From positions 1 through 61,102 of the IMG/VR virus record IMGVR_UViG_3300030107_003962: a stretch of 61,102 bases of DNA. One strand, given 5' to 3'. The notes below the pieces were generated by a model, which was not told the origin of the DNA, did no database searches, and worked only from the letters and a program-made list of their open reading frames with translations. Numbering within the stretch: position 1 is the stretch's first letter; each line of letters starts with the position of its first letter. Below, in pieces: positions 1 through 61,102 of this stretch. The translations under genes were made by a program, and so were the position numbers. The DNA is from a virus.

Positions 1-98
1 TTTTAATAAACAAATATGATATAAATGTAAATCTACATAATGGATATATTGCGGGATTAAATGTAGGTGATACTTTTGTGTATGAGATTGCATCTGAT
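1..98. repeat. Terminal redundancy, left copy
   Basis: Bases 1-98 are identical to 61003-61100. The last two bases of the window (61101-61102) differ from the expected continuation at 99 onward. Such an end overlap is what a circular or circularly permuted genome gives after assembly. One reading frame continues across the join in phase, which supports circularity. The mismatch may be an assembly-edge error or a population variant. Confidence 0.93.
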
Positions 99-3000
99 AG
101 ATGGTATAAATTTCAAATTTTAGAAAAAGGGCCGTTTAATCAAGCAAACGGACAGGCATTCTTAGTTAGCTTTGTAACAGAGAATATAACGGGCGGCGAA
201 ACAGCAATAAGCAACTATTTCCCCGGAGACAATACACAGTCAGTATTTTTTAAATTTGGGAAATCAGAGCCGGGACCGGCTGGACCTCCGGGTACTGATG
301 GGTATACAGTAATATTAACTAACCCAGCTCATGCCTTACCAAGAGATGCTAGTGGGACTATAAGTTACGCAAATTCTGGAACGAGTGTTCAAGTTTACAA
401 AGGAGGGCAACAATTAATACCAACAGATGATTCTGGCGCTCCACAAGATGGATATTTTAAAGTATTAAGTGTAGCTGATGATAATATTACAGCAGGAGCT
501 CAAACGGTATATCCAGTAGGAAATTATATAAGATTTGATGACCATAGTGATTGGGCCAATGTAAATGTTCCAATTGCTGAAATTATAATAAATTTAGAGA
601 TTGAAAGCACTCAGCTCATTTTAGGGGCGACTCAAAGTTTAACATTAACTCAAGATGGAACTCCGGGGTCTGATGGTAGCGATGGAGGTCCGGGGTCTGA
701 TGGGGAACCGGGTGCTCCGGGAGCTGATGGGACTACCTCTAATAATATAGCTAACCCAGAATATAGCACATTTGAATGGTGGGCAACTCCTTTAACTCCT
801 TTTAATTCGGATAGGTCAGTATCTATAGTTGATAATTCAACAGGTTCAGAATCAACAGATGCATGGCAGGGTAGTCGTATGGTTAAGTTTGTAGGGCATA
901 CAGATACTTCAAATAATTTATTCTGGTTTTCTCCAAAAGAAGCAACTGCTGGAGGAACTAATTTAGTCCCAGCCGATTATAATACAGGTAGCTTTACCAA
1001 TGTAACCACTCCCGGTGATGTCATTATATCTTATTATTGGTTTTGTAGCAATACAAGCGGAGTGTCGGTTACACATAAAATTAGATATGCATATGATGAC
1101 TCTGGGACTACAGTTGTTGGAACTAGGTCTCTTGGTACTCAAACATCTAGTGCATCTTGGCAGAGAATATCCTATAGGTTTGACGAGAATGTTGTAGGGA
1201 TAAAGCCGTTAATACTAGGGTTAGAGATTGAAGATTCAGGCGCTCAATTTAGTCATTATATAGATGCCTTTATGATTGAAGATGCACAAGGGCAGGACAC
1301 TCCAACTACTTTTACTCCTCCATTTCCCGGCTCTACTCAACATTCAAATATATATGATTTTTACGACCCTCCTTTAGATTCAGACGGAAATGTAGTTGGG
1401 GATGGGTACTTTGGTGATTTACTGAATGACCCTCAAAGGATAGGATTTGTAAAAGATGGAAATTGGATTACTTATATGGGTGAGGAAGGTGATTTTTATC
1501 TTACCGGTCAAGGGGATAATAATAATTACTTGCAATGGGATTCCTCTGAATCATTATTAACTATTAATGCTCAGTTGGCAATTGGAACAGAGACTATAAA
1601 TAGATTTTATGTAGCAGGTGGCAATAATGGTAAAATTGGAGTAAACCAATACGATGATGATGCTTCTTACAATCAAAGGAAAATATGGCATAATAATATA
1701 GCATTACCAGATGAAATTCCATCTAGTATATCTGAGCATAATTCTGTTTATAACTTAGACTCAGAAGCAGTTACTGACGAAATAGACGATTCATTAATAA
1801 TGGTTGTATTTAAAAAGGATATGACGATAAGATGGAGTGGTTATATAGTAACAGGTGTTTATGATATAGATAATCTAACAGTTCAAGAAAACACATATTC
1901 TAATTGGATAGCATATATAAATGGCACAGCTACATTACCAAGTCCTGTGAGTGAATATATTGCCGAAGATGACCTTATAATAATATTGTCAAAGGGGACA
2001 ACTATAATATCTCCTGATTTTGGAGATGTATTAATTAATCATGGATGCTCTAATCCATTCGGACATTCTGGGCAAGGTTCAATTTATTTTGACACAGAGG
2101 ATGTTGTTGGTTGGGGAGTTCCAAATTTAGGCGTAAGTAATTGGCAGAATGCATTCCAAACATCTCATGCATATGCATTTCAAAGAAGGTTTAAAAATGG
2201 CGCTGGAACTGGAATTTCTTCAGTAGTAGCATCATATGGAGAGACGGACAAATTTAAACTTGCAGAATTAGAGTTTACATATCTTAATGGAGTTTTAAAT
2301 GGCGGTGGAGCTGGTGTAGGAACGAGTATAAATGGTAATTTAATCACAACGGGTAGTATACAATCAAATAATTATATAGTAGGCAGTCCCTCAGATGAAT
2401 ATACTTCGACTGGAACTATTATCAATTTATCCGATGGTTCTATACAATCAAAGAACTTTTACATCAAAGGTAATGGAGATGCATCATTTAGTGGAGCATT
2501 AAGTGCAGCCTCTGGAACATTTACTGGACAGGTAGATGCAGGGGGAGTTAAGATAGGAGGTGGAGTTAATGCATCTACTGACTATGGCCTATATATGGAC
2601 TCTACAAACTATTGGTATAAAGATAATTCTAGTGCTATTCAATTCGTACTTGGCTCTGCTGATAATTATATAACATTTTCAAGCGATGTATTGTCAATAA
2701 AGGCTGCAAACTTAACTCTTGGCTCTTACAATCTTAATGACCCAGATAATCTTATAAGTTATATAAATACATCTGATAGCGGAGTTCGCATTGGGGGAGA
2801 GCTTATAGATATAAGTGGTAGGACTACCTTCTCATCTGGATTTGGAATAAACAGAACTGTATTTATGTTTGATGGAACTGATTCTGTTAGTCAGCACGTT
2901 AGCTCAAGTAATTACGGTTGGCTTATGACTACCAGTTTAGAAGATAGTAATGCCTCTAATGATATGCCGGGTAATCTAACTTTCAATTTATCTTACAGTC

Positions 3001-4508
3001 ATAAACTTCATAATTATAGACATCATTATTTTGATGATTTATATGCAGCTGGTGGTACTGGATTAGGGGCAGGACCTAATCAAGGTAGTGATGCCAATCA
3101 AAATGATATAAGCGATTATGCTAGTGATAATACTACTGTAGTTAATGGACCAGAGTTGCCGGTAGATAAACCTGCGGTCTTAAGAGTAGGAAACTATTCA
3201 GGTGATGATGGACCAGAATGGTTTATTTTCAATAAGCAAAACCAATATTTTGGATGCGATGAAGCTGTAGATGGTCATAGTAATGAAGCAGATTGCGACT
3301 TACTAGCTGTTGACCACGCAGATGGGTTAGCAGGACATTGGAAAGTTAAGAGCAATCAATATAGTACTGGACAAGTTCTTAGAGAGGGTAAGTATATATG
3401 GCCCTATAGGCAAGATAGAAGATATAAAATGACAGTTAGAGTGAAGTGGTCTGCAGATAATGGTGCCGGTAGACTTTGGGCAGGATTTGAATGTTATGAT
3501 GTTGGAGGGACAAGATTAAATGCAGCTGGAACTGATTCTTCTGGCAATCAACATTATTTTGTTTTACAAGCTCAATCTAGGGGTACTGTGGGGGGTACAT
3601 GGAGAACATTTACTGGATATATGGAAGGTTGGGCTCCACCAGAGACAAGTCCATATACTCACAATAATGACTCTTGGGACTCTAGCGCATCCTCTCCATT
3701 GACAGCTAGATATGGAACATATTATTTTGCACCTGTATTTATATGTAATATGGATAACTCAAGTGAAGCGACTTCAGGAAGAATATATGTTGATTATATA
3801 AAGGTTGAAGAAGAGGATAGTGGTATAACGGTAATAGATGGCGATACTATAACTACTGGAACAATTTCTGCTGATAGAATAGATGTAGATGCTTTAGTGG
3901 CAACCGATGCGTTTGTCAATAATTCTATTACTATAGGAGACGTAACTACTCTTCTTCTTGATGAGACGACATCAATAACAGGTAATGCAATTGATACGGG
4001 GACTATAGATGCAGATGTAGTGTCTGTTGACAATCTAAATGCAGATAATATTACTAGTGGTAGTTTGGCTACTGTTTCTGGCGGTGATGAGATTACACAA
4101 ACGATAACAGAGGGTGCGGGTACTAGTAATGTATTAACTGATGATGACTGGGTTAATTGCTTTAGTGTAGTCATTCCTCCAAATAAAGGAATTTCAGTTT
4201 TTTGTAATATAAAAGCATATGGGTCATGGGATAGTATAAATACTAGTGCTTTTGCTGGAGGGATAGGTTATGAAATCGATACAAATGATACTAATTGTCC
4301 TCCTGACGATGGTAATCCGGGGCAATTGCAATGGATGTCTTCCGATGCAATACTATCAACACAGTTTACCGGAACAACTAATTATGTTAATGAAAGCGAA
4401 TCTGATAAAACTTTTTACTTTAAATATTATGTTGGTAAACATGATTTAACTAACCCTCAAGCAAATATTAATTACAGTTACATAGAATTTAAGAGAGCAG
4501 AAACATAA
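1..4508 (+). CDS. Giant modular tail fibre, C-terminal part (continues from 55779)
   Basis: This is the 3' part of a gene that starts at 55779 and crosses the circular join. The frame is open from base 3 with no start needed, and joined across the overlap it gives about 3243 residues; this part covers about residues 1743-3243. It holds two short collagen-like Gly-X-Y tracts (273-302 and 657-740). Long beta-rich stretches with repeated Thr/Ser/Gly/Asn motifs follow. The last quarter (about 3830-4080) has repeated T-G-T-I-x-A-D and N-I-T-S-G motifs like those at the ends of lambda J-type host-specificity proteins and other fibres. The final 130 residues look like a compact beta domain, plausibly receptor-binding. 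An ATG at 78 lies inside the frame and is not the start. A role as host-recognition fibre is inferred from architecture and position after the nozzle-like gene. Confidence 0.85.
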   Translation, partial: LINKYDINVNLHNGYIAGLNVGDTFVYEIASDRWYKFQILEKGPFNQANGQAFLVSFVTENITGGETAISNYFPGDNTQSVFFKFGKSEPGPAGPPGTDGYTVILTNPAHALPRDASGTISYANSGTSVQVYKGGQQLIPTDDSGAPQDGYFKVLSVADDNITAGAQTVYPVGNYIRFDDHSDWANVNVPIAEIIINLEIESTQLILGATQSLTLTQDGTPGSDGSDGGPGSDGEPGAPGADGTTSNNIANPEYSTFEWWATPLTPFNSDRSVSIVDNSTGSESTDAWQGSRMVKFVGHTDTSNNLFWFSPKEATAGGTNLVPADYNTGSFTNVTTPGDVIISYYWFCSNTSGVSVTHKIRYAYDDSGTTVVGTRSLGTQTSSASWQRISYRFDENVVGIKPLILGLEIEDSGAQFSHYIDAFMIEDAQGQDTPTTFTPPFPGSTQHSNIYDFYDPPLDSDGNVVGDGYFGDLLNDPQRIGFVKDGNWITYMGEEGDFYLTGQGDNNNYLQWDSSESLLTINAQLAIGTETINRFYVAGGNNGKIGVNQYDDDASYNQRKIWHNNIALPDEIPSSISEHNSVYNLDSEAVTDEIDDSLIMVVFKKDMTIRWSGYIVTGVYDIDNLTVQENTYSNWIAYINGTATLPSPVSEYIAEDDLIIILSKGTTIISPDFGDVLINHGCSNPFGHSGQGSIYFDTEDVVGWGVPNLGVSNWQNAFQTSHAYAFQRRFKNGAGTGISSVVASYGETDKFKLAELEFTYLNGVLNGGGAGVGTSINGNLITTGSIQSNNYIVGSPSDEYTSTGTIINLSDGSIQSKNFYIKGNGDASFSGALSAASGTFTGQVDAGGVKIGGGVNASTDYGLYMDSTNYWYKDNSSAIQFVLGSADNYITFSSDVLSIKAANLTLGSYNLNDPDNLISYINTSDSGVRIGGELIDISGRTTFSSGFGINRTVFMFDGTDSVSQHVSSSNYGWLMTTSLEDSNASNDMPGNLTFNLSYSHKLHNYRHHYFDDLYAAGGTGLGAGPNQGSDANQNDISDYASDNTTVVNGPELPVDKPAVLRVGNYSGDDGPEWFIFNKQNQYFGCDEAVDGHSNEADCDLLAVDHADGLAGHWKVKSNQYSTGQVLREGKYIWPYRQDRRYKMTVRVKWSADNGAGRLWAGFECYDVGGTRLNAAGTDSSGNQHYFVLQAQSRGTVGGTWRTFTGYMEGWAPPETSPYTHNNDSWDSSASSPLTARYGTYYFAPVFICNMDNSSEATSGRIYVDYIKVEEEDSGITVIDGDTITTGTISADRIDVDALVATDAFVNNSITIGDVTTLLLDETTSITGNAIDTGTIDADVVSVDNLNADNITSGSLATVSGGDEITQTITEGAGTSNVLTDDDWVNCFSVVIPPNKGISVFCNIKAYGSWDSINTSAFAGGIGYEIDTNDTNCPPDDGNPGQLQWMSSDAILSTQFTGTTNYVNESESDKTFYFKYYVGKHDLTNPQANINYSYIEFKRAET

Positions 4509-4520
4509 CAAGGAGTAAAT

Positions 4521-4760
4521 ATGTCAAGATATATATTATATGATTCATCTGGGAATATAGTCCGAATGCAACGGACTGCCATAGATGATAGTTTAGCGAG
4601 AAAGTCAGGTTTGACGCAATTAGAGGTAGCATCAACCTTAGATGGAGAAGAAGCTCTTATGGATTATGAGGTGGTTGGTGGGGTCTGCCAACTTAAAGCT
4701 GGCAAGACAGCCGGGAGAGTTGTTAGAAATGGGACTGTTCCTGCTCCGGGTGGAGAATAG
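4521..4760 (+). CDS. Small protein after giant fibre, unknown
   Basis: A 79-residue protein with a good ribosome-binding site (AAGGAG, 6 bases before ATG), starting 12 bases after the giant fibre stop. No family recognised. It is beta-prone at the N terminus (Y-I-L-Y-D-S-S-G-N-I-V-R) with a Gly/Pro-rich end. Its position directly behind a fibre gene is where tail-fibre accessory or assembly proteins often lie, but nothing in the sequence proves this. Confidence 0.7.
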   Translation: MSRYILYDSSGNIVRMQRTAIDDSLARKSGLTQLEVASTLDGEEALMDYEVVGGVCQLKAGKTAGRVVRNGTVPAPGGE

Positions 4761-4773
4761 TCAATAAAAGTAT

Positions 4774-4802
4774 TTGATAAAAGTTGATAATATAACTAAA
4801 TT
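4774..4802 (+). promoter_or_regulatory. Candidate internal promoter
   Basis: A TTGATA at 4774-4779, a 17-base spacer and TAAATT at 4797-4802 lie in the 67-base gap before the 55-residue gene. This is the widest gap in this part of the late block. The match to a sigma70 promoter is moderate and AT-rich DNA gives such matches by chance. Confidence 0.3.
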
Positions 4803-4827
4803 ATATGTTAAATAAAAGGAGAAAAGT

Positions 4828-4995
4828 ATGGACTTAAAAGAAAAGCTAATAGCGCTAGAGAAACAAGCCGAAGAATTAAAGGGTATGTTCATGAAAGTGA
4901 TGGGTGCGATTGAGCTAACTAAGACTCTAATTGACGAAGAGAGTAGTGACGCCCCAGCTGAAGATAAGCCAGAAGATAAACCAGAAGAAGGATAA
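4828..4995 (+). CDS. Small acidic helical protein
   Basis: A 55-residue ORF with a strong AAAGGAG ribosome-binding site. The first 37 residues form a heptad-like helix (L-x-x-K-L-I-A-L-E-K-Q-A-E-E-L). The rest is an acidic Pro/Glu/Asp tail with a P-E-D-K repeat. It ends 2 bases before the next ATG. Probably a small oligomerising virion or assembly factor; function unknown. Confidence 0.65.
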   Translation: MDLKEKLIALEKQAEELKGMFMKVMGAIELTKTLIDEESSDAPAEDKPEDKPEEG

Positions 4996-4997
4996 AT

Positions 4998-7532
4998 ATG
5001 TCTAACCTTATTACGAATCCCGCCAATCAAGGTGGTGGTAGCCGAAGAAGTGCAAAGTCAATTCAAAATAGAGCCGACTCTTATAGGGAGACTTTAAGGA
5101 ATCAAATTGATAAAATGCACGATGACGCTGATAGAGAAAGAGAAGAAGGTCTATTTAGCGAAAGAAATATGGCTTTCTTAAACGCCGCTATATCAATAAG
5201 GGGGTTCGTAGAGGGAGCAAGGAGCAATAGGGTAGAAAATCAAATTGATTCCCGTGGAGGATTATCTACCCTTGGCATCAAAAGAGATGAGCGAACAGAA
5301 ATATTAAACCCGGATGGTTCTGGGGATTATATTGCTAATCCAAATGAAGGTAAGTGGCTGACTGCCGATGATGAGGTCGCCACTTGGACTATGGCTGAAA
5401 AAGTTGAGCATCAGGGCTTTTTTGATAAATTCGCAAAGAATATGCTAGGATGGCACGCAGGAGTTGTAGACCTAGAGGATGGTGCATACGCAGGGACAAA
5501 TCCGATAAAAGAGGAGGAGCGGAAAAGACTTACTGGTACTGATAGTCCTATAGAGGGGATGCTAAATAACATTAGAGGCTTATTTAAAGGTGAGAAGAAT
5601 GCTAATGAAGTATTAAATAATAGCCCCGGCATAATAAGCCAACAAGAAGATGCAGACGAAGAAGAGGTGGCAACGGCTGTTAATAATTCAAATCTATCAT
5701 TACAGGAAATACTAAATCCATTAGCTGTTCCAACAAAGCTAGATATTCTCAACGATAGACTGAGTCAAGGAGAATCCCCATATCCAAATCCTTTAGATAG
5801 ATATGAAGGAGAGTCACTTTATACAGTCCCAACTTTTGAGCCGACAGAAATAGGGTTTAATACTCTTCCATCTCAGTTTGATGTTACATCCCCTGATTAT
5901 GTTCCTGTGGAAGGTACTAATCCTAATTATCAGCATAGCCAAAGAATAAGAGAGGGGCACATATTAGATTTAGAGACTGCTCCAGATGAATATTTTACTA
6001 AAAATGATATGACGAGAGGTGATGCAAGTGAATCAACTCATATGATGTCTCATCAACCTATATATCGTAATATCCACGGGAATCCAGACCAATATGAAGA
6101 TGGTGATTATAGGAAGTATGGATTTGCTAGTGAAGAGGAAATGGAAAAATTCCGGTCATATACCGAGAAAACAAACAATGAAAGAAAATCAAGAGCAATG
6201 TATCAAGACTGGTCTATTATCACTCCAGAACATGACCAATGGGAGCCGCTTTCGATGGAGGATTTCATAGAGTCTTTTTCTTACCATAGAGGTAAAGCCC
6301 TAGCTGGGAATGAGTGGGGTAACCCGGAATATGTTAGTGAAATTCAAGGATGGGCAGTACATCCATCATTATTCCCTGAAGACCCTGATGCTCCATCTAC
6401 GCATTATGATGATTGGGTTGACTATACAGATGACGAGCAAGGTGCATTAGAGTATGCAAAGGGTAGAGGGGAGGTATATTATTACGATACTGAAGATGAG
6501 GCTTTAGCCCATGCAACTGGAGGTTGGAAAGATTATGAATCTCCATACAAAGAAACACAAATAGGATTTGGTCAAGGAAGAAATCCTATAGATTTACTTA
6601 ATATGGACCTCTCTGGGGCAACTCAAGAAATTCCTGCTTATGAAGAACCAGAAGTCGTTGAGGAGACTGATGATAATGCTGTAATTATTACCAATGAAGG
6701 AGATATAGTAAACCCCACAAGAAAGACTAAAGAAGATATAGAGGCTGAATATGGAATTAATATAGTTCCAACTACTAATGAAGAGGAAGAGGAAGTGCCT
6801 GCAGATGATAGTGAAGAAAGGGATGAATTAGGTGCTGAACTAATGGATAAATATGGTCCAGATGCATTTGCGATAGCGCAGGAGTATATAGATAAAAATA
6901 ATGGAGAAGGTTGGGCTCCAGACGAGAATATTCACGAAGAAGTATATAGATTCTTGGGCGGAAAACACGACTTGCATCCAGATGCAAAAGGTTGGGCAAC
7001 ACTTACATTCTCTCAAGAGGTGAAAGATAATACGAAAAAGATTAAAGAAGTTAAAAAGAATATAGTTGATGACGATGTCTCTAGTCCCACATATTCTACG
7101 GTTCCGGAGGTTCAAGTTGTAGATAATAGGCCGACTGTTGAAGATATAATGGCCGAATACGAAAATAGAGATGATAGAATTGCGCATTGGGATTTACATA
7201 GATATATGGAAAATTATGGTAGGGATAGATATGATGAATATATGGAAAATTTTTATGACCCTGCTTTAGATGACGAAGAATCGTGGCAATTCCAATGGGA
7301 TAAATTCCAAGAGGAAGAGGGATTTACAGTAAATGAAGATGGGACTGATATCGCAGTAGATGGAGATGGTAACTATATGTGGGATGGGCTTAATTCTCAA
7401 ATATCTATTCCTGATAGTAATAAAAAGAAAGGCTCCCAGATTTATCTCGAAAGAATGAAGAAAAGATTTAAGAAAAAATTCAATGCGTGGGCAGAACCTC
7501 AATATAAAATAAGAGATAGGGATAACTTTTAA
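4998..7532 (+). CDS. Large acidic protein, probable internal virion protein
   Basis: An 844-residue protein with no recognised family. It is strongly acidic and rich in Asn, Asp, Glu and Tyr, with low-complexity acidic stretches (such as N-E-E-E-E-E-V near 6775) and a basic Lys-rich C terminus. The N-terminal 90 residues look helical. Its stop overlaps the next start (TAATG at 7532), so it is co-translated with the following genes. Position at the head of a run of large non-fibre virion-type genes suggests an internal virion or ejection component; this is inferred from order only. Confidence 0.75.
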   Translation: MSNLITNPANQGGGSRRSAKSIQNRADSYRETLRNQIDKMHDDADREREEGLFSERNMAFLNAAISIRGFVEGARSNRVENQIDSRGGLSTLGIKRDERTEILNPDGSGDYIANPNEGKWLTADDEVATWTMAEKVEHQGFFDKFAKNMLGWHAGVVDLEDGAYAGTNPIKEEERKRLTGTDSPIEGMLNNIRGLFKGEKNANEVLNNSPGIISQQEDADEEEVATAVNNSNLSLQEILNPLAVPTKLDILNDRLSQGESPYPNPLDRYEGESLYTVPTFEPTEIGFNTLPSQFDVTSPDYVPVEGTNPNYQHSQRIREGHILDLETAPDEYFTKNDMTRGDASESTHMMSHQPIYRNIHGNPDQYEDGDYRKYGFASEEEMEKFRSYTEKTNNERKSRAMYQDWSIITPEHDQWEPLSMEDFIESFSYHRGKALAGNEWGNPEYVSEIQGWAVHPSLFPEDPDAPSTHYDDWVDYTDDEQGALEYAKGRGEVYYYDTEDEALAHATGGWKDYESPYKETQIGFGQGRNPIDLLNMDLSGATQEIPAYEEPEVVEETDDNAVIITNEGDIVNPTRKTKEDIEAEYGINIVPTTNEEEEEVPADDSEERDELGAELMDKYGPDAFAIAQEYIDKNNGEGWAPDENIHEEVYRFLGGKHDLHPDAKGWATLTFSQEVKDNTKKIKEVKKNIVDDDVSSPTYSTVPEVQVVDNRPTVEDIMAEYENRDDRIAHWDLHRYMENYGRDRYDEYMENFYDPALDDEESWQFQWDKFQEEEGFTVNEDGTDIAVDGDGNYMWDGLNSQISIPDSNKKKGSQIYLERMKKRFKKKFNAWAEPQYKIRDRDNF

Positions 7533-8818
7533 TGAGCTATACAGATTATAATGCCAATAGGGACGATACTGGTGATTGGGATTTTTTAGAATTAGAACCC
7601 TATAAAGACCCTGAATATAGAAAAAAATACACTCAAGATATAATTAAAGAGCATGATGGTAAGCGATTCGATGAAATGGACGAGCTTGAGATTGAAGAGG
7701 TTACAAAGAAATTTATAGACAAAGGAATAGATGTCCCTGAATATTTCAATGAAATGAGTCAATCTAAAATTGACAAAAAAGTAGAAGATTGGAATATAAA
7801 GAGAAAAAAAGAACTAGATGAAGCGGATGCCATAAAGGCTGCTGAAAAAGCAAAAATACCGGGCAAGATAGTTACGACATATAGTGATGTTAAAGGCGTA
7901 AAAGATAGCATACAATCTATAGAGGCAGAATCTGAAACAATAGCTGATGAAGATTCAAATATTTTTTTAAAAACAGATGCGACTTTAGGTGTTGGAGAAA
8001 ATGTATCTAGTTTACTTGGTACGGGTTCAAAGGCAACAGGCAACGTCCCTATATTTGGCAAGAAAAAGGTATTAAAAGGGGCAAGTAAAATTCTAGGAGA
8101 TTTAGGGGATGCTATTCATAAAGGCGAAGGAGCTGTTGGTGGTATCACAGAATATGGAAAGGCTAAAGCAACTCAAGCTGGTGGTCTAGTAGGAAATGTA
8201 AAAAAGGGAATATCAAAAGTTGCCTCCAAGGGAATAGAGCACGGAAGCAAGTTAGCCGGGAATATAGTAGAGCATGGTTTAGATAAAACGGGAGATATTA
8301 TAGGAAAAACTCCCATTGTAGGCAAGACAGTAAATAAAGTTTTAGACGAAACAGGCAAGTTAATAGGCGATAAATTAATTAAAAAGGGTGGAGAAAAACT
8401 TGCCACCAAAATAGGTGAGGCAGGTGCTAATATACCTATAGCTAAAATGGTTTCCACAGGAAGTAAAATAGCCGACGTAGTGGGCATTACAGATGATAGA
8501 CGAATGGTCGAATCAGAGGAAGAACAAATAGCAGATGTGGCGGCGGCGACAGCTGGGACAGCAACAGTTGGAGCAACATTAGCTGCAGGTGGTGTAGCTG
8601 GAAGTGGAACCGTAGCAGCAGCAACTACTGCGGCGGCGACTACAGCAGCAGCAGGAGGTAGTTTAGGTGCAGCTGCATCAGCGGCCTTGGCGGCTATGGG
8701 TCCTGTTGGATGGGCAGCCTTAGCGATAGGTGGAATAGGGGCGGCATTTGGATTGTTAGGACAAGGTAATAGTCGTAAAGTTCAAGATAGGATGATAGGA
8801 GCAAGGTCTAGGAAATGA
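7532..8818 (+). CDS. Internal virion-like protein with hydrophobic Ala/Gly C terminus
   Basis: A 428-residue protein. The N-terminal third is charged and helical. The middle carries imperfect Lys/Gly/Ile amphipathic repeats (I-x-K-x-x-x-I-G-K style). The C-terminal 100 residues are a long Ala/Gly/Thr-rich hydrophobic segment ending in a Trp-Ala-Ala-Leu-Ala-Ile-Gly-Gly helix that could insert into membrane. Such a pattern fits proteins ejected from podovirus capsids that line a channel through the host envelope. Overlapping start and stop (TAATG, then ATGA) tie it to its neighbours. No family name can be given. Confidence 0.75.
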   Translation: MSYTDYNANRDDTGDWDFLELEPYKDPEYRKKYTQDIIKEHDGKRFDEMDELEIEEVTKKFIDKGIDVPEYFNEMSQSKIDKKVEDWNIKRKKELDEADAIKAAEKAKIPGKIVTTYSDVKGVKDSIQSIEAESETIADEDSNIFLKTDATLGVGENVSSLLGTGSKATGNVPIFGKKKVLKGASKILGDLGDAIHKGEGAVGGITEYGKAKATQAGGLVGNVKKGISKVASKGIEHGSKLAGNIVEHGLDKTGDIIGKTPIVGKTVNKVLDETGKLIGDKLIKKGGEKLATKIGEAGANIPIAKMVSTGSKIADVVGITDDRRMVESEEEQIADVAAATAGTATVGATLAAGGVAGSGTVAAATTAAATTAAAGGSLGAAASAALAAMGPVGWAALAIGGIGAAFGLLGQGNSRKVQDRMIGARSRK

Positions 8819-9198
8819 TAGATTTGTCTAGTTTTAAAGATTATATGGCAGACCCTAGTGTTTTAAAAGAAGAGCACATTAAAGATTTTAATGATAAGAC
8901 AAAAAATATACCATATAGAATAGAGGATTCTTGTTTTGATGACAAGTATACAACTATAGTTTTTGATACAGGATGGATTACATTCCATATAGAAGATAAA
9001 GTCTGTTATATAATGGCTTACTATAGAGATAAAAAGAGTTCCGGAGTTAAAAAAGATGAGATATGGAGTGCTTTTAAAGATATGCTAAAGAAGAATGACT
9101 GCAAAAAAATAACAATGTATACTAAGGTCAATCCCGATATGTGGAAACGCAGATATGGATTTGCAATAAGTAGATACGAAATGGAAGCTATATTATGA
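8815..9198 (+). CDS. GNAT-fold-like small virion-block protein
   Basis: 127 residues, start overlapping the previous stop (ATGA at 8815). The pattern of beta strands, a central I-x-Y-I-M-A-Y-Y strand, an exposed helix and a C-terminal W-K-R-R-Y-G-F segment resembles compact acetyltransferase-like proteins found between internal virion genes of podoviruses. A canonical acetyl-CoA loop (Q/R-x-x-G-x-G/A) is not evident, so activity is doubtful. The fold assignment is a guess from pattern. Confidence 0.7.
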   Translation: MIDLSSFKDYMADPSVLKEEHIKDFNDKTKNIPYRIEDSCFDDKYTTIVFDTGWITFHIEDKVCYIMAYYRDKKSSGVKKDEIWSAFKDMLKKNDCKKITMYTKVNPDMWKRRYGFAISRYEMEAIL

Positions 9199-10403
9199 AG
9201 ATATATACTAGTGTAGAATGGACATGGGATGATGACTTGGGTAAAATGGTTGAAGTGTCATCTGATTCTTATGATTATGAAGGCGAACTTCATTTAATGG
9301 GCGGAGAAAAAGGTAATAATAAGGACAGGCAAGACGATAGAAAATCTATGGATATGACTGTAGAACAGCTTGAGAATGTATTGAAGCAATATGAGAAAGC
9401 TGGTGACCCTACAAATAGTCCATTTGCAGATGCTATTGAAAGAATGAGAATAGATACTGAAACTAAAATAAAGGAATCTACAGATGGATTTAATCTTGCT
9501 AAAGACCAAGCTAGAGACCAATATGATTTAGAGAAACAGATGGGGCAAAAGGGTTATGCGGATTCTATAAGGCAATCAAAGGAGCAGATGGGCAGAATGC
9601 ATCAAGAGGCTACAGCCCAAATCCAAGATGCTAGGAGCGGAGCAAGTGATGCAGCCTTTGAAAGTATGGTACAAGAGGGAGTAGGTGGACTGGCCGCTTC
9701 CGGTGGCAGAAAAAGGAAAATATTATCAGAAAAGGCAAAGCAACAAGTTGGCTCAATGACATTGGGATTAAAACACGCAAGAGATGCAGAAAAAGCTCAA
9801 CAGAGAGCTCAAGAATCTTCTTTAAGTAGAGATGTTGCATCGGGAGCTTTTGCTATGGACCAAAAAAATGAAACAGCTGAAATGCAATTAGACCAAGCCA
9901 AATCTCAACTAAGAAGAGACGAGAAGTCTTTTGTAGATGAGCAACAGGAAGCACAAACAGATGCATTGGAAAATTTAAGAGATACAGCTTTTGGAATGAT
10001 TCAAGATACCGAGAGAAGTTTCTTGTCGAGACATTCAACGTGGGGACATCCAGACTCTGATTCAGTTAATTGGGACCCTTGGAATAAACATTTTGATGAT
10101 TATGATGATGAGATAGGCAGAGACCGTAGCGATTTACTTGGAAGTGGCGATACATCAACTAGATATGAAGATGTCGATGAGTGGCATAATTGGTCTGATG
10201 AGAGGTTAAAAGAAAACATAGAATTAGTTGGAGTATCTAATTCTGGAATTAATATTTATGAATTTGACTTTAAAAATAAAATCTATGGAGAAGGAAGATA
10301 TGTAGGGGTAATGGCACAAGAGGTTCCAGAGGCTGCATATGAGGTGGATGGATATTTATGTGTTGATTATAATAAAATAGATGTAAATATGAGGAGAGTA
10401 TAA
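9195..10403 (+). CDS. Coiled-coil virion protein with C-terminal S74 intramolecular chaperone
   Basis: 402 residues. Residues about 45-280 are a long charged coiled coil rich in Gln, Glu, Ala and Lys. Residues 334-402 match the peptidase S74 (intramolecular chaperone auto-processing) signature: S-D-E-R-L-K-E-N-I, then G-I-N-I-Y-E-F, then V-G-V-M-A-Q-E-V-P, then V-D-Y-N-K-I-D-V. The Ser-Asp and Lys of the self-cleaving dyad region are present. In known proteins this domain trimerises and folds tail spikes or fibres, then cleaves itself off. Here it sits on a coiled coil within the internal-virion block, overlaps both neighbours (ATGA at 9195, TAATG at 10403), and ends soon after the core motif. 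Confidence 0.85.
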   Translation: MKIYTSVEWTWDDDLGKMVEVSSDSYDYEGELHLMGGEKGNNKDRQDDRKSMDMTVEQLENVLKQYEKAGDPTNSPFADAIERMRIDTETKIKESTDGFNLAKDQARDQYDLEKQMGQKGYADSIRQSKEQMGRMHQEATAQIQDARSGASDAAFESMVQEGVGGLAASGGRKRKILSEKAKQQVGSMTLGLKHARDAEKAQQRAQESSLSRDVASGAFAMDQKNETAEMQLDQAKSQLRRDEKSFVDEQQEAQTDALENLRDTAFGMIQDTERSFLSRHSTWGHPDSDSVNWDPWNKHFDDYDDEIGRDRSDLLGSGDTSTRYEDVDEWHNWSDERLKENIELVGVSNSGINIYEFDFKNKIYGEGRYVGVMAQEVPEAAYEVDGYLCVDYNKIDVNMRRV

Positions 10404-12304
10404 TGGCAGTAGATTGGAGAGGGATGGCATTAGCTTTTGCTCAATTAAAGGAAATGACTGAGCCATCAGATGTAGATACAATGGTTAAGGAATATGAACT
10501 TAGAGCTATTGAGCAAGATAAAAATCTTGCATTCAAAACTGCTGAGATGAACTTTAATTCCTTAAAAGAAGAATATCAAGATAATCAAAGAGAATATAAG
10601 ACAATGAGAGATAGCATTACAGAGATGAATGCTAATGCTTTAAATCTGGCGGATGAATATGTTTCTCCGCAATTCTCCGATTTAATAGCTGATGGTCCAA
10701 TGAAAAACACAAAGCAACTTGAGCAAAAAAATTCAAGAATTGCATTTGAGTCAAATAAGTTAATGAGCGAACTCTCCCAGATGTCTAATATTTACAAGAA
10801 TATGAAACACGGACAGCAACTTAGAAAAGAATGGGGTGGGGCTGCTTATAGAGAGTTTTATACTGACGTTGATGGTAATTTCTTTGATGAGAATGGGACC
10901 CCCTACACCAAAGACTCTCCAGATGTAACTCCTCATTCTTGGGATTTAGATAATCCGGGAGCAGAGGGATATGAGAGGTTAAGCGAGAATGAATATAAAA
11001 TTGCCCTTGATAAAATAATAGAAATAGAAGGAACATTACCTGATGGGACTTATGACCCTACTAGGGTAGAAGGTCTTGAGCATGGATTTTGGTCAGGCTT
11101 TAATTATGCAGACATTAAAGATGATGAATATAGAGCTATAACAACTGAATCGATTAAAAGAAAAGATGAGAAAGAAGATATTTCCGTTAAGGCTGTTAAT
11201 CTACAAAGTAAAAATATAAATTCTACCAATAGGCTAAATATGCTTTATGCTAAAGATTACTATGAAGCAAATGAACTTAAATGGGATTCTCAATATAATA
11301 CCTTTGAAGACTATTACAATAGTTTAGGTGCCGAAGAAGCAGGAAATTTAGATGCGGATGTTACAATGTGGAAGGAAAAGCAAGATATCCAAAGGAAAAA
11401 TGCTCCAGACCCTGACTTCACATCGAAGCAACACGCAACATATGGTGGCGCAAATAACATAATAGACAATGAAGAAGAAAGACAAAATGCTAGGACTGCT
11501 TTCAGGACTAAGGCAAATAAAGAAGAGAAAATAAATACAATAGCCCAAGGATTTGTTCCATACCTACAAAACCTTATGGATTATAATCTAAATACAGAAA
11601 TAGACGTAGAGGATGGGGAGAGATATTTAAAGGATGATAGTGAATGGGATGATAATAAGATGAACGCTACAGCTCTGGCGTTAAATGAATTTATTTCTCA
11701 ATTAAAAGGAGTAGATGGAACTATAACAATTGGCGACTCTGTTATCAATCCATTGAATATTCCTAACATATTATTGCCGAATAATACTTTAGATGAGGCT
11801 TATGCTAACTGGGAAGGTAAAAATTACGTTATGGGAGAGCCCGGGGCTAGTAATAAATATGACACAAGTTGGAATCCATTTAGTTATGGTGAGATGCCAT
11901 CACCATTTAGTGCGGAATCTGTTTTTAATATTACTACGTCTCCGACAGGACAAGCAACATACGATGATGAAGTTATAAAATGGGCTGAAGATAGAGAACT
12001 AACAGCTCCATTAGCTGGATTCACAAAAGAATTAGAGAATAAAATTCTATCTGGAGCTTTCCGTCAATTAGGTGGAGATGATAAAGAAAACATGGCTATT
12101 TTACTCGAGGCTAAATCTAATTTTGACTATGTTGTTGATAATTTTGAAGCATTTAGACAAGGAACTATGAGTCAAGATAATGAGAGAGTATTTAAAGAAG
12201 CTCTAAATAATATGTATGATTTGTTTGGAGACCATTTTACGACAAGTAGAAATGAATTAAAATATACATATTGGAATGATTCACTAACGGCAGCTAGGAG
12301 ATAA
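10403..12304 (+). CDS. Virion-block protein, mostly helical, unknown
   Basis: 633 residues, start coupled to the previous stop (TAATG). The first 150 residues are helical and charged, the rest mixed with many acidic and aromatic residues. No recognised domain. It is followed immediately by the 2139-residue gene, whose ATG comes directly after its TAA. Probably an internal virion or ejection partner of that protein, by gene order. Confidence 0.75.
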   Translation: MAVDWRGMALAFAQLKEMTEPSDVDTMVKEYELRAIEQDKNLAFKTAEMNFNSLKEEYQDNQREYKTMRDSITEMNANALNLADEYVSPQFSDLIADGPMKNTKQLEQKNSRIAFESNKLMSELSQMSNIYKNMKHGQQLRKEWGGAAYREFYTDVDGNFFDENGTPYTKDSPDVTPHSWDLDNPGAEGYERLSENEYKIALDKIIEIEGTLPDGTYDPTRVEGLEHGFWSGFNYADIKDDEYRAITTESIKRKDEKEDISVKAVNLQSKNINSTNRLNMLYAKDYYEANELKWDSQYNTFEDYYNSLGAEEAGNLDADVTMWKEKQDIQRKNAPDPDFTSKQHATYGGANNIIDNEEERQNARTAFRTKANKEEKINTIAQGFVPYLQNLMDYNLNTEIDVEDGERYLKDDSEWDDNKMNATALALNEFISQLKGVDGTITIGDSVINPLNIPNILLPNNTLDEAYANWEGKNYVMGEPGASNKYDTSWNPFSYGEMPSPFSAESVFNITTSPTGQATYDDEVIKWAEDRELTAPLAGFTKELENKILSGAFRQLGGDDKENMAILLEAKSNFDYVVDNFEAFRQGTMSQDNERVFKEALNNMYDLFGDHFTTSRNELKYTYWNDSLTAARR

Positions 12305-15300
12305 ATGTCTTTATTAAGAACATTATTAGAAGAGCAGAGTTTAGACCAAGACGAAAGGCTTTTGCGTCATAAAAAAAGAAAAGAAGCTGAAGAGCTTAGG
12401 GAGATGCAGGAAAATTATTACGCAAAAAAGAGCGCAGAGTCTATAGTTGCAGATAATGAAGCCTCAAATAATAGACCTACATCAGATACCATATCATCCC
12501 TTTCAAAAAGAATAGAAAGAAATAAAAACAAAGTTGAAGAATATGTATCTTTATTGGAAGATAAAAATGATATAGATGAAAATGTGAAAAAGGGACTTAG
12601 TGGGCAGTTAATTGATTTAACTGGTGGTCAAGAATTCAACCTCACTCAAGCATATAAAGATAACTATATAAAAGAAAGAATAAAAGGCTCAAGGGTAGAT
12701 AATGATAGTTGGGGGTCTAGCAATGTTTATGATGCTCCTTGGAAAGAAAACTTAAATTATAATTATGTAAATTTCATTAGCAATGACTATGAAACATTTG
12801 TTCCCGGATTAGGTGGAATGATAGACGACGATGAGACTGGAGATTTTAATGAATATGTAAAGAACTATGACGACCCTAATGCTACTTTAGTTAAAAAGTT
12901 TTTATCAGATACTACAAGAAAGGGAGCAAATTTAGGACCTTTAACTGCTTACATTCAAGCTGAACACGCAATGGATATGTATCAAAATATGCAAAATCCG
13001 GGATATGCATTGTGGTATAAGACGATGCAAGATTGGAAAGAGAGTGGCGTTCCTAGTCGTGAAGCTCAACATAATTTAATGAAAGAGGTTTATGGTCTTG
13101 ATTATGATTATAGACAAGCAACTGATAGCTCTTTTGGTAGAGGTGGTCATGCATTTTTAAAAGAATTAACTTTAGGCTACAAGGCTCCACATATAGATAA
13201 ACTAGAAAGTAGAAGCGCATATGATGAATGGGCTTATACGATAGGGAGTTTAGCTGGATTTGGAGCAAGTTTCTTAGTTCCATATGGTGCGGCTGCTAAA
13301 GTTACTACAAAAGGTAGTCAATTATTACATAAAGCAGCATTTGGAAGCAACTTAGTTAAGACCGGTACTAGTGCTGCAGGTGCAGTAAACGCTACAACGA
13401 ATCTGCAAAGATTTGCAAAATGGCATTCCACTACTAGAGGTGGAAGTATGCTTAATCAATATGGTACTAATCTATTAGCATTTAATGCGCATGGACAAAT
13501 GTATAAAATGCCCGAAAATACTACATTGATGGATAGGTTGGAGATAGCAGGACATTCAACCGCAATGGCAACCTTATTTACTGGTTTGGGTTCTATTGGA
13601 AGACTTTTTGAAGGAGGTGCATATTTAAATAAAGGATACAGCAGAGGTAGATATTGGACAGCAAAAGGCTCTGAGACACCACTTGCATTTGGACTAGGAT
13701 ATGCTATGACACCTGATGACCCTGATAATCCTCACGATAATCACAATAAAATAATTAATGGTTTATTTTTTGCTGGACTTCATTCTTTTGGTACTATAAA
13801 AACTGCTCGAGGAGTAGTGAAAGATACTAAGACCGTAAGAAAGAGAATGCAAAAGATGCAAGATGAGCTTGGGAGAATATACGATAGAGGCGAAGTCATA
13901 AGAGGTGCTGATGGACAGATGCATAGAGTTCCATTTACAAAGGGTGATAAGAATTGGTTATCACAAAGAAATGAACCTCACTTAATATCTGTTAAAACAA
14001 AACAAGGAAGATTAGAGAATGTTGACTCCGGGAAAACAAAAGGAGAGGTTTTAATAGACACCGTAATTAAAAAATTACAAAGCAATCCAATGAAATTAAG
14101 CCATCACGCAGCTCAATTAAGACATCTTAATAGGATTATAGAGAAAGAATATCATCATCATAAGGTTACGCCCGAAGAATACGCTGCGAATAAAAGTAAA
14201 GCAACAGATGGTGTGGTTGCTAATCTGCAAACTCGTGGAGGGAAAGTCCCAACATTAGCAGAAATGAATTTTAATGCAAAGTCTAAAATAACTGATATGC
14301 CCGAGGTTGCCAAGATTAATACAGAGATGTCTAATCTCGCCAAAGGTTCCTCCCAAATGTCATCCGTAAATGCACAAGCTAAGTTAGACAAAGTTTTAAG
14401 CGAAGCATCCGAGGGTTATATCACAGATTCAGCAACTGGAGAAAGAGTTCCTATAACATCTGAACAGGTAATGGAATTAGATGGATTAACTAATGAATGG
14501 CAAACAAATATAAATAATATTGTAGAGGCTCGAGAAGCTACTACTGAGGCAAAAGTAGAAACTCCTAAAATAGAAACTGCCAAACCAGAACCAAAACCAG
14601 AAGTATCAGAAGCTGAAGATATTGCATTTGGAGATGCGCCCACTAATGTAAGAACTAAAAAACCATTAAAGCAATTTTCAAAACCAGTAACAACATTTGC
14701 TGAAGGTCAAAAAAGACTTACTGATATTAATAACTTTATATCAAATAAAAATGAGCAATTATCGAAATTAGAACCTGAAAGCAAAAGATATGAAGAAATA
14801 TCCGGGCAAGTATATGAGGCACAAGAATACAAGAATAATCTTCAAAACTTCCTTGCTGATAAGGGTATTATTAAAAAGCCTGAGACCGGAACTCAATTCG
14901 CCTCAGATGCTAGAGACCCATTAATGACCACAGAGCAAGCTATTGAGAATGTGGGTAGTCCAAAAGCGGTTCAATTTCAAGAGACATTGAGCAAGTTAGA
15001 CAAAGAACTTGGATTAAAAGCAGATTTAGACCAATCAGCAGGATTTACAGAGGAATGGGGCGATGAAAATTCATTGGTGAGTACGGTTGAAGGAACATCA
15101 CCTGATGTTAGGGCTAAGATGAGAGTTAGAGGTGCATATGTAGGAATGATGGGTAAGCAAAAAGATGTGGTTAATTTCTATGGAGATGAGGCGGGTCCTC
15201 ATAGGTTACATAAAATGACTATTCCAACAGAATTAGTACCGGAGTTAAAAGAGTCTTTAACGGAATTTGGTTTAGATAATAAAACAATAATCCCAAGGGG

Positions 15301-18300
15301 AGATAAGTCTGAGATTCTTATTTGGGACCAAAATGATTTAGATATAAATACAATAGAAAGGATAGCAGATTATTATGACACAAACTACGAAACAGAAGTC
15401 GGGGAATTTGAAAGCCTCACAGGGTACGCAGGTACGACGCAACAAGCTAACAGAGCATATCTTAGCATCCTCGGACAAGAAGCGGCCAACACGGGGCAAA
15501 TTAGTCAAATCTTCAGGGAAAACCTACCAGTTTTCCGTAGCAAGAGAACGGCAAAAGGGCTCATAGATAGAATAGGTCAACAGCAAATGATGAGTTTCAA
15601 GATAAAAGAAGGAACTCAATTTAAAAACCTTACTCCAGACCAACAATCAGCGGTTCTGGATGGTAATGCAGATTACTTTAGGAATTCCAGAGAGTGGGAT
15701 ACTAGCTTAGAGTTTGGTTCTGGTCCATTAACACCGGCAAATATAAATAATATGATGAAGCTAACCGGTATGGCGATTGATGCAGGTAGAAATGTATTAT
15801 TTGCAGACTTACCTAGATTTATAAGAAAACAAGCTAAAGGGTTAGGCATTGATAAAGATAATTGGACTGAGATGATGCAGAACTTTGAGACACTCCCAAA
15901 GAATGTTCAAAGTTGGATGAAGAAAGTTCATAGTCGTGTAAGTCAGTTAAACTTAAGAAATAAGCAAATTGATGAGGCTATAGATGATTTTGAGGTTTAT
16001 AGAAGCAACCATTGGAGAAGAGGAGAAACATTACCACCAGATAAAAATAAAGAATTAGCCCTTAAGGCAAATAAAGCAGCCCATATGATTGAAGATTGGT
16101 TGAAAGAAGGCGATATAGTTTCTGACAAACTATTAAAAAAGCATAAGAAAAAATTATTCAAAAAGACTAATAGTCTTGCAGACTTATTAAAAGAAAATGA
16201 AAAAGGGGAACTATTAAACGAACAAGCTGCGGAAATGATAAGTTATTATGTTTATACATTAAGAGCTTACCAAAATATAGGGCAAATAATAAATGGTAAG
16301 AAAATGAACATTGGAGATATAGGTGGTCATGTAAAGGAGATATCAGAAAGAAGTGCAGCAGAGCAAATAAGAAAACTAGATAATGACCATGCCCTAGACT
16401 ATATCTTAGAAGACCATCAATCATATGTTCCAAAGGATAAAACCTTACTTGAAGATGCTAAGATTATTCTCGCAAAAGGACCTATACAGAAACCCGGATT
16501 CTTTAAGAAACTAGTTACAATGTTTAATAATACCGAAGGATTTGCAGATATTATACAACAACAAATGGGAATTCCTGCTCATTCAATGGTAGAGAATGCC
16601 GCTCAGAACCATAGTGTTATGGAACAGAAAAATGATGAAATGTTCCACGACTTATTACAAGCTCTTTGGGATGTATATGGAACAACTAATCATCGTAAGA
16701 TAGATGTTAATAGAATGTTTAAAATACAGGCGGTTGGACAGGGCAAGGCTAGTTACGATAAGGATTTAAATAAAGGCGAACGGAGAGTATATGATGAGCT
16801 AAGAAAAATACTAGATAAGAGTGAACACATAGAAAGGTTTAAGGTAAATAGATTCCAGCATTGGAAAGACACCGGCTCTGTTCCAAGGGGTGTTAAAAAA
16901 GGTGTTATGGAAGAGCTTGATAGAATTCTAGTGGAAGATGGTGCGGCGGCTTTTAAGGAGCAATTAAATAAAACTGATGGTTTAATTATAACAGAGAACT
17001 ATATGCCCAACTTAGAAGAAGTTGTTGGGATGGAAGAGATGATGCCGGAGTCTAATCCAAATAAAGATATGAGTGCAGCTGCACCTAAAAGTAGAAAGAA
17101 TATGGGTGGAGCAGAGGGGAATGCAATTGATAATGTAATTAGATGGGGAAGAACATTGAATGCTAAATATTATTTAGACCCTAGTGTTCAACCATTTAGA
17201 GATGTCGTTCAAAGCGGTAAGGCACCACTACCGGTAGATAGATTTATGAGAAAGTTCGTAAAAGAACTTTACAATAGACCCGATGATGTTGATAATATGT
17301 ATGTAAAAGGTATTAATATGGGAATCGGAATGATTATGAAAACTGCATTCTTAGGTCCCGAGATTATAGGAAGAAACTTAGCTCAGGTTCTTACCGGTAT
17401 TCAATATATGCCACTTCCTCAACTAAAAACATATATGAAACATCTTATAAAACAAAGAGCGACAATTAAAGGACAATTAGATGTAACTAAAAATCCAACC
17501 TATGTAGCAGATTTAAAAAGTAACCCTCTGAAGATTCAAGCATTTATGTCCGGTGTGGCTAATATTAGAGGGATAGAAGAAGATATGGTTAGAAAGCAAG
17601 ACCACGAATTCTTAAGAAAAATGGGGGTTGCTGGAGAAATAGGTATGGCTTGGATGAATATGTTTCAAAATAGTGATACCACGAATAGATGGGGTATTTA
17701 TAGTCCTGTTTATGACCATGTAATGTCGCAAATTAAAATAGCTGCCAATAATAAACTTAAATTCTTAGAAAAATCTAAATCATATGACGGAGTTTCAATA
17801 GGTGGAAAAAATTTACCGGATGTGATTATGTGGGACCACGTTGGTCAATATAAATCAGTTCAAGACGCCTTACGACCGGTAATTGATAAAGCGTTACAAG
17901 GGGATGAATTAGCAATGCATTATCTAGCTCATAGAATTGCAAAACACATAGCCGGTCCAATGGTTAATTGGGACTATAGAAGATTTATGAGGAGTGTTGC
18001 CGAATTAGGTAGTGGAGTAGGTAAGATGGCTATGAAAGTTTTAGTATACCCTATGAGCTTAAATAGACAAATGTTTTATGATGTTCAAAAGATATATCAA
18101 GGTGGACAAGAATATATGGGAGGGCGATTAGGTGGTCGTGGAGATGCTAATAGGGGAAAAAGAAAGTTTTGGGGTGGCTTTAAAGGATTAGTAGGAAGAT
18201 TAGCTATAATGAAATTTATTGAGGAAATACTATTAGGAATTACTTATGGGCAAAAAGATGAAACGAATGAGTATGGTTGGGGATATAGAGTTCCGGATGC

Positions 18301-18724
18301 TTTTATGTGGAGTCCGGGCAGTATAGCAGATAATACATACGGAATGTTTATAGATATATTTGAATATGCCCTAGCCGGAGATGGAAAAATGTTTACAAAG
18401 TCTTTACATAGAGCATCTAAAAGTATGTTGCCGGGGTATAAACTAGCGGCTAGAACTGCCGGTGCAATCAAGGGTGTTGATGATGTTCAACCACTTGTAG
18501 ATTTATATGATACAATTATGGGTAATGAATATCCAAGCTATCAACAAAGAGAAATAGAATTTAATTTTATTCAAAGGATTTTCTTTGGGGGTGGCTTTAA
18601 AGATAAAGATTATTATTTTTATGAGGATAGAAAAACCGGTAAGCAAAAAAGAAGAAAAAGGACGGGTGGAACACTTAATAAGAAAAGGAAGAAAAGAAAA
18701 AGAGGGAGTGGTAATTTATACTAA
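12305..18724 (+). CDS. Very large internal virion-like protein (2139 aa)
   Basis: 2139 residues. It begins with a charged helical region (about 1-120). A Gly/Ala-rich section with several hydrophobic helices follows (about 300-510). Long Lys/Glu-rich helical stretches occupy 590-900 and 1150-1500. Hydrophobic amphipathic segments come at about 1670-1990 (such as G-M-I-M-K-T-A-F-L-G and V-G-R-L-A-I-M-K-F). The C terminus is an extremely basic tail of Arg/Lys runs. Size, last position in the late block and the mix of membrane-prone and helical segments resemble giant ejected podovirus proteins (T7 gp16 type) or polyvalent-type phage proteins. No lytic transglycosylase or polymerase motif was found by eye. 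Its stop overlaps the convergent NinB-like gene by 4 bases. Confidence 0.8.
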   Translation: MSLLRTLLEEQSLDQDERLLRHKKRKEAEELREMQENYYAKKSAESIVADNEASNNRPTSDTISSLSKRIERNKNKVEEYVSLLEDKNDIDENVKKGLSGQLIDLTGGQEFNLTQAYKDNYIKERIKGSRVDNDSWGSSNVYDAPWKENLNYNYVNFISNDYETFVPGLGGMIDDDETGDFNEYVKNYDDPNATLVKKFLSDTTRKGANLGPLTAYIQAEHAMDMYQNMQNPGYALWYKTMQDWKESGVPSREAQHNLMKEVYGLDYDYRQATDSSFGRGGHAFLKELTLGYKAPHIDKLESRSAYDEWAYTIGSLAGFGASFLVPYGAAAKVTTKGSQLLHKAAFGSNLVKTGTSAAGAVNATTNLQRFAKWHSTTRGGSMLNQYGTNLLAFNAHGQMYKMPENTTLMDRLEIAGHSTAMATLFTGLGSIGRLFEGGAYLNKGYSRGRYWTAKGSETPLAFGLGYAMTPDDPDNPHDNHNKIINGLFFAGLHSFGTIKTARGVVKDTKTVRKRMQKMQDELGRIYDRGEVIRGADGQMHRVPFTKGDKNWLSQRNEPHLISVKTKQGRLENVDSGKTKGEVLIDTVIKKLQSNPMKLSHHAAQLRHLNRIIEKEYHHHKVTPEEYAANKSKATDGVVANLQTRGGKVPTLAEMNFNAKSKITDMPEVAKINTEMSNLAKGSSQMSSVNAQAKLDKVLSEASEGYITDSATGERVPITSEQVMELDGLTNEWQTNINNIVEAREATTEAKVETPKIETAKPEPKPEVSEAEDIAFGDAPTNVRTKKPLKQFSKPVTTFAEGQKRLTDINNFISNKNEQLSKLEPESKRYEEISGQVYEAQEYKNNLQNFLADKGIIKKPETGTQFASDARDPLMTTEQAIENVGSPKAVQFQETLSKLDKELGLKADLDQSAGFTEEWGDENSLVSTVEGTSPDVRAKMRVRGAYVGMMGKQKDVVNFYGDEAGPHRLHKMTIPTELVPELKESLTEFGLDNKTIIPRGDKSEILIWDQNDLDINTIERIADYYDTNYETEVGEFESLTGYAGTTQQANRAYLSILGQEAANTGQISQIFRENLPVFRSKRTAKGLIDRIGQQQMMSFKIKEGTQFKNLTPDQQSAVLDGNADYFRNSREWDTSLEFGSGPLTPANINNMMKLTGMAIDAGRNVLFADLPRFIRKQAKGLGIDKDNWTEMMQNFETLPKNVQSWMKKVHSRVSQLNLRNKQIDEAIDDFEVYRSNHWRRGETLPPDKNKELALKANKAAHMIEDWLKEGDIVSDKLLKKHKKKLFKKTNSLADLLKENEKGELLNEQAAEMISYYVYTLRAYQNIGQIINGKKMNIGDIGGHVKEISERSAAEQIRKLDNDHALDYILEDHQSYVPKDKTLLEDAKIILAKGPIQKPGFFKKLVTMFNNTEGFADIIQQQMGIPAHSMVENAAQNHSVMEQKNDEMFHDLLQALWDVYGTTNHRKIDVNRMFKIQAVGQGKASYDKDLNKGERRVYDELRKILDKSEHIERFKVNRFQHWKDTGSVPRGVKKGVMEELDRILVEDGAAAFKEQLNKTDGLIITENYMPNLEEVVGMEEMMPESNPNKDMSAAAPKSRKNMGGAEGNAIDNVIRWGRTLNAKYYLDPSVQPFRDVVQSGKAPLPVDRFMRKFVKELYNRPDDVDNMYVKGINMGIGMIMKTAFLGPEIIGRNLAQVLTGIQYMPLPQLKTYMKHLIKQRATIKGQLDVTKNPTYVADLKSNPLKIQAFMSGVANIRGIEEDMVRKQDHEFLRKMGVAGEIGMAWMNMFQNSDTTNRWGIYSPVYDHVMSQIKIAANNKLKFLEKSKSYDGVSIGGKNLPDVIMWDHVGQYKSVQDALRPVIDKALQGDELAMHYLAHRIAKHIAGPMVNWDYRRFMRSVAELGSGVGKMAMKVLVYPMSLNRQMFYDVQKIYQGGQEYMGGRLGGRGDANRGKRKFWGGFKGLVGRLAIMKFIEEILLGITYGQKDETNEYGWGYRVPDAFMWSPGSIADNTYGMFIDIFEYALAGDGKMFTKSLHRASKSMLPGYKLAARTAGAIKGVDDVQPLVDLYDTIMGNEYPSYQQREIEFNFIQRIFFGGGFKDKDYYFYEDRKTGKQKRRKRTGGTLNKKRKKRKRGSGNLY

Positions 18725-19098
18725 TCCTCTTCTTGTTCGGGGTCGGGAATTAAGATTCCAAAATCAACAGATGCCCATCTAATAATTCTATCTAAATAAT
18801 CACGAAATTCATCCCTATCTAACTTAGATGTAGACTCTATCTTAAATTGATTTTTTAATACCTCGTGCATCTCTTCCCTAGTATAGCCAAGTTCATCTCC
18901 AAAAACCCTAACTACAACCTTCCAATAATAATTATTTTGAAAGTGTGTCCTAGAATTGACCTCAGAGATGGTAATATCTACCTCTCCCTCTAAGGTCTCT
19001 AGGAACTCTGACATTTTCTTTCTATTGAGGATTTTTAGAACTCTAGTGTTTTTATTAATTGTTGCTCTAAAGGATTTTGTTTTTGCTACGGGACTCAT
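18721..19098 (-). CDS. NinB-like recombination protein
   Basis: 125 residues from ATG at 19098, placed behind a TAGGAG site and overlapping the HNH gene stop (ATGA). The central pattern Q-N-N-Y-Y-W-x-V-V-V, then L-G-Y-T-x-E-E-M-H-E-x-L-K-x-x-F, then S-T-S-K-L, then R-x-Y-L-D-x-I-I-x-W-A is that of phage NinB/Orf-type recombination mediators. These bind single-stranded DNA and assist annealing or RecA loading. It is the last gene of the leftward block, next to HNH and RusA nucleases, as in lambdoid nin regions. It converges on the late block with stop codons overlapping by 4 bases. Confidence 0.65.
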   Translation of the reverse strand: MSPVAKTKSFRATINKNTRVLKILNRKKMSEFLETLEGEVDITISEVNSRTHFQNNYYWKVVVRVFGDELGYTREEMHEVLKNQFKIESTSKLDRDEFRDYLDRIIRWASVDFGILIPDPEQEED

Positions 19099-19385
19099 TC
19101 TGTAAACCAACTCCTAAGCAAAAGAAATGCATCTTTCCATAGATTTATTTTATATTTATCTTGAAATCTATTTAATCCTAAAGAGTGTCTTTCTGTGTGA
19201 TGAAGACGGCAAAGAGGAACACAAGTGAAATCTTGAAGAGTTCCCGTGTGTGTCCCCTTTTTTGCACCACCGCCCATTCCCCTAGCTTTGAGATGGTCTG
19301 CATCCACTTGTGTAGCTCCACACACGAGGCATACATTTGACCTCACATAGCTAAGATATTCTTTTGTTTCTTTTTTTAAATCCAC
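19095..19385 (-). CDS. HNH endonuclease (recombination-associated)
   Basis: 96 residues if started at GTG 19385, which overlaps the upstream stop (TAGTG). A longer frame from ATG 19472 would overlap the upstream gene by 88 bases and adds a Cys-rich stretch, so the GTG start is preferred. Motifs are C-L-V-C-G (C19, C22), D-A-D-H (D30, H31), and C-x-x-x-C-R-L-H-H-x-x-R-H (H62, H63, H67), the metal-binding HNH core with a zinc knuckle. It resembles small nucleases of lambdoid-type recombination regions (YbcO/NinG class) rather than a terminase-linked HNH. Translation is coupled to the NinB-like gene. Confidence 0.75.
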   Translation of the reverse strand: MDLKKETKEYLSYVRSNVCLVCGATQVDADHLKARGMGGGAKKGTHTGTLQDFTCVPLCRLHHTERHSLGLNRFQDKYKINLWKDAFLLLRSWFTE

Positions 19386-19591
19386 TACTCTGTTGGTGTT
19401 ATTATGAAGTCCCTTGCAACATCTGATGGCTCCATTTCGTCTTTTGATGTTACACATATGACATCTGCACATCCTAGCACATATGCCTCTGCACTTTCTT
19501 TGGTGTCAAATGGTCTCATTGGAAGAGGCTCGTCTGAATCTTTAAGCATATCTTTCCAACAAACCAAATAACTTATTGGTGTTTTAGTCAT
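19385..19591 (-). CDS. Small unknown protein
   Basis: 68 residues with an AGGAGAATCAA leader before ATG 19591. Mixed alpha/beta, acidic, with one Cys pair (V-C-W near the N terminus and G-C-A-D-V-I-C-V). No family recognised. The stop is shared with the GTG start of the HNH gene, so the two are co-translated. Confidence 0.65.
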   Translation of the reverse strand: MTKTPISYLVCWKDMLKDSDEPLPMRPFDTKESAEAYVLGCADVICVTSKDEMEPSDVARDFIITPTE

Positions 19592-19600
19592 TTGATTCTC

Positions 19601-19762
19601 CTATTTATGTATACCATATATTGCCTTACAAGATGGACAATTTATATCGTATTTATTGTGTTTTAATGGACAAAAGTATGGCTTGTATTTATCTAAAGGT
19701 GTAACCACACTCTTATCAATGTCTTTAAGTTTTAATGCACCATCGTAATCTGAGATACTCAT
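19601..19762 (-). CDS. Small zinc-finger-like protein (53 aa)
   Basis: A 53-residue ORF from ATG 19762 to TAG 19601, filling the gap between the oxygenase and the 68-residue gene. The C-terminal half has C-P-L-K-H and C-P-S-C, a plausible zinc-binding Cys/His cluster (C-x3-H plus C-x2-C). The ribosome-binding site is weak (AGGAA). The neat fit between its neighbours supports it as real. Confidence 0.55.
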   Translation of the reverse strand: MSISDYDGALKLKDIDKSVVTPLDKYKPYFCPLKHNKYDINCPSCKAIYGIHK

Positions 19763-19772
19763 ATATTTATTC

Positions 19773-20381
19773 CTAGCGAAAAGGTGGACCGGATATCCAT
19801 ATAACTAGACTTTCTCGTTGCCCACTTATTATTGGTTTAACTTTATGTAATAAAAATGATGGAAATACGGCTAATGTCCCTAACTCTTTCGGGCATATAA
19901 TAGACTCTCTATTTGATTTGATTATCATCTCCCCACCATTGTAGTCTGTAGGGGAGGATAGTTGAAGCGATGCAGATATTTTTCTTGTCATATTTCCCAC
20001 ACCGGTATCTAAATGCCAATCGTAGTGATGACCTTGATTATATATAGCATATTGAAATGCCTCGTTGATTCCAAAGATATCAAATTTCCATAGCTTATTA
20101 TTTGAACTAACTATGCAATCTGCAATCCTTTCATACATCCATCTGTTTTCTTGTGTAGGATATAGCCAACCTACATTGGTCTTTCTATAGGAGTTATCTA
20201 CCTCTCTGTTACTAGTTATAGTCCCATCTTTAAATACTATCTTCTTTTTATATTCTTTTATTCTTAATATTTCTTCTTGTGTAAAAGGTTTAAAGGTTTG
20301 CCATTGTCCAACCCTTATCCCATCCATTTGGCTAGAGTATGTTTTCTGTTGAATTCTACTATTTAATGAATTACTTGGCAC
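19773..20381 (-). CDS. 2-oxoglutarate/Fe(II) dioxygenase, PKHD (prolyl hydroxylase) type
   Basis: 202 residues from GTG 20381, overlapping the upstream stop by 11 bases; a start at Met19 is possible. The Fe-binding facial triad is visible: H-x-D at H123/D125 (in Y-D-W-H-L-D-T) and the distal H179 (F-L-L-H-K-V). R189 in G-Q-R-E-S-L is the 2-oxoglutarate-binding Arg. The flanking pattern (W-L, W-M-Y-E-R-I, Y-N-G-G-E, W-I-S-G-P) is that of PKHD-type hydroxylases. Known relatives hydroxylate protein side chains or, in other clades, nucleic-acid bases; the substrate here is unknown. Its place in the recombination block favours a DNA or replication-linked target. The genome also encodes collagen-like Gly-X-Y fibres, the classical type of prolyl-hydroxylase substrate. 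Confidence 0.85.
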   Translation of the reverse strand: MPSNSLNSRIQQKTYSSQMDGIRVGQWQTFKPFTQEEILRIKEYKKKIVFKDGTITSNREVDNSYRKTNVGWLYPTQENRWMYERIADCIVSSNNKLWKFDIFGINEAFQYAIYNQGHHYDWHLDTGVGNMTRKISASLQLSSPTDYNGGEMIIKSNRESIICPKELGTLAVFPSFLLHKVKPIISGQRESLVIWISGPPFR

Positions 20382-20655
20382 TTAAATCCTTAACTAAATC
20401 TTTGAATTTATATTTATTTTTTGGTCCATGTTCTCTTTTGGCACAAGTTTCACATATGGTCATATCATCGGTTTTTGTTAGATAGTTTATAATTGATTCA
20501 TATACAAAAGATTTCTTTAATGCTATGCTCTGCTTACACATTTCACAATAGCTTTTTTCTCTCTCAACTTTTGTCATTTTTACAATAGGTGTAGACATAG
20601 GTAGTTCTCCATATTTTTTGATTATATATCGTCTTAGCTTTCGCTCTGAGTCCAT
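20371..20655 (-). CDS. Small zinc-finger protein
   Basis: 94 residues with two C-x2-C pairs (C-E-M-C and C-E-T-C) about 30 residues apart, the spacing of a treble-clef or zinc ribbon, and a Lys-rich C terminus. It overlaps the RusA gene end by 22 bases and the oxygenase start by 11, so it is part of the same translational relay. Possibly DNA-binding; no specific family. Confidence 0.65.
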   Translation of the reverse strand: MDSERKLRRYIIKKYGELPMSTPIVKMTKVEREKSYCEMCKQSIALKKSFVYESIINYLTKTDDMTICETCAKREHGPKNKYKFKDLVKDLSAK

Positions 20656-21056
20656 ATTCTTATCTCAGTTCTTGGATTAAGCGAATATACTTTCATTGTT
20701 CTTAGGTGTGAAATACAAGCATCGTCTTTCCAAAGAATTTTATTGCCAGAATCCATAACAAATTTTACCAGATTGTCAATATCTGGTTTCTTTGAGTGGT
20801 CTTCTCCGATGCCCTTTTTGAGTTTATGAGAATACTTTCCCGTCCTAAAGTGGCTCTTAGGTCTCTTCATATAGAATATCATTTCTACAGATAATGGCTC
20901 ATTAAATGGTTTGGAGTGCATCATAGAGGCGAGTTGCATCGCAAATGCTTGTTTGTCCCGGCTATTCGGGTCATAACTTATTATTCTATTAGATGCTCTC
21001 CGATACCTATGTCGCTTTTGAGGGATAGGGTTACCATTTATTTTAAGTTCAATCAT
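20634..21056 (-). CDS. rusA: RusA-like Holliday junction resolvase
   Basis: 140 residues from ATG 21056, which has AGGAG 10 bases upstream. A longer frame from 21077 would contain that ribosome-binding site inside its second to fourth codons, so the shorter start is chosen. The RusA signature is clear: N-G-N-P-I-P-Q-K-R-H at the N terminus, then K-P-D-I-D-N-L-V-K (catalytic D92 and D94, Lys98) and L-W-K-D-D (D111/D112). RusA dimers cut four-way junctions made by recombination or by branched replicating DNA before packaging. The start overlaps the stop of a 41-residue ORF (ATGATTGA). Confidence 0.9.
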   Translation of the reverse strand: MIELKINGNPIPQKRHRYRRASNRIISYDPNSRDKQAFAMQLASMMHSKPFNEPLSVEMIFYMKRPKSHFRTGKYSHKLKKGIGEDHSKKPDIDNLVKFVMDSGNKILWKDDACISHLRTMKVYSLNPRTEIRIWTQSES

Positions 21057-21174
21057 CTTCTTGATTCTCCTTTTCAAGTCGCTTTTGGTGTCTTTCTGCT
21101 TTCAATTTGTCAAAGAACATCCTACCATCTGCCGTTATCCATATGTGTTTCAGCTCGTGTGATATAGGTCTCAT
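21049..21174 (-). CDS. Micro-ORF (41 aa) between nuclease and RusA
   Basis: A 41-residue ORF that exactly bridges the Cas4-like gene (ATGA overlap at 21171-21174) and RusA (8-base overlap at 21049-21056). It encodes a helical, charged peptide ending in a Glu/Lys/Gln-rich tail. The RusA ribosome-binding site lies inside it. It may be a real small protein or a coupling frame that carries ribosomes to RusA. Confidence 0.55.
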   Translation of the reverse strand: MRPISHELKHIWITADGRMFFDKLKAERHQKRLEKENQEDD

Positions 21175-21917
21175 AATTTACCACCTTTATATAATTTATT
21201 CAATGGAGAATCACAAATATCCGAATAGTTACAATACTTACCACACTCCCATTTATAAACCGGAACAATTCCGTTTGTTAGCTTAGGCTCAGTATTTGAG
21301 CCAATATGTTCATTCACAAAATGTCGGGCATTTATCCAATATCTTTCTGCCTCTTGCATAACACTTAGGCTTAACACTTTTTCTTCCATTTTGCTATCGT
21401 TTTTGTTGTAATAGAGCAATCCTAGATGCACTATCTTATCACACAATCCACTTTCAACACTCATACTAGCATAAGTTCCAACTTGTAGTTCGTTGTTAAT
21501 CGTTGGATTCTTATGATTAAATACATTTTTATATTTAAATGAGTTTGCCGTCTTCCAATCATATAGAGAGCCATTACCATCCTCATCTACTATTAATAAA
21601 TCAAGATGACCGGCTACTCCTAGATATTCAGACTTTAATAATGTTTCTTGGTAAAACTTATAATTGGGATTATCTTTTGCTTTCTCATCAATACCTCTTG
21701 CGAAATCTTCTCCCATTATAGTTCCAAGCCTCATTATCCTTAATCCATCAACATCTGCACCCTTTTGTTTTGCTCCTATCTTTCTGTAATAATGCTTTTT
21801 TACACAAAGACCGGAACTTGATGCCTCATACATATCCGGATTATCCTTTGCTCTTTCTAACTTATGCTCCTTGTCTTTTTTAACAAGAAACTCATTATAT
21901 ATTTCAATCGGATTCAT
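21171..21917 (-). CDS. Cas4-like PD-(D/E)XK nuclease with Fe-S cluster
   Basis: 248 residues. Catalytic motifs are G-H-L-D (D106), then L-Y-D-W-K-T (D120, K122), then L-Q-V-G-T-Y (Q145, Tyr149, the RecB motif). Four cysteines (C38 in S-S-G-L-C, and C225, C229, C235 near the C terminus) have the split arrangement of the iron-sulphur staple in Cas4, AddB and Dna2. Family members are single-strand exonucleases that process DNA ends. Here, beside an annealing protein and RusA, it most likely makes single strands for recombination. No CRISPR array or other cas gene is present, so a CRISPR role is not suggested. It overlaps the upstream regulator by 14 bases. Confidence 0.88.
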   Translation of the reverse strand: MNPIEIYNEFLVKKDKEHKLERAKDNPDMYEASSSGLCVKKHYYRKIGAKQKGADVDGLRIMRLGTIMGEDFARGIDEKAKDNPNYKFYQETLLKSEYLGVAGHLDLLIVDEDGNGSLYDWKTANSFKYKNVFNHKNPTINNELQVGTYASMSVESGLCDKIVHLGLLYYNKNDSKMEEKVLSLSVMQEAERYWINARHFVNEHIGSNTEPKLTNGIVPVYKWECGKYCNYSDICDSPLNKLYKGGKL

Positions 21918-22581
21918 TGATTCTCCTATTTTCTATCTTTAATTCTCTTGAGTATTTAGATGAATAGGTTTCTTTGGTTGGGTCGTTCCCAATATCTTTA
22001 TTCCGAACATATCCTCTTAATTTTTGGTGTTCCTTGTGCCTTAGTTTTCTAATAGCCTTTTCTTTAATTTGTCTAACTCTTTCTCTAGTCAAACCAAATT
22101 CTAAGGCGATTCCATCTAAAGTTGTAGGACACTTACCATTAAGACCAAAATGCAATTCTATAACATCCCTCTCTCTATCTTTTAATTTAAAAAGTGAGGC
22201 TTTCATATCTTTTATTAGCGAATCTCTATTGTCAATATCATCTGTGTTGTAATCTGATTCCAACTGCATTACATTTTTTGATGATAGAGATAACATTGAA
22301 TCAATAGGAATATCCTTAGTTATTTTCTTTGGATATCCCTTGCTTTTCTTAATAACCTCTTCATATTGTTCAAACAAGTCATACACATCACAATTTAACA
22401 TTTCTGCTAATTTGGTTTGGTCTTGTGTGCTAATGTTTGTGTGTTTTAAAGATGCAATATGATAAAGAGTTCCAGTTCTAATTCCGGAAACCCTTGACAA
22501 TTCTGCAATAGATTTATATTTACTATTTTCTAATGCATTCATAAAGGTTGCATTTTTAAATCTAATTTCTGCTTTTATCAT
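21904..22581 (-). CDS. XRE helix-turn-helix fused to sigma70 region 4
   Basis: 225 residues with an AAGGAG site before ATG 22581. Residues about 10-72 are a Cro/CI (XRE) helix-turn-helix (S-I-A-E-L-S-R-V-S-G-I-R-T-G-T-L-Y). Residues about 128-183 are sigma70 region 4: L-K-D-R-E-R-D-V-I-E-L-H-F-G-L, then L-D-G-I-A-L-E-F-G-L-T-R-E-R-V-R-Q-I-K-E-K-A-I-R-K-L-R-H. The middle resembles the linker before region 4. Region 2, needed for core clamp binding and -10 melting, is missing. Known region-4-only proteins act as co-sigma, anti-sigma or appropriation factors. This is probably a phage transcription switch with its own operator specificity. A structured non-coding stretch lies directly upstream. 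Confidence 0.8.
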   Translation of the reverse strand: MIKAEIRFKNATFMNALENSKYKSIAELSRVSGIRTGTLYHIASLKHTNISTQDQTKLAEMLNCDVYDLFEQYEEVIKKSKGYPKKITKDIPIDSMLSLSSKNVMQLESDYNTDDIDNRDSLIKDMKASLFKLKDRERDVIELHFGLNGKCPTTLDGIALEFGLTRERVRQIKEKAIRKLRHKEHQKLRGYVRNKDIGNDPTKETYSSKYSRELKIENRRINESD

Positions 22582-22868
22582 TTGTTCTCCTTTTTATAAG
22601 CCAAGGAACTCTTAGTGCGGACGAAAGGACTTAATTTCCAACACACACCTAGAGTTCCCCAACTTTCTCGACGAGTAAACATCCTATCCAAAACACTAGG
22701 ACACCTACCTAATTTTAAGGCGAAGATAGAGTCGCCACCCTACCCCCACCTTGAGTAAGGTGGTAGAATAAATAGCCAACCACTCTCTGATTCCCGAGAT
22801 AAGATTTCAATCATATAAACTAGAGTTGCCTTTCGGGTCTAGTAATATGAACAATCTATCATCAGACC
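22582..22868 (-). ncRNA. Structured non-coding stretch, candidate RNA or leader
   Basis: No ORF. Read on the minus strand it can form several hairpins. There is a 6-bp GGGTCT/AGACCC stem (arms 22835-22840 and 22864-22869) and a 7-bp CCACCTT/AAGGTGG stem with a 4-base loop (22746-22763) that CTA/TAG extends. A 5-bp GGCGA/TCGCC stem lies at 22719-22736 and a TCCTA/TAGGA stem at 22682-22701. A long imperfect hairpin closes with GGAACTCT/AGAGTTCC (22605-22612 and 22651-22658) and has internal GTGTG/CGCAC pairing. The last ends about 25 bases before the XRE-sigma start. It could be an mRNA leader, a separate RNA, or a structured origin. The hairpins were found by eye; the strand is inferred. Confidence 0.5.
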
Positions 22869-23042
22869 CTACTCTTCAGATTTATCGTTGAAATCCTTAA
22901 GCCACTCTACTAACTGAGAATAATCTATTGAGTTTATTTCAATATGATTTCCACTAGTTATGTATGGTTGTGCCTTAAAATATAAATCACAACCCGAGTA
23001 GTCTAAGAATGCTTTTAATGTCTGTGCATCTATCTTAGTCAT
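22869..23042 (-). CDS. Small unknown protein (57 aa)
   Basis: A 57-residue ORF overlapping the end of the initiator gene by 8 bases (ATGAATGACTAAG). Two helices flank a short beta segment; acidic C terminus. No family recognised. The overlap and lack of other coding suggest co-translation with the initiator. The following 287 bases are non-coding. Confidence 0.55.
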   Translation of the reverse strand: MTKIDAQTLKAFLDYSGCDLYFKAQPYITSGNHIEINSIDYSQLVEWLKDFNDKSEE

Positions 23043-23832
23043 TCATTTTCCATTTGTTAGTTAAGTTACCTACAACATCTTTAAAGTCATCGGGCAATCC
23101 AATTTCTCCATCGTCAAGTTGTTTTTGATACTCTTCTTCTCTTATTCTCTGCTCTTCCATCTGTTTCTTTCTTCTGAGTTCATTTCGTATTTTATCGGTC
23201 TTCTCAACATATGGACTCTTAACCCAATTTCTAAAACCGGCTTGGTAGTCTTTATATCTCTTTCCTTTAGATGCTATATAATCCTTAAACTTATCAAACT
23301 CTAGGGTAACATCTACATCTAAGTATTTCCCTTGTAGTTCATCTAAGAATTCCTTATCTATGCTTTTAAGAGATACATCTTTCTTTACTCTTATTGCCTT
23401 ATCTATTTCTTTATCTATTTCTTTATCTATATCTTGGACTCTTCCGGCACTCTGATTACCACTCTGATTTTGTGCATCATCAAACTCCTCTTGTGAAATA
23501 ACTCCATATTTGATGAGCCTTTTGATACACATAACAATCATTGAAGACTTTTTACTTAGGAAATCCGGATACTGAAAGTCCATAAAGTCTTTAATGTAAA
23601 CCACCTTGTCGTGATTGGTTTCTACTAGTTGATGTTTTAATGCCGGTGGGCATTCCGTTAAAGGAACACCCGTAAGCATTGAACATAATCTCCAATTCAC
23701 ATTCCAAAGTCCCGCCTCGTCGCAATTATCAAGTAGATAAAGCCATACTAGTTTATCGTTAATCTCAAGCGAGAGAAACCACTCTTTCTCCCACTTAAGA
23801 ATATCAGTAAACCTCTTTTTAACTCTCTGCAT
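23035..23832 (-). CDS. Replication initiation protein (O/DnaD-like)
   Basis: 265 residues. The N-terminal 110 residues have the winged-helix pattern typical of phage initiators (W-x-x-x-L-x-x-x-x-K-L-V-W-L-Y-L-L-D-N-C-D-x-x-G). A low-complexity linker follows with a D-K-E-I repeat. A C-terminal module F-D-K-F-K-D-Y-I-A-S-K-G-K-R-Y-K-D-Y-x-x-x-F-x-x-W-V-K is seen in many replisome organisers and helicase loaders. No helicase or polymerase follows, so it probably recruits the host helicase. Its start overlaps the SSB-like stop (TAATG). Confidence 0.65.
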   Translation of the reverse strand: MQRVKKRFTDILKWEKEWFLSLEINDKLVWLYLLDNCDEAGLWNVNWRLCSMLTGVPLTECPPALKHQLVETNHDKVVYIKDFMDFQYPDFLSKKSSMIVMCIKRLIKYGVISQEEFDDAQNQSGNQSAGRVQDIDKEIDKEIDKAIRVKKDVSLKSIDKEFLDELQGKYLDVDVTLEFDKFKDYIASKGKRYKDYQAGFRNWVKSPYVEKTDKIRNELRRKKQMEEQRIREEEYQKQLDDGEIGLPDDFKDVVGNLTNKWKMND

Positions 23833-24251
23833 TAAAAGGGTATGTCCTCTTTAGATACTGCCGGTGTTCCAATAGTATCTTCAAGAGCCTTAATCCTTTT
23901 TTCTAGCTCTGCGACCTTATCAGTTGTAGGGGATGTAGCCGGACTAGGTGCTTGTGGAGTGGTTGGTATTGTAGCACCATTAAAGTCATCAATGGTTTTT
24001 CCATTAACCTCAAAAACCATAAATACTTTCCCTTGAATATCCTCTTTCTTTTTCTTTCTTATTGAAAGAACATCTCCCTCTTTAACACCACTTGCTTTTA
24101 ACAAGGTGTTGAATTGCTCGGTAGCATAAAACACATCATCTGCATTGCATTCCCACTTATATTGTGTTCCATAATCTCCGGTTACTGCAACTCCGGTATC
24201 TGATTTCATTTTACAAGTCATTATATCTTCATTGAATTTAAGTATAGCCAT
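23832..24251 (-). CDS. SSB-like single-stranded DNA-binding protein
   Basis: 139 residues from ATG 24251, preceded by AAGGAG at a 10-base distance; a longer frame to 24323 would run into the upstream gene. The N-terminal about 90 residues are beta-rich, compatible with an OB fold. Then come a Pro/Thr/Ala-rich linker, a short coiled coil and the terminal peptide E-D-I-P-F, nearly identical to the acidic tip by which bacterial SSB recruits partner proteins. It lies between the annealing protein and the initiator. The N-terminal fold itself was not recognised by motif, so the call rests on the tip, size and context. Confidence 0.6.
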   Translation of the reverse strand: MAILKFNEDIMTCKMKSDTGVAVTGDYGTQYKWECNADDVFYATEQFNTLLKASGVKEGDVLSIRKKKKEDIQGKVFMVFEVNGKTIDDFNGATIPTTPQAPSPATSPTTDKVAELEKRIKALEDTIGTPAVSKEDIPF

Positions 24252-24253
24252 TT

Positions 24254-24700
24254 CTATTGTTCTCCTTTTGGTAGGTCTTCTCCGGCATATATGTATGCTC
24301 CTAATCCAAACATACTTATACACTTAACAAGACATCTCATTTTAGTATCTGATATTGCCCTAGCCGGTGGTTTAGGAATAGCATTGTTACGATAATCCAT
24401 AACCGGTAGCCACATTACTCTCTGATTTCCATCTATATCCATTGTGCATTCCACCATACAAGTCCCATCTGAATAATAACAGACATCTTTCTCGTTTGAA
24501 TGTTCTCCACAATTGAACATAGTGAATTCGTATTTTGCTTGAGGGTAGTATTTCATTAATGTATCCCAAGCCCAAGCCCAAGATAAGTAAGTTAATCCAC
24601 CCTTTTCTTCGGTGTGTTCATTTACATTTACATTAGATAAAGTTTCCCAAATCTCTTTAAATGTAACTCCCTCTACTGCTTTTTCTTTCTTTTCACTCAT
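24254..24700 (-). CDS. DUF1071 (Sak-type, Rad52-like) single-strand annealing protein
   Basis: 148 residues. It shows the DUF1071 signature: L-T-Y-L-S-W-A-W-A-W-D, then Y-Y-P-Q-A-x-Y, then W-L-P-V-M-D-Y-R-N-N-A-I, then T-K-M-R-C-L-V-K-C-I-S-M-F-G-L-G-A-Y-I-Y-A-G-E-D-L-P. Members are phage single-strand annealing proteins of the Rad52-like superfamily that pair complementary strands in replication and repair. Its ATG overlaps the stop of the Cro-like gene by 8 bases. Confidence 0.85.
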   Translation of the reverse strand: MSEKKEKAVEGVTFKEIWETLSNVNVNEHTEEKGGLTYLSWAWAWDTLMKYYPQAKYEFTMFNCGEHSNEKDVCYYSDGTCMVECTMDIDGNQRVMWLPVMDYRNNAIPKPPARAISDTKMRCLVKCISMFGLGAYIYAGEDLPKGEQ

Positions 24701-24869
24701 TTGATTCTCCTATGATTGATTTGATTTTAGTTTTAATTGACTCTGTAACCACTCTGTCTTCAGAGAGGATAAGGGATAAGTATGACTCCGATATACCTAT
24801 CTTATTAGCCAACCATACTTGTTTAACCCCATTCTTCTCTATAAACTCTCTTAAATCATCAACTATCAT
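24693..24869 (-). CDS. Cro-like helix-turn-helix repressor (58 aa)
   Basis: A 58-residue ORF, ATG 24869. A single helix-turn-helix is visible: V-K-Q-V-W-L-A-N-K-I-G-I-S-E-S-Y-L-S-L-I-L-S. Size and fold pattern match small Cro/XRE repressors. It has no ribosome-binding site, unlike nearly every other early gene. A promoter-like pair (TTGTAA, 17 bases, TAATTT) would start transcription at or near the ATG, so the message may be leaderless, as for lambda cI from PRM. It heads the replication and recombination block. Confidence 0.75.
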   Translation of the reverse strand: MIVDDLREFIEKNGVKQVWLANKIGISESYLSLILSEDRVVTESIKTKIKSIIGESNE

Positions 24870-24870
24870 A

Positions 24871-24917
24871 TTGTAAAATTACATCTGTAAAATATTCTTT
24901 ACAAGTATTATGTTACA
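24871..24917. promoter_or_regulatory. Divergent promoter/operator region
   Basis: This stretch separates the Cro-like gene from a divergent acidic gene. A 6-bp inverted repeat TGTAAA/TTTACA (24886-24903) is flanked by further GTAA-type half-sites (TTGTAAA 24871-24877, GTTACA 24912-24917). A leftward promoter candidate has -35 TTGTAA at 24904-24899 and -10 TAATTT at 24881-24876, so the half-sites overlap it. This is the arrangement expected for autoregulation by the adjacent repressor (inference). Confidence 0.45.
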
Positions 24918-24947
24918 CCCACCAAATATCTTTTGTATATTATAACA

Positions 24948-25163
24948 ATGACAAAAGGTAAAAAAACATATATTTTACGAATTGAATTTGATGATGCTAC
25001 TGATGAAATCTCCTCTATTTATGAAAAGTTAGACCTAGATGACAATGAATATGATATTAGCTGTCTATCCGAAGATGAAGACCTTTATTTTTGCCTATCC
25101 GACCACCTAACTGAAGAGGAAATAGAGTTAATACGAGGTGCTACTGATGTAGGTTTTGCTTAG
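24948..25163 (+). CDS. Small highly acidic protein on the opposite strand
   Basis: 71 residues from ATG 24948 (a TTG at 24933 extends the frame). It is rich in Asp and Glu with few basic residues. It is the only rightward gene in the 18.7-33.7 kb leftward region. No ribosome-binding site precedes it; TATTAT at 24938-24943 could be a -10 box for a leaderless transcript. Its end overlaps the convergent RHH-like gene by 23 bases. Extreme acidity and a location beside a repressor would suit a DNA-mimic or anti-defence protein, but that is speculation. Confidence 0.6.
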   Translation: MTKGKKTYILRIEFDDATDEISSIYEKLDLDDNEYDISCLSEDEDLYFCLSDHLTEEEIELIRGATDVGFA

Positions 25164-25308
25164 ATTTAGCTACAAACACTTTCATTAGACTTACTATTGC
25201 ATTTTTAACATTCTTAAAGCCGGACGAATAAACTGCCGATTTAAATTCATTATATAATGTTTCATCAAGTCCTCTGATGTTCATTGCTCTCCCTTTATCT
25301 TTTTCCAT
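25141..25308 (-). CDS. Ribbon-helix-helix (Arc-like) DNA-binding protein
   Basis: 55 residues from ATG 25308 behind GGGGGA. The core M-N-I-R-G-L-D-E-T-L-Y-N-E-F-K, a turn with Gly, then K-N-A-I-V-S-L-M-K-V-F-V follows the Arc/MetJ ribbon-helix-helix pattern: one beta strand with alternating residues, then two helices. Such dimers repress promoters. The tail overlaps the acidic gene on the opposite strand, so each transcript can run antisense to the other. Confidence 0.6.
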   Translation of the reverse strand: MEKDKGRAMNIRGLDETLYNEFKSAVYSSGFKNVKNAIVSLMKVFVAKSKQNLHQ

Positions 25309-25510
25309 TGGTTTCCCCCATTTCTATTTTTGGTATTTGTTTTGCTCCAAAGACATCTACATAGATACTTATAACATCCTCATCTTCCATCTCTCTGTAT
25401 CCACTAGTTCCAAAAAGTAGGATGTTAGATAAGTCGCTACGACCTAAGTTATCTGCCTCATATAAAGCAAGTTCTTCTCTCATTTTTTCGTAATCCGGTA
25501 TTCTAGCCAT
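25295..25510 (-). CDS. Small acidic early protein, unknown
   Basis: 71 residues with an AAAGGAG site. A helical N terminus (Y-E-K-M-R-E-E-L-A-L-Y-E) is followed by a mixed Gly-containing region. Overlaps the RHH-like gene by 14 bases. No family recognised. Confidence 0.6.
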   Translation of the reverse strand: MARIPDYEKMREELALYEADNLGRSDLSNILLFGTSGYREMEDEDVISIYVDVFGAKQIPKIEMGETNGKR

Positions 25511-25553
25511 AATATCTCCTTTGTAATATATGTAACATTAGATACAAATACAA

Positions 25554-25880
25554 CTATTGTCTATTAGGTGTTATATTGGGCATTACACTTGATTTGAGAA
25601 ATACCTCATTGGGAAAGCTAGGATGAGTTTCAGTTTCTCCGGTGTGTTCTATAAATAAAGCACCACCATCGTTACCCTCATCATCTTGTTGAGGATATAT
25701 TCTCCACCCATTATCAAGAGTCATTACAATAGGTATTTTATACCAATCAAGATGATTTGCAAGGTCATCAGACATATACTCAACCTTAACAATAGTTCTT
25801 CCTTTTAGTTTATCACTTGCCTCTTGATTCCAATATCTTCTGATTTCATTTGGCTCTATACTTTTTAGTTTATTGCTCAT
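25554..25880 (-). CDS. Conserved-looking phage early protein, unknown
   Basis: 108 residues with AAAGGAG before ATG 25880. The pattern L-K-G-R-T-I-V-K-V-E-Y-M-S, then W-Y-K-I-P-I-V-M-T-L-D-N-G, then D-D-E-G-N-D-G-G-A-L resembles a widespread uncharacterised phage protein type with a small beta barrel-like core. Function unknown. Confidence 0.7.
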   Translation of the reverse strand: MSNKLKSIEPNEIRRYWNQEASDKLKGRTIVKVEYMSDDLANHLDWYKIPIVMTLDNGWRIYPQQDDEGNDGGALFIEHTGETETHPSFPNEVFLKSSVMPNITPNRQ

Positions 25881-26037
25881 TTGATTTCTCCTTTATTATT
25901 GTTATGACCTCATCATCTTGTAGGTCTATATTATATTCATCTTTATAGGATGCTTTTAAGAGTGATACAAACTCCTCTTCACTATTTGCATCCATATCTA
26001 CACCCCATTCTATCCTCACATCTGCATAGAATCTCAT
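25870..26037 (-). CDS. Small early protein (55 aa), unknown
   Basis: A 55-residue ORF. Its ATG overlaps the upstream stop (TAATG at 26037) and its end overlaps the next start by 11 bases. An N-terminal beta strand (M-R-F-Y-A-D-V-R-I-E-W) is followed by an acidic helical region. It also carries the next gene's ribosome-binding site. Confidence 0.55.
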   Translation of the reverse strand: MRFYADVRIEWGVDMDANSEEEFVSLLKASYKDEYNIDLQDDEVITIIKEKSNEQ

Positions 26038-26204
26038 TAGATATTCTCCTTTCTGTATTTAGGTTTGAGTTCTCCCAACACATAGAGCAATGAATGTATA
26101 TAACCAAATAATGCCCACTTGTCAAGTTCATCATACCAATCCTTATTTTCTTTCATTGTTTGTGCTATTGCTAGTTGGTTTCTTATTTCATTTTCTGTTA
26201 TCAT
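26037..26204 (-). CDS. Small early helical protein (55 aa), unknown
   Basis: A 55-residue ORF overlapping both neighbours (4 bases with the winged-helix gene, 1 base TAATG with the next). Helical throughout, with a Trp/Tyr-rich centre (W-Y-D-E-L-D-K-W-A-L-F-G-Y). No family recognised. Confidence 0.55.
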   Translation of the reverse strand: MITENEIRNQLAIAQTMKENKDWYDELDKWALFGYIHSLLYVLGELKPKYRKENI

Positions 26205-26452
26205 AGTATTTTCCCCCTATATATGTAACGAGTCCAATTAGAGTCAGAGTCCGATTCTCTCTTGCTCTCTATGTCATACCCATCATCACGAAGATTATAT
26301 ATAATAGCCGACAATCTAGTTGCTCTATAAAGTTGGATAGCATCCCAAGATGTTATGCTCCCCTCTCTTTGAAGATGCATCAAGACCTTACCGGTTTTTG
26401 TTTTCGGCTCTTCGTTACGAGTTTCTCCAATAGTAAACTGATAGTTTGTCAT
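26201..26452 (-). CDS. Winged-helix DNA-binding protein
   Basis: 83 residues from ATG 26452, chosen because AAGGAG lies 6 bases upstream; a start at 26470 would place that site inside the gene. The pattern T-G-K-V-L-M-H-L-Q-R-E-G-S-I-T-S-W-D-A-I-x-L-Y-R-A-T-R-L-S-A-I-I-Y-N-L-R is that of small phage winged-helix proteins. A basic wing follows. Probably a transcription or replication regulator. Confidence 0.65.
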   Translation of the reverse strand: MTNYQFTIGETRNEEPKTKTGKVLMHLQREGSITSWDAIQLYRATRLSAIIYNLRDDGYDIESKRESDSDSNWTRYIYRGKIL

Positions 26453-26463
26453 TTGTTTCTCCT

Positions 26464-26673
26464 TTACCATAATGGTTTGTTTTTCTTTTTACTCCTTTGT
26501 CTGTTTAACTTAAGCATACAGATTTTACAGATGGATGCAGTAGTGTAATATTCATCTAGCTTTCTTACTTTCTTGCACTTATTACAAAACTTACCACCAT
26601 CTCTAAATCTGCTTTTGTATTTTTTAGATACCTCTATGTGATTACCACCCTTTGATTTTTCTATTTTTGTCAT
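26464..26673 (-). CDS. Small zinc-finger protein
   Basis: 69 residues if begun at ATG 26673, just after the upstream stop; an in-frame ATG at 26727 would overlap the upstream gene by 50 bases. It has C-N-K-C and C-K-I-C about 20 residues apart with many Lys/Arg, ending in a Lys-rich tail. The K-F-C-N-K-C-K-K-V-R-K-L-D-E-Y-Y pattern occurs in small phage zinc proteins. Likely nucleic-acid binding. Confidence 0.55.
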   Translation of the reverse strand: MTKIEKSKGGNHIEVSKKYKSRFRDGGKFCNKCKKVRKLDEYYTTASICKICMLKLNRQRSKKKNKPLW

Positions 26674-26677
26674 TTCA

Positions 26678-26986
26678 TTAAAACCTCGCTTTGTGGCTAT
26701 TATAACATAGTTCAGATATCTCTTCATTTTTAAAGAGCATCTCTAGTTTCTCCTCTGCTTGTTCAAGATTGAGTTCTCCATCTTCAAATAACTCCTCGTC
26801 AGACAACTCTCTCTCTGCCTCAATGCTATCTGCATACTCACAACACTCATTATATATTTTCTTATCTTTAACCTCTACCCAATCGCAGAAATTCTGATAC
26901 CAAAATAATAACATATCTAACTTTTCTTGCACTTTAGCATTTTCTGTAAGTTGTTGCATATCTATCTTATTTCTTACCTTGCTCAT
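26678..26986 (-). CDS. Acidic helical early protein, unknown
   Basis: 102 residues with AAAGGAG before ATG 26986. Almost entirely helical, strongly acidic in the second half (E-L-S-D-E-E-L-F-E-D-G-E-L). No family recognised. Overlaps the upstream 51-residue ORF by 20 bases. Confidence 0.65.
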   Translation of the reverse strand: MSKVRNKIDMQQLTENAKVQEKLDMLLFWYQNFCDWVEVKDKKIYNECCEYADSIEAERELSDEELFEDGELNLEQAEEKLEMLFKNEEISELCYNSHKARF

Positions 26987-27122
26987 AATACTCCTTTCGT
27001 GTCATTTTTGTTAGCTTTACCCTTTCCATATCTCTTAGTTGTGGAAGACTATCCCAATCATAGCCTAAATCATAGCCACAATCATCAAGCCAATCCCAAC
27101 AAGCATCTTTTATTCTACCCAT
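26967..27122 (-). CDS. Small early protein (51 aa), unknown
   Basis: A 51-residue ORF whose ATG overlaps the stop of the Api92-like gene (TAATG). The first half is acidic and aromatic (C-W-D-W-L-D-D-C-G-Y-D-L-G-Y-D-W), the second half basic. It contains the next gene's ribosome-binding site. Probably expressed by coupling. Confidence 0.5.
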   Translation of the reverse strand: MGRIKDACWDWLDDCGYDLGYDWDSLPQLRDMERVKLTKMTRKEYYEQGKK

Positions 27123-27871
27123 TATAAGTCCATCCCAAGCACTTTAGCACTCTGAGTATTTCTTTCCGGATAGTCTACACTAACTAGATTCTCGGATACT
27201 CTACCAAACTGAGCAACCGGTCTGCCAACGAATGCCTCACTCTCTTCTTCTACACTCATACAGAATTGTAAGAATGGGTATTTCTCTGTTGCTTTCTGTA
27301 GCCAATCCATTGGTGGCGACCAAGCAGTATTGAATTGGATTTGTATCATTAAATCCTCATCATCTCTATCTGCTATGTAGCTTTCAGAGGCATCCCATTT
27401 AGTCCCCCAATTAGCACAAGACCAACCATACCAATCCTTATACCCATACTTTTTTATATTATCAAGAGCAATTCGTCCCTCTTTCAAGGAATCTTCCCAA
27501 TCATCTCCATTCTGTCTACTAGCTAGGTATTTACAAGCCTCATCTCTTCTCACATCTTCATTCATTCTTTGTATCTTATCATTCATCCACCCATAGCTAA
27601 GTATCTCATCTATCCTCTCGGGATTTCCATTTTCCAACCAATCAATGTAAGCCATTCCTTGCTCGGTAGATGTTCCACTTGTTATCATTAGAGATTTAGG
27701 CATAGGACACACTCCACCAAGTGTGAAATACTCGTCGCCCTCTTTATCTTTCTTGAAAGATTTCTTGACAAAGTCCTTGTATTGCTTTACTGCATCTTTC
27801 TTTTCCTTGTCGTTATCTAGTTGATACTCCATTGGTCTAACTTCTAGTGTATTAAATGTCCAATTAGGCAT
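27122..27871 (-). CDS. Api92/DUF1281-like protein
   Basis: 249 residues with AAAGGAGATAACAA before ATG. Starts M-P-N-W-T-F-N-T-L-E-V and contains C-P-M-P-K-S-L, then W-S-C-A-N-W-G-T-K-W-D-A, then F-N-T-A-W-S-P-P, then a Glu-rich G-R-P block. This is the diagnostic order of Api92-like ferredoxin-fold proteins found in plasmids and phages. Biochemical role is unknown; members usually sit in accessory or anti-defence neighbourhoods. Confidence 0.8.
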   Translation of the reverse strand: MPNWTFNTLEVRPMEYQLDNDKEKKDAVKQYKDFVKKSFKKDKEGDEYFTLGGVCPMPKSLMITSGTSTEQGMAYIDWLENGNPERIDEILSYGWMNDKIQRMNEDVRRDEACKYLASRQNGDDWEDSLKEGRIALDNIKKYGYKDWYGWSCANWGTKWDASESYIADRDDEDLMIQIQFNTAWSPPMDWLQKATEKYPFLQFCMSVEEESEAFVGRPVAQFGRVSENLVSVDYPERNTQSAKVLGMDL

Positions 27872-28214
27872 TTGTTATCTCCTTTATTTTATTATATTCA
27901 CTTGCCGGTATTAACTTTCTACCACCATTGTCTAGGTAATCTTCCAACCAAGACACCTCTCCACCGGTTTGCAATCTCCACATAGCAAACTTTGGTATGT
28001 TATCGTTGTGTATATAAAACAGAACATCATTTCTCCCACCGGTGTTCTCATCTCCCTTATCTGCTCTTGTTTTATATTCTGTTATGTATTTAACTTTAAA
28101 GTTCATCTCCTTATCAAGATACCTTTCAAAGTTATTTATCTCATCTAGGCTTGGTGTGTCAGATTCAGATAATAACAATCCTCTCCACACTACGACTTGT
28201 TTATAGTTACTCAT
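27864..28214 (-). CDS. Early protein, unknown
   Basis: 116 residues from ATG 28214, 7 bases after AAAGGAG; the ATG two codons upstream is too close to that site. Mixed alpha/beta with Y-I-T-E-Y-K-T-R and F-A-M-W-R-L patterns. Overlaps the next gene by 8 bases. No family recognised. Confidence 0.6.
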   Translation of the reverse strand: MSNYKQVVVWRGLLLSESDTPSLDEINNFERYLDKEMNFKVKYITEYKTRADKGDENTGGRNDVLFYIHNDNIPKFAMWRLQTGGEVSWLEDYLDNGGRKLIPASEYNKIKEITNA

Positions 28215-28653
28215 TCTCATTCTCCTTTGTTGTTTCTTCTGAACTATCCTCTTCTTTAGGCTCTTCCTCTTTAGGTGTCAAGTCATCATATACACAATCC
28301 CTAACCTCTGTTTCATCTAGGGAAAATGTATCGTCCTTACCAACCAACAAGATATTAATCTCATCTGTATAATCATTTACATCAATGTATGGCTCATCAT
28401 TATACATATAGATATTATCAAGTTGTAGTTGAACTGCATTTAGTGTTAGGTCTATGATGTGATTTGTTTCTGCACTTAACCCATCATTATTACCACTCCT
28501 CATAGCAACTATCTTATTCTTCAGTAAAGAGCAATCTTGCGACTCTGTGTCCATACCCATTATATAATGTAGTTCTCTAATAAACTTTCTACTATTGTCC
28601 AACTCTTCCATAACATCTGATATTTCATTGTGTAACTCTTTTATTGCTTTCAT
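28207..28653 (-). CDS. Acidic early protein with charged tail, unknown
   Basis: 148 residues with AAGGAG before ATG 28653. Helical N terminus, then a mixed region, and a C-terminal tail of Glu/Lys/Thr/Ser low complexity (P-K-E-E-E-P-K-E-E-D). No family recognised. Confidence 0.65.
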   Translation of the reverse strand: MKAIKELHNEISDVMEELDNSRKFIRELHYIMGMDTESQDCSLLKNKIVAMRSGNNDGLSAETNHIIDLTLNAVQLQLDNIYMYNDEPYIDVNDYTDEINILLVGKDDTFSLDETEVRDCVYDDLTPKEEEPKEEDSSEETTKENENE

Positions 28654-28666
28654 TTGATTCTCCTTA

Positions 28667-29038
28667 TTATTTATTTAACATATCATTTATTTGTTGCTCT
28701 GTGTGGTCGTCCTCAAGACAATCCACACACACATCTTCACTCCCATCTGAACAATCTACATAGTCATCTACTATATCTGTTTGAGATTCATCTTCTCCAC
28801 ATCTATCACAGACAACCACATCTACCTCATTTGGTGTTATTATATCTCCCCACACATTACTCCACATATACTCATTCCAACATTCAATATCTCCACATAT
28901 AACACCCCCACTATGAGCAGTTGATGATAGTTCAGTTTCTTCTGAATTTGCTCCACAATGGTCGCATTGAGGTAATTCATCATTCCAATCCCAAAGCATA
29001 CCACCACACGACCACTCATTTCTCTTTACTATCGCCAT
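28667..29038 (-). CDS. Acidic cysteine-rich zinc-ribbon protein
   Basis: 123 residues with AAAGGAGAGAAGA before ATG. It has C-D-H-C, a central I-C-G-D-I-E-C-W, C-D-R-C and C-V-D-C, enough for two zinc sites, on a very acidic Asp/Glu background. Such proteins often contact host RNA polymerase or other machinery, but no specific family is recognised. Confidence 0.65.
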   Translation of the reverse strand: MAIVKRNEWSCGGMLWDWNDELPQCDHCGANSEETELSSTAHSGGVICGDIECWNEYMWSNVWGDIITPNEVDVVVCDRCGEDESQTDIVDDYVDCSDGSEDVCVDCLEDDHTEQQINDMLNK

Positions 29039-29190
29039 TCTTCTCTCCTTTCCGGTTTAGTCATATCTATACCGATTTTCTTTTCTATGTTCTCTATTCT
29101 ATTTAATAATATATGGTCGGCTTCTCGCATCTCTTTAACCACTTGCCTTAAAGCCGGTTTCAAGTTAGCATTAATCCATTCTTTATCCAT
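29029..29190 (-). CDS. Small helical early protein (53 aa)
   Basis: 53 residues from ATG 29190, which overlaps the upstream stop (TAATG). A frame from 29262 would lie wholly inside the upstream gene for its first 24 codons and is rejected. Amphipathic helix with leucine/isoleucine heptads (L-R-Q-V-V-K-E-M-x-x-A-D-H-I-L-L-N-R-I-E-N-I-E-K). Possibly a coiled-coil adaptor. Confidence 0.55.
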   Translation of the reverse strand: MDKEWINANLKPALRQVVKEMREADHILLNRIENIEKKIGIDMTKPERREEWR

Positions 29191-29390
29191 TATTCTTCCC
29201 TCGCTATCTTGATTACACCATCTAGTCGCTTTTGCTTTTCGTCTTCGGATAACTCGTCCCAATCACTAGGGAAATCAAGCATTCCGGTAGCCTCAAACAT
29301 TCTCTTCTTCCAATCGTTCTTTTCTTTTTGATTATCACATAATAACTCTCCAAATAAAGCTACCATTGATGTTGTTTTTAATTCACTCAT
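29190..29390 (-). CDS. Small early protein, unknown
   Basis: 66 residues, ATG 29390 behind a G-rich leader (GGGGG). Helical; contains D-N-Q-K-E-K-N-D-W-K-K-R-M-F-E-A and L-S-E-D-E-K-Q-K-R-L. No family recognised. Co-translated with the 53-residue gene. Confidence 0.6.
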   Translation of the reverse strand: MSELKTTSMVALFGELLCDNQKEKNDWKKRMFEATGMLDFPSDWDELSEDEKQKRLDGVIKIAREE

Positions 29391-29391
29391 A

Positions 29392-29523
29392 TTAAAACCC
29401 CCATATTATTCTAGTTATAAAAGATTTCACTAACAACACAATCCCACCTATACATAAGATGTGAATTAATATTGTTAAATACATACACATTATATCTAAT
29501 GGCTCTTTTCTATTTCTCTTCAT
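29392..29523 (-). CDS. Small membrane protein (43 aa)
   Basis: A 43-residue ORF from ATG 29523, overlapping the upstream stop (ATGA). A short basic N terminus is followed by one hydrophobic span (I-H-I-L-C-I-G-G-I-V-L-L-V) and a basic end. Likely an inner-membrane peptide of the early block. Confidence 0.55.
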   Translation of the reverse strand: MKRNRKEPLDIMCMYLTILIHILCIGGIVLLVKSFITRIIWGF

Positions 29524-29855
29524 TTGTTTTCTCCTTTATTTTTTAGATGCTTTATTTCTTCTTTTAATGCTTTTATATCTTTTCGCAGTTCCTTTTGTAC
29601 CCAATAAAAATGTTCACTAATAGATTTCTCTTCTTTTAACTTTTCTAGCAATTCTTCCTTGTTCATCTCTTCTGTAAGTTTAATTTCTCCTTTCTCCTTT
29701 ATTTGTTCTATTCCAAAGTCCTCATATAATTTTGATGTGGTAGCAACATTCTCCATCTTATTATTAAATACATCTAATACAACTCCATCATCTTCTAATT
29801 TCACTTGTATAAGGACAGACCTATATAACAACTCTAGGTATCTATTCTCCATCAT
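29520..29855 (-). CDS. Coiled-coil early protein, unknown
   Basis: 111 residues, AAGGAG then ATGATG. The N-terminal half is beta-prone (Y-L-E-L-L-Y-R-S-V-L-I-Q-V-K-L). The C-terminal half is a long charged coiled coil (L-R-K-D-I-K-A-L-K-E-E-I-K-H-L). No family recognised. Confidence 0.6.
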   Translation of the reverse strand: MMENRYLELLYRSVLIQVKLEDDGVVLDVFNNKMENVATTSKLYEDFGIEQIKEKGEIKLTEEMNKEELLEKLKEEKSISEHFYWVQKELRKDIKALKEEIKHLKNKGENK

Positions 29856-30115
29856 TTGTTTTCTCCTTGCATTATAATTGTTATAGTTTGGTTTTTAATT
29901 GGCTCATCTCTGTATATATTATGAGCAAGTGTTACCTCTACCTTAAGCACTCTCCCACAATTCATTTTTAAGGCATATTCTACCTCTTCTAGTGTAGCCT
30001 CTACATCAAGAGAATCATACCTATCTTTCTCGTCGTGGTTTAGGGTTGGAACATATATTATTTTATTAGGGATTTCTACCTCATATCCCCATCTTTTTGT
30101 TCTAAAATCAGTCAT
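29852..30115 (-). CDS. Early protein, unknown
   Basis: 87 residues, overlapping both neighbours by 4 and 8 bases. Beta strands at both ends (Y-E-V-E-I-P-N-K-I-I-Y-V and V-L-K-V-E-V-T-L) flank an acidic helix. No family recognised. Confidence 0.6.
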   Translation of the reverse strand: MTDFRTKRWGYEVEIPNKIIYVPTLNHDEKDRYDSLDVEATLEEVEYALKMNCGRVLKVEVTLAHNIYRDEPIKNQTITIIMQGENK

Positions 30116-30491
30116 TTATATCTCCTTTTGCTAATGTTTTTAAGTTGCTTAAATCCTCAATATCCAATCTACATATTCCATCATCTCCAAATATCTCTAT
30201 CTCTTCTATCCATACATATATATCACAAGCATTATGCACATCTATTTCATCAAGATTAGTATATTTAAAGTTGATTCCACTCTCGCATTGTTCTGCCGAT
30301 ATCCACCCCATATAGATACCTATTGCTCTGTATATTGATTGCTCTAACATTACCTTGTCTTCATCAATAATAAAATCAGTTACCCCATTATTTTGAACTC
30401 GGTAAGTCGGTAGTTTACAGAGAGGATTCCCATTGTATAATAATATAGAATTTTCTTTATACTCCACAGAGTTTTCGTTGTAGCTTTCCAT
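30108..30491 (-). CDS. Acidic early protein, unknown
   Basis: 127 residues, start overlapping the upstream stop by one base (TAATG at 30491). Acidic, mixed alpha/beta, Cys- and Tyr-containing (C-D-I-Y-V-W-I-E-E-I-E-I-F). No family recognised. Confidence 0.6.
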   Translation of the reverse strand: MESYNENSVEYKENSILLYNGNPLCKLPTYRVQNNGVTDFIIDEDKVMLEQSIYRAIGIYMGWISAEQCESGINFKYTNLDEIDVHNACDIYVWIEEIEIFGDDGICRLDIEDLSNLKTLAKGDIND

Positions 30492-30946
30492 TATTTATTC
30501 TCCCTTATTTTAGTCATAGGTGTAACTAGATTAACTCCAAATTTCTGATAGTCAAGTTCTCTATCATTAAAGAATCTAATCATATCTTTTTGTATTGGAT
30601 ATGGTAGCCTAATCATATCTGAATTAACTCTCCCTATCCACTCAAAAAAGCCTTTTCCATTGTATTTAAAAGCCTCGTAGTATTCACAATAGCATTCCCA
30701 AATAAAACTCCGATAGCTAGGATAATACTCATTGTCATTATATCCTTTATCTGTTCTTGCTCCCTCTATATAAACACTATGCCTTTTAGCAAATTCATTC
30801 ACAGATAGAGGTAATTGACCAAAATGTGTTTGATTTACATTGTCATCAAATTCTCTATGCATACCACTATCAAAATATTCTTTTATAGTTAAATCTCTAC
30901 TATACTCTCTTGAAAATGTATCTTGTTCAGCCGGTTTAACTAGCAT
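30491..30946 (-). CDS. Early protein, unknown
   Basis: 151 residues with an AAGGAGAAATT leader. Rich in Tyr, Phe, Asp and Asn (Y-N-D-N-E-Y-Y-P-S-Y-R-S-F-I-W-E-C-Y-C-E-Y-Y). No family recognised. It is the first gene after the GC hairpin that follows the ArdC-like gene. Confidence 0.65.
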   Translation of the reverse strand: MLVKPAEQDTFSREYSRDLTIKEYFDSGMHREFDDNVNQTHFGQLPLSVNEFAKRHSVYIEGARTDKGYNDNEYYPSYRSFIWECYCEYYEAFKYNGKGFFEWIGRVNSDMIRLPYPIQKDMIRFFNDRELDYQKFGVNLVTPMTKIRENK

Positions 30947-30964
30947 AATTTCTCCTTATGAAAT

Positions 30965-30988
30965 GGGGGGCATTACACCCCCCTTTTT
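30965..30988. terminator. G6/C6 hairpin with T-run (orientation ambiguous)
   Basis: GGGGGG (30965-30970), a 7-base loop and CCCCCC (30978-30983), then TTTTT on the plus strand. It is an intrinsic terminator for rightward transcription, although no rightward gene is known here. On the leftward transcript the same stem lies between the ArdC-like gene and the next ribosome-binding site, preceded rather than followed by a U-free A-tract. There it would act as an mRNA processing or attenuation element. Confidence 0.55.
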
Positions 30989-30998
30989 ATTTATTTAT

Positions 30999-32012
30999 TT
31001 AAGCAATTGCTCCCTCAAACATTCTTACTCTCTTGTTTGCATTTGTTGAAGACATCACTATCCACTTAGGATTGCTTTCAAGAGCCGAAACCCACCCTTT
31101 TAGGTAGTTTTCAGAGTTCTTCATATTATCCCCATAGGTAAGTCCTAATCTCATACCCATAAACACACTAAATAACTCTGCACATAACTCTTCATAAGCA
31201 TAATCTTTCTCGTGATTCTTGAAGAAATTATCCGGTAGCATCTCATCATCTTTTGCTATTCTCTTCATTAATGAGTGTCCAATTTCGTGTAATAATGTTC
31301 TTGCCCAATTGTGCTTACCCTCTAAGATAGTTCCACCCATTTCTTGAGATTTCTTAACGAATTGCTCCATAGTCGGCACTACAATCTTATCTCTTGATGG
31401 TTGATAATATGCTCTATCACTTTCTTTTACCTCAATACTAAGAGATGGATAAGCTAGTTTGTATTTCTCTACCATAGCCTCAAAATCCTTGAGAGGCTTT
31501 AGTGTTCTCTTCTTTTTCTTTGACTCTTTAGGCATCTCAATACCCTCACATTGCTCTATATTGTAGACATAGAAAGTATTAAAAAATGCTCTTCTTTTCT
31601 CAACCTCTATCTTATCCGGATTCCCTCTTGGTATCTGTTTACCATCTGCATCATATAGTTTAATTTCATAGTAAGAGAGAGTTAAATAATTCTTACTCTC
31701 TTCTCTTTTAACATTCCCACCAAGAGCAATTGCTCCCTTGTAGGTTACCCATTTATTAAACTTATATCCCATTGAATACATTCTACCCATACAAGCTATC
31801 ATATTCAGACCGGCATATTCTGTATTTGATTGGTAATTAGAGGGTAGACCACCAATCTCTGCAGAAGACCAAGTTTTAATCCATTTACCACAAGATTTAA
31901 TAGCATCAACTACTCCCTTAGTAAACTCTTCGCAATGAGTCGCAAAACTCTTCGGTTTCCAACCCTTCTTTTTATACTTTTTAGCTAGTTTCTTTGCAGT
32001 TGCTTTAGTCAT
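30999..32012 (-). CDS. ArdC-like antirestriction protein with zinc metallopeptidase domain
   Basis: 337 residues. The N-terminal half has the ArdC/TraC ssDNA-binding pattern: G-L-P-S-N-Y, then Y-A-G-L-N, then K-W-V-T-Y-K-G-A-I-A-L-G-G-N-V, and F-F-N-T-F-Y-V-Y-N-I-E-Q-C-E-G-I. The C-terminal half is the associated zincin domain with H-E-I-G-H (242-246) and Y-A-Y-E-E-L-C-A-E (third ligand near E275). ArdC proteins shield incoming phage or plasmid DNA from host restriction. It lies among the first genes of the leftward early block, where an antirestriction protein is needed. Substrate of the peptidase-like domain is unknown. Confidence 0.85.
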   Translation of the reverse strand: MTKATAKKLAKKYKKKGWKPKSFATHCEEFTKGVVDAIKSCGKWIKTWSSAEIGGLPSNYQSNTEYAGLNMIACMGRMYSMGYKFNKWVTYKGAIALGGNVKREESKNYLTLSYYEIKLYDADGKQIPRGNPDKIEVEKRRAFFNTFYVYNIEQCEGIEMPKESKKKKRTLKPLKDFEAMVEKYKLAYPSLSIEVKESDRAYYQPSRDKIVVPTMEQFVKKSQEMGGTILEGKHNWARTLLHEIGHSLMKRIAKDDEMLPDNFFKNHEKDYAYEELCAELFSVFMGMRLGLTYGDNMKNSENYLKGWVSALESNPKWIVMSSTNANKRVRMFEGAIA

Positions 32013-32013
32013 C

Positions 32014-32277
32014 TTAATTTACCTCCACATTTAAGTTGTATTTCTTGATTAGTTTTTGACCTAATAAGGTTACATCACAAAGGATATCATCAAGCATTTT
32101 ATCGGCTAAATCTATCTCTATTGGTAAGCTAGTTATCAATATGCCGGTAGCTACAAATATCTTTTGAATTTTCTCGTTCTGTTCATTCGCAAAATATTCT
32201 AGACAATCCTCAATTGTATCTTGTGCAAAGTAATCCCCACTATCATTCATTTGTTTTAGTTCTTTATTTGTTACCAT
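32014..32277 (-). CDS. Small helical protein upstream of ArdC-like gene
   Basis: 87 residues from ATG 32277, 9 bases after AAGGAG; a TTG two codons upstream also keeps the frame. Acidic N-terminal helix, a hydrophobic stretch (I-F-V-A-T-G-I-L-I-T-S-L-P-I) that may be buried or membrane-associated, then a helical end. Stops 1 base before the ArdC start. May be functionally tied to it; unknown. Confidence 0.6.
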   Translation of the reverse strand: MVTNKELKQMNDSGDYFAQDTIEDCLEYFANEQNEKIQKIFVATGILITSLPIEIDLADKMLDDILCDVTLLGQKLIKKYNLNVEVN

Positions 32278-32290
32278 TTTCAATTTCTCC

Positions 32291-32392
32291 TTATTTAGCT
32301 AGTTGTAATATTTGTGAAATAAGCACAAAGAATCCAATGTGCTTTGTTATAATCCAATATGCCTTAAATCTCTCTCTAGTATGAAAGTTCAT
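32291..32392 (-). CDS. Micro-ORF (33 aa), possible membrane peptide
   Basis: A 33-residue ORF overlapping the end of the first early gene (ATGA). Basic N terminus then a hydrophobic span (I-I-T-K-H-I-G-F-F-V-L-I-S). It fills the gap exactly between two genes. Plausible small membrane peptide; could also be a coupling frame. Confidence 0.45.
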   Translation of the reverse strand: MNFHTRERFKAYWIITKHIGFFVLISQILQLAK

Positions 32393-32604
32393 TTGATACC
32401 TCTCTGCTTTTTAAACAAATCTTTCATTCTTTGAGCCTTAGATTTATTTCTATCTAGGTTGTAGCTTTTTGTTATTATTTGGCTATCATCTCTTTGTAAT
32501 TCTTTATGGAATTGTAGTCCATTTGAAGAGGATATATTCATCTTCTTAGGATACTTTTTAAAAGAGGTTTTATAACCTTTTTCGTTGATTGTATATGTTA
32601 GCAT
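32389..32604 (-). CDS. First leftward early gene, small basic protein
   Basis: 71 residues, ATG 32604 behind GGAG. Basic (many Lys/Arg) with a beta-prone N terminus and a helical basic end. It is the promoter-proximal gene of the leftward early block. No family recognised. Confidence 0.65.
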   Translation of the reverse strand: MLTYTINEKGYKTSFKKYPKKMNISSSNGLQFHKELQRDDSQIITKSYNLDRNKSKAQRMKDLFKKQRGIK

Positions 32605-32729
32605 TTGTTCTCCATTAAGTTAGAGGCACATCAGAGTTACGACCTCTGCATAGTTCAATATTATGTGCCTTAATAAAAATAATTGTCAGTTATTTATGCC
32701 TCTCACCGATTTAAATGTCCTAGCATAGC

Positions 32730-32758
32730 ATAATATCCTTGTTAGTAAACTTGGTAAA
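32730..32758 (-). promoter_or_regulatory. Candidate leftward early promoter
   Basis: On the minus strand, TTTACC (32758-32753), a 17-base spacer and TATTAT (32735-32730). Transcription would begin about 120 bases before the first leftward gene. Moderate sigma70 match in AT-rich DNA, supported by position. Confidence 0.4.
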
Positions 32759-33244
32759 CACTAGATGGCTCTCGCACTATGATTTTCTCTTAATGTTGTT
32801 TATTCAATTCATTGTATGATAAACAAGTTAATTACTAGTCATAAAATCTAATTACACCATAATCCCTCAATCAGATATTTATTCAGTTCCGGAGTAGATT
32901 AAATTCCTTATTTCAAAAAGCAATGATATCATCAATCTGTAACAAATGTATCACTAGTAACTAATACGAGTCAAGGTTTTTTTTAAAATAAATGTAACTT
33001 TTGTTACTTTCTCTTCGTGAAATAAATTTAATTGAGGCACTAATAATCATACATTATAGGTATAAATCCAATGTAAATATTGAAATTTGAAATCACATTT
33101 TACTAGATATAGGTAGTTTATAGAAGAGGATTAGGATTTCAATACAATAAGTTATAGAGGGTAATTAGCTATATTTGAGGCATTACTAATTATACTCATT
33201 ATAAGTAATACATAATACATATATATATATAATAGCTAAATATG

Positions 33245-33276
33245 TGCTAGGTTGCTAGGGTGCTAGGGTGCTAGGT
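33245..33276 (+). repeat. Four tandem 8-bp iterons (TGCTAGGK)
   Basis: TGCTAGGT, TGCTAGGG, TGCTAGGG and TGCTAGGT follow one another without gap, and a related AGCTAGGA lies at 33310. The array directly abuts an alternating AT tract (33205-33244). Iterons beside an AT-rich unwinding tract are the usual design of an iteron origin. A terminase (pac) recognition site next to the terminase small gene is an alternative. Confidence 0.75.
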
Positions 33277-33415
33277 TGTTTTATAGGTGTAATTAGATGT
33301 GCAAGTAATAAGCTAGGATTTACTTATATATAAGGTATTGTATCTATGAATGGATTTATTGCTTATTTGGTGGTGTCTAGGCTCTACAATAGGCATCACT
33401 TTGCAAGACTCATAT

Positions 33416-33435
33416 TATAGGCTCAGATACCTATA
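33416..33435. repeat. Inverted repeat TATAGG/CCTATA
   Basis: Six-base arms with an 8-base spacer, in the non-coding region 230 bases before the terminase small gene. A possible protein-binding site; no partner can be named. Confidence 0.4.
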
Positions 33436-33666
33436 TTTAATGAAAAAAAACGAAAAAAATCAAAGATAACGAATCCTTGACGACAAAAAACCATTTGCCA
33501 CCCCACCCAACTATACACACCGGTATGCACTATTTTGCTACAATTTTGAAAGTTTGCATAGTTAACGAAAACTTATCGTATATATGGCAGGGTCCCTATC
33601 ACTCTCCCGGCACAGTCTAAGATATAGATATGGAAAAAGAAATAGATATAGGAATAAATAATAAAT

Positions 33667-34410
33667 GTGTATAAATTAAAATCCCGTATGAAGACTTATA
33701 AAGTAAATAAATCAAACTGCTATGTATATAAGGTGAGCGAAGTCCCACCCGGAATTGAGTACAAGGAAGATTGGAGGGATGGATTAATAGGTGATTGGGT
33801 TAAGACAGATGATAACCATGTTATGCAAATACTTAGACGATTTAAAACCGGGAGTAAGGAGTTTATTGGGACTTGTACTGGGACTTATATTGTCTCTCCT
33901 GAGTCTAATCTTGATAGCATACGAAATGGGGATATTTACTCATTAAGCGGGAAAAACTGGTATGAGCGTTTAACTGGACGAAAAGAGCCTACAAAGAATG
34001 AGATATTGTTCGCACAGCGGATATCGCTCGGGAGTAATCCTACTGAAGCATACCTAGCGGTATATAATACGGATAATGAGGATACTGCGAAAAAGAAATC
34101 TGCAATCTTGATTAAGCAGGAAAGGATACAAAAATTAGTGAGACAAGACTTAAAGGATACATTTTCAAAACTTGGAGTAGATTTGGACTACTTAATAGAA
34201 TCAGCGAAAGATGTCGTAGATGGAGCAAAGAACGACTCCGACAGACTGAAAGCTCTAGGGATGCTATGGCAAGCGTTTGGAGTAGTAGAAGAACAAAAGG
34301 TGACTGAAATAAAAGGTGTATTCCAAGGATTCACGCCAAAAGAACTAATGACAGCAGAGAGGGGTCAAATTGAAAGCAAAAAAGAAGCTCTCCCAGAGCA
34401 CGCAGAATAG
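33667..34410 (+). CDS. terS: Terminase small subunit
   Basis: 247 residues from GTG 33667; an ATG seven codons in (33688) is an alternative since neither has a strong ribosome-binding site. The N-terminal 100 residues form a beta-rich module with V-K-T-D-D-N-H-V-M-Q-I-L-R-R and G-T-C-T-G-T-Y. The C-terminal part has the helical pattern of terminase small subunits (L-F-A-Q-R-I-S-L-G-S-N-P-T-E-A-Y-L-A-V-Y, then a Lys-rich helix). It binds the packaging site and recruits the large subunit, whose gene starts 12 bases downstream. Confidence 0.75.
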   Translation: MYKLKSRMKTYKVNKSNCYVYKVSEVPPGIEYKEDWRDGLIGDWVKTDDNHVMQILRRFKTGSKEFIGTCTGTYIVSPESNLDSIRNGDIYSLSGKNWYERLTGRKEPTKNEILFAQRISLGSNPTEAYLAVYNTDNEDTAKKKSAILIKQERIQKLVRQDLKDTFSKLGVDLDYLIESAKDVVDGAKNDSDRLKALGMLWQAFGVVEEQKVTEIKGVFQGFTPKELMTAERGQIESKKEALPEHAE

Positions 34411-34421
34411 CACACCATTCT

Positions 34422-36038
34422 ATGGATTCACTAGACCAACAGGATATTGGTATGGAACAAAAGTTCAATGTGAATATCAACACCCAAAACATAAGCGAAG
34501 CAGAGGAAGGATTAGAATTAGCACGAAATGACCTCATAGCTTTTGGTAAGTTGTTTTTGCCAGATGACTATATGCGCTCCGAGACACCATTTTTTCACTA
34601 CGAAATAGCAGATACCATGGAAGAAAGAGGTGAAGATGGTATCTATAAACACCGCAACCTAGCCATAATAATGCCCCGTGGACACGGGAAAACAGTATTA
34701 ACCAAGTGTGATATCATTCATGGATTTTGCTTTGCAGATGGGCCACTTTTTTATGGATGGGTTTCAGCTACACAAAAATTAGCGACGGGAAATATGGATT
34801 ATGTAAAATATCATTTGGAATATAATGATAAAATTAAGTATTATTTCGGAAACCAAAAGGGTTTAAAATGGACAGAATCAGATATAGAGCTAAAAAATGG
34901 ATGTAAACTCATATCTAAATCGAATATCTCAGGCATTCGAGGTGGGGCTAAGCTACACAAAAGATATGACCTCATCGTGCTGGACGATTTTGAAGACGAA
35001 AATAATACCATTACTCCAGAGGCTCGTTCCAAGAATTCTAATATGGTTACCGCAGTTGTGCATCCTGCTTTGGAGCCTGCTGATGGCCGTCTTAGGATTA
35101 ACGGCACTCCTGTGCACTTTGACTCTTTTATCAACAACCTCATTATTAATTCAACTAGAGCGGAAGCTGACGGGTTGGATTTTACGTGGAAAGTAATACT
35201 CTATAAGGCTCTCCAGTCTGATGGAACTGCACTATGGAATAGTTGGTTCCCAAAAGAAAAATTAGAAGAAAAAAAGAAATTTTACGAGGATTCCGGGCAA
35301 CCTGCAAAATATTGGCAGGAGTATCACATGGAAGTGCAGTCTGCGGAAGATGCTATCTTTACTCAGTCTCACCTTAGATATTGGAATGGTAAATATAGAT
35401 GGGAACCAAATGCAGAGGTTAGCGTATTGAATATTGACGGGAAAGATATTCCTGTTAATGTGTATTGCGGAGTAGACCCAGCCACAGATTCGGAAAGAAG
35501 AGAATCTGACTTTAGTGTCCTTATGTACATAGCCATAGATGCTGATAATAATATATATGTTCTTGACTATATACGGAAAAGGAGTCTTCCGGTTTTAGGG
35601 ATACCCGGAGAAAGCAAGAAAGGTATAGTTGATTTAATATTTGAGTATAATCAACTATACCACCCCAAACTCCATGTAATAGAGGAAACCACAATGTCAA
35701 GACCTATTTTTCAAGCTCTCATAGCTGAGATGAGGAGGAGAAACGATTTTTCAGTACAATTTAGAGAAGAGAAACCCGGAACCAGAATGTCTAAAAGAGA
35801 TAGAATACAAGAGGTTTTAGGACAAAGAATTATAATAGGTAGTGTACATATTAAAAAAGAAATGTTCGATTTACAGCACGAAATTTTGACCTTTGGTCCA
35901 AGGATGGGTCACGATGATACAATTGACGCATTAGCGTATGCTGTAAAGTATGTAACACTTCCATCTGATAATGTGGCCGAAAATGGAAAATTCAGAAAAA
36001 AAACATATTCCAAACCAAAGTCTTGGATAATAGCTTAA
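34422..36038 (+). CDS. terL: Terminase large subunit
   Basis: 538 residues. Walker A P-R-G-H-G-K-T (residues 85-91), Walker B L-I-V-L-D-D (184-189), and C-terminal nuclease acidic motifs (C-G-V-D-P-A-T-D near 350 and the final H-D-D-T-I-D-A-L-A-Y). This is the ATPase-nuclease motor that pumps DNA into the prohead and cuts it. Length and motif order are normal for the family. The ATG lacks a clear ribosome-binding site. Confidence 0.95.
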   Translation: MDSLDQQDIGMEQKFNVNINTQNISEAEEGLELARNDLIAFGKLFLPDDYMRSETPFFHYEIADTMEERGEDGIYKHRNLAIIMPRGHGKTVLTKCDIIHGFCFADGPLFYGWVSATQKLATGNMDYVKYHLEYNDKIKYYFGNQKGLKWTESDIELKNGCKLISKSNISGIRGGAKLHKRYDLIVLDDFEDENNTITPEARSKNSNMVTAVVHPALEPADGRLRINGTPVHFDSFINNLIINSTRAEADGLDFTWKVILYKALQSDGTALWNSWFPKEKLEEKKKFYEDSGQPAKYWQEYHMEVQSAEDAIFTQSHLRYWNGKYRWEPNAEVSVLNIDGKDIPVNVYCGVDPATDSERRESDFSVLMYIAIDADNNIYVLDYIRKRSLPVLGIPGESKKGIVDLIFEYNQLYHPKLHVIEETTMSRPIFQALIAEMRRRNDFSVQFREEKPGTRMSKRDRIQEVLGQRIIIGSVHIKKEMFDLQHEILTFGPRMGHDDTIDALAYAVKYVTLPSDNVAENGKFRKKTYSKPKSWIIA

Positions 36039-36073
36039 TTTTTTCTAAATTATAGGCTAATATAGAAGAAAAT

Positions 36074-38344
36074 ATGTCTAAAAAGAAAGAAAGAGCTCAA
36101 ATTATTCACGAATTATTCCTAAAACTGAACGGACAGACTCGTCAGGCTTGGGAAAATGTAAATCAACAAGGTCATGACTTTTACCTTGATAATCAACTAT
36201 CATATACAGAAAAAAAGGCCTTAGAGGACCAAGGGCAACCTACATTTACAATTAATAGGATTATTCCTATAGTTGAAATGTTAACTTTCTATGCAACGGC
36301 AAATGACCCTAGATGGCAAGCAGTTGCAGCGGAAGGCTCGGATTCTCAGGTTGCACACATACATAATGATATAGCTGATTACATATGGTACATAAGCAAT
36401 GGAAAGTCAATGATGCATCAAGTTATTCAAGATGCTTGTACTAAATCTTTAGGTTATATGCAAGTATATGTTGACCCCAATTCAGACCAAGGGATGGGCG
36501 ATGTTAAGATTCGCTCCTTAGAACCTTTTGATGTTTATGTAGACCCTCAATCAAGAGACCCTTTATTTAGAGATGCGGCATTTATGATGGTTCACAAAGT
36601 TCTACCTAGAGCTCAAATGGTAAATGAGTTTCCTGAATTTAAAAATAAAATAAAAAAAGCAAATTCTCAATATCCTTCTCATTATACGCATTCTCAAAAA
36701 GCGGAAGAAAGAGATTTCCAATATAAAGATATAAATGAAAATTTTAATATTTTAGGTGAGGATGAAACTCTGATAGACTATTACGAATTGTATGAGAAAA
36801 TATCAGTCCCATACATGAATGTGGTTTATACTATAGAACCTAGTGAGGAAGAAATAGCTCAAATAGAGCAACAGGCTATAGCTCAAGCTCAAGAACAACA
36901 ATCTGAGGGTGGTGTTAGATTGCAAGAAGAAATGCTTAAATTAGAACAGGCATTAGAGCAAGGTCAAATAATACAAGCTAGATTTGAAAAATCAGCAAAA
37001 GAGCTAGAAGAGCAATTTGGAGCAAAGTTCGAGCAGATTAAAGGGCAGATAATGAATGAGATGGTATCTCAAGCCACTAGAACTGAGCAAAAAGTTGTCT
37101 CTGAAAAAGAATTTAAATTATTTATAAAAAGCGGATTTGGTCAAAATATTGTAAGTCAAGTTAAATACTTTGAATATAAAATTAGACATTCCATAGTGTG
37201 TGGAGATGAAATATTAAGAGAATCTATCCTCCCCGGGAATCAATATCCAATAGTTCCATTTGTATATAAATTTACAGGAACTCCATATCCTATGAGTGCT
37301 GTTGCGCCATTAGTAGGAAAACAAAAAGAATTAAATAAAGCTCATCAATTGATGGTTCATAACGCATCATTAGGCTCCTCCTTACGCTGGATGTATGTTG
37401 ACGGGAGTGTGGATGTAGATTATTGGGAAAAATATGCATCTGCTCCCGGAGCTTTGTTGCCAGTTAATAATGGATATGAAGCTCCTAAAGAAGTCCTACC
37501 AGCTCAATTATCTGCAGCATTCGTTCAGATGGTTCAAGAAGGTAAGGGTGATATGGAGTATTTAGCAGGTATATATTCATCGCAGCAAGGAGATATGAAA
37601 GCCCAGCATGATACTTATAAAGGATTACTTGCAAATGATGAGTATGGAACTAGGAGAGTTAAGCAATGGGTTGAGCAAACAATCAAAGAATCGCTAACAG
37701 AGATAGGAAGGCTTGTCAAAGATTATGCACAAGCAGTATATAGTGCAAACAGAGTATTTAGATTAATTCAGCCAAGTGCAATTCAAGAGCAAAGACAAGT
37801 AGAAATAAACATACCTATCTATAATGACTTTGGCGAGGCTATTGGTAAATATAATGATTATCAAGCTGCTAATTTTGATGTTAGGGTTATAGCTGGAAAT
37901 AGTCTACCTGTAAATAGATGGGCATATCTAGGCGAATTAAAGGAACTAATGCAACTTGGCGTAGTAGATGATATTGCAGTATTATCTGAGACAGATGTTA
38001 AGAATAAAGATTTAATAGCAAAGAGAAAGTCAGTTTACTCTCAATTACAAGGACAAGTATCAGGCATGGAAGAGGAAATTAAAGATAAAGATGGAACTAT
38101 TGAGACCTTAACTAGACAATTAATACAAGCTGGTATAAAAGATAAGGTTAGACAAGTAGAGCACGATATGAGAAAACAGGTGCTTGACTCTAGCTCCAGA
38201 CTGAAAACAGATGTAGCTGTTAATAAAGCACAATTAGATGCAACTGCTAAAGAAGCTAAGTTAGCCGCTAAAGAACATAAAGTTAATTTAAAATCTTTTG
38301 AAAGTGTGAAGAAAAAGGTTGCAAAGAATAAAGAACAAAAGTAA
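36074..38344 (+). CDS. Portal protein
   Basis: 756 residues. The N-terminal region (N-R-I-I-P-I-V-E-M-L, then D-V-Y-V-D-P-Q-S) is typical of podovirus and P22-type portals. A long Gln/Glu coiled coil sits in the middle (about 255-350) and a helical C-terminal barrel-like region follows (about 640-756). The dodecameric portal forms the DNA channel at the capsid vertex. The size is closer to P22-like portals than to T7. The stop lies inside a perfect 14-bp palindrome. Confidence 0.88.
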   Translation: MSKKKERAQIIHELFLKLNGQTRQAWENVNQQGHDFYLDNQLSYTEKKALEDQGQPTFTINRIIPIVEMLTFYATANDPRWQAVAAEGSDSQVAHIHNDIADYIWYISNGKSMMHQVIQDACTKSLGYMQVYVDPNSDQGMGDVKIRSLEPFDVYVDPQSRDPLFRDAAFMMVHKVLPRAQMVNEFPEFKNKIKKANSQYPSHYTHSQKAEERDFQYKDINENFNILGEDETLIDYYELYEKISVPYMNVVYTIEPSEEEIAQIEQQAIAQAQEQQSEGGVRLQEEMLKLEQALEQGQIIQARFEKSAKELEEQFGAKFEQIKGQIMNEMVSQATRTEQKVVSEKEFKLFIKSGFGQNIVSQVKYFEYKIRHSIVCGDEILRESILPGNQYPIVPFVYKFTGTPYPMSAVAPLVGKQKELNKAHQLMVHNASLGSSLRWMYVDGSVDVDYWEKYASAPGALLPVNNGYEAPKEVLPAQLSAAFVQMVQEGKGDMEYLAGIYSSQQGDMKAQHDTYKGLLANDEYGTRRVKQWVEQTIKESLTEIGRLVKDYAQAVYSANRVFRLIQPSAIQEQRQVEINIPIYNDFGEAIGKYNDYQAANFDVRVIAGNSLPVNRWAYLGELKELMQLGVVDDIAVLSETDVKNKDLIAKRKSVYSQLQGQVSGMEEEIKDKDGTIETLTRQLIQAGIKDKVRQVEHDMRKQVLDSSSRLKTDVAVNKAQLDATAKEAKLAAKEHKVNLKSFESVKKKVAKNKEQK

Positions 38345-38354
38345 CTTAAGTTAC
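38341..38354. promoter_or_regulatory. Perfect 14-bp palindrome GTAACTTAAGTTAC
   Basis: A perfect inverted repeat spanning the portal stop codon and the gap to the scaffold gene. Related GTAAC/GTTAC-type dyads occur in the divergent operator (24886-24917) and the control region (32994-33007). It may be an operator for a phage repressor, or a weak mRNA hairpin. Confidence 0.4.
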
Positions 38355-38370
38355 AAAATAAGGACAAATT

Positions 38371-39276
38371 ATGGCAGAAAATAAAGGTAACTCAGAAAAT
38401 ACGAATCAGGATATGTTAGACCAAGTAGCTGATTCTGTTATGGATGACTCCGACTTTTTTGATAATTTGGAGCAACAGGTAAATGGGATAATAGCAGACC
38501 CCGAGCCAGTTGCGCCACGAGAAGAACAGGTAACTCAGGCCTCAGAAGCAGCTCCAGTTAATGACGCTGTGGAGACTCCAGACTCCAGACAAGAAGTGGA
38601 TTGGGATAGCGAAAGTAATCCTTACAAAAAGAGATATAGTGATTCATCAAGGGAAAACCAAAGAAATCAAGAATATATACAAGACACTAAGAAATATGGT
38701 GCTATTATAGATGTGATGAAAAAGGACCCCGGTTTAGTAGGTCACGTTAAAAACTACCTAGAAGGTAGTGTCCAACCAAATAAAGTTGATGTACCAAAGG
38801 ATTTTGTATTTGACCCAGATGAGGCATTTGCAGACCCCGGCTCTACATCTGCTAAAGTATTTGAGAAGGTAGTAACGAATATCGTTGATGCTAAAGTAAG
38901 GCAAAGCGAAAATAAAGTAGCAACTGCTATGGAAGCTGATGCCAAACAACAACAACAACGAGTAGGTGCTGAAAAATGGATGAAAGAAAATAATGTATCT
39001 CAAGAGGAATTTAATGTGATGATGGAAAAGGCTAATTCACATACTATATCTTATGATGATATTAATTTAATATTAAATAAAGATAAGTTTGCAAAGAATG
39101 TTGCCGATAATCAAAGAAGAGAAGTTGCAAAGCAAGCAGAAAATGCAAGAAATATAGCAACTCCTAATTTGACTCATTCCGCAAGCGCAGATACTACAGC
39201 TATTTCAGAAGATGATAGAATATTCAATTCTTTGATGGGATTTGAAGATAGCGAAAAAGGAATGTTCGACTCGTAG
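38371..39276 (+). CDS. Scaffolding protein
   Basis: 301 residues, acidic, low in aromatic residues, with disordered N-terminal and helical C-terminal regions (R-R-E-V-A-K-Q-A-E-N-A-R-N). Position between portal and major capsid protein is the classic site of the scaffold that directs prohead assembly. No protease motif seen. Assignment rests on order and composition. Confidence 0.7.
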   Translation: MAENKGNSENTNQDMLDQVADSVMDDSDFFDNLEQQVNGIIADPEPVAPREEQVTQASEAAPVNDAVETPDSRQEVDWDSESNPYKKRYSDSSRENQRNQEYIQDTKKYGAIIDVMKKDPGLVGHVKNYLEGSVQPNKVDVPKDFVFDPDEAFADPGSTSAKVFEKVVTNIVDAKVRQSENKVATAMEADAKQQQQRVGAEKWMKENNVSQEEFNVMMEKANSHTISYDDINLILNKDKFAKNVADNQRREVAKQAENARNIATPNLTHSASADTTAISEDDRIFNSLMGFEDSEKGMFDS

Positions 39277-39292
39277 ACTTCTGCAAGTCTAC
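39273..39292 (+). promoter_or_regulatory. 8-bp stem-loop before the major capsid gene
   Basis: GTAGACTT, loop CTGC, AAGTCTAC: a perfect 8-bp stem starting inside the scaffold stop codon, 35 bases before the capsid ATG. No U-run follows, so it is not a normal terminator. It could protect or be processed in the capsid mRNA. Confidence 0.6.
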
Positions 39293-39326
39293 TGTCGACT
39301 TAATAAAATAAAAGGATGGTAGACAA

Positions 39327-40973
39327 ATGGCAATAAATGATTATGCCGGCAATAGAAATATGGGCAATGCGACAGGTTGGTCAGAAGGACAAGCCTCATC
39401 GTGGGACCCAGCTTCTAGTACGGTAGACACAGGTGAAATGAGAAGAAAGTATAACTTTAGTGAGAAATTCACAGAGTTATCACTTGACCAAACACCTTTT
39501 TTTAGAATTGTTTCTAAAATAGGTAAAAAACCAACAGACGACCCACAATTCAAATATACTGAAAAAAGACAGTCTTGGATGAAGAGATATGGATATGCTG
39601 TAGGTACAGGAACAGCAGATGCAGCAATTCTGCAACTTACATCCGGTACCGCAGGTACATCCGTATCAGACTCTACAGAGTGGCTTTATATGGCAACAGA
39701 CTATAAGAGTGCTGGAAATCTCCAAAACATTATAGGTCAATCAGGCACATCAATTGGTGACGCTGGAACAAGACCTGAGTTTTACTTGCAGGGTCAGTTA
39801 GTTAAAGTTAATGTTACAAGTGCTAATGGTAGTGCAATGACAGACTATAAGTTGTTTCAAGTAATTGCAGCTCCGGTTGCTGGTTATGCTTGTCACACAA
39901 CTGATGCTGCTCTTACAACTGCTGGTGCTTTTATAACTACAGCTGCGTATGACCTTCTTGATGGACCAGCTGCAGCCAAATACTATGAGTGTGTAAAACT
40001 TAATGTTAAGCAAGTTAAGGACTCAAGTAAACAGGCAACTGCATACTTAATGACTTATGATAGTAGTGATGCTTTTATAGATGCTGCTGCTGTTACAGCT
40101 GAGACAGATGGTTCAGCAGGTGTAACTATAGCTGGTACATTAGAACCTAGACGTTCATATGTAGTAGGTACTTCTTACAAAGAAGGTTCAACTCTAATGG
40201 AACAAAACTGGGGCGACCAGCCATACAGCACAGGGTATGGATATACTCAGATATTCAGAAATGAATTCGGTATGTCTAATACTGCAAGAGCAACTGCGCT
40301 AAAGTATGAAAAGAACGAGTGGGCAAGACTATGGAGAGATAAACTTATCGAGCATAAGTGGGAAATTGAGCAAACAGCTCTATTCGGCTCTCAAGGAGTA
40401 GTTACTGGTGTAGGTTCTGATAATGACACACATTATTACACTCAAGGTGCTGTTGATTATGTTCTTAATAATGGTAACTTATTCAACTTAAACCTATCAA
40501 CTAAACTACAAGATGATTTCTTAGAAGACTTGAGTCAGCTTGTAGACCCAAGATACAATAACTCTAAGTCAATGATGTTTTTCTGTGATACAGCAACATA
40601 TAACTGGCTACATAAGTTAGGTGGATTTTTCAATAACAATCTTGAAATGTCAACTAACCATAGTGCTAGTTTCGCTGTTTCAGGTAAGAAGAGGTCATTT
40701 GGAGTTAGCTTCACAACTATCTCAACTGTTTATGGTGACATTAATGTTGCTAGAAACATCGCTTTAGATGGTAGTGGAATTAAAATCTTAGGTGTTAACA
40801 TGAACTATGTTAAATGGCGTCCTCTTGTAGGTAACGGTGTTAACAGAGACACATCAGTTTACGTTGGTGTACAAACTCTTGAAAATACTGGTACAGATAA
40901 GAGAGTAGATATGATACTAACTGAGGGTGGATTCGAGTGGTCAATGCCCGAATGTCACGCTCTATGGAAATAA
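39327..40973 (+). CDS. Major capsid protein
   Basis: 548 residues. The N-terminal arm and the stretch F-T-E-L-S-L-D-Q-T-P-F-F-R-I-V-S-K-I-G-K-K-P-T-D-D-P, then M-K-R-Y-G-Y-A-V-G, resemble major capsid proteins of a group of environmental tailed phages with the HK97 fold. The region about 90-290 (Thr/Ala/Gly-rich beta) may be an inserted surface domain. An aromatic W-R-D-K-L-I-E-H-K-W-E-I-E-Q-T-A-L-F-G segment follows. Order after scaffold and high-use codon choice support the call. RBS AAGGA. Confidence 0.85.
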   Translation: MAINDYAGNRNMGNATGWSEGQASSWDPASSTVDTGEMRRKYNFSEKFTELSLDQTPFFRIVSKIGKKPTDDPQFKYTEKRQSWMKRYGYAVGTGTADAAILQLTSGTAGTSVSDSTEWLYMATDYKSAGNLQNIIGQSGTSIGDAGTRPEFYLQGQLVKVNVTSANGSAMTDYKLFQVIAAPVAGYACHTTDAALTTAGAFITTAAYDLLDGPAAAKYYECVKLNVKQVKDSSKQATAYLMTYDSSDAFIDAAAVTAETDGSAGVTIAGTLEPRRSYVVGTSYKEGSTLMEQNWGDQPYSTGYGYTQIFRNEFGMSNTARATALKYEKNEWARLWRDKLIEHKWEIEQTALFGSQGVVTGVGSDNDTHYYTQGAVDYVLNNGNLFNLNLSTKLQDDFLEDLSQLVDPRYNNSKSMMFFCDTATYNWLHKLGGFFNNNLEMSTNHSASFAVSGKKRSFGVSFTTISTVYGDINVARNIALDGSGIKILGVNMNYVKWRPLVGNGVNRDTSVYVGVQTLENTGTDKRVDMILTEGGFEWSMPECHALWK

Positions 40974-40984
40974 GGGGGTTATAA

Positions 40985-41335
40985 ATGGCTAGTAGAAGTA
41001 GAAGTGATAAGTATTTTCTGGCTAATAATCCTAATGGTCAAGTAACAGACGCTCAAGTTGTAGCTTTAAAATCTTTATCAAACACAGAGTTGGATGATTT
41101 AGATGATATGGTTGCTGAGTTAAAGACCTTGACTACGGCTTTACCCGTAACTCAGACATTGGAAGATGTAACCGCAACTTATAGTTCAGGTTCAGCTCCG
41201 GCTGCAACAGGTGCTATAACAATTACAGATGGTGCATCTCCAACAAATGCAGAGCTTTTAGATTATTGTGAAGAACTTCGTTCTTTACTTGCAAGTGTAA
41301 TTGCAAATCTAAAAACAGGTGGAGTGCTTAGTTAG
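40985..41335 (+). CDS. Small structural protein after the capsid gene
   Basis: 116 residues with AAGGGGG before ATG. Helical N and C termini flank a Thr/Ala-rich centre. The I-T-I-T-D-G-A-S-P-T-N-A-E-L-L-D-Y-C-E-E-L-R-S-L-L segment is amphipathic. Probably a head protein, by position; no family. Confidence 0.7.
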   Translation: MASRSRSDKYFLANNPNGQVTDAQVVALKSLSNTELDDLDDMVAELKTLTTALPVTQTLEDVTATYSSGSAPAATGAITITDGASPTNAELLDYCEELRSLLASVIANLKTGGVLS

Positions 41336-41348
41336 TACAATACAATAG

Positions 41349-41398
41349 GTGTAGCGGTCTGGACTCTTTCGTTTGATTCTCCTCCGGGCCGCTTACAC
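41349..41398 (+). promoter_or_regulatory. 14-bp bulged stem-loop in the late block
   Basis: GTGTA-GCGG-TCTGG pairs with CCGGG-CCGC-(T)-TACAC around a 21-base loop, with two G-U pairs and one bulge. It fills most of the 109-base gap between two head genes and is GC-rich against its surroundings. No U-run follows. A processing or partial termination signal that sets capsid-versus-downstream expression is possible. Confidence 0.6.
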
Positions 41399-41444
41399 TA
41401 CAATTCATTCACGGTAAACATAAACCTTAGAAGGGAAGAAAATT

Positions 41445-41954
41445 ATGGCAACAAACTTAAAACGATATTCAGTACAAGAGGCTTTAAATACAGCCCTCAA
41501 TGACGATGGAAATGCATTAAAAGTAGACCTCGATAATGCAAACATTACAGCTGGAAATATAGCAGTAGACCTAGACCATGCTAATGACGATGTCTTAGTA
41601 TATGGTTATGATGGCTCATCTAATCAAAAAATAAGTGTAAATTCAGACGGGGAAGTAATTACAACCCCCGGAACAGCCTCTGCAGTAGTAAAGACAGATG
41701 ACGGGCAAATAAAAGCATCAGGTGGAACTGTTTGGTCTTTGCAAATAGATATGGCTGGGGTTACAATAGGTGATAAAATTGAAATAAAGAATAGTACAGA
41801 TAACTCTGGTACAGCTTTATTGACATTTACATCAACAGCAGCAAATCAATCATTTACATTTACACCATCAATGGGAATAGCCTTTAGTACAGGTATATAT
41901 TCTGATGAAACAAAATCAGGTGGAACTATAACAGTTACTGCAGTTTACAGTTAA
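41445..41954 (+). CDS. Capsid decoration-like protein
   Basis: 169 residues. The N-terminal half is repetitive Asp/Asn-rich (V-D-L-D-N-A-N, V-D-L-D-H-A-N). The C-terminal 85 residues form a beta-sandwich-like pattern (G-G-T-V-W-S-L-Q-I-D, then G-D-K-I-E-I-K-N-S-T, then G-T-I-T-V-T-A-V-Y) seen in phage head decoration or Ig-like proteins. RBS AAGGGAAG. Confidence 0.6.
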   Translation: MATNLKRYSVQEALNTALNDDGNALKVDLDNANITAGNIAVDLDHANDDVLVYGYDGSSNQKISVNSDGEVITTPGTASAVVKTDDGQIKASGGTVWSLQIDMAGVTIGDKIEIKNSTDNSGTALLTFTSTAANQSFTFTPSMGIAFSTGIYSDETKSGGTITVTAVYS

Positions 41955-41966
41955 GGAGTCTAATAT

Positions 41967-44276
41967 ATGAGCTTTAAAACACAAGTTGAAGCCCTTGTTA
42001 CGGTTCCTGCAACATTTACAGAAGATATGCTGGGTGATTCCTTATCAAATGGGGCTAAAGATGTAATACAAAAAATAATGGTATCTAGGCCTGAAGATAT
42101 TTGGTTGTTTACTAAGTCTTCAGCAGTAGAGCCTTCAGGATTAACTGTAAATAGTGGCTTTGTATATGATGTATCAAGGGGGGCAAAATCTTGCACTCCA
42201 ATCCCCGGACCAATGAGACACAAAGCGGCAGATAGTAGTAGTTTAGCTTATGCTACATCAGAATTCCCTGTATATTATCACTTAGATAGTAAATTATTTA
42301 TATTACCAGAACCGGGAGCTGGTTCATCAAAAACAATATCAACATTCGCAACAGATTCAAACGGAACATTAATTACTACAAGTACAGACCATGGTTTTAA
42401 TGAGTCTGACAATATAATAATAGCAAATAGTGGAGATGAGACATATTACATAGGTGCGCATTATATACATTCAGTTCCATCATCTACGACATTCGTTATA
42501 ACATTAGCGTATAGTGCTGGTGCTGGGCAGACTGATTATACAGTATCAGAACCTACAGCATTATGCCAACATTTATCTTTACCAACTGTAACTCAAAGTG
42601 CTAGTTCAATAGCAAATTTTCCGGCAATTTACTACACTCCAGTAGTGTTGTATGGAGCTATGGATGTGGTCTTGCATTCTATGGCTAAAATCCATACCGA
42701 GTCTCCTACGTTAGACATACCTGCAGGACCCGTAGCTCCTATATTAAAAGAAATTACAACAACATTGCCGACATATACGGAACCTGAGCCTTTTATTATG
42801 CCAGTTCCACCTACTAGTGTAGGAGTAGATTTTGGGGGATTATCAGATTTACCAACTTATGAGTTAATAGATGTACCTGTTGCTCCGGCATTAGTTCTAC
42901 CAGTAAGTCAAATATCAATGACATCTTTAGAAACTGTAGATTTACCCGTTCCTCCACCAGCTCCTGAAATTGATAGTGGCGAGGCGAACTTTACTCAACC
43001 TAGATTAGATGCTCCAGTATATATAAAACCAGTATTTACACCACCTACATTCCCAATATTAGATGAAATTGTATTGCCATCAGCTCCAGTAGTGCCAGAG
43101 TTAGAATTCAATGAGGATGGGCAAACAAATCAAGCTGGCTCTAATTTAGCAGATTATTTACCACCAGTTTTAAATGCTCCAGAATGGACTAGTGTTGATG
43201 TGGCTATTATAGATGAAGACCCTGAGATGGTATCTTCAAAGTTGCAAAAAATACAAAGTCAAGTTTCTGTATTTCAATCTGAATTGCAATCTCAATTAAA
43301 TATTTATCAAAGAGATTTTGCAATATATGAAAATAAAATGAAAGAGGCTATGCAGAATTCTCAGGCGGGTGTATCTATTGAGAATAACAATAATCAAAGT
43401 CTATTAGCTAAATATGGACAAGAGCTTCAAAAGTATCAAGCTGAAAGTACTACAATATTACAGAAATGGGATAAGGATAATATCCAAAAGAAATATACAG
43501 AGTGGAACACGAAATATTCTAATTTGCTACAAGAATATCAGCAAAACATAGCAGTATCCCTAAATGAGTTTCAGGCAGAATCTGCAATATATAATGCAGA
43601 AATACAGAAAGCAATGCAAGATGCTACCAATAAGATGAATTCTTCTAATTCAGAATTTTCAGCAAAGCTAAATAAGTATAGCGGTGAGGTACAGGCATAT
43701 CAAGCTAAGACAGCGCATCAAGTGACAGAATGGAATGCATCTGTAGCTCAAGTAGCTATGACTGAATTTACTCAAAAAAGAGCAGATGCTATGACTGAAT
43801 GGAATACATCTTTAACATCAACTTATTCTTTATATGGACAAAGAGTTGCTGAGAGAAATAATAAATTTCAAGCAGAATTAAGTAAGTATTCAGCAGATAT
43901 AAATAAAAGAATGCAGGAGTATCAAGCTGAGACTGGACTCGATATGTCTATATATACAAATCAAATGAATCTTGCAACAGCTAAATTTCAAGCAGATATG
44001 AATCAGCAAGATACTTTATTTAAAAATCAAATACAAAAGTTCGTAACTGAATCTCAAGACGTTAGGTCAGAGAATCAAGAAATAATGAGTAAGTATACTG
44101 CTGCAGCCCAGCAATGGCAAGGGGAGGCTGGAGTATTAACAAATGAATATAATGCTAAATTACAAGATTTAGGGCAACAATATAATTGGTATGTTGCCAA
44201 ATTAGAGAGTTTAAGAGCTAAATATAATGAATCATTTATGTTGAGCCCTCAAGCACAACAACAACAAAAACAATAA
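41967..44276 (+). CDS. Large coiled-coil virion protein
   Basis: 769 residues. The first about 270 residues are globular. A Pro-rich section follows (about 255-400, P-V-P-P-T-S, P-V-P-P-P-A-P), then an uninterrupted Gln/Ala/Tyr-rich coiled coil (about 410-760) with a repeated E-L-x-K-Y-Q-A-E motif. Similar coil-containing proteins follow the capsid gene in other environmental phages. Structural role at the head-tail vertex is inferred. Confidence 0.7.
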   Translation: MSFKTQVEALVTVPATFTEDMLGDSLSNGAKDVIQKIMVSRPEDIWLFTKSSAVEPSGLTVNSGFVYDVSRGAKSCTPIPGPMRHKAADSSSLAYATSEFPVYYHLDSKLFILPEPGAGSSKTISTFATDSNGTLITTSTDHGFNESDNIIIANSGDETYYIGAHYIHSVPSSTTFVITLAYSAGAGQTDYTVSEPTALCQHLSLPTVTQSASSIANFPAIYYTPVVLYGAMDVVLHSMAKIHTESPTLDIPAGPVAPILKEITTTLPTYTEPEPFIMPVPPTSVGVDFGGLSDLPTYELIDVPVAPALVLPVSQISMTSLETVDLPVPPPAPEIDSGEANFTQPRLDAPVYIKPVFTPPTFPILDEIVLPSAPVVPELEFNEDGQTNQAGSNLADYLPPVLNAPEWTSVDVAIIDEDPEMVSSKLQKIQSQVSVFQSELQSQLNIYQRDFAIYENKMKEAMQNSQAGVSIENNNNQSLLAKYGQELQKYQAESTTILQKWDKDNIQKKYTEWNTKYSNLLQEYQQNIAVSLNEFQAESAIYNAEIQKAMQDATNKMNSSNSEFSAKLNKYSGEVQAYQAKTAHQVTEWNASVAQVAMTEFTQKRADAMTEWNTSLTSTYSLYGQRVAERNNKFQAELSKYSADINKRMQEYQAETGLDMSIYTNQMNLATAKFQADMNQQDTLFKNQIQKFVTESQDVRSENQEIMSKYTAAAQQWQGEAGVLTNEYNAKLQDLGQQYNWYVAKLESLRAKYNESFMLSPQAQQQQKQ

Positions 44277-44285
44277 GGGGAAGAA

Positions 44286-44780
44286 ATGGCAGATAGATTA
44301 GACTGGAAAGTAAGTGTAACGCCTGTTAAACAAACTGCCGCTGGAACAGATGGTGGTGGAGTTCAAGCAGAAGTTATAGCTTATGACTTTAAAAAATCAC
44401 TAGGAGGAGGCAATTCATCAGGAACATGGGCAGGTAATAATACATCTGCATGGGCTGATGATGGCGGCACTCCACAACACACTTTATTACAAAGTAGGAC
44501 TTCAAACAATACAATAACAGTATCGTCAGGAGATGATGCTTTATGGATTAAGCATACAGGATTTAAGTATGATGCGTCTGTAACAACAGGGGCAAATGTA
44601 AACAAAGGTTCTGTTGCAGAAGATACAACTGTTGTCATAATAACTGCTGCCTCACAAGAGGTTTGTAGGTTGAAATCAGGAGAAGGTGTATTATTACCAA
44701 GTCCTAAAAATGCAACATGGACATTAACAGATGATGCAGGTGGTGAAGCGGTAGCTGTTGAATATGCAGTATTCACATAA
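44286..44780 (+). CDS. Beta-rich structural protein
   Basis: 164 residues with a GGGGAAG leader. Gly/Thr/Ala-rich beta pattern (T-I-T-V-S-S-G-D-D-A-L-W-I-K-H-T-G-F), no Cys pairs. Probably a small head or decoration protein. No family recognised. Confidence 0.65.
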   Translation: MADRLDWKVSVTPVKQTAAGTDGGGVQAEVIAYDFKKSLGGGNSSGTWAGNNTSAWADDGGTPQHTLLQSRTSNNTITVSSGDDALWIKHTGFKYDASVTTGANVNKGSVAEDTTVVIITAASQEVCRLKSGEGVLLPSPKNATWTLTDDAGGEAVAVEYAVFT

Positions 44781-44789
44781 GGAGCTAAT

Positions 44790-45053
44790 ATGAAAGTAAA
44801 AGAACTAATGGAATTAGTAGGGGAGAATAAATTTAATTATGTTAAAAATCTAATAGAAGATGGGTTAGCTGAGATACAATTAGAAACTAATGAGAATATC
44901 ACTCAATATATATCTAATTTAGTGGGAGACCAAGCAGCATACAATCTCCCATCTAATTTAGTGCAAGTTAAATCTGTTAAAATTTTAGATTCAAATTCTT
45001 CTTATTACTGTCCTATACCTAGAGTAGATATACCAGATTACAAGGAGAAATAA
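44790..45053 (+). CDS. Head-tail adaptor, N-terminal piece
   Basis: 87 residues. K-E-L-M-E-L-V-G-E-N-K, then V-K-N-L-I-E-D-G-L-A-E-I-Q, then Y-N-L-P-S-N-L-V-Q-V-K-S-V-K matches the first half of podovirus head-tail adaptor proteins (gp11/gp4 class), which are normally about 200-230 residues in one chain. It stops at TAA and the next gene starts in another frame on the same bases (TAATG). Together the two pieces have the normal length. Confidence 0.6.
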   Translation: MKVKELMELVGENKFNYVKNLIEDGLAEIQLETNENITQYISNLVGDQAAYNLPSNLVQVKSVKILDSNSSYYCPIPRVDIPDYKEK

Positions 45054-45451
45054 TGGCATACGGAACCGATGTAGGAAGAAAAATATCTGATAAGTATGCG
45101 TATTTTATAAGGGGAAGGCAGTTAATTATAATTGAATATCCTACAGCATTGGAAGTTCCAATTGGCGATGAACCTCCTTATGTTGCTCCCACTACAACTA
45201 TCAATAGTGGATTATTATTAGAATATACTGCGATTCCTGATACCTCTGGCATTGTAAATGAATCAAGTGAAGTTCCATTGAACGATACGCTTGCTCTTGC
45301 ATTAGTGGATTATATAAGGGCAACTTTGATAGATTCTCCAGAATTAATACAGCAACGAGAATATTACATGACAAGATTTAGAAATAGAATAGCGAAATAT
45401 GTTACTGCTAGAGTAGGTGGAGTAAGAAGAGTAGTTACGAGGAAATTTTAA
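45053..45451 (+). CDS. Head-tail adaptor, C-terminal piece
   Basis: 132 residues, ATG overlapping the previous stop, with AAGGAG just before it. [14 protein letters not shown] and the later [10 protein letters not shown] helix resemble the second half of adaptor proteins. Its own ribosome-binding site argues for two separate chains rather than a sequencing error. Confidence 0.6.
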
Positions 45452-48378
45452 TGACCATATGGACTAATAGAAGTAGTGATTCTACTACATCTTGGACTTT
45501 AGATTCTGAAACATCTTCAACGAGTTGGAATTTAAAAGACGGTTCATCTACTATATTTGGTACGAGTAATTTCCCAGCTACTATATCTGGTGTGTTTGAT
45601 TCAGCGGCATCAGCAGCAACATCAGTATTGGGTGGTCCATATTCTCTTCTCGACGATAAAAGTTTCGTACTAGGAACCGATTCAGATTTTTACTTTAAAT
45701 ATGATACTACTAGAGATGGTTTTATTCTAGGGAGTAGCTCTAATACTAGTAGTAAATTCTTCACAATAGGCAGTCCATCCGGAGATATATTTACAATTGC
45801 ACATAATGGGAAGGTAACAATTGATGGTGATTTAGATGTTAATGGGACATCAACTACAGTATATGACATAGAAATAGAAGACAAAACTATAAGATTAGCT
45901 GGGGATGAAACTAATAATTCAAATGTGAATGGTGGGGGATTATATTTAGGCAGTTCAGGATTAAATCATTTTATGACATATGTAAGTTCTGGTGATTATT
46001 GGAATTTTAGTACTAATATAAATATCCCAGATGATGGGAAAATATTAAGCGGTGGTTCTCAAATAATAGAGTACGATAATGGTGCTTTTGCAAATGATAT
46101 GTGGTTATTATTTGGAACAGGCTCAGAGCACATGAAACTTTCTTCAAAGGGAAACAAGAACTTAATTCTGTCTACTAATAAAGGCGAAAATGAGACAACT
46201 CCTTTTGGTAGCTCAGGGTATATAGAAATACAAAGTGACATTAATGGAGATATACAAATAACTCCTCACGGAACTGGCAATTTAATATTGGGCAATTCCA
46301 CAGGTGGCGGGATACACTTTACATCAGATATTGTTTACGACCAAAATGGACAGCAAATATTTAGAATAGAAGGCGTTAGTTCCGCTGTAAATACATTAAA
46401 GATGAAATCATCAATTGCAGATAGCGGTCCTGAATTATTTCCAGAGGGCTCAGATACTAATATAGATTTAAACATAAAGTCAAAAGGAACTGGCGATATA
46501 ATATCAGCAGCAGATAAACATTATATTAAGGGTGATAGTGGCGATTACTTTGTTAATATAGACCCAGACAACAATCAATTTTGGCTTACAGACAATCAAA
46601 GTGATGTAGCTTATAACATATTTTCTGACAATAATGATGGGGTTATATTTTCTGTGGGTAAAGACACTTATCCAACTATAAGATTGTACGACAAGGATGA
46701 TGCGGGGAAAGAATATAAGCATTATATACTCGCTGGGAAAAGCTGGTTAAGTAGTCACAATGGGTTTGATTTTAAACTAGGGACTGCTGGCAATTTCGCA
46801 ATAGATATGAGTGATGGGGGTTTATTTACATTATATAGTGGCAATACAGCAAATAAATTTGAAATAAACACAGACGCCAATGGAGTTACAAAGATAGTTA
46901 CAAATGATGGTAATCCTACAGATAGCGACCATGTTGCACACCTTACCGTAGAACCAGATGGAGATTTTATAGTTAATGTAGATGAGGATTGTGAATTTAT
47001 TATACAAGAAGACGGCGGCACATATACACCTACAGCTGATAATCACGCAGCTACAAAGAAATATGTAGATGACCAGCAAAATACAGGACCAACGGGGCCT
47101 ACGGGACCAACAGGACCAGCAGGAACCCCCGGAACAGACGGAACAGATGGCAGCGATGGTGTTGATGGAACTCCGGGTACTCCGGGTTCTGATGGCTCAG
47201 ATGGAAGTCCGGGACCTACAGGGCCTTCAGGGACCGATGGAAGTGACGGAAGTGATGGTAGTCCGGGGCCAACTGGACCAACGGGTCCAACAGGGCCTAC
47301 TGGACCAAGTGGTAGCGATGGTACACCCGGTTCTGATGGTAGCGATGGAGGACCGGGGCCTACTGGACCTACTGGACCAAGCGGTAATGATGGAGCAGAC
47401 GGTAGTGATGGAGCTACAGGGCCAACAGGACCTACGGGGCCAACAGGGCCAAGTGGAGTAGCTGGGGCATTAGATGATTTGTCTGATGTAACATTTTCTA
47501 GTGGCGATTTAACTATTACGGATTTAGATACAATGTTATTCACAACAACTACTGGAACTATCCAACATGATACTGGCCCATATTTCTTTATGAGGTCAGA
47601 CCACGATAATCCATATTGGTATTGGTCAGAGGGTGGAACTAGTATATTAAGTGACCAAAGAGCATCTATAAATGTTACCGCTACAACTAGTTCATTTTCT
47701 TTATATAATCCTGCAAATATTTCACAGTATTTTGATATAGCAACCGGAGCAAGTGGAGATACAACGCTTAGAACATTTTCAGGTGATATGACTCTTAACT
47801 CAAAGACAGGCAATATAACAGTACAAGACGACGGGGGTGCATACACCCCAAGTTCAGATTATCATATAGCTACTAAAAAGTATGTAGATGATGAAATTGC
47901 TGGAGTAGACCCATTTCATATCGCTATTCCACAAAATGCATTTAAACCATCTGTGAATAATAGTTGGTATCCCCCAAATTATAATCAGAATATGGGAAGC
48001 ACGATAACAGCTGCTGATTTTCAAGACCAAACTTTAACATATGCTCATATTTTCCAAACATCAGTAGATACAACTTTAGTAGGTCTTATGTTAAATTTTT
48101 ATGCTAGTTCAAGTGTTTCCTACGAAATTGCATTATACGATGTGACTCTTCCATCTGATGGCGCTACAGTTGCATCAACTGTAACTCAGATTGGTTCTGA
48201 TATTCAATTAAATGGAGGGAGTGCTTTAACATCTTATAGATATTATAGGATAAAACAAACACTTGGCGCATACTCATTAGCAGCTGACCACGGAGTTTAT
48301 TTAATTGGTAGATATACGAGTGGTAGTGGCAAAAAATCACTTTATTTTAGTGGAACATTGGAAGGGTCAAATGGATAA
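45451..48378 (+). CDS. Collagen-like tail fibre
   Basis: 975 residues. An N-terminal beta-rich region repeats short strands. A first [12 protein letters not shown] motif, common in phage fibres, leads into about 42 uninterrupted collagen-type Gly-X-Y triplets (residues about 546-671; GPT, GSD, GTP and GPS units). A second repeat with [12 protein letters not shown] and a C-terminal beta domain follow. Collagen-like fibres form trimeric rods; the tip likely binds the host surface. Overlaps the adaptor stop and the next gene by a few bases. Confidence 0.85.
47086..47463 (+). repeat. Collagen-type Gly-X-Y coding repeat
   Basis: Imperfect 9-base repeats encode about 42 Gly-X-Y triplets in the 975-residue fibre. 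Pro is mostly in X (GPT, GPS), with several Y-position prolines (GTP, GSP). Low complexity creates long false ORFs on the opposite strand. Confidence 0.9.
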
Positions 48379-48487
48379 GATACCAGTAATAGAAGAAGAA
48401 AAAGGAATTCATTATACTGAAGAAAGTATAGAATTGTTAATTGAAAAAATAAACGAAATAATAGACTGGATTAACAGTCAATCATAA
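48371..48487 (+). CDS. Small acidic helical protein (38 aa)
   Basis: A 38-residue ORF from ATG 48371, overlapping the fibre stop by 8 bases, with GGAAGGG upstream. One amphipathic helix ([16 protein letters not shown]). An earlier in-frame ATG at 48305 lies inside the fibre gene and is not used. Function unknown. Confidence 0.55.
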
Positions 48488-48497
48488 GGAGGCCATT

Positions 48498-49682
48498 ATG
48501 GCAATTTATAACTCAGGAAATATGACACCAGAAGAGCTGAAAATGCTTGATGGCGTTATAGAAGAAAACCCACACTATAAAAAAAGAGAAGATAGAAGGG
48601 CAAAGCGTAAAGCTAAGAAAATAGAAAGAAAAGCTGCTAAAGCAAAAGCGAAAGTTGAAAGAAAAAATAAGAAGACGAAGATTAAAACTTTAAAGAAAGG
48701 CTTAAAGAAGGCTAGAAAGAGTGATTCGGAAGATAAAAGAACTAATATTAAAGATATTAAAGACGAAATGAAGTATACAAAGAATCCTGACAAATTCACT
48801 AAAAAAACTGTGAGAAAAAATAGAAAGACTTGGAAAAAAGCAGATAAAGCATATGATAGAACAATAAAAAAGGAACTAAAAGGTTATTCAACTTCAGATG
48901 AATTAGAGAGAAAGGCTAAAAGAAAGCAATGGATAGCGGATAATAATCCAATTAGAAAAGTATCTGAAGCTGTTAGAGATATTGTTAGACCAAATTGGGA
49001 TGAAGATATAGCATATGGTAGGAGTGGTTTAGATGGAAAAAGGACTAGATATAAACCAGAATATAGGGGAAGTAGCGATAGGGATGATGCTAGATTAGGT
49101 AGAATATATAGGGAGGCAGATGAATCATTTGAATTTTCTGCTCCTAAATACGACCCAAATACAGGTAAGAAATTAGACAAATACGAAATAGAAAGTATGA
49201 GGGAAAAAGCGTTTTTTGAAAACAGAGAAAACTTCAGAAAAAGAAAATATTCAGGAGCTAAAGGGAAAGTGAGAAAGTTTATGGAGGATGTATATGATGA
49301 ATATACTCCTGAAATTCACGAAAACCGACATATGCGTTCTTTTAGTAGAGATATGAGAGGCTACACAAGCGATACATATGGAGAAAATTTCGAAAATTTT
49401 AAAAAGAATCGTGATAAAAAATATAGAAATATACGTAAAGAAAAAGCAGAAGATGCAAAGAGTCGTATATTTGAGGACAAACCTTTATCTTTAAGACAGC
49501 AGCAAGTAATATATGAAAGAGATAAAGCAATATATGACAAGAACCCCAATAAAACGTGGGATGGCAAAACAGAGAGTTATGATGAGTATTTAAATAGACG
49601 TGGAGATGATACTCCATATAATAGAGGAAATGAATACTGGAAGAGAAAGAAGAAAAGAGTAAGCCGATATAGGAATAAATAA
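48498..49682 (+). CDS. Extremely basic Lys/Arg-rich protein
   Basis: 394 residues with AAGGAGG before ATG. Residues about 25-150 are nearly continuous Lys/Arg/Ala helices (K-A-K-K-I-E-R-K-A-A-K-A-K). The middle (150-280) is mixed with Tyr/Asp-rich stretches and the end is basic again. No family recognised. Such charge suggests binding to DNA, possibly condensing or escorting the packaged genome, or coating a charged surface. It lies between the fibre and lysis genes. Confidence 0.75.
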   Translation: MAIYNSGNMTPEELKMLDGVIEENPHYKKREDRRAKRKAKKIERKAAKAKAKVERKNKKTKIKTLKKGLKKARKSDSEDKRTNIKDIKDEMKYTKNPDKFTKKTVRKNRKTWKKADKAYDRTIKKELKGYSTSDELERKAKRKQWIADNNPIRKVSEAVRDIVRPNWDEDIAYGRSGLDGKRTRYKPEYRGSSDRDDARLGRIYREADESFEFSAPKYDPNTGKKLDKYEIESMREKAFFENRENFRKRKYSGAKGKVRKFMEDVYDEYTPEIHENRHMRSFSRDMRGYTSDTYGENFENFKKNRDKKYRNIRKEKAEDAKSRIFEDKPLSLRQQQVIYERDKAIYDKNPNKTWDGKTESYDEYLNRRGDDTPYNRGNEYWKRKKKRVSRYRNK

Positions 49683-49700
49683 AAAACAAAGGAGAGTACA

Positions 49701-49808
49701 TTGAAATATATTAAAGATAAATTAAGTTCATTATGGTCTATGCTTAGTTGGAAAGTAATGATGGTTTTGCTAGTAGTAGGTCTAGCAGCAATATGGATGC
49801 TAAGATGA
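49701..49808 (+). CDS. Small transmembrane protein of the lysis cluster (35 aa)
   Basis: TTG start with AAAGGAG 8 bases upstream; 35 residues. Basic N terminus, then one strong membrane span (V-M-M-V-L-L-V-V-G-L-A-A-I-W-M-L) and a final Arg. The lysozyme start overlaps its stop. Candidate holin or antiholin. Confidence 0.6.
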   Translation: MKYIKDKLSSLWSMLSWKVMMVLLVVGLAAIWMLR

Positions 49809-50215
49809 TGCAAGATTTAATCAATAGCGTAAAGGAAAATGAAGGCTATAGAAAAATGGTCTATAAAGATTCTTTAGGTATTGATACCATAGGTTATGGT
49901 TTCGCAATTAAAGACCTTGAGTTGGATGAAGATATTTGTGAGGAGATATTAAAGAGAAAGTTAGATAGGTTAGTTGACAGAGTAACCAAAAAATGGGGAT
50001 GGGTTATTAACTTACCAATTGAAGCGCAAGAGGTAATATATGAAATGTGCTATCAAATGGGAATCTCGGGAGTATCAAAGTTCAAAAAGACATTACTCTT
50101 TTTTGAAAGTCACGAATTCAAAATGGCAGCAAAAGAAATGTTGGACTCTAAGTGGGCTAAATCGGATAGCCCACAAAGAGCTAAAAGAATGAGTGATATA
50201 ATAAAGGAGTTATAA
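49805..50215 (+). CDS. T4-type lysozyme (GH24 endolysin)
   Basis: 136 residues from ATGATG at 49805, overlapping the small membrane gene. A longer frame to 49748 would lie inside that gene and is rejected. Catalytic pattern E-N-E-G-Y (E13), Y-K-D (D22), D-T-I-G-Y-G (T28) is the Glu-Asp-Thr triad of T4 lysozyme. Cuts peptidoglycan glycan strands at the end of infection. No signal peptide, so it needs a holin. No ribosome-binding site: translated by coupling. Confidence 0.9.
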   Translation: MMQDLINSVKENEGYRKMVYKDSLGIDTIGYGFAIKDLELDEDICEEILKRKLDRLVDRVTKKWGWVINLPIEAQEVIYEMCYQMGISGVSKFKKTLLFFESHEFKMAAKEMLDSKWAKSDSPQRAKRMSDIIKEL

Positions 50216-50436
50216 TGGTAGATACACTTAAAACTATGAGTGTTAGTGGAGGAGGAATGTGGGTAACTTGGATGGAATGGTTGCCAGTTGCCGTTAGAGT
50301 TGCTGTGGGAATAGCAACACTATTTTATATGTTCTATAAAACTAAAAACGAATGGTTAAAATATGTTCAAACAAAAGAAAAGGGGGCGCCCAAGAAACGA
50401 CGAGGTCGTAAGAAGAGCCGTCGTAACGCCAGATAA
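50215..50436 (+). CDS. Holin-like membrane protein
   Basis: 73 residues, overlapping the lysozyme stop (TAATG). One membrane span (P-V-A-V-R-V-A-V-G-I-A-T-L-F-Y-M-F-Y) and a very basic C terminus (K-K-R-R-G-R-K-K). Such a layout next to lysozyme fits a small holin. Its last 74 bases also encode the start of the metallophosphoesterase in another frame. Confidence 0.65.
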   Translation: MVDTLKTMSVSGGGMWVTWMEWLPVAVRVAVGIATLFYMFYKTKNEWLKYVQTKEKGAPKKRRGRKKSRRNAR

Positions 50437-51172
50437 ACACTTTCCTATCGCAGATTACCAAGCGATAGATGTTGTTTGTCAAGCAATAAAAATAATTAAA
50501 CCGGATACCTATATTGATTTAGGTGATACAGGTGAATGGCAATTATTTAGCAGGCATCATTGGAAGAATAAAGAAAAACCTCCATTAGAGGTTCTAATTC
50601 CAATGCTAGACAAGGAAGTCAAGTCAGTAAATGATGGGATGGATATAATAGATGAAGCCTTAGATGAGGTTGGATGTAAAGATAGATATTTCATTCAGGG
50701 CAATCACGAAGTTTGGTTAGATGAATTTGTAGAAAAGCATCCATATCTATCCCATTACATGACTAAAGAAGCATTAAATTTAGATGAGAGAGGTTATGAG
50801 TACTGGGAATATATATCAGATGATAAACTTAAAATCGGCAAACTTAATTTTGCCCATGGTTATTATGTCCCTATACATCATGCAAAGAAGCACCTCGCAC
50901 AACTAAAGGAAAATGTTATGTACGGACACACACATGATTTACAGAGATTTACAGAGACAGGCTTGGGAGGCACTCAGAGTGCTTGGAGTCTGGGGTGCTT
51001 AAAAGACATGAGGTCTGAAAAGAATAAATGGTTAAAGGGTAATCTCCACAATTGGAACCATGCATTTGCAGTAGTAGATTGGTTCGGTAATGGAGATTTT
51101 AAAGTAGAGGTAGTAGAGATTATTAACGGAAGAACTACAGTTTGGGGGCATACTATAAATGGAAATGTTTGA
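50363..51172 (+). CDS. Calcineurin-like metallophosphoesterase
   Basis: 269 residues. Metal-binding motifs in order: D-K-H-F-P (D24, H26), I-D-L-G-D-T (D52, D55), Q-G-N-H-E (N114, H115), A-H-G (H165) and G-H-T-H-D (H189, H191). This dinuclear-metal fold hydrolyses phosphodiesters or phosphoesters; the substrate is not predictable. The N-terminal 20 residues are basic and encoded inside the preceding holin-like gene in another frame. Sitting inside the lysis cluster is unusual. Confidence 0.88.
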   Translation: MFKQKKRGRPRNDEVVRRAVVTPDKHFPIADYQAIDVVCQAIKIIKPDTYIDLGDTGEWQLFSRHHWKNKEKPPLEVLIPMLDKEVKSVNDGMDIIDEALDEVGCKDRYFIQGNHEVWLDEFVEKHPYLSHYMTKEALNLDERGYEYWEYISDDKLKIGKLNFAHGYYVPIHHAKKHLAQLKENVMYGHTHDLQRFTETGLGGTQSAWSLGCLKDMRSEKNKWLKGNLHNWNHAFAVVDWFGNGDFKVEVVEIINGRTTVWGHTINGNV

Positions 51173-51458
51173 TTTACTGGAGCGTTTCGGATTACCGGTC
51201 ATGATGGTTGTGGCTTTAGGGTGGTATGTAAAGTCTCAGAATGCTTGGATACAGAATGAACTACAAACTGAGCTAAGAGAGTCGTTTGAAAGGCTTGAGG
51301 GTATCATTATAAAGCTCATAGATGCCCAAAAAACGATGCAAATCAATCAAGCTAAGATAAAGTCTAAGATTAGTGCTATCATTGAAATTATGGCTAGTTT
51401 AAGTGGAAATGGTTTAAAGGAAAAGTTTATGAAAAATAAAAGAAGGGATGATTATTAG
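51159..51458 (+). CDS. Membrane-anchored coiled-coil protein (holin or spanin candidate)
   Basis: 99 residues, overlapping the phosphoesterase end by 14 bases. N-terminal membrane span (F-G-L-P-V-M-M-V-V-A-L-G-W-Y-V), then a long coiled coil and a basic tail. The L-E-R-F-G-L-P motif resembles small phage holins of the YvrJ/BhlA type. A single N-terminal anchor with a periplasmic coiled coil also fits an inner-membrane spanin. Confidence 0.6.
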   Translation: MEMFDLLERFGLPVMMVVALGWYVKSQNAWIQNELQTELRESFERLEGIIIKLIDAQKTMQINQAKIKSKISAIIEIMASLSGNGLKEKFMKNKRRDDY

Positions 51459-51698
51459 ATGATTGAAATATATCTCGCTATAATGTTGCCTCTTCATATT
51501 GCAGATGAAGTATATTCTTGCAATACTCCAAACACGATAGATAATGATAGTCAGATTTTTTGCAAATGGAATGATAAGGATTTTGTTGAACTAAAGAATG
51601 GTGACAGAATTTTAAGACCTAAGAGAAAAAAAGACAATATAGTAAAAGCCTATTATAGGAAAAAATGGTGGAGGGAAAATGTTACCCGGCATACTTAA
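51459..51698 (+). CDS. Small protein with hydrophobic N terminus
   Basis: 79 residues, starting directly after the previous stop. The N terminus (Y-L-A-I-M-L-P-L-H-I-A-D-E-V-Y-S-C) looks like a short signal sequence ending near Cys21, and the rest is basic. If the Cys is lipidated it could be the outer-membrane spanin partner of the preceding protein, but the lipobox is poor. Confidence 0.5.
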   Translation: MIEIYLAIMLPLHIADEVYSCNTPNTIDNDSQIFCKWNDKDFVELKNGDRILRPKRKKDNIVKAYYRKKWWRENVTRHT

Positions 51699-51870
51699 AA
51701 TATTAACACCTAAAGTATTAAATGCTATAATGGATTATGTATTCAAAGATAATAATCTTGACCAGCAAATGGCAGCAATGCAAGAAAGAGTTGGAAAACT
51801 AGAAAACATTAAATGCAAATGCTGCAAAGATAAGTTATATAGAATGAAACATTACGAAGGGACTGATTAA
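51679..51870 (+). CDS. Small helical protein with Cys cluster
   Basis: 63 residues, overlapping both neighbours. Helical N terminus, coiled-coil segment (M-Q-E-R-V-G-K-L-E-N-I) and a K-C-K-C-C-K cluster near the end. No family recognised. Confidence 0.55.
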   Translation: MLPGILKILTPKVLNAIMDYVFKDNNLDQQMAAMQERVGKLENIKCKCCKDKLYRMKHYEGTD

Positions 51871-52103
51871 TGGCTATACAATCTCCAGATAGTATTGCAA
51901 CAAGAAGAACAAAAGTTGCTAAATTAAAGGGGTCGAATCGGTCCGGAAGACGAGATACTGATGAGAACTCTAGGGTAAGGGCTTTAGAGAGCACAGTTGT
52001 AAAATTAGTAAAAAGAATTGCCACTCTTGAAAACAAGATAAAGGTAATGGTAAAGGTCACAAGGGACCGGAATGGTAAAGAAACAATAATAGTAAAGGAG
52101 TAA
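51870..52103 (+). CDS. Small basic coiled-coil protein
   Basis: 77 residues, overlapping the previous stop (TAATG). Basic N terminus then a heptad-rich helix (V-R-A-L-E-S-T-V-V-K-L-V-K-R-I-A-T-L-E-N-K-I) and a beta-prone end. Unknown; probably structural. Confidence 0.55.
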   Translation: MAIQSPDSIATRRTKVAKLKGSNRSGRRDTDENSRVRALESTVVKLVKRIATLENKIKVMVKVTRDRNGKETIIVKE

Positions 52104-52105
52104 AT

Positions 52106-52294
52106 ATGTCTAATGGATTCGGAAAAATAGTTGCTGGATATCTTTTTAACGATGAGATGAAAGCTAAGTTAATTGTTAAAATGAATGAGAATGTTGATAT
52201 TCCATTTATATCTGAAAAGACTGAGGCTAAAATCTTAGATGCTGTATGGGATAGCGTTGAAGAAGTTGTTAAAAAAGCCTTAATAGAAGAGTAA
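52106..52294 (+). CDS. Small helical protein
   Basis: 62 residues with AAAGGAG before ATG. It pairs F-N-D-E-M-K-A-K-L-I-V-K-M-N-E with a C-terminal acidic helix. Its stop overlaps the nozzle-like gene start (TAATG). No family recognised. Confidence 0.55.
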   Translation: MSNGFGKIVAGYLFNDEMKAKLIVKMNENVDIPFISEKTEAKILDAVWDSVEEVVKKALIEE

Positions 52295-55200
52295 TGCCTA
52301 AGAAGTTAATAAGTATAAATAGGTTTGAAGGTGGCATTAATGATTATTCAGACCCTAGGGATATAGCAGACCAAGAGTCTCCTAATATTGTGAATTTTGA
52401 TATTCGTAAGGTTGGGAGACTTCGTCTCTTAGGTGAATTCATCCTCGATGGAACTGTAGGGGAATTAATAGGGCCAAATACTGGTTCTGCTCCATCTTTT
52501 GATAATTTAGACTGGGGAAATGGAGAGGAGCTTTTTCACTATAAAACAGATACTGAAATGGATGGAGATGTTCTTCCAGAACAATTAATAGCCTTTACAG
52601 ACAAACAGACATCTAAAATATATTTATATAATTCTAGTGGAAATACATGGGTTATAGCAGGCGAGCCAACTGATTCTAATTGGAAGGGATTAAATGCAGT
52701 ATTAACTTCTAATTTAGCATCAACATTAGGGACTGACTCTTCTTATTATGTGGCAGATGGAGTATTAAGGGCATTTAATACAAATTATGGAGATGCAAGT
52801 TATACTGGGTCTGGAGTTATATTTAAAGACGCATGGGCACACACAACAGCTTATGTTGTAGGTGACTGTGTAGATTATAGTGGGTCAAGATATAAATGTA
52901 CAGTTGCCCACACATCTACTGATAATTCCAATGCAGATACGGGAAATCCTGCAAGTGCAACAAATTCATGGTCAGCGATTAATGCATCGGTAGATTTATT
53001 CGGTTCTTCATCTTTATGGATAGGACATATTAAAAGAGATTTTTTAAGTGGAGCTCAAAGTTTCAATAAGTGGACTGCTGTTCCCGCTAAAGTAATCACA
53101 CCCGGACCAGAGACTTTCATGTCTCCATCAGATGGGGCTTCTGGATTTGGAGCTTCTTCAGTAGTAGGTGGAATAGATACAACGGCAGGGAAATTTAGCT
53201 TTGGAGCTCATTTAAAAAGAGATGAAGGTGATGGAACTATAAAATTTTTAGGAAGGAAATTATATATAACATATACATATGATGGGACTCAAGAATCCCT
53301 ACCCTATGAGATACTAACTATAGGGCAAACTGAAATGGACGAACAAGTAACAGCACCTACAACAAATACTTTAGGATACGAGTCTTACCCCATGAGAAAA
53401 GTTGAATATGGTGCATCTACTATATATCTAAGAAATAAGGTGCATGAGCAGGCATCAGCTTCAAATAATCTTAAGAACTGGGAGAATGATGGAGAGTTAA
53501 CAGTAACAGATGATACTGGGCAAATCCAAACATTAATATATTCTACAATTCAAGAGGCAACTAAATATGATGTCACTAGAATAAATAAACATACAGTCGA
53601 TGGTACTAAAACTATAGATTTTTATGCTACTAATGCAGATTCTGAAATAGATGAAGGAGATATATTTGAAATAACAGGAGTTGAAGATGACGATACCTTG
53701 CAAACTACTACGGCAGATGAATATTTAAATGATTCTCATTGGATATGCACAGCTGCTAGTTCTACTTTCATAAGATGTCAAAAATATTGGGCAGATAACA
53801 ATACAGCTCAATCAATAGCAAATACTGGAACTGTAGATTTAAATCCTCCTACTGGTACTGTGAAAATGCAAAGAGGTGGTTCTTATTTGACAGGAGTTAC
53901 TGGATGGGTTGATTCAGGATATTGTAGTATTAATTATGTTCTAGCATCAGCTATATGTACAGATGGAGGAACTTATAGTGTAGCTCCTGATACATTGACA
54001 ATTGATTCTCCTCCTGCAGGTGGAACAACAGCAACTGCAACATTTAGTACACAAGGGGCAGACCCTAGCATTTCTGTAGACCCAAATTCTATAGTAATTA
54101 CTAATCATGGAGATGGATATACAAGCCCTCCAGATATAACTATATCCGGTGGGACTGGTTCTGGGGCAGAATTTACAACATCCATTACAGGTAAATTATC
54201 AACTGAAAATATGTGTGCTGAGTATGGAACGAGTGGAGCTCCTACTACATGGGCTGCATCAGATATTGCGGTTAATGGATGGACAGATGGAGTTCCAAAT
54301 CAATTAGGGTTGATAACATACGACCCGGCAGGAGAATTGGAAGAGCAAGATGAAAACCTAGGAATGAGAATATCATTAACGACATTACCTAAAGGTGATG
54401 GTACTATAGTAGATTATGCTTATGGTGGACCTAGGTTAACTCATGTAAATTTTTATACAAACAAATATGATGCAAGTGGCTCTAGGCCAGAGCAGGATGA
54501 TTATGCTTTTTTAGGTTCATTTGATTTAATAAGGGGATTTATAAAGCCTGACGGAAGTGCTGAGGCTTGGATTACAGATGCTACACATAGTGACCAAAAA
54601 ACAAGTTTCTCTCATTATTTTGGAACACAACCGACAGAGAATTATCAAATGAGGACAGGGATGTTTCCGGATACACAATCTATTGATATGAGATGTAAGA
54701 CATCTGTAGTTTTAAATAGAAGAGTTTATGCAGGAAATGTATTGATGAAAGACGAGGCTGGAAATGAAAAACATTATCCAGATAGAGTATTAAAATCACT
54801 CCCAAATCAATTCGATGTATTTCCACCATACGATTCATTAGATGTTGTTGTTGATGATGGGGATGACATTATTAAGCTAGAATCTTTTGGTGGAAAATTA
54901 TTGCAATTTAAAAGTGAGAATCTTTATGTGATTGATGTAACACAGATGCCTGAATTTCTTGCGGGTACATTTAGATACAGGGGAATTCCACATAAAAACT
55001 CTGCGGCAAAAACCGATGATGGAATTGTATTTGCCAATAAGAATGGAGTATTTTTATATCAAGGAGAAGGGTGTGTGCCGATATCAAAAGGTAAAATAGA
55101 TGATATATGGAATGGAACTAGTGGATTTTATAGTTCAGCAAATCCTCCGATATTAGCTTTTCTCCCAGATAAAAATGTATGTATAATCACAAAAGGAGGC

Positions 55201-55779
55201 TCTGCAGAGTTTCTCGTTTATGATTTTCTTACTAAGGGATGGACGAAAGGTAGTGGAGATAGGTTGTTGGATAGATTGAGGACTGGATTCTTTACAATGA
55301 ATGATACGCTATATCAGGGTATAGAAAAAAGTGGAGGCTCTGACGATTCTACTTCAGATTATAAGGATATCCAATTTTATAAATGGGATGATTCCTTTGT
55401 TGGTTCTAGTTCGACATTTACAGATACTTGTATATGGGAATCTAAAGAATATACGATGGGAGACCCTTCGCAGGAATGCGTAGTCTATAACGTGCAAGTT
55501 TCATACAAAACATCATCAGGCGACACTACTGACGTTGATGGAAAAATGTATTTAATTTATAACGATGGGACTGGAGATGTTTCTCCAGAAGAGTTAACTC
55601 CAACAACTTCATTTGTAGGCACTAATAATAAATGGAAAACAGTTAAGTTTAAAACTGCTGTAAATAGACATTGCTTAACAGCAAAGATTAAATTTGAATC
55701 AACCAGCGGTCAGGTGTTGGATTCTGGATTTGAGATTAACGATATATCAATTGTTTATAGGAATAAAAGCACGAAATAA
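52294..55779 (+). CDS. Probable tail nozzle / large tail protein with chitin-binding-like module
   Basis: 1161 residues. The start (R-F-E-G-G-I-N-D-Y-S-D-P-R-D-I, then N-I-V-N-F-D-I-R-K-V-G-R-L-R) is the typical opening of beta-propeller nozzle or tail-tubular proteins of podoviruses. Late regions (L-Q-F-K-S-E-N-L-Y-V-I-D-V, G-I-P-H-K-N-S-A, G-V-F-L-Y-Q-G) fit such a propeller. Residues about 179-228 (A-Y-V-V-G-D-C-V-D-Y, Y-K-C-T-V-A-H-T, W-S-A-I) match a CBM5/12-type carbohydrate-binding module inserted in the chain. A Y-T-S-P-P-D-I-T-I-S-G-G-T-G-S-G-A repeat-type domain lies near 610. The stop overlaps the giant fibre start. Confidence 0.7.
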   Translation: MPKKLISINRFEGGINDYSDPRDIADQESPNIVNFDIRKVGRLRLLGEFILDGTVGELIGPNTGSAPSFDNLDWGNGEELFHYKTDTEMDGDVLPEQLIAFTDKQTSKIYLYNSSGNTWVIAGEPTDSNWKGLNAVLTSNLASTLGTDSSYYVADGVLRAFNTNYGDASYTGSGVIFKDAWAHTTAYVVGDCVDYSGSRYKCTVAHTSTDNSNADTGNPASATNSWSAINASVDLFGSSSLWIGHIKRDFLSGAQSFNKWTAVPAKVITPGPETFMSPSDGASGFGASSVVGGIDTTAGKFSFGAHLKRDEGDGTIKFLGRKLYITYTYDGTQESLPYEILTIGQTEMDEQVTAPTTNTLGYESYPMRKVEYGASTIYLRNKVHEQASASNNLKNWENDGELTVTDDTGQIQTLIYSTIQEATKYDVTRINKHTVDGTKTIDFYATNADSEIDEGDIFEITGVEDDDTLQTTTADEYLNDSHWICTAASSTFIRCQKYWADNNTAQSIANTGTVDLNPPTGTVKMQRGGSYLTGVTGWVDSGYCSINYVLASAICTDGGTYSVAPDTLTIDSPPAGGTTATATFSTQGADPSISVDPNSIVITNHGDGYTSPPDITISGGTGSGAEFTTSITGKLSTENMCAEYGTSGAPTTWAASDIAVNGWTDGVPNQLGLITYDPAGELEEQDENLGMRISLTTLPKGDGTIVDYAYGGPRLTHVNFYTNKYDASGSRPEQDDYAFLGSFDLIRGFIKPDGSAEAWITDATHSDQKTSFSHYFGTQPTENYQMRTGMFPDTQSIDMRCKTSVVLNRRVYAGNVLMKDEAGNEKHYPDRVLKSLPNQFDVFPPYDSLDVVVDDGDDIIKLESFGGKLLQFKSENLYVIDVTQMPEFLAGTFRYRGIPHKNSAAKTDDGIVFANKNGVFLYQGEGCVPISKGKIDDIWNGTSGFYSSANPPILAFLPDKNVCIITKGGSAEFLVYDFLTKGWTKGSGDRLLDRLRTGFFTMNDTLYQGIEKSGGSDDSTSDYKDIQFYKWDDSFVGSSSTFTDTCIWESKEYTMGDPSQECVVYNVQVSYKTSSGDTTDVDGKMYLIYNDGTGDVSPEELTPTTSFVGTNNKWKTVKFKTAVNRHCLTAKIKFESTSGQVLDSGFEINDISIVYRNKSTK

Positions 55780-58700
55780 TGGCGGTACAAAATTATCAAC
55801 CTAGAATATTATTAAAGGACGGAATCCCAAGTGACTCAGAGGGTTATGAGGGTGAAATACGAATTGGGCAATTAGATGGTAAATTATATCAATTTGTAAG
55901 ATATCAGAATAAATGGCATTCAATCCCTTTCTCTCAAAGCGTTGGAGAAGATTTAAGTCAATCAATAGCTAATGTTGTAGTCCAAGCTAAAACACTAACA
56001 ACTCAAACTGTCCAAAGTATCGTATGTGATACAATTAAAGTCAAAGAAACAATCTATGACAACTCTGGTGGAGCTGGAATATCTACTACAGAGTTAATTA
56101 GTCACCCATCAGATAATAATAAAGCACATAGTGATTATATGGTTAGTGGTGGAGAGCAAGACTTTGATGGCTCTATTAAATTTAAAGGTGGAACAACCCT
56201 AGGGGCTGTTGCTAATTATATAATAAGAGGGTATTCTCCTACAGCCGCAGCAGAAGATAAGAATGTATTCTTTATTGGAAATCCAGCATATCATGCTGAT
56301 TGGATAAAAAAAGTAGGATTTTATATTGCCCCATCAAGCATAGAGGGTATATTCCATATTGCTACGACAAGTGGTCAAGATTTTATATTAGATGATGATG
56401 GAAAGTTAAAAATTGAATCACTAGAAGTTACCGCAGGGATATCAGGAAGCTCTTTAGATATAAATAGTAATGCTACAATAAGTTCTTCTGGAGCATTGGA
56501 AGTTATTAGTATCGACACAGGTCCGGGGGCTACTGAAGTGTATCCTACTGCAGATGTTGTGGGTGGTCAATCTATAACAGCTAGCGGAAATGCTCAAGGC
56601 TCTTCTGCGATTAATATAGCTGTAACAGATGACTCAATAGGAGATACTCAATTAGTTCACGAAACGGGGCAGCACTTAAGGAGCACAGATGCTGTTCAGC
56701 ACGTTAGATTAGGATTGGGCGTAGCTGCAGATGGAACTAAAGACCTAACAATAAAATCAGCACATCCAAGAATAGAACTTATAAATAGTAACGATGGTGA
56801 TAGCTCAGTAATATTAGCAAACAACTCAGGTCATTTAGATATAACTCCAACTGATGGAATAGAGGTGGCTAGTAATAAATATATAAAATCCATAGGAGCT
56901 ACGTCAGGATTTGGAGGTGCTGGATTAAATATTACAGTATCTAGCAATAAATATCATATAGAATGCGAAGAATTAACAGTTCGTGGTCAAATGAATGTAT
57001 ATGAGTTATTGATAAACCAAATTAGAGCAACTAATGGTTCTTTGTTTGTGACTACAGCACATGAGTTATCAGCCTTTTCAAATAATCATGCGATTGAAGA
57101 TGATACAGCTTTAGTGTCCTGCAAGGGTAATTTCATTACCGACACTCATCCATTTGTAAATGATGATATATTATTACTTCAATATTGGAGCTTTACAGGC
57201 ACATCCACAAGAAGATATTTAAAGGTTACAGATGCAGGATACGGAACTAATCTTCAATTCCATGCATTGGTTTATGATGTAAATGGAGACCAAGTAATTG
57301 GTGCGGATATAGATGATGAGGAAGATATATTCATTAAAGGTAAAACCTTATGTAGAATAGGTAGTGCTAGTGATACAGATAGACAAGGTGGTATATATTT
57401 AACTTCAGATGATAGTAATGCCCCATATTTATCTATATGGAATGGCCTCACAGCCCCTAATCAATGGGGGACTGCTGGAATAGAGAAATTAAGATTAGGG
57501 AATTTAGACGGAGCAAGTAATCAGTCTGGTGGTACTTTGAGTGGGACATCATATGGATTATCAGCTCAAGATGTATACTTAACTGGTCATTTACACGCAA
57601 CCACAGGATATATTGGAAATACAGATGCTGGATGGGCGATTGATAGTTTAGGAATAGTAAATACAACGTCGAATGTGAATGCAAGAATAGCTATAGGAAC
57701 AGGTGGATTTTTTAATGCAAATCAATCATTTTATGTAGATGGTACTGGGCAATTTAGCCTTTATGATAAATTTAAAGTTGATACTGATGGCTCAATAACA
57801 ATAACAGGTAATTTTTACACATCTGATAATAATCCTATAGGACCGGGGATGACTTGGCAAGGTGATTGGTCAGAAAGTACTACATATCAAGTAAATGATG
57901 GAGTAGCTCATAATGGAGCTAGTTATCTATGTATCTTATCGACATTAAATAATGAACCGCCAAATTCTACATATTGGGAAGCTATGGCATTAAGTGGTTC
58001 CCCGGGTAGTGATGGAGCCGATGGGGCAGATGGAGCAGATGGTGAAACTGGGCCAACGGGACCTACCGGTCCAACAGGACCAACGGGAGAAAAAGGTGAA
58101 GATGGTAGTGATGGAGCCGACGGAGCTGACGGAGTAGATGGTATTGACGGTGTTGACGGAGACGATGGAACAGATGGTGTTGACGGTGTTGACGGAGAAG
58201 ATGGGGAACCGGGTACTCCGGGAGCAGCAGCTAAGGGCATCCATTTATCTTTAGAGTCTTCAACTATATCTTATGATAATTCCACGGGAACTCCAGTATT
58301 AAATCCATCTGGGGGAACACAAGACTTTAAAGTATATGGCGTATTAACAAATATAAGCGGTCAAAATGTTACTTATACTATTAAAGATACAAATGGAACA
58401 GCTCAGACCGACTTAACATTCTCTAATGGAAGTCATACACTAACAGATATGAGTGGTTCTCAAGGATGGGTTCAAGTAGATGTATCTTCTTGGGATACTG
58501 TAGCATCTGGTGATTCTAAGCTAATTCATGTTAGTGTTACAGATGAGGGAACAGAATATACAGATGAGCAAAGAATATATGCATTATTTTCAGGGCAATC
58601 TGGGTCTGACGGAGCTGATGGAGCAGACGGGGAGAACGGTGCTGATGGTGCAGATGGTAGTGATGGTATTCATGGAGTAACAGCATTTTTAACAAATGAA

Positions 58701-61102
58701 ACTCATGTAATATCATGGGATGGTAGCACTCCTAACTATACAAATTCAGGTGGTAATTTTAAAGTATTTTCAGGAACTGAAGATGTGACCTCATCTTCTA
58801 CATTTACAGGAGATGCAAGTAATAGTGGTTTGACAATGACCATGAATGAAGGTACAGGTGAGTATAGTCTTAGTGGAAGCGGTTGGAGTTCTGCGCAAGA
58901 ATCATTTACATTAACGGCAACATATAATGGGGTATCGTATCCAAGGGTGTATACTATTGCAAAAAGTTTCAAAGGAGAGGCTGGCGCTGATGGTGCTGAT
59001 GGAGCCGATGGTGCAGATGGAATTGATGGAGCCGATGGAGCCGATGGTGCAGATGGTGCTGATGGCAGCGATGGTACAGATGCCGTTGTAGTTAGCTTAA
59101 CAAGCAATCACTATGCAATATCTTACGATGGATTTGATGCATTGAAATCACCTGCTACATATACTTTAACAGCGTACTATCAAGGATTAAGTGATACTGT
59201 ATATTTAGCTTTTTATCAAGACGGAGTATTTAAAACTGAGATATCAACCTCGGCTGGAAATGGGCAATATGAAGTAACACCACCAGCCTCACCATTTGAT
59301 TCTACTCAATGGCAAGTAAAGATTGGTACATCATCTATTAATGGTGGAGGCTCAGTATTAGCACTAGATACTATTTCCATATATTCTATTGAAGACCCTG
59401 AGATGCAAATACCACAGTCTGGATTAGTGGTGCAGCCAAGTAATGGAGTAAATGGTATTGGTAATTATTTATTCATGCCATCAGAAAATGATACCTCTTT
59501 AACCCTTCCTTCAAATTCTGAGTTTTATTTTTGGGATACAGGTGGAGCTTTAGTTGAAATTAATTCATCGGAAGATAATGAAAGTTTTGTTGATGGGGTC
59601 TCATGGGAGAAACTTGGATACGTTGCAATTGATTGGAATGTGGGAGTATTTAACGGAGTAATAGATTATGTAGATTATAATGATAATATATTAACGGGTG
59701 GAGACATTATGGTAATGAAAATGTCAGACACCAATTGGGCGGCATATAGATTGCAAAGATGGGCTCCAGCTTCAGCGGCAGATGCGTCTGGGCATCAAGC
59801 ATTCTCATTAACATTAATCACATATCAAGGGGATGGACCATCTGGTTATACAATTTCTACCTCTATACTTGAATATATTGGATTCACTAAATCATTAGAG
59901 GGTGTACCGGGACCTACAGGGCCTTCAGGGGCTGATGGCGCTGATGGAACACCCACATATTCTGTTATAATTGAAAATGAAAACCACACATTCCCTGTAG
60001 TTGATGGAGCAGTATCGAGCTTTGAAGGTGGCGGAGGGAAAGTATGGGTATACAAAGGAACGGAATTACTAAACCCAATATCAAGTGGAACTCCAACTAC
60101 TGGTGAAGTTAAAATATCAGCTCAAACTATTTCAAGCTGGATAAATGCATCTATCTCAGATGATGGGGATGCATACTTTAATATTAATGGTCCTACAGAG
60201 TGGACAGATATGTCAAAGGGTTATGCGACACTCACATTTAGTTTGGCTATAGAGTCTGATGCTAATGTTGTTAGTAAGAAAGTTTCATATTCATTGGCGA
60301 CAGAGGGTGCCGATGGGTCTGACGGAGCAAATGGGGTAGATGGAGCAGATGGTGCAGATGGAGCTGACGGGGCGGATGGAACGGATGCTCAGACTGTAAT
60401 GTTGACTGCATCATCTTATGTTGTTGATTATTCAAGCGGTTCTGCATCACCAACTACAATAACATTTACGGCAGTTCCCCAAGGCACTCCTACAGCAAAT
60501 CATTATTATGATTTTCAAGTTGATGGAGTTTCAATAAATAATACTACTGCTACATCAAAGACTTGGGCGGTTCCAGAATCTAATTTTAACACACCTAAGA
60601 TTATAACAGTAGATTTAAGATTAGGGGCGAATGATTCCGATATAATTGCGTCAGATGCTCTATCTATATATGGAGTTTCTGATGGTGGCCCGGGAGCTGA
60701 TGGCTCAGATGGTGCTGATGGGGCTGACGGAGCTGATGGGGCAGATGGGTCGGATGGAGGTCCGGGTCCTACAGGACCATCAGGTGCACCCGGTCTTTCT
60801 GCTGAACCTACATATAGTAAAGTAATAGAATATAATAGGTATGGGGAATTAAATGGTGAGGGATTCTTAGCCTTTAATACTGGTTCTTATTCATTCCATA
60901 CTGAAACAAATCTTGATGATATAGGTGAAAATAATTTATCAGACTGGACTAGTTCTAATATTAGCAGTCCTATTACGACTGATTTTTCAACTGCTGGTTT
61001 GTTTTTAATAAACAAATATGATATAAATGTAAATCTACATAATGGATATATTGCGGGATTAAATGTAGGTGATACTTTTGTGTATGAGATTGCATCTGAT
61101 GG
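55779..61102 (+). CDS. Giant modular tail fibre, N-terminal part (continues at base 1)
   Basis: Start ATG at 55779 overlaps the previous stop (TAATG). The frame stays open to the window end and continues at base 3, giving about 3243 residues in total. The N terminus (R-I-L-L-K-D-G-I-P-S-D-S-E-G, E-I-R-I-G) resembles virion-anchoring ends of fibres. A CBM5/12-like module lies at about 691-738 (W-Q-G-D-W, Y-Q-V-N-D-G-V-A-H-N-G-A-S-Y-L-C). Collagen-like Gly-X-Y tracts then alternate with Ig-like beta-sandwich domains of about 90-200 residues: tracts at 57996-58230, 58593-58680, 58974-59085, 59901-59952, 60306-60386 and 60684-60798. The beads-on-rods layout would make a long trimeric fibre with several sugar- or receptor-binding knobs. 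Confidence 0.87.
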   Translation, partial: MAVQNYQPRILLKDGIPSDSEGYEGEIRIGQLDGKLYQFVRYQNKWHSIPFSQSVGEDLSQSIANVVVQAKTLTTQTVQSIVCDTIKVKETIYDNSGGAGISTTELISHPSDNNKAHSDYMVSGGEQDFDGSIKFKGGTTLGAVANYIIRGYSPTAAAEDKNVFFIGNPAYHADWIKKVGFYIAPSSIEGIFHIATTSGQDFILDDDGKLKIESLEVTAGISGSSLDINSNATISSSGALEVISIDTGPGATEVYPTADVVGGQSITASGNAQGSSAINIAVTDDSIGDTQLVHETGQHLRSTDAVQHVRLGLGVAADGTKDLTIKSAHPRIELINSNDGDSSVILANNSGHLDITPTDGIEVASNKYIKSIGATSGFGGAGLNITVSSNKYHIECEELTVRGQMNVYELLINQIRATNGSLFVTTAHELSAFSNNHAIEDDTALVSCKGNFITDTHPFVNDDILLLQYWSFTGTSTRRYLKVTDAGYGTNLQFHALVYDVNGDQVIGADIDDEEDIFIKGKTLCRIGSASDTDRQGGIYLTSDDSNAPYLSIWNGLTAPNQWGTAGIEKLRLGNLDGASNQSGGTLSGTSYGLSAQDVYLTGHLHATTGYIGNTDAGWAIDSLGIVNTTSNVNARIAIGTGGFFNANQSFYVDGTGQFSLYDKFKVDTDGSITITGNFYTSDNNPIGPGMTWQGDWSESTTYQVNDGVAHNGASYLCILSTLNNEPPNSTYWEAMALSGSPGSDGADGADGADGETGPTGPTGPTGPTGEKGEDGSDGADGADGVDGIDGVDGDDGTDGVDGVDGEDGEPGTPGAAAKGIHLSLESSTISYDNSTGTPVLNPSGGTQDFKVYGVLTNISGQNVTYTIKDTNGTAQTDLTFSNGSHTLTDMSGSQGWVQVDVSSWDTVASGDSKLIHVSVTDEGTEYTDEQRIYALFSGQSGSDGADGADGENGADGADGSDGIHGVTAFLTNETHVISWDGSTPNYTNSGGNFKVFSGTEDVTSSSTFTGDASNSGLTMTMNEGTGEYSLSGSGWSSAQESFTLTATYNGVSYPRVYTIAKSFKGEAGADGADGADGADGIDGADGADGADGADGSDGTDAVVVSLTSNHYAISYDGFDALKSPATYTLTAYYQGLSDTVYLAFYQDGVFKTEISTSAGNGQYEVTPPASPFDSTQWQVKIGTSSINGGGSVLALDTISIYSIEDPEMQIPQSGLVVQPSNGVNGIGNYLFMPSENDTSLTLPSNSEFYFWDTGGALVEINSSEDNESFVDGVSWEKLGYVAIDWNVGVFNGVIDYVDYNDNILTGGDIMVMKMSDTNWAAYRLQRWAPASAADASGHQAFSLTLITYQGDGPSGYTISTSILEYIGFTKSLEGVPGPTGPSGADGADGTPTYSVIIENENHTFPVVDGAVSSFEGGGGKVWVYKGTELLNPISSGTPTTGEVKISAQTISSWINASISDDGDAYFNINGPTEWTDMSKGYATLTFSLAIESDANVVSKKVSYSLATEGADGSDGANGVDGADGADGADGADGTDAQTVMLTASSYVVDYSSGSASPTTITFTAVPQGTPTANHYYDFQVDGVSINNTTATSKTWAVPESNFNTPKIITVDLRLGANDSDIIASDALSIYGVSDGGPGADGSDGADGADGADGADGSDGGPGPTGPSGAPGLSAEPTYSKVIEYNRYGELNGEGFLAFNTGSYSFHTETNLDDIGENNLSDWTSSNISSPITTDFSTAGLFLINKYDINVNLHNGYIAGLNVGDTFVYEIASD
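57996..58230 (+). repeat. Collagen-type Gly-X-Y tract 1 of giant fibre
   Basis: About 78 codons of Gly-X-Y, mainly GAD, GVD and GPT units, directly after the CBM-like module and before the first Ig-like domain. Longest of the tracts. Confidence 0.9.
58974..59085 (+). repeat. Collagen-type tract 3 of giant fibre
   Basis: GAD/GID/GSD triplets. The preceding tract 2 (58593-58680) and this one bracket an Ig-like domain. These Asp-rich tracts lack proline, unlike tracts 1, 4 and 6. Confidence 0.85.
60306..60386 (+). repeat. Collagen-type tract 5 of giant fibre
   Basis: About 27 codons of GAD/GSD/GVD units between two Ig-like domains; no proline. Confidence 0.85.
60684..60798 (+). repeat. Collagen-type tract 6 of giant fibre
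   Basis: About 38 codons starting G-G-P-G-A-D and ending G-P-T-G-P-S-G-A-P-G. It mixes proline-containing and Asp-rich triplets. The next tracts of the same protein lie at 273-302 and 657-740 after the circular join. Confidence 0.85.
61003..61100. repeat. Terminal redundancy, right copy
   Basis: Identical to bases 1-98. The unit genome is therefore about 61002 bp. After this copy the window reads GG where the left copy continues AGATGG, a small disagreement at the very edge. Confidence 0.93.

Follow-up and report, generated by a model that had tools for sequence, protein, structure and literature searches.

A phage protein joining an XRE domain to an RpoD-type sigma region 4 without region 2: a possible regulator acting on host RNA polymerase

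Sigma appropriation in phage T4 is carried out by two proteins, AsiA and MotA, acting on the host sigma factor. Late transcription activators of the RinA/ArpU type (PHROG 36) are also phage proteins, and their C-terminal HTH resembles sigma region 4. The T4 late coactivator gp33 clamps the flap-tip helix of RNA polymerase as region 4 does (PMC7892883) and has been termed a sigma4 mimic (PMC2988020). The RcGTA activator GafA carries an HTH at its N-terminus and a weakly sigma-like C-terminus, and it contacts the polymerase (PMC9638019); the sigma similarity of the GafA C-terminus is tentative (E > 0.84; PMC9638019). Here we describe a phage gene whose product joins an XRE (Cro/CI-type) domain to a sigma70 region 4. 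The DNA analyzed, referred to below as the window, is the 61,102-nt stretch of IMG/VR virus record IMGVR_UViG_3300030107_003962. Table 1 lists the features of the locus.

Table 1. Coordinates of the fusion gene, its domains, its leader and RNA element copies in related phage contigs (window positions unless a contig is named).
Feature	Position	Strand	Remarks
XRE-sigma4 fusion gene	21904..22581	(-)	225 aa, ATG start; kept in 10 distinct relatives
Overlap of fusion gene 3' end with next gene (21171-21917)			14 nt
N-terminal XRE (Cro/CI-type) HTH domain, residues 1-79	22345..22581	(-)	HTH_26 (Pfam match 21-71) and XRE fold
Linker, residues 80-117, predicted disordered	22231..22344	(-)	pLDDT < 50
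Sigma70 region 4 with leading helix and RpoD-like C-terminal end, residues 118-192	22006..22230	(-)	Sigma70_r4, RpoD structures
Variable C-terminal tail, residues 193-225	21907..22005	(-)	mostly absent from L089, L091 and L092
Structured non-coding leader, 5' of fusion gene	22582..22868	(-)	fold z = -4.06
RNA element copies	L082 3133-3222; L109 14427-14493; L103 3698-3757		among others
RNA element copies	L097 2812-2870; L183 2267-2329; L113 399-465		among others

The reading frame proposed in the first-pass annotation was correct in coordinates and strand; it opens with an ATG, and a strong ribosome-binding site (AAAAAGGAG, 22587-22595) lies 5' of it. That annotation had also read the product as a fusion of an XRE domain and region 4 with region 2 missing, and this architecture was borne out by the Pfam matches, the fold neighbours and the RpoD-type match described below. 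AlphaFold2 modelled the whole fusion protein with low overall confidence (pLDDT 60.8).

The C-terminal domain is a complete sigma70 region 4. Pfam Sigma70_r4 matched residues 130-182 over positions 2-50 of the 50-position profile (E = 8.1e-15), and the profile of the fusion family matched solved RpoD/SigA structures at ~1e-22 (> 80 bits), the match extending to the RpoD-like C-terminal end. This closeness to RpoD, C-terminal end included, suggests that constraints beyond DNA binding have been kept. The −35-reading residues R166, E167 and Q171, which we take to be equivalent to E. coli R584, E585 and Q589, are conserved in 10 of the 11 family members; in the remaining one, R166 and E167 are replaced by Y and D. 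Since these residues are conserved, the region 4 of the fusion protein is predicted from its sequence to be one that could recognize a −35 element.

Profile matches and structural models identify the N-terminus as an XRE domain, for which DNA binding is predicted. The Pfam model HTH_26 scored 21.7 bits on the whole fusion protein, narrowly under its cut-off of 22, and passed the cut-off on the isolated N-terminal domain (24.0 bits, E = 4.8e-5); at E <= 1 it was found in 5 of the 11 members of the fusion family. The AlphaFold2 model of the domain, made with 11 sequences, contains helices at residues 11-18, 25-32, 36-43, 52-61 and 66-80 (mean pLDDT 79.8), i.e., a five-helix HTH. When this model was compared with the PDB by Foldseek, the nearest folds were almost all XRE proteins (SinR, CylR2, ImmR), and SinR with DNA (3zkc) aligned to it with a TM-score of 0.81 by target length at 1.9 A. 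The Foldseek E-values were weak (best 0.084), which we attribute to the shortness of the domain. The recognition-helix region differs among family members, as would be expected if their operators differ. Residues 1-80 also align weakly to region 2.4-3 of ordinary sigma factors by BLAST and hhalign. The N-terminus as a worn-down sigma region 2.4-3 was rejected, since the N-terminus by itself gives an hhalign E of 0.21, Pfam finds HTH_26 there without any sigma region, and its nearest folds are those of XRE proteins; a remote origin is possible.

The linker between the two domains carries a conserved motif (IPID..LSLSS...LQLESD) and is left disordered by AlphaFold2. Local HMMER alignments of the fusion protein to RpoS extend in a colinear fashion into the linker. 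A sigma finger (region 3.2) was considered for this segment and rejected as unsupported, because the signal is absent once the linker stands alone. The isolated linker gave an hhalign E of 0.52 (i.e., no signal) and no match in a PDB search; in the register test 3 of 35 sigmas were in register vs. a shuffled mean of 3.0. The first-pass annotation had allowed for a cryptic region 2 in residues 75-127. None was found there: residues 80-117 are predicted to be disordered and give no family or profile match.

Region 2, the part of sigma70-family proteins responsible for −10 recognition and core docking, is not recognizable in the protein, in the closed genome or in 12 related records. The Pfam model PF04542 (region 2) gave no match at E <= 10 in the whole window, nor in the 12 related records that carry the fusion, and the control genomes were positive in both searches. 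Searching every window ORF of at least 40 aa with a phage sigma profile at full sensitivity returned the fusion ORF only; a very diverged gp55-like region 2 in the genome could be missed by these searches. The window genome is closed at ~61.0 kb, its first 98 nt (1-98) recurring as its last 98 nt (61003-61100), and the absence of region 2 is therefore meaningful. The reading frame 55779-61100 at the window end enters the terminal repeat; a collagen-like tail gene spans the joined window ends. Record G010 is closed by a 139-nt overlap, and G005 is probably closed too, with its exonuclease gene divided over its two ends.

The same fusion recurs in other phages, a point raised at the first reading of the sequence. 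The order XRE-linker-region 4 was found in 10 distinct IMG/VR relatives that are 39-76% identical to the window protein; all of them come from uncultured phage contigs, two are apparently complete genomes, and region 2 is present in none. Recurrence in this many relatives makes the fusion more than a chance event. Of the 80 relatives returned by a first scan, all but eight (L002-L009) were normal sigma factors with region 2. The N-terminal domain and linker of one relative, used as a query against annotated phages, gave no match, and a search of cellular genomes with conserved N-terminal patterns, limited in its sensitivity, found no relative. The same fusion in named phages was rejected, because the tblastn matches cover the linker and region 4 only. 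Three of these matches were inspected and found to be complete host-type RpoD genes in unverified records (MT836790, MT839157 and MT835471, human-gut 'Bacteriophage sp.'), where the RpoD genes are probably bacterial DNA. Plasmid matches over residues 1-192 were also rejected, because they belong to complete, ordinary sigma factors from Hymenobacter and Thermomicrobium.

The window phage encodes a P22-type portal and an SU10-type capsid protein, and its terminase is common to records G005, G009 and G010 at 39%. Its structural genes run rightward from 33.7 kb via the closed end to 18.7 kb. All other genes are read leftward, from 32.6 down to 18.7 kb, and the fusion gene lies within this leftward block together with genes for ArdC-like antirestriction, Sak-type annealing, PD-(D/E)XK exonuclease, RusA-type resolvase and NinB-like proteins. 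In most relatives with visible neighbours the fusion gene adjoins the exonuclease gene, the Sak gene or both. A leftward recombination block of this kind would be a usual place for an early product acting on later genes. The terminase genes are ~11 kb away on the opposite strand.

We examined the window for possible target sites and identified no late promoter or operator. A promoter consensus scan returned 56 promoter-like matches, fewer than the shuffled mean of 72. Ahead of the structural genes lies a control region of 1 kb (about 32605-33666), which contains a 33-nt repeat (33020-33052 and 33163-33195, + strand; 76% identical), and TTGAGGCAYTA occurs exactly in both copies (33032 and 33175) with no other exact copy in the window. 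The two copies are a candidate pair of promoters or operators; inspection by eye of the G005 and G010 control regions did not reveal TTGAGGCAYTA there. The control region of the window also contains a short tandem array of the 8-mer GTGCTAGG / TTGCTAGG (33244-33283, + strand).

The leader upstream of the fusion gene folds much better than shuffled versions of itself. At the same place, relatives G001 and G002 carry a covarying three-helix RNA element of ~65 nt with the pattern TTAGGTAA...GATGTTTACC..GTCGAAAAG...hairpin..., which was found at ~20 intercistronic places in related phage contigs. The element often overlaps the upstream stop codon, with a ribosome-binding site after it. In two relatives it lies in front of the XRE-sigma4 gene, and elsewhere in front of other genes. 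Its pairs show strong covariation: both partners have changed in 11 of 16, a level reached by 0 of 500 shuffles and far above that of sliding controls, on an alignment fitted to the model, which flatters the result. An Rfam search with the element gave no match. The window leader has short motifs in common with the element, and the element model gives it 4.2 bits only; it is doubtful that the leader is a copy, and at best it would be a degenerate one.

Our leading reading, held tentatively, is that the fusion protein is a phage transcription factor acting on host RNA polymerase. Judged from sequence, the family probably steers host RNA polymerase to phage promoters, and the mechanism put forward in the first-pass annotation, i.e., docking on the beta-flap while an operator is read, appears plausible. 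The protein would be made early in infection. Its XRE domain would bind a phage operator, and the RpoD-type region 4, tethered by a flexible segment of ~38 residues, would dock on the beta-flap tip and replace region 4 of the host sigma; the docked region 4 may also read a −35 element. Because the phage has no recognizable region 2, −10 recognition and melting would be left to regions 2 and 3 of the host sigma. Middle or late promoters of the phage would likely be activated as a result, and −35-dependent promoters of the host may in addition be used less. We prefer the account with the XRE domain on DNA and region 4 on the flap because it is the simplest one that uses both conserved domains. 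It is possible, though we consider it rather doubtful, that the protein forms a one-polypeptide promoter switch, in which an RpoD-type region 4, separated from its sigma factor and fused to a repressor domain, displaces the host sigma on the beta-flap, and the repressor domain recruits the polymerase to operators of the phage.

The main and serious rival to polymerase docking is an ordinary regulator with two HTH domains in the style of RinA/ArpU. Region 4 would then only bind DNA and make no polymerase contact, and activation or repression would be set by the place of binding. Region 4-type HTHs may serve as plain DNA-binding domains, and the fusion protein matched phrog_36, the RinA/ArpU family, in part (E = 4.5e-5); this match covers residues 48-181 only, lies far below the sigma matches of the protein and falls short of a family-level match. 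The RinA protein of phi11 matches phrog_36 at 1.9e-38 and a sigma family at 1.2e-4. However, the region 4 described here is far nearer to RpoD (> 80 bits) than to RinA (hhalign probability 0.4% against phi11 RinA), and RinA directly precedes the terminase genes, whereas the fusion gene does not. We regard such a two-HTH regulator as somewhat unlikely.

The fusion protein could also be a host shut-off or sigma-competition factor. In that case region 4 on the beta-flap would reduce transcription from −35-dependent host promoters, and the XRE domain would control the fusion gene itself. Xp10 P7, a phage protein that displaces sigma from the flap region (PMC3985653), is a precedent. A factor of this type needs no intact −35-reading face, yet the face is conserved, and we consider the shut-off role improbable. 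A split sigma would leave just this architecture, and T4 gp55 with gp33 is described as one (PMC2988020). That the fusion protein is one half of such a pair, with region 2 supplied by an unrecognized protein of the phage or by one of the host, is very improbable, since a separate region 2 protein was not found in the window and 12 relatives at E <= 10, nor by the phage sigma profile.

If the preferred reading is true, i.e., the XRE domain is on the operator and region 4 is on the flap, a phage would have in this one gene a minimal means of redirecting host RNA polymerase, and the gene would be a natural experiment on the capabilities of region 4 without the rest of sigma. The relatives at 39-76% identity permit direct comparison of flap-contacting vs. 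DNA-contacting residues. Were the protein limited to DNA binding, it would still show that a sigma region 4 of the housekeeping type can be co-opted into an ordinary regulator.

Compared with the known systems, the nearest annotated class is RinA/ArpU, and on sequence comparison the two are not close. RinA is ~140 aa with no room for an additional XRE domain, and the fusion protein has 225 aa. The rinA gene stands directly before the terminase genes, whereas the fusion gene is in a recombination block on the opposite strand, and the region 4 of the fusion protein is plainly RpoD-type, unlike that of RinA. GafA resembles the fusion protein in having an N-terminal HTH, a C-terminal sigma-like DNA-binding domain and host polymerase as its partner (proposed for the fusion protein). 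It differs in its DnaA-like N-terminus, its larger size (42 kDa) and its contact with the omega subunit (PMC9638019); DUF6456 gave no match in a Pfam scan of the fusion family. T4 gp33, like the proposed fusion mechanism, holds the beta-flap in the place of region 4 and is not a sigma factor. Unlike the fusion protein, it is structurally unrelated to region 4, does not bind DNA alone, and works together with gp55 (region 2) and a sliding clamp (PMC7892883). The proposed role is similar to that of AsiA/MotA in that the host holoenzyme is redirected through changed region 4 contacts and a new DNA-reading domain. AsiA and MotA are two proteins, whereas the fusion would hold region 4 and the DNA-reading domain in one polypeptide; if the promoter switch is true, sigma appropriation would be achieved by one gene instead of two or three.
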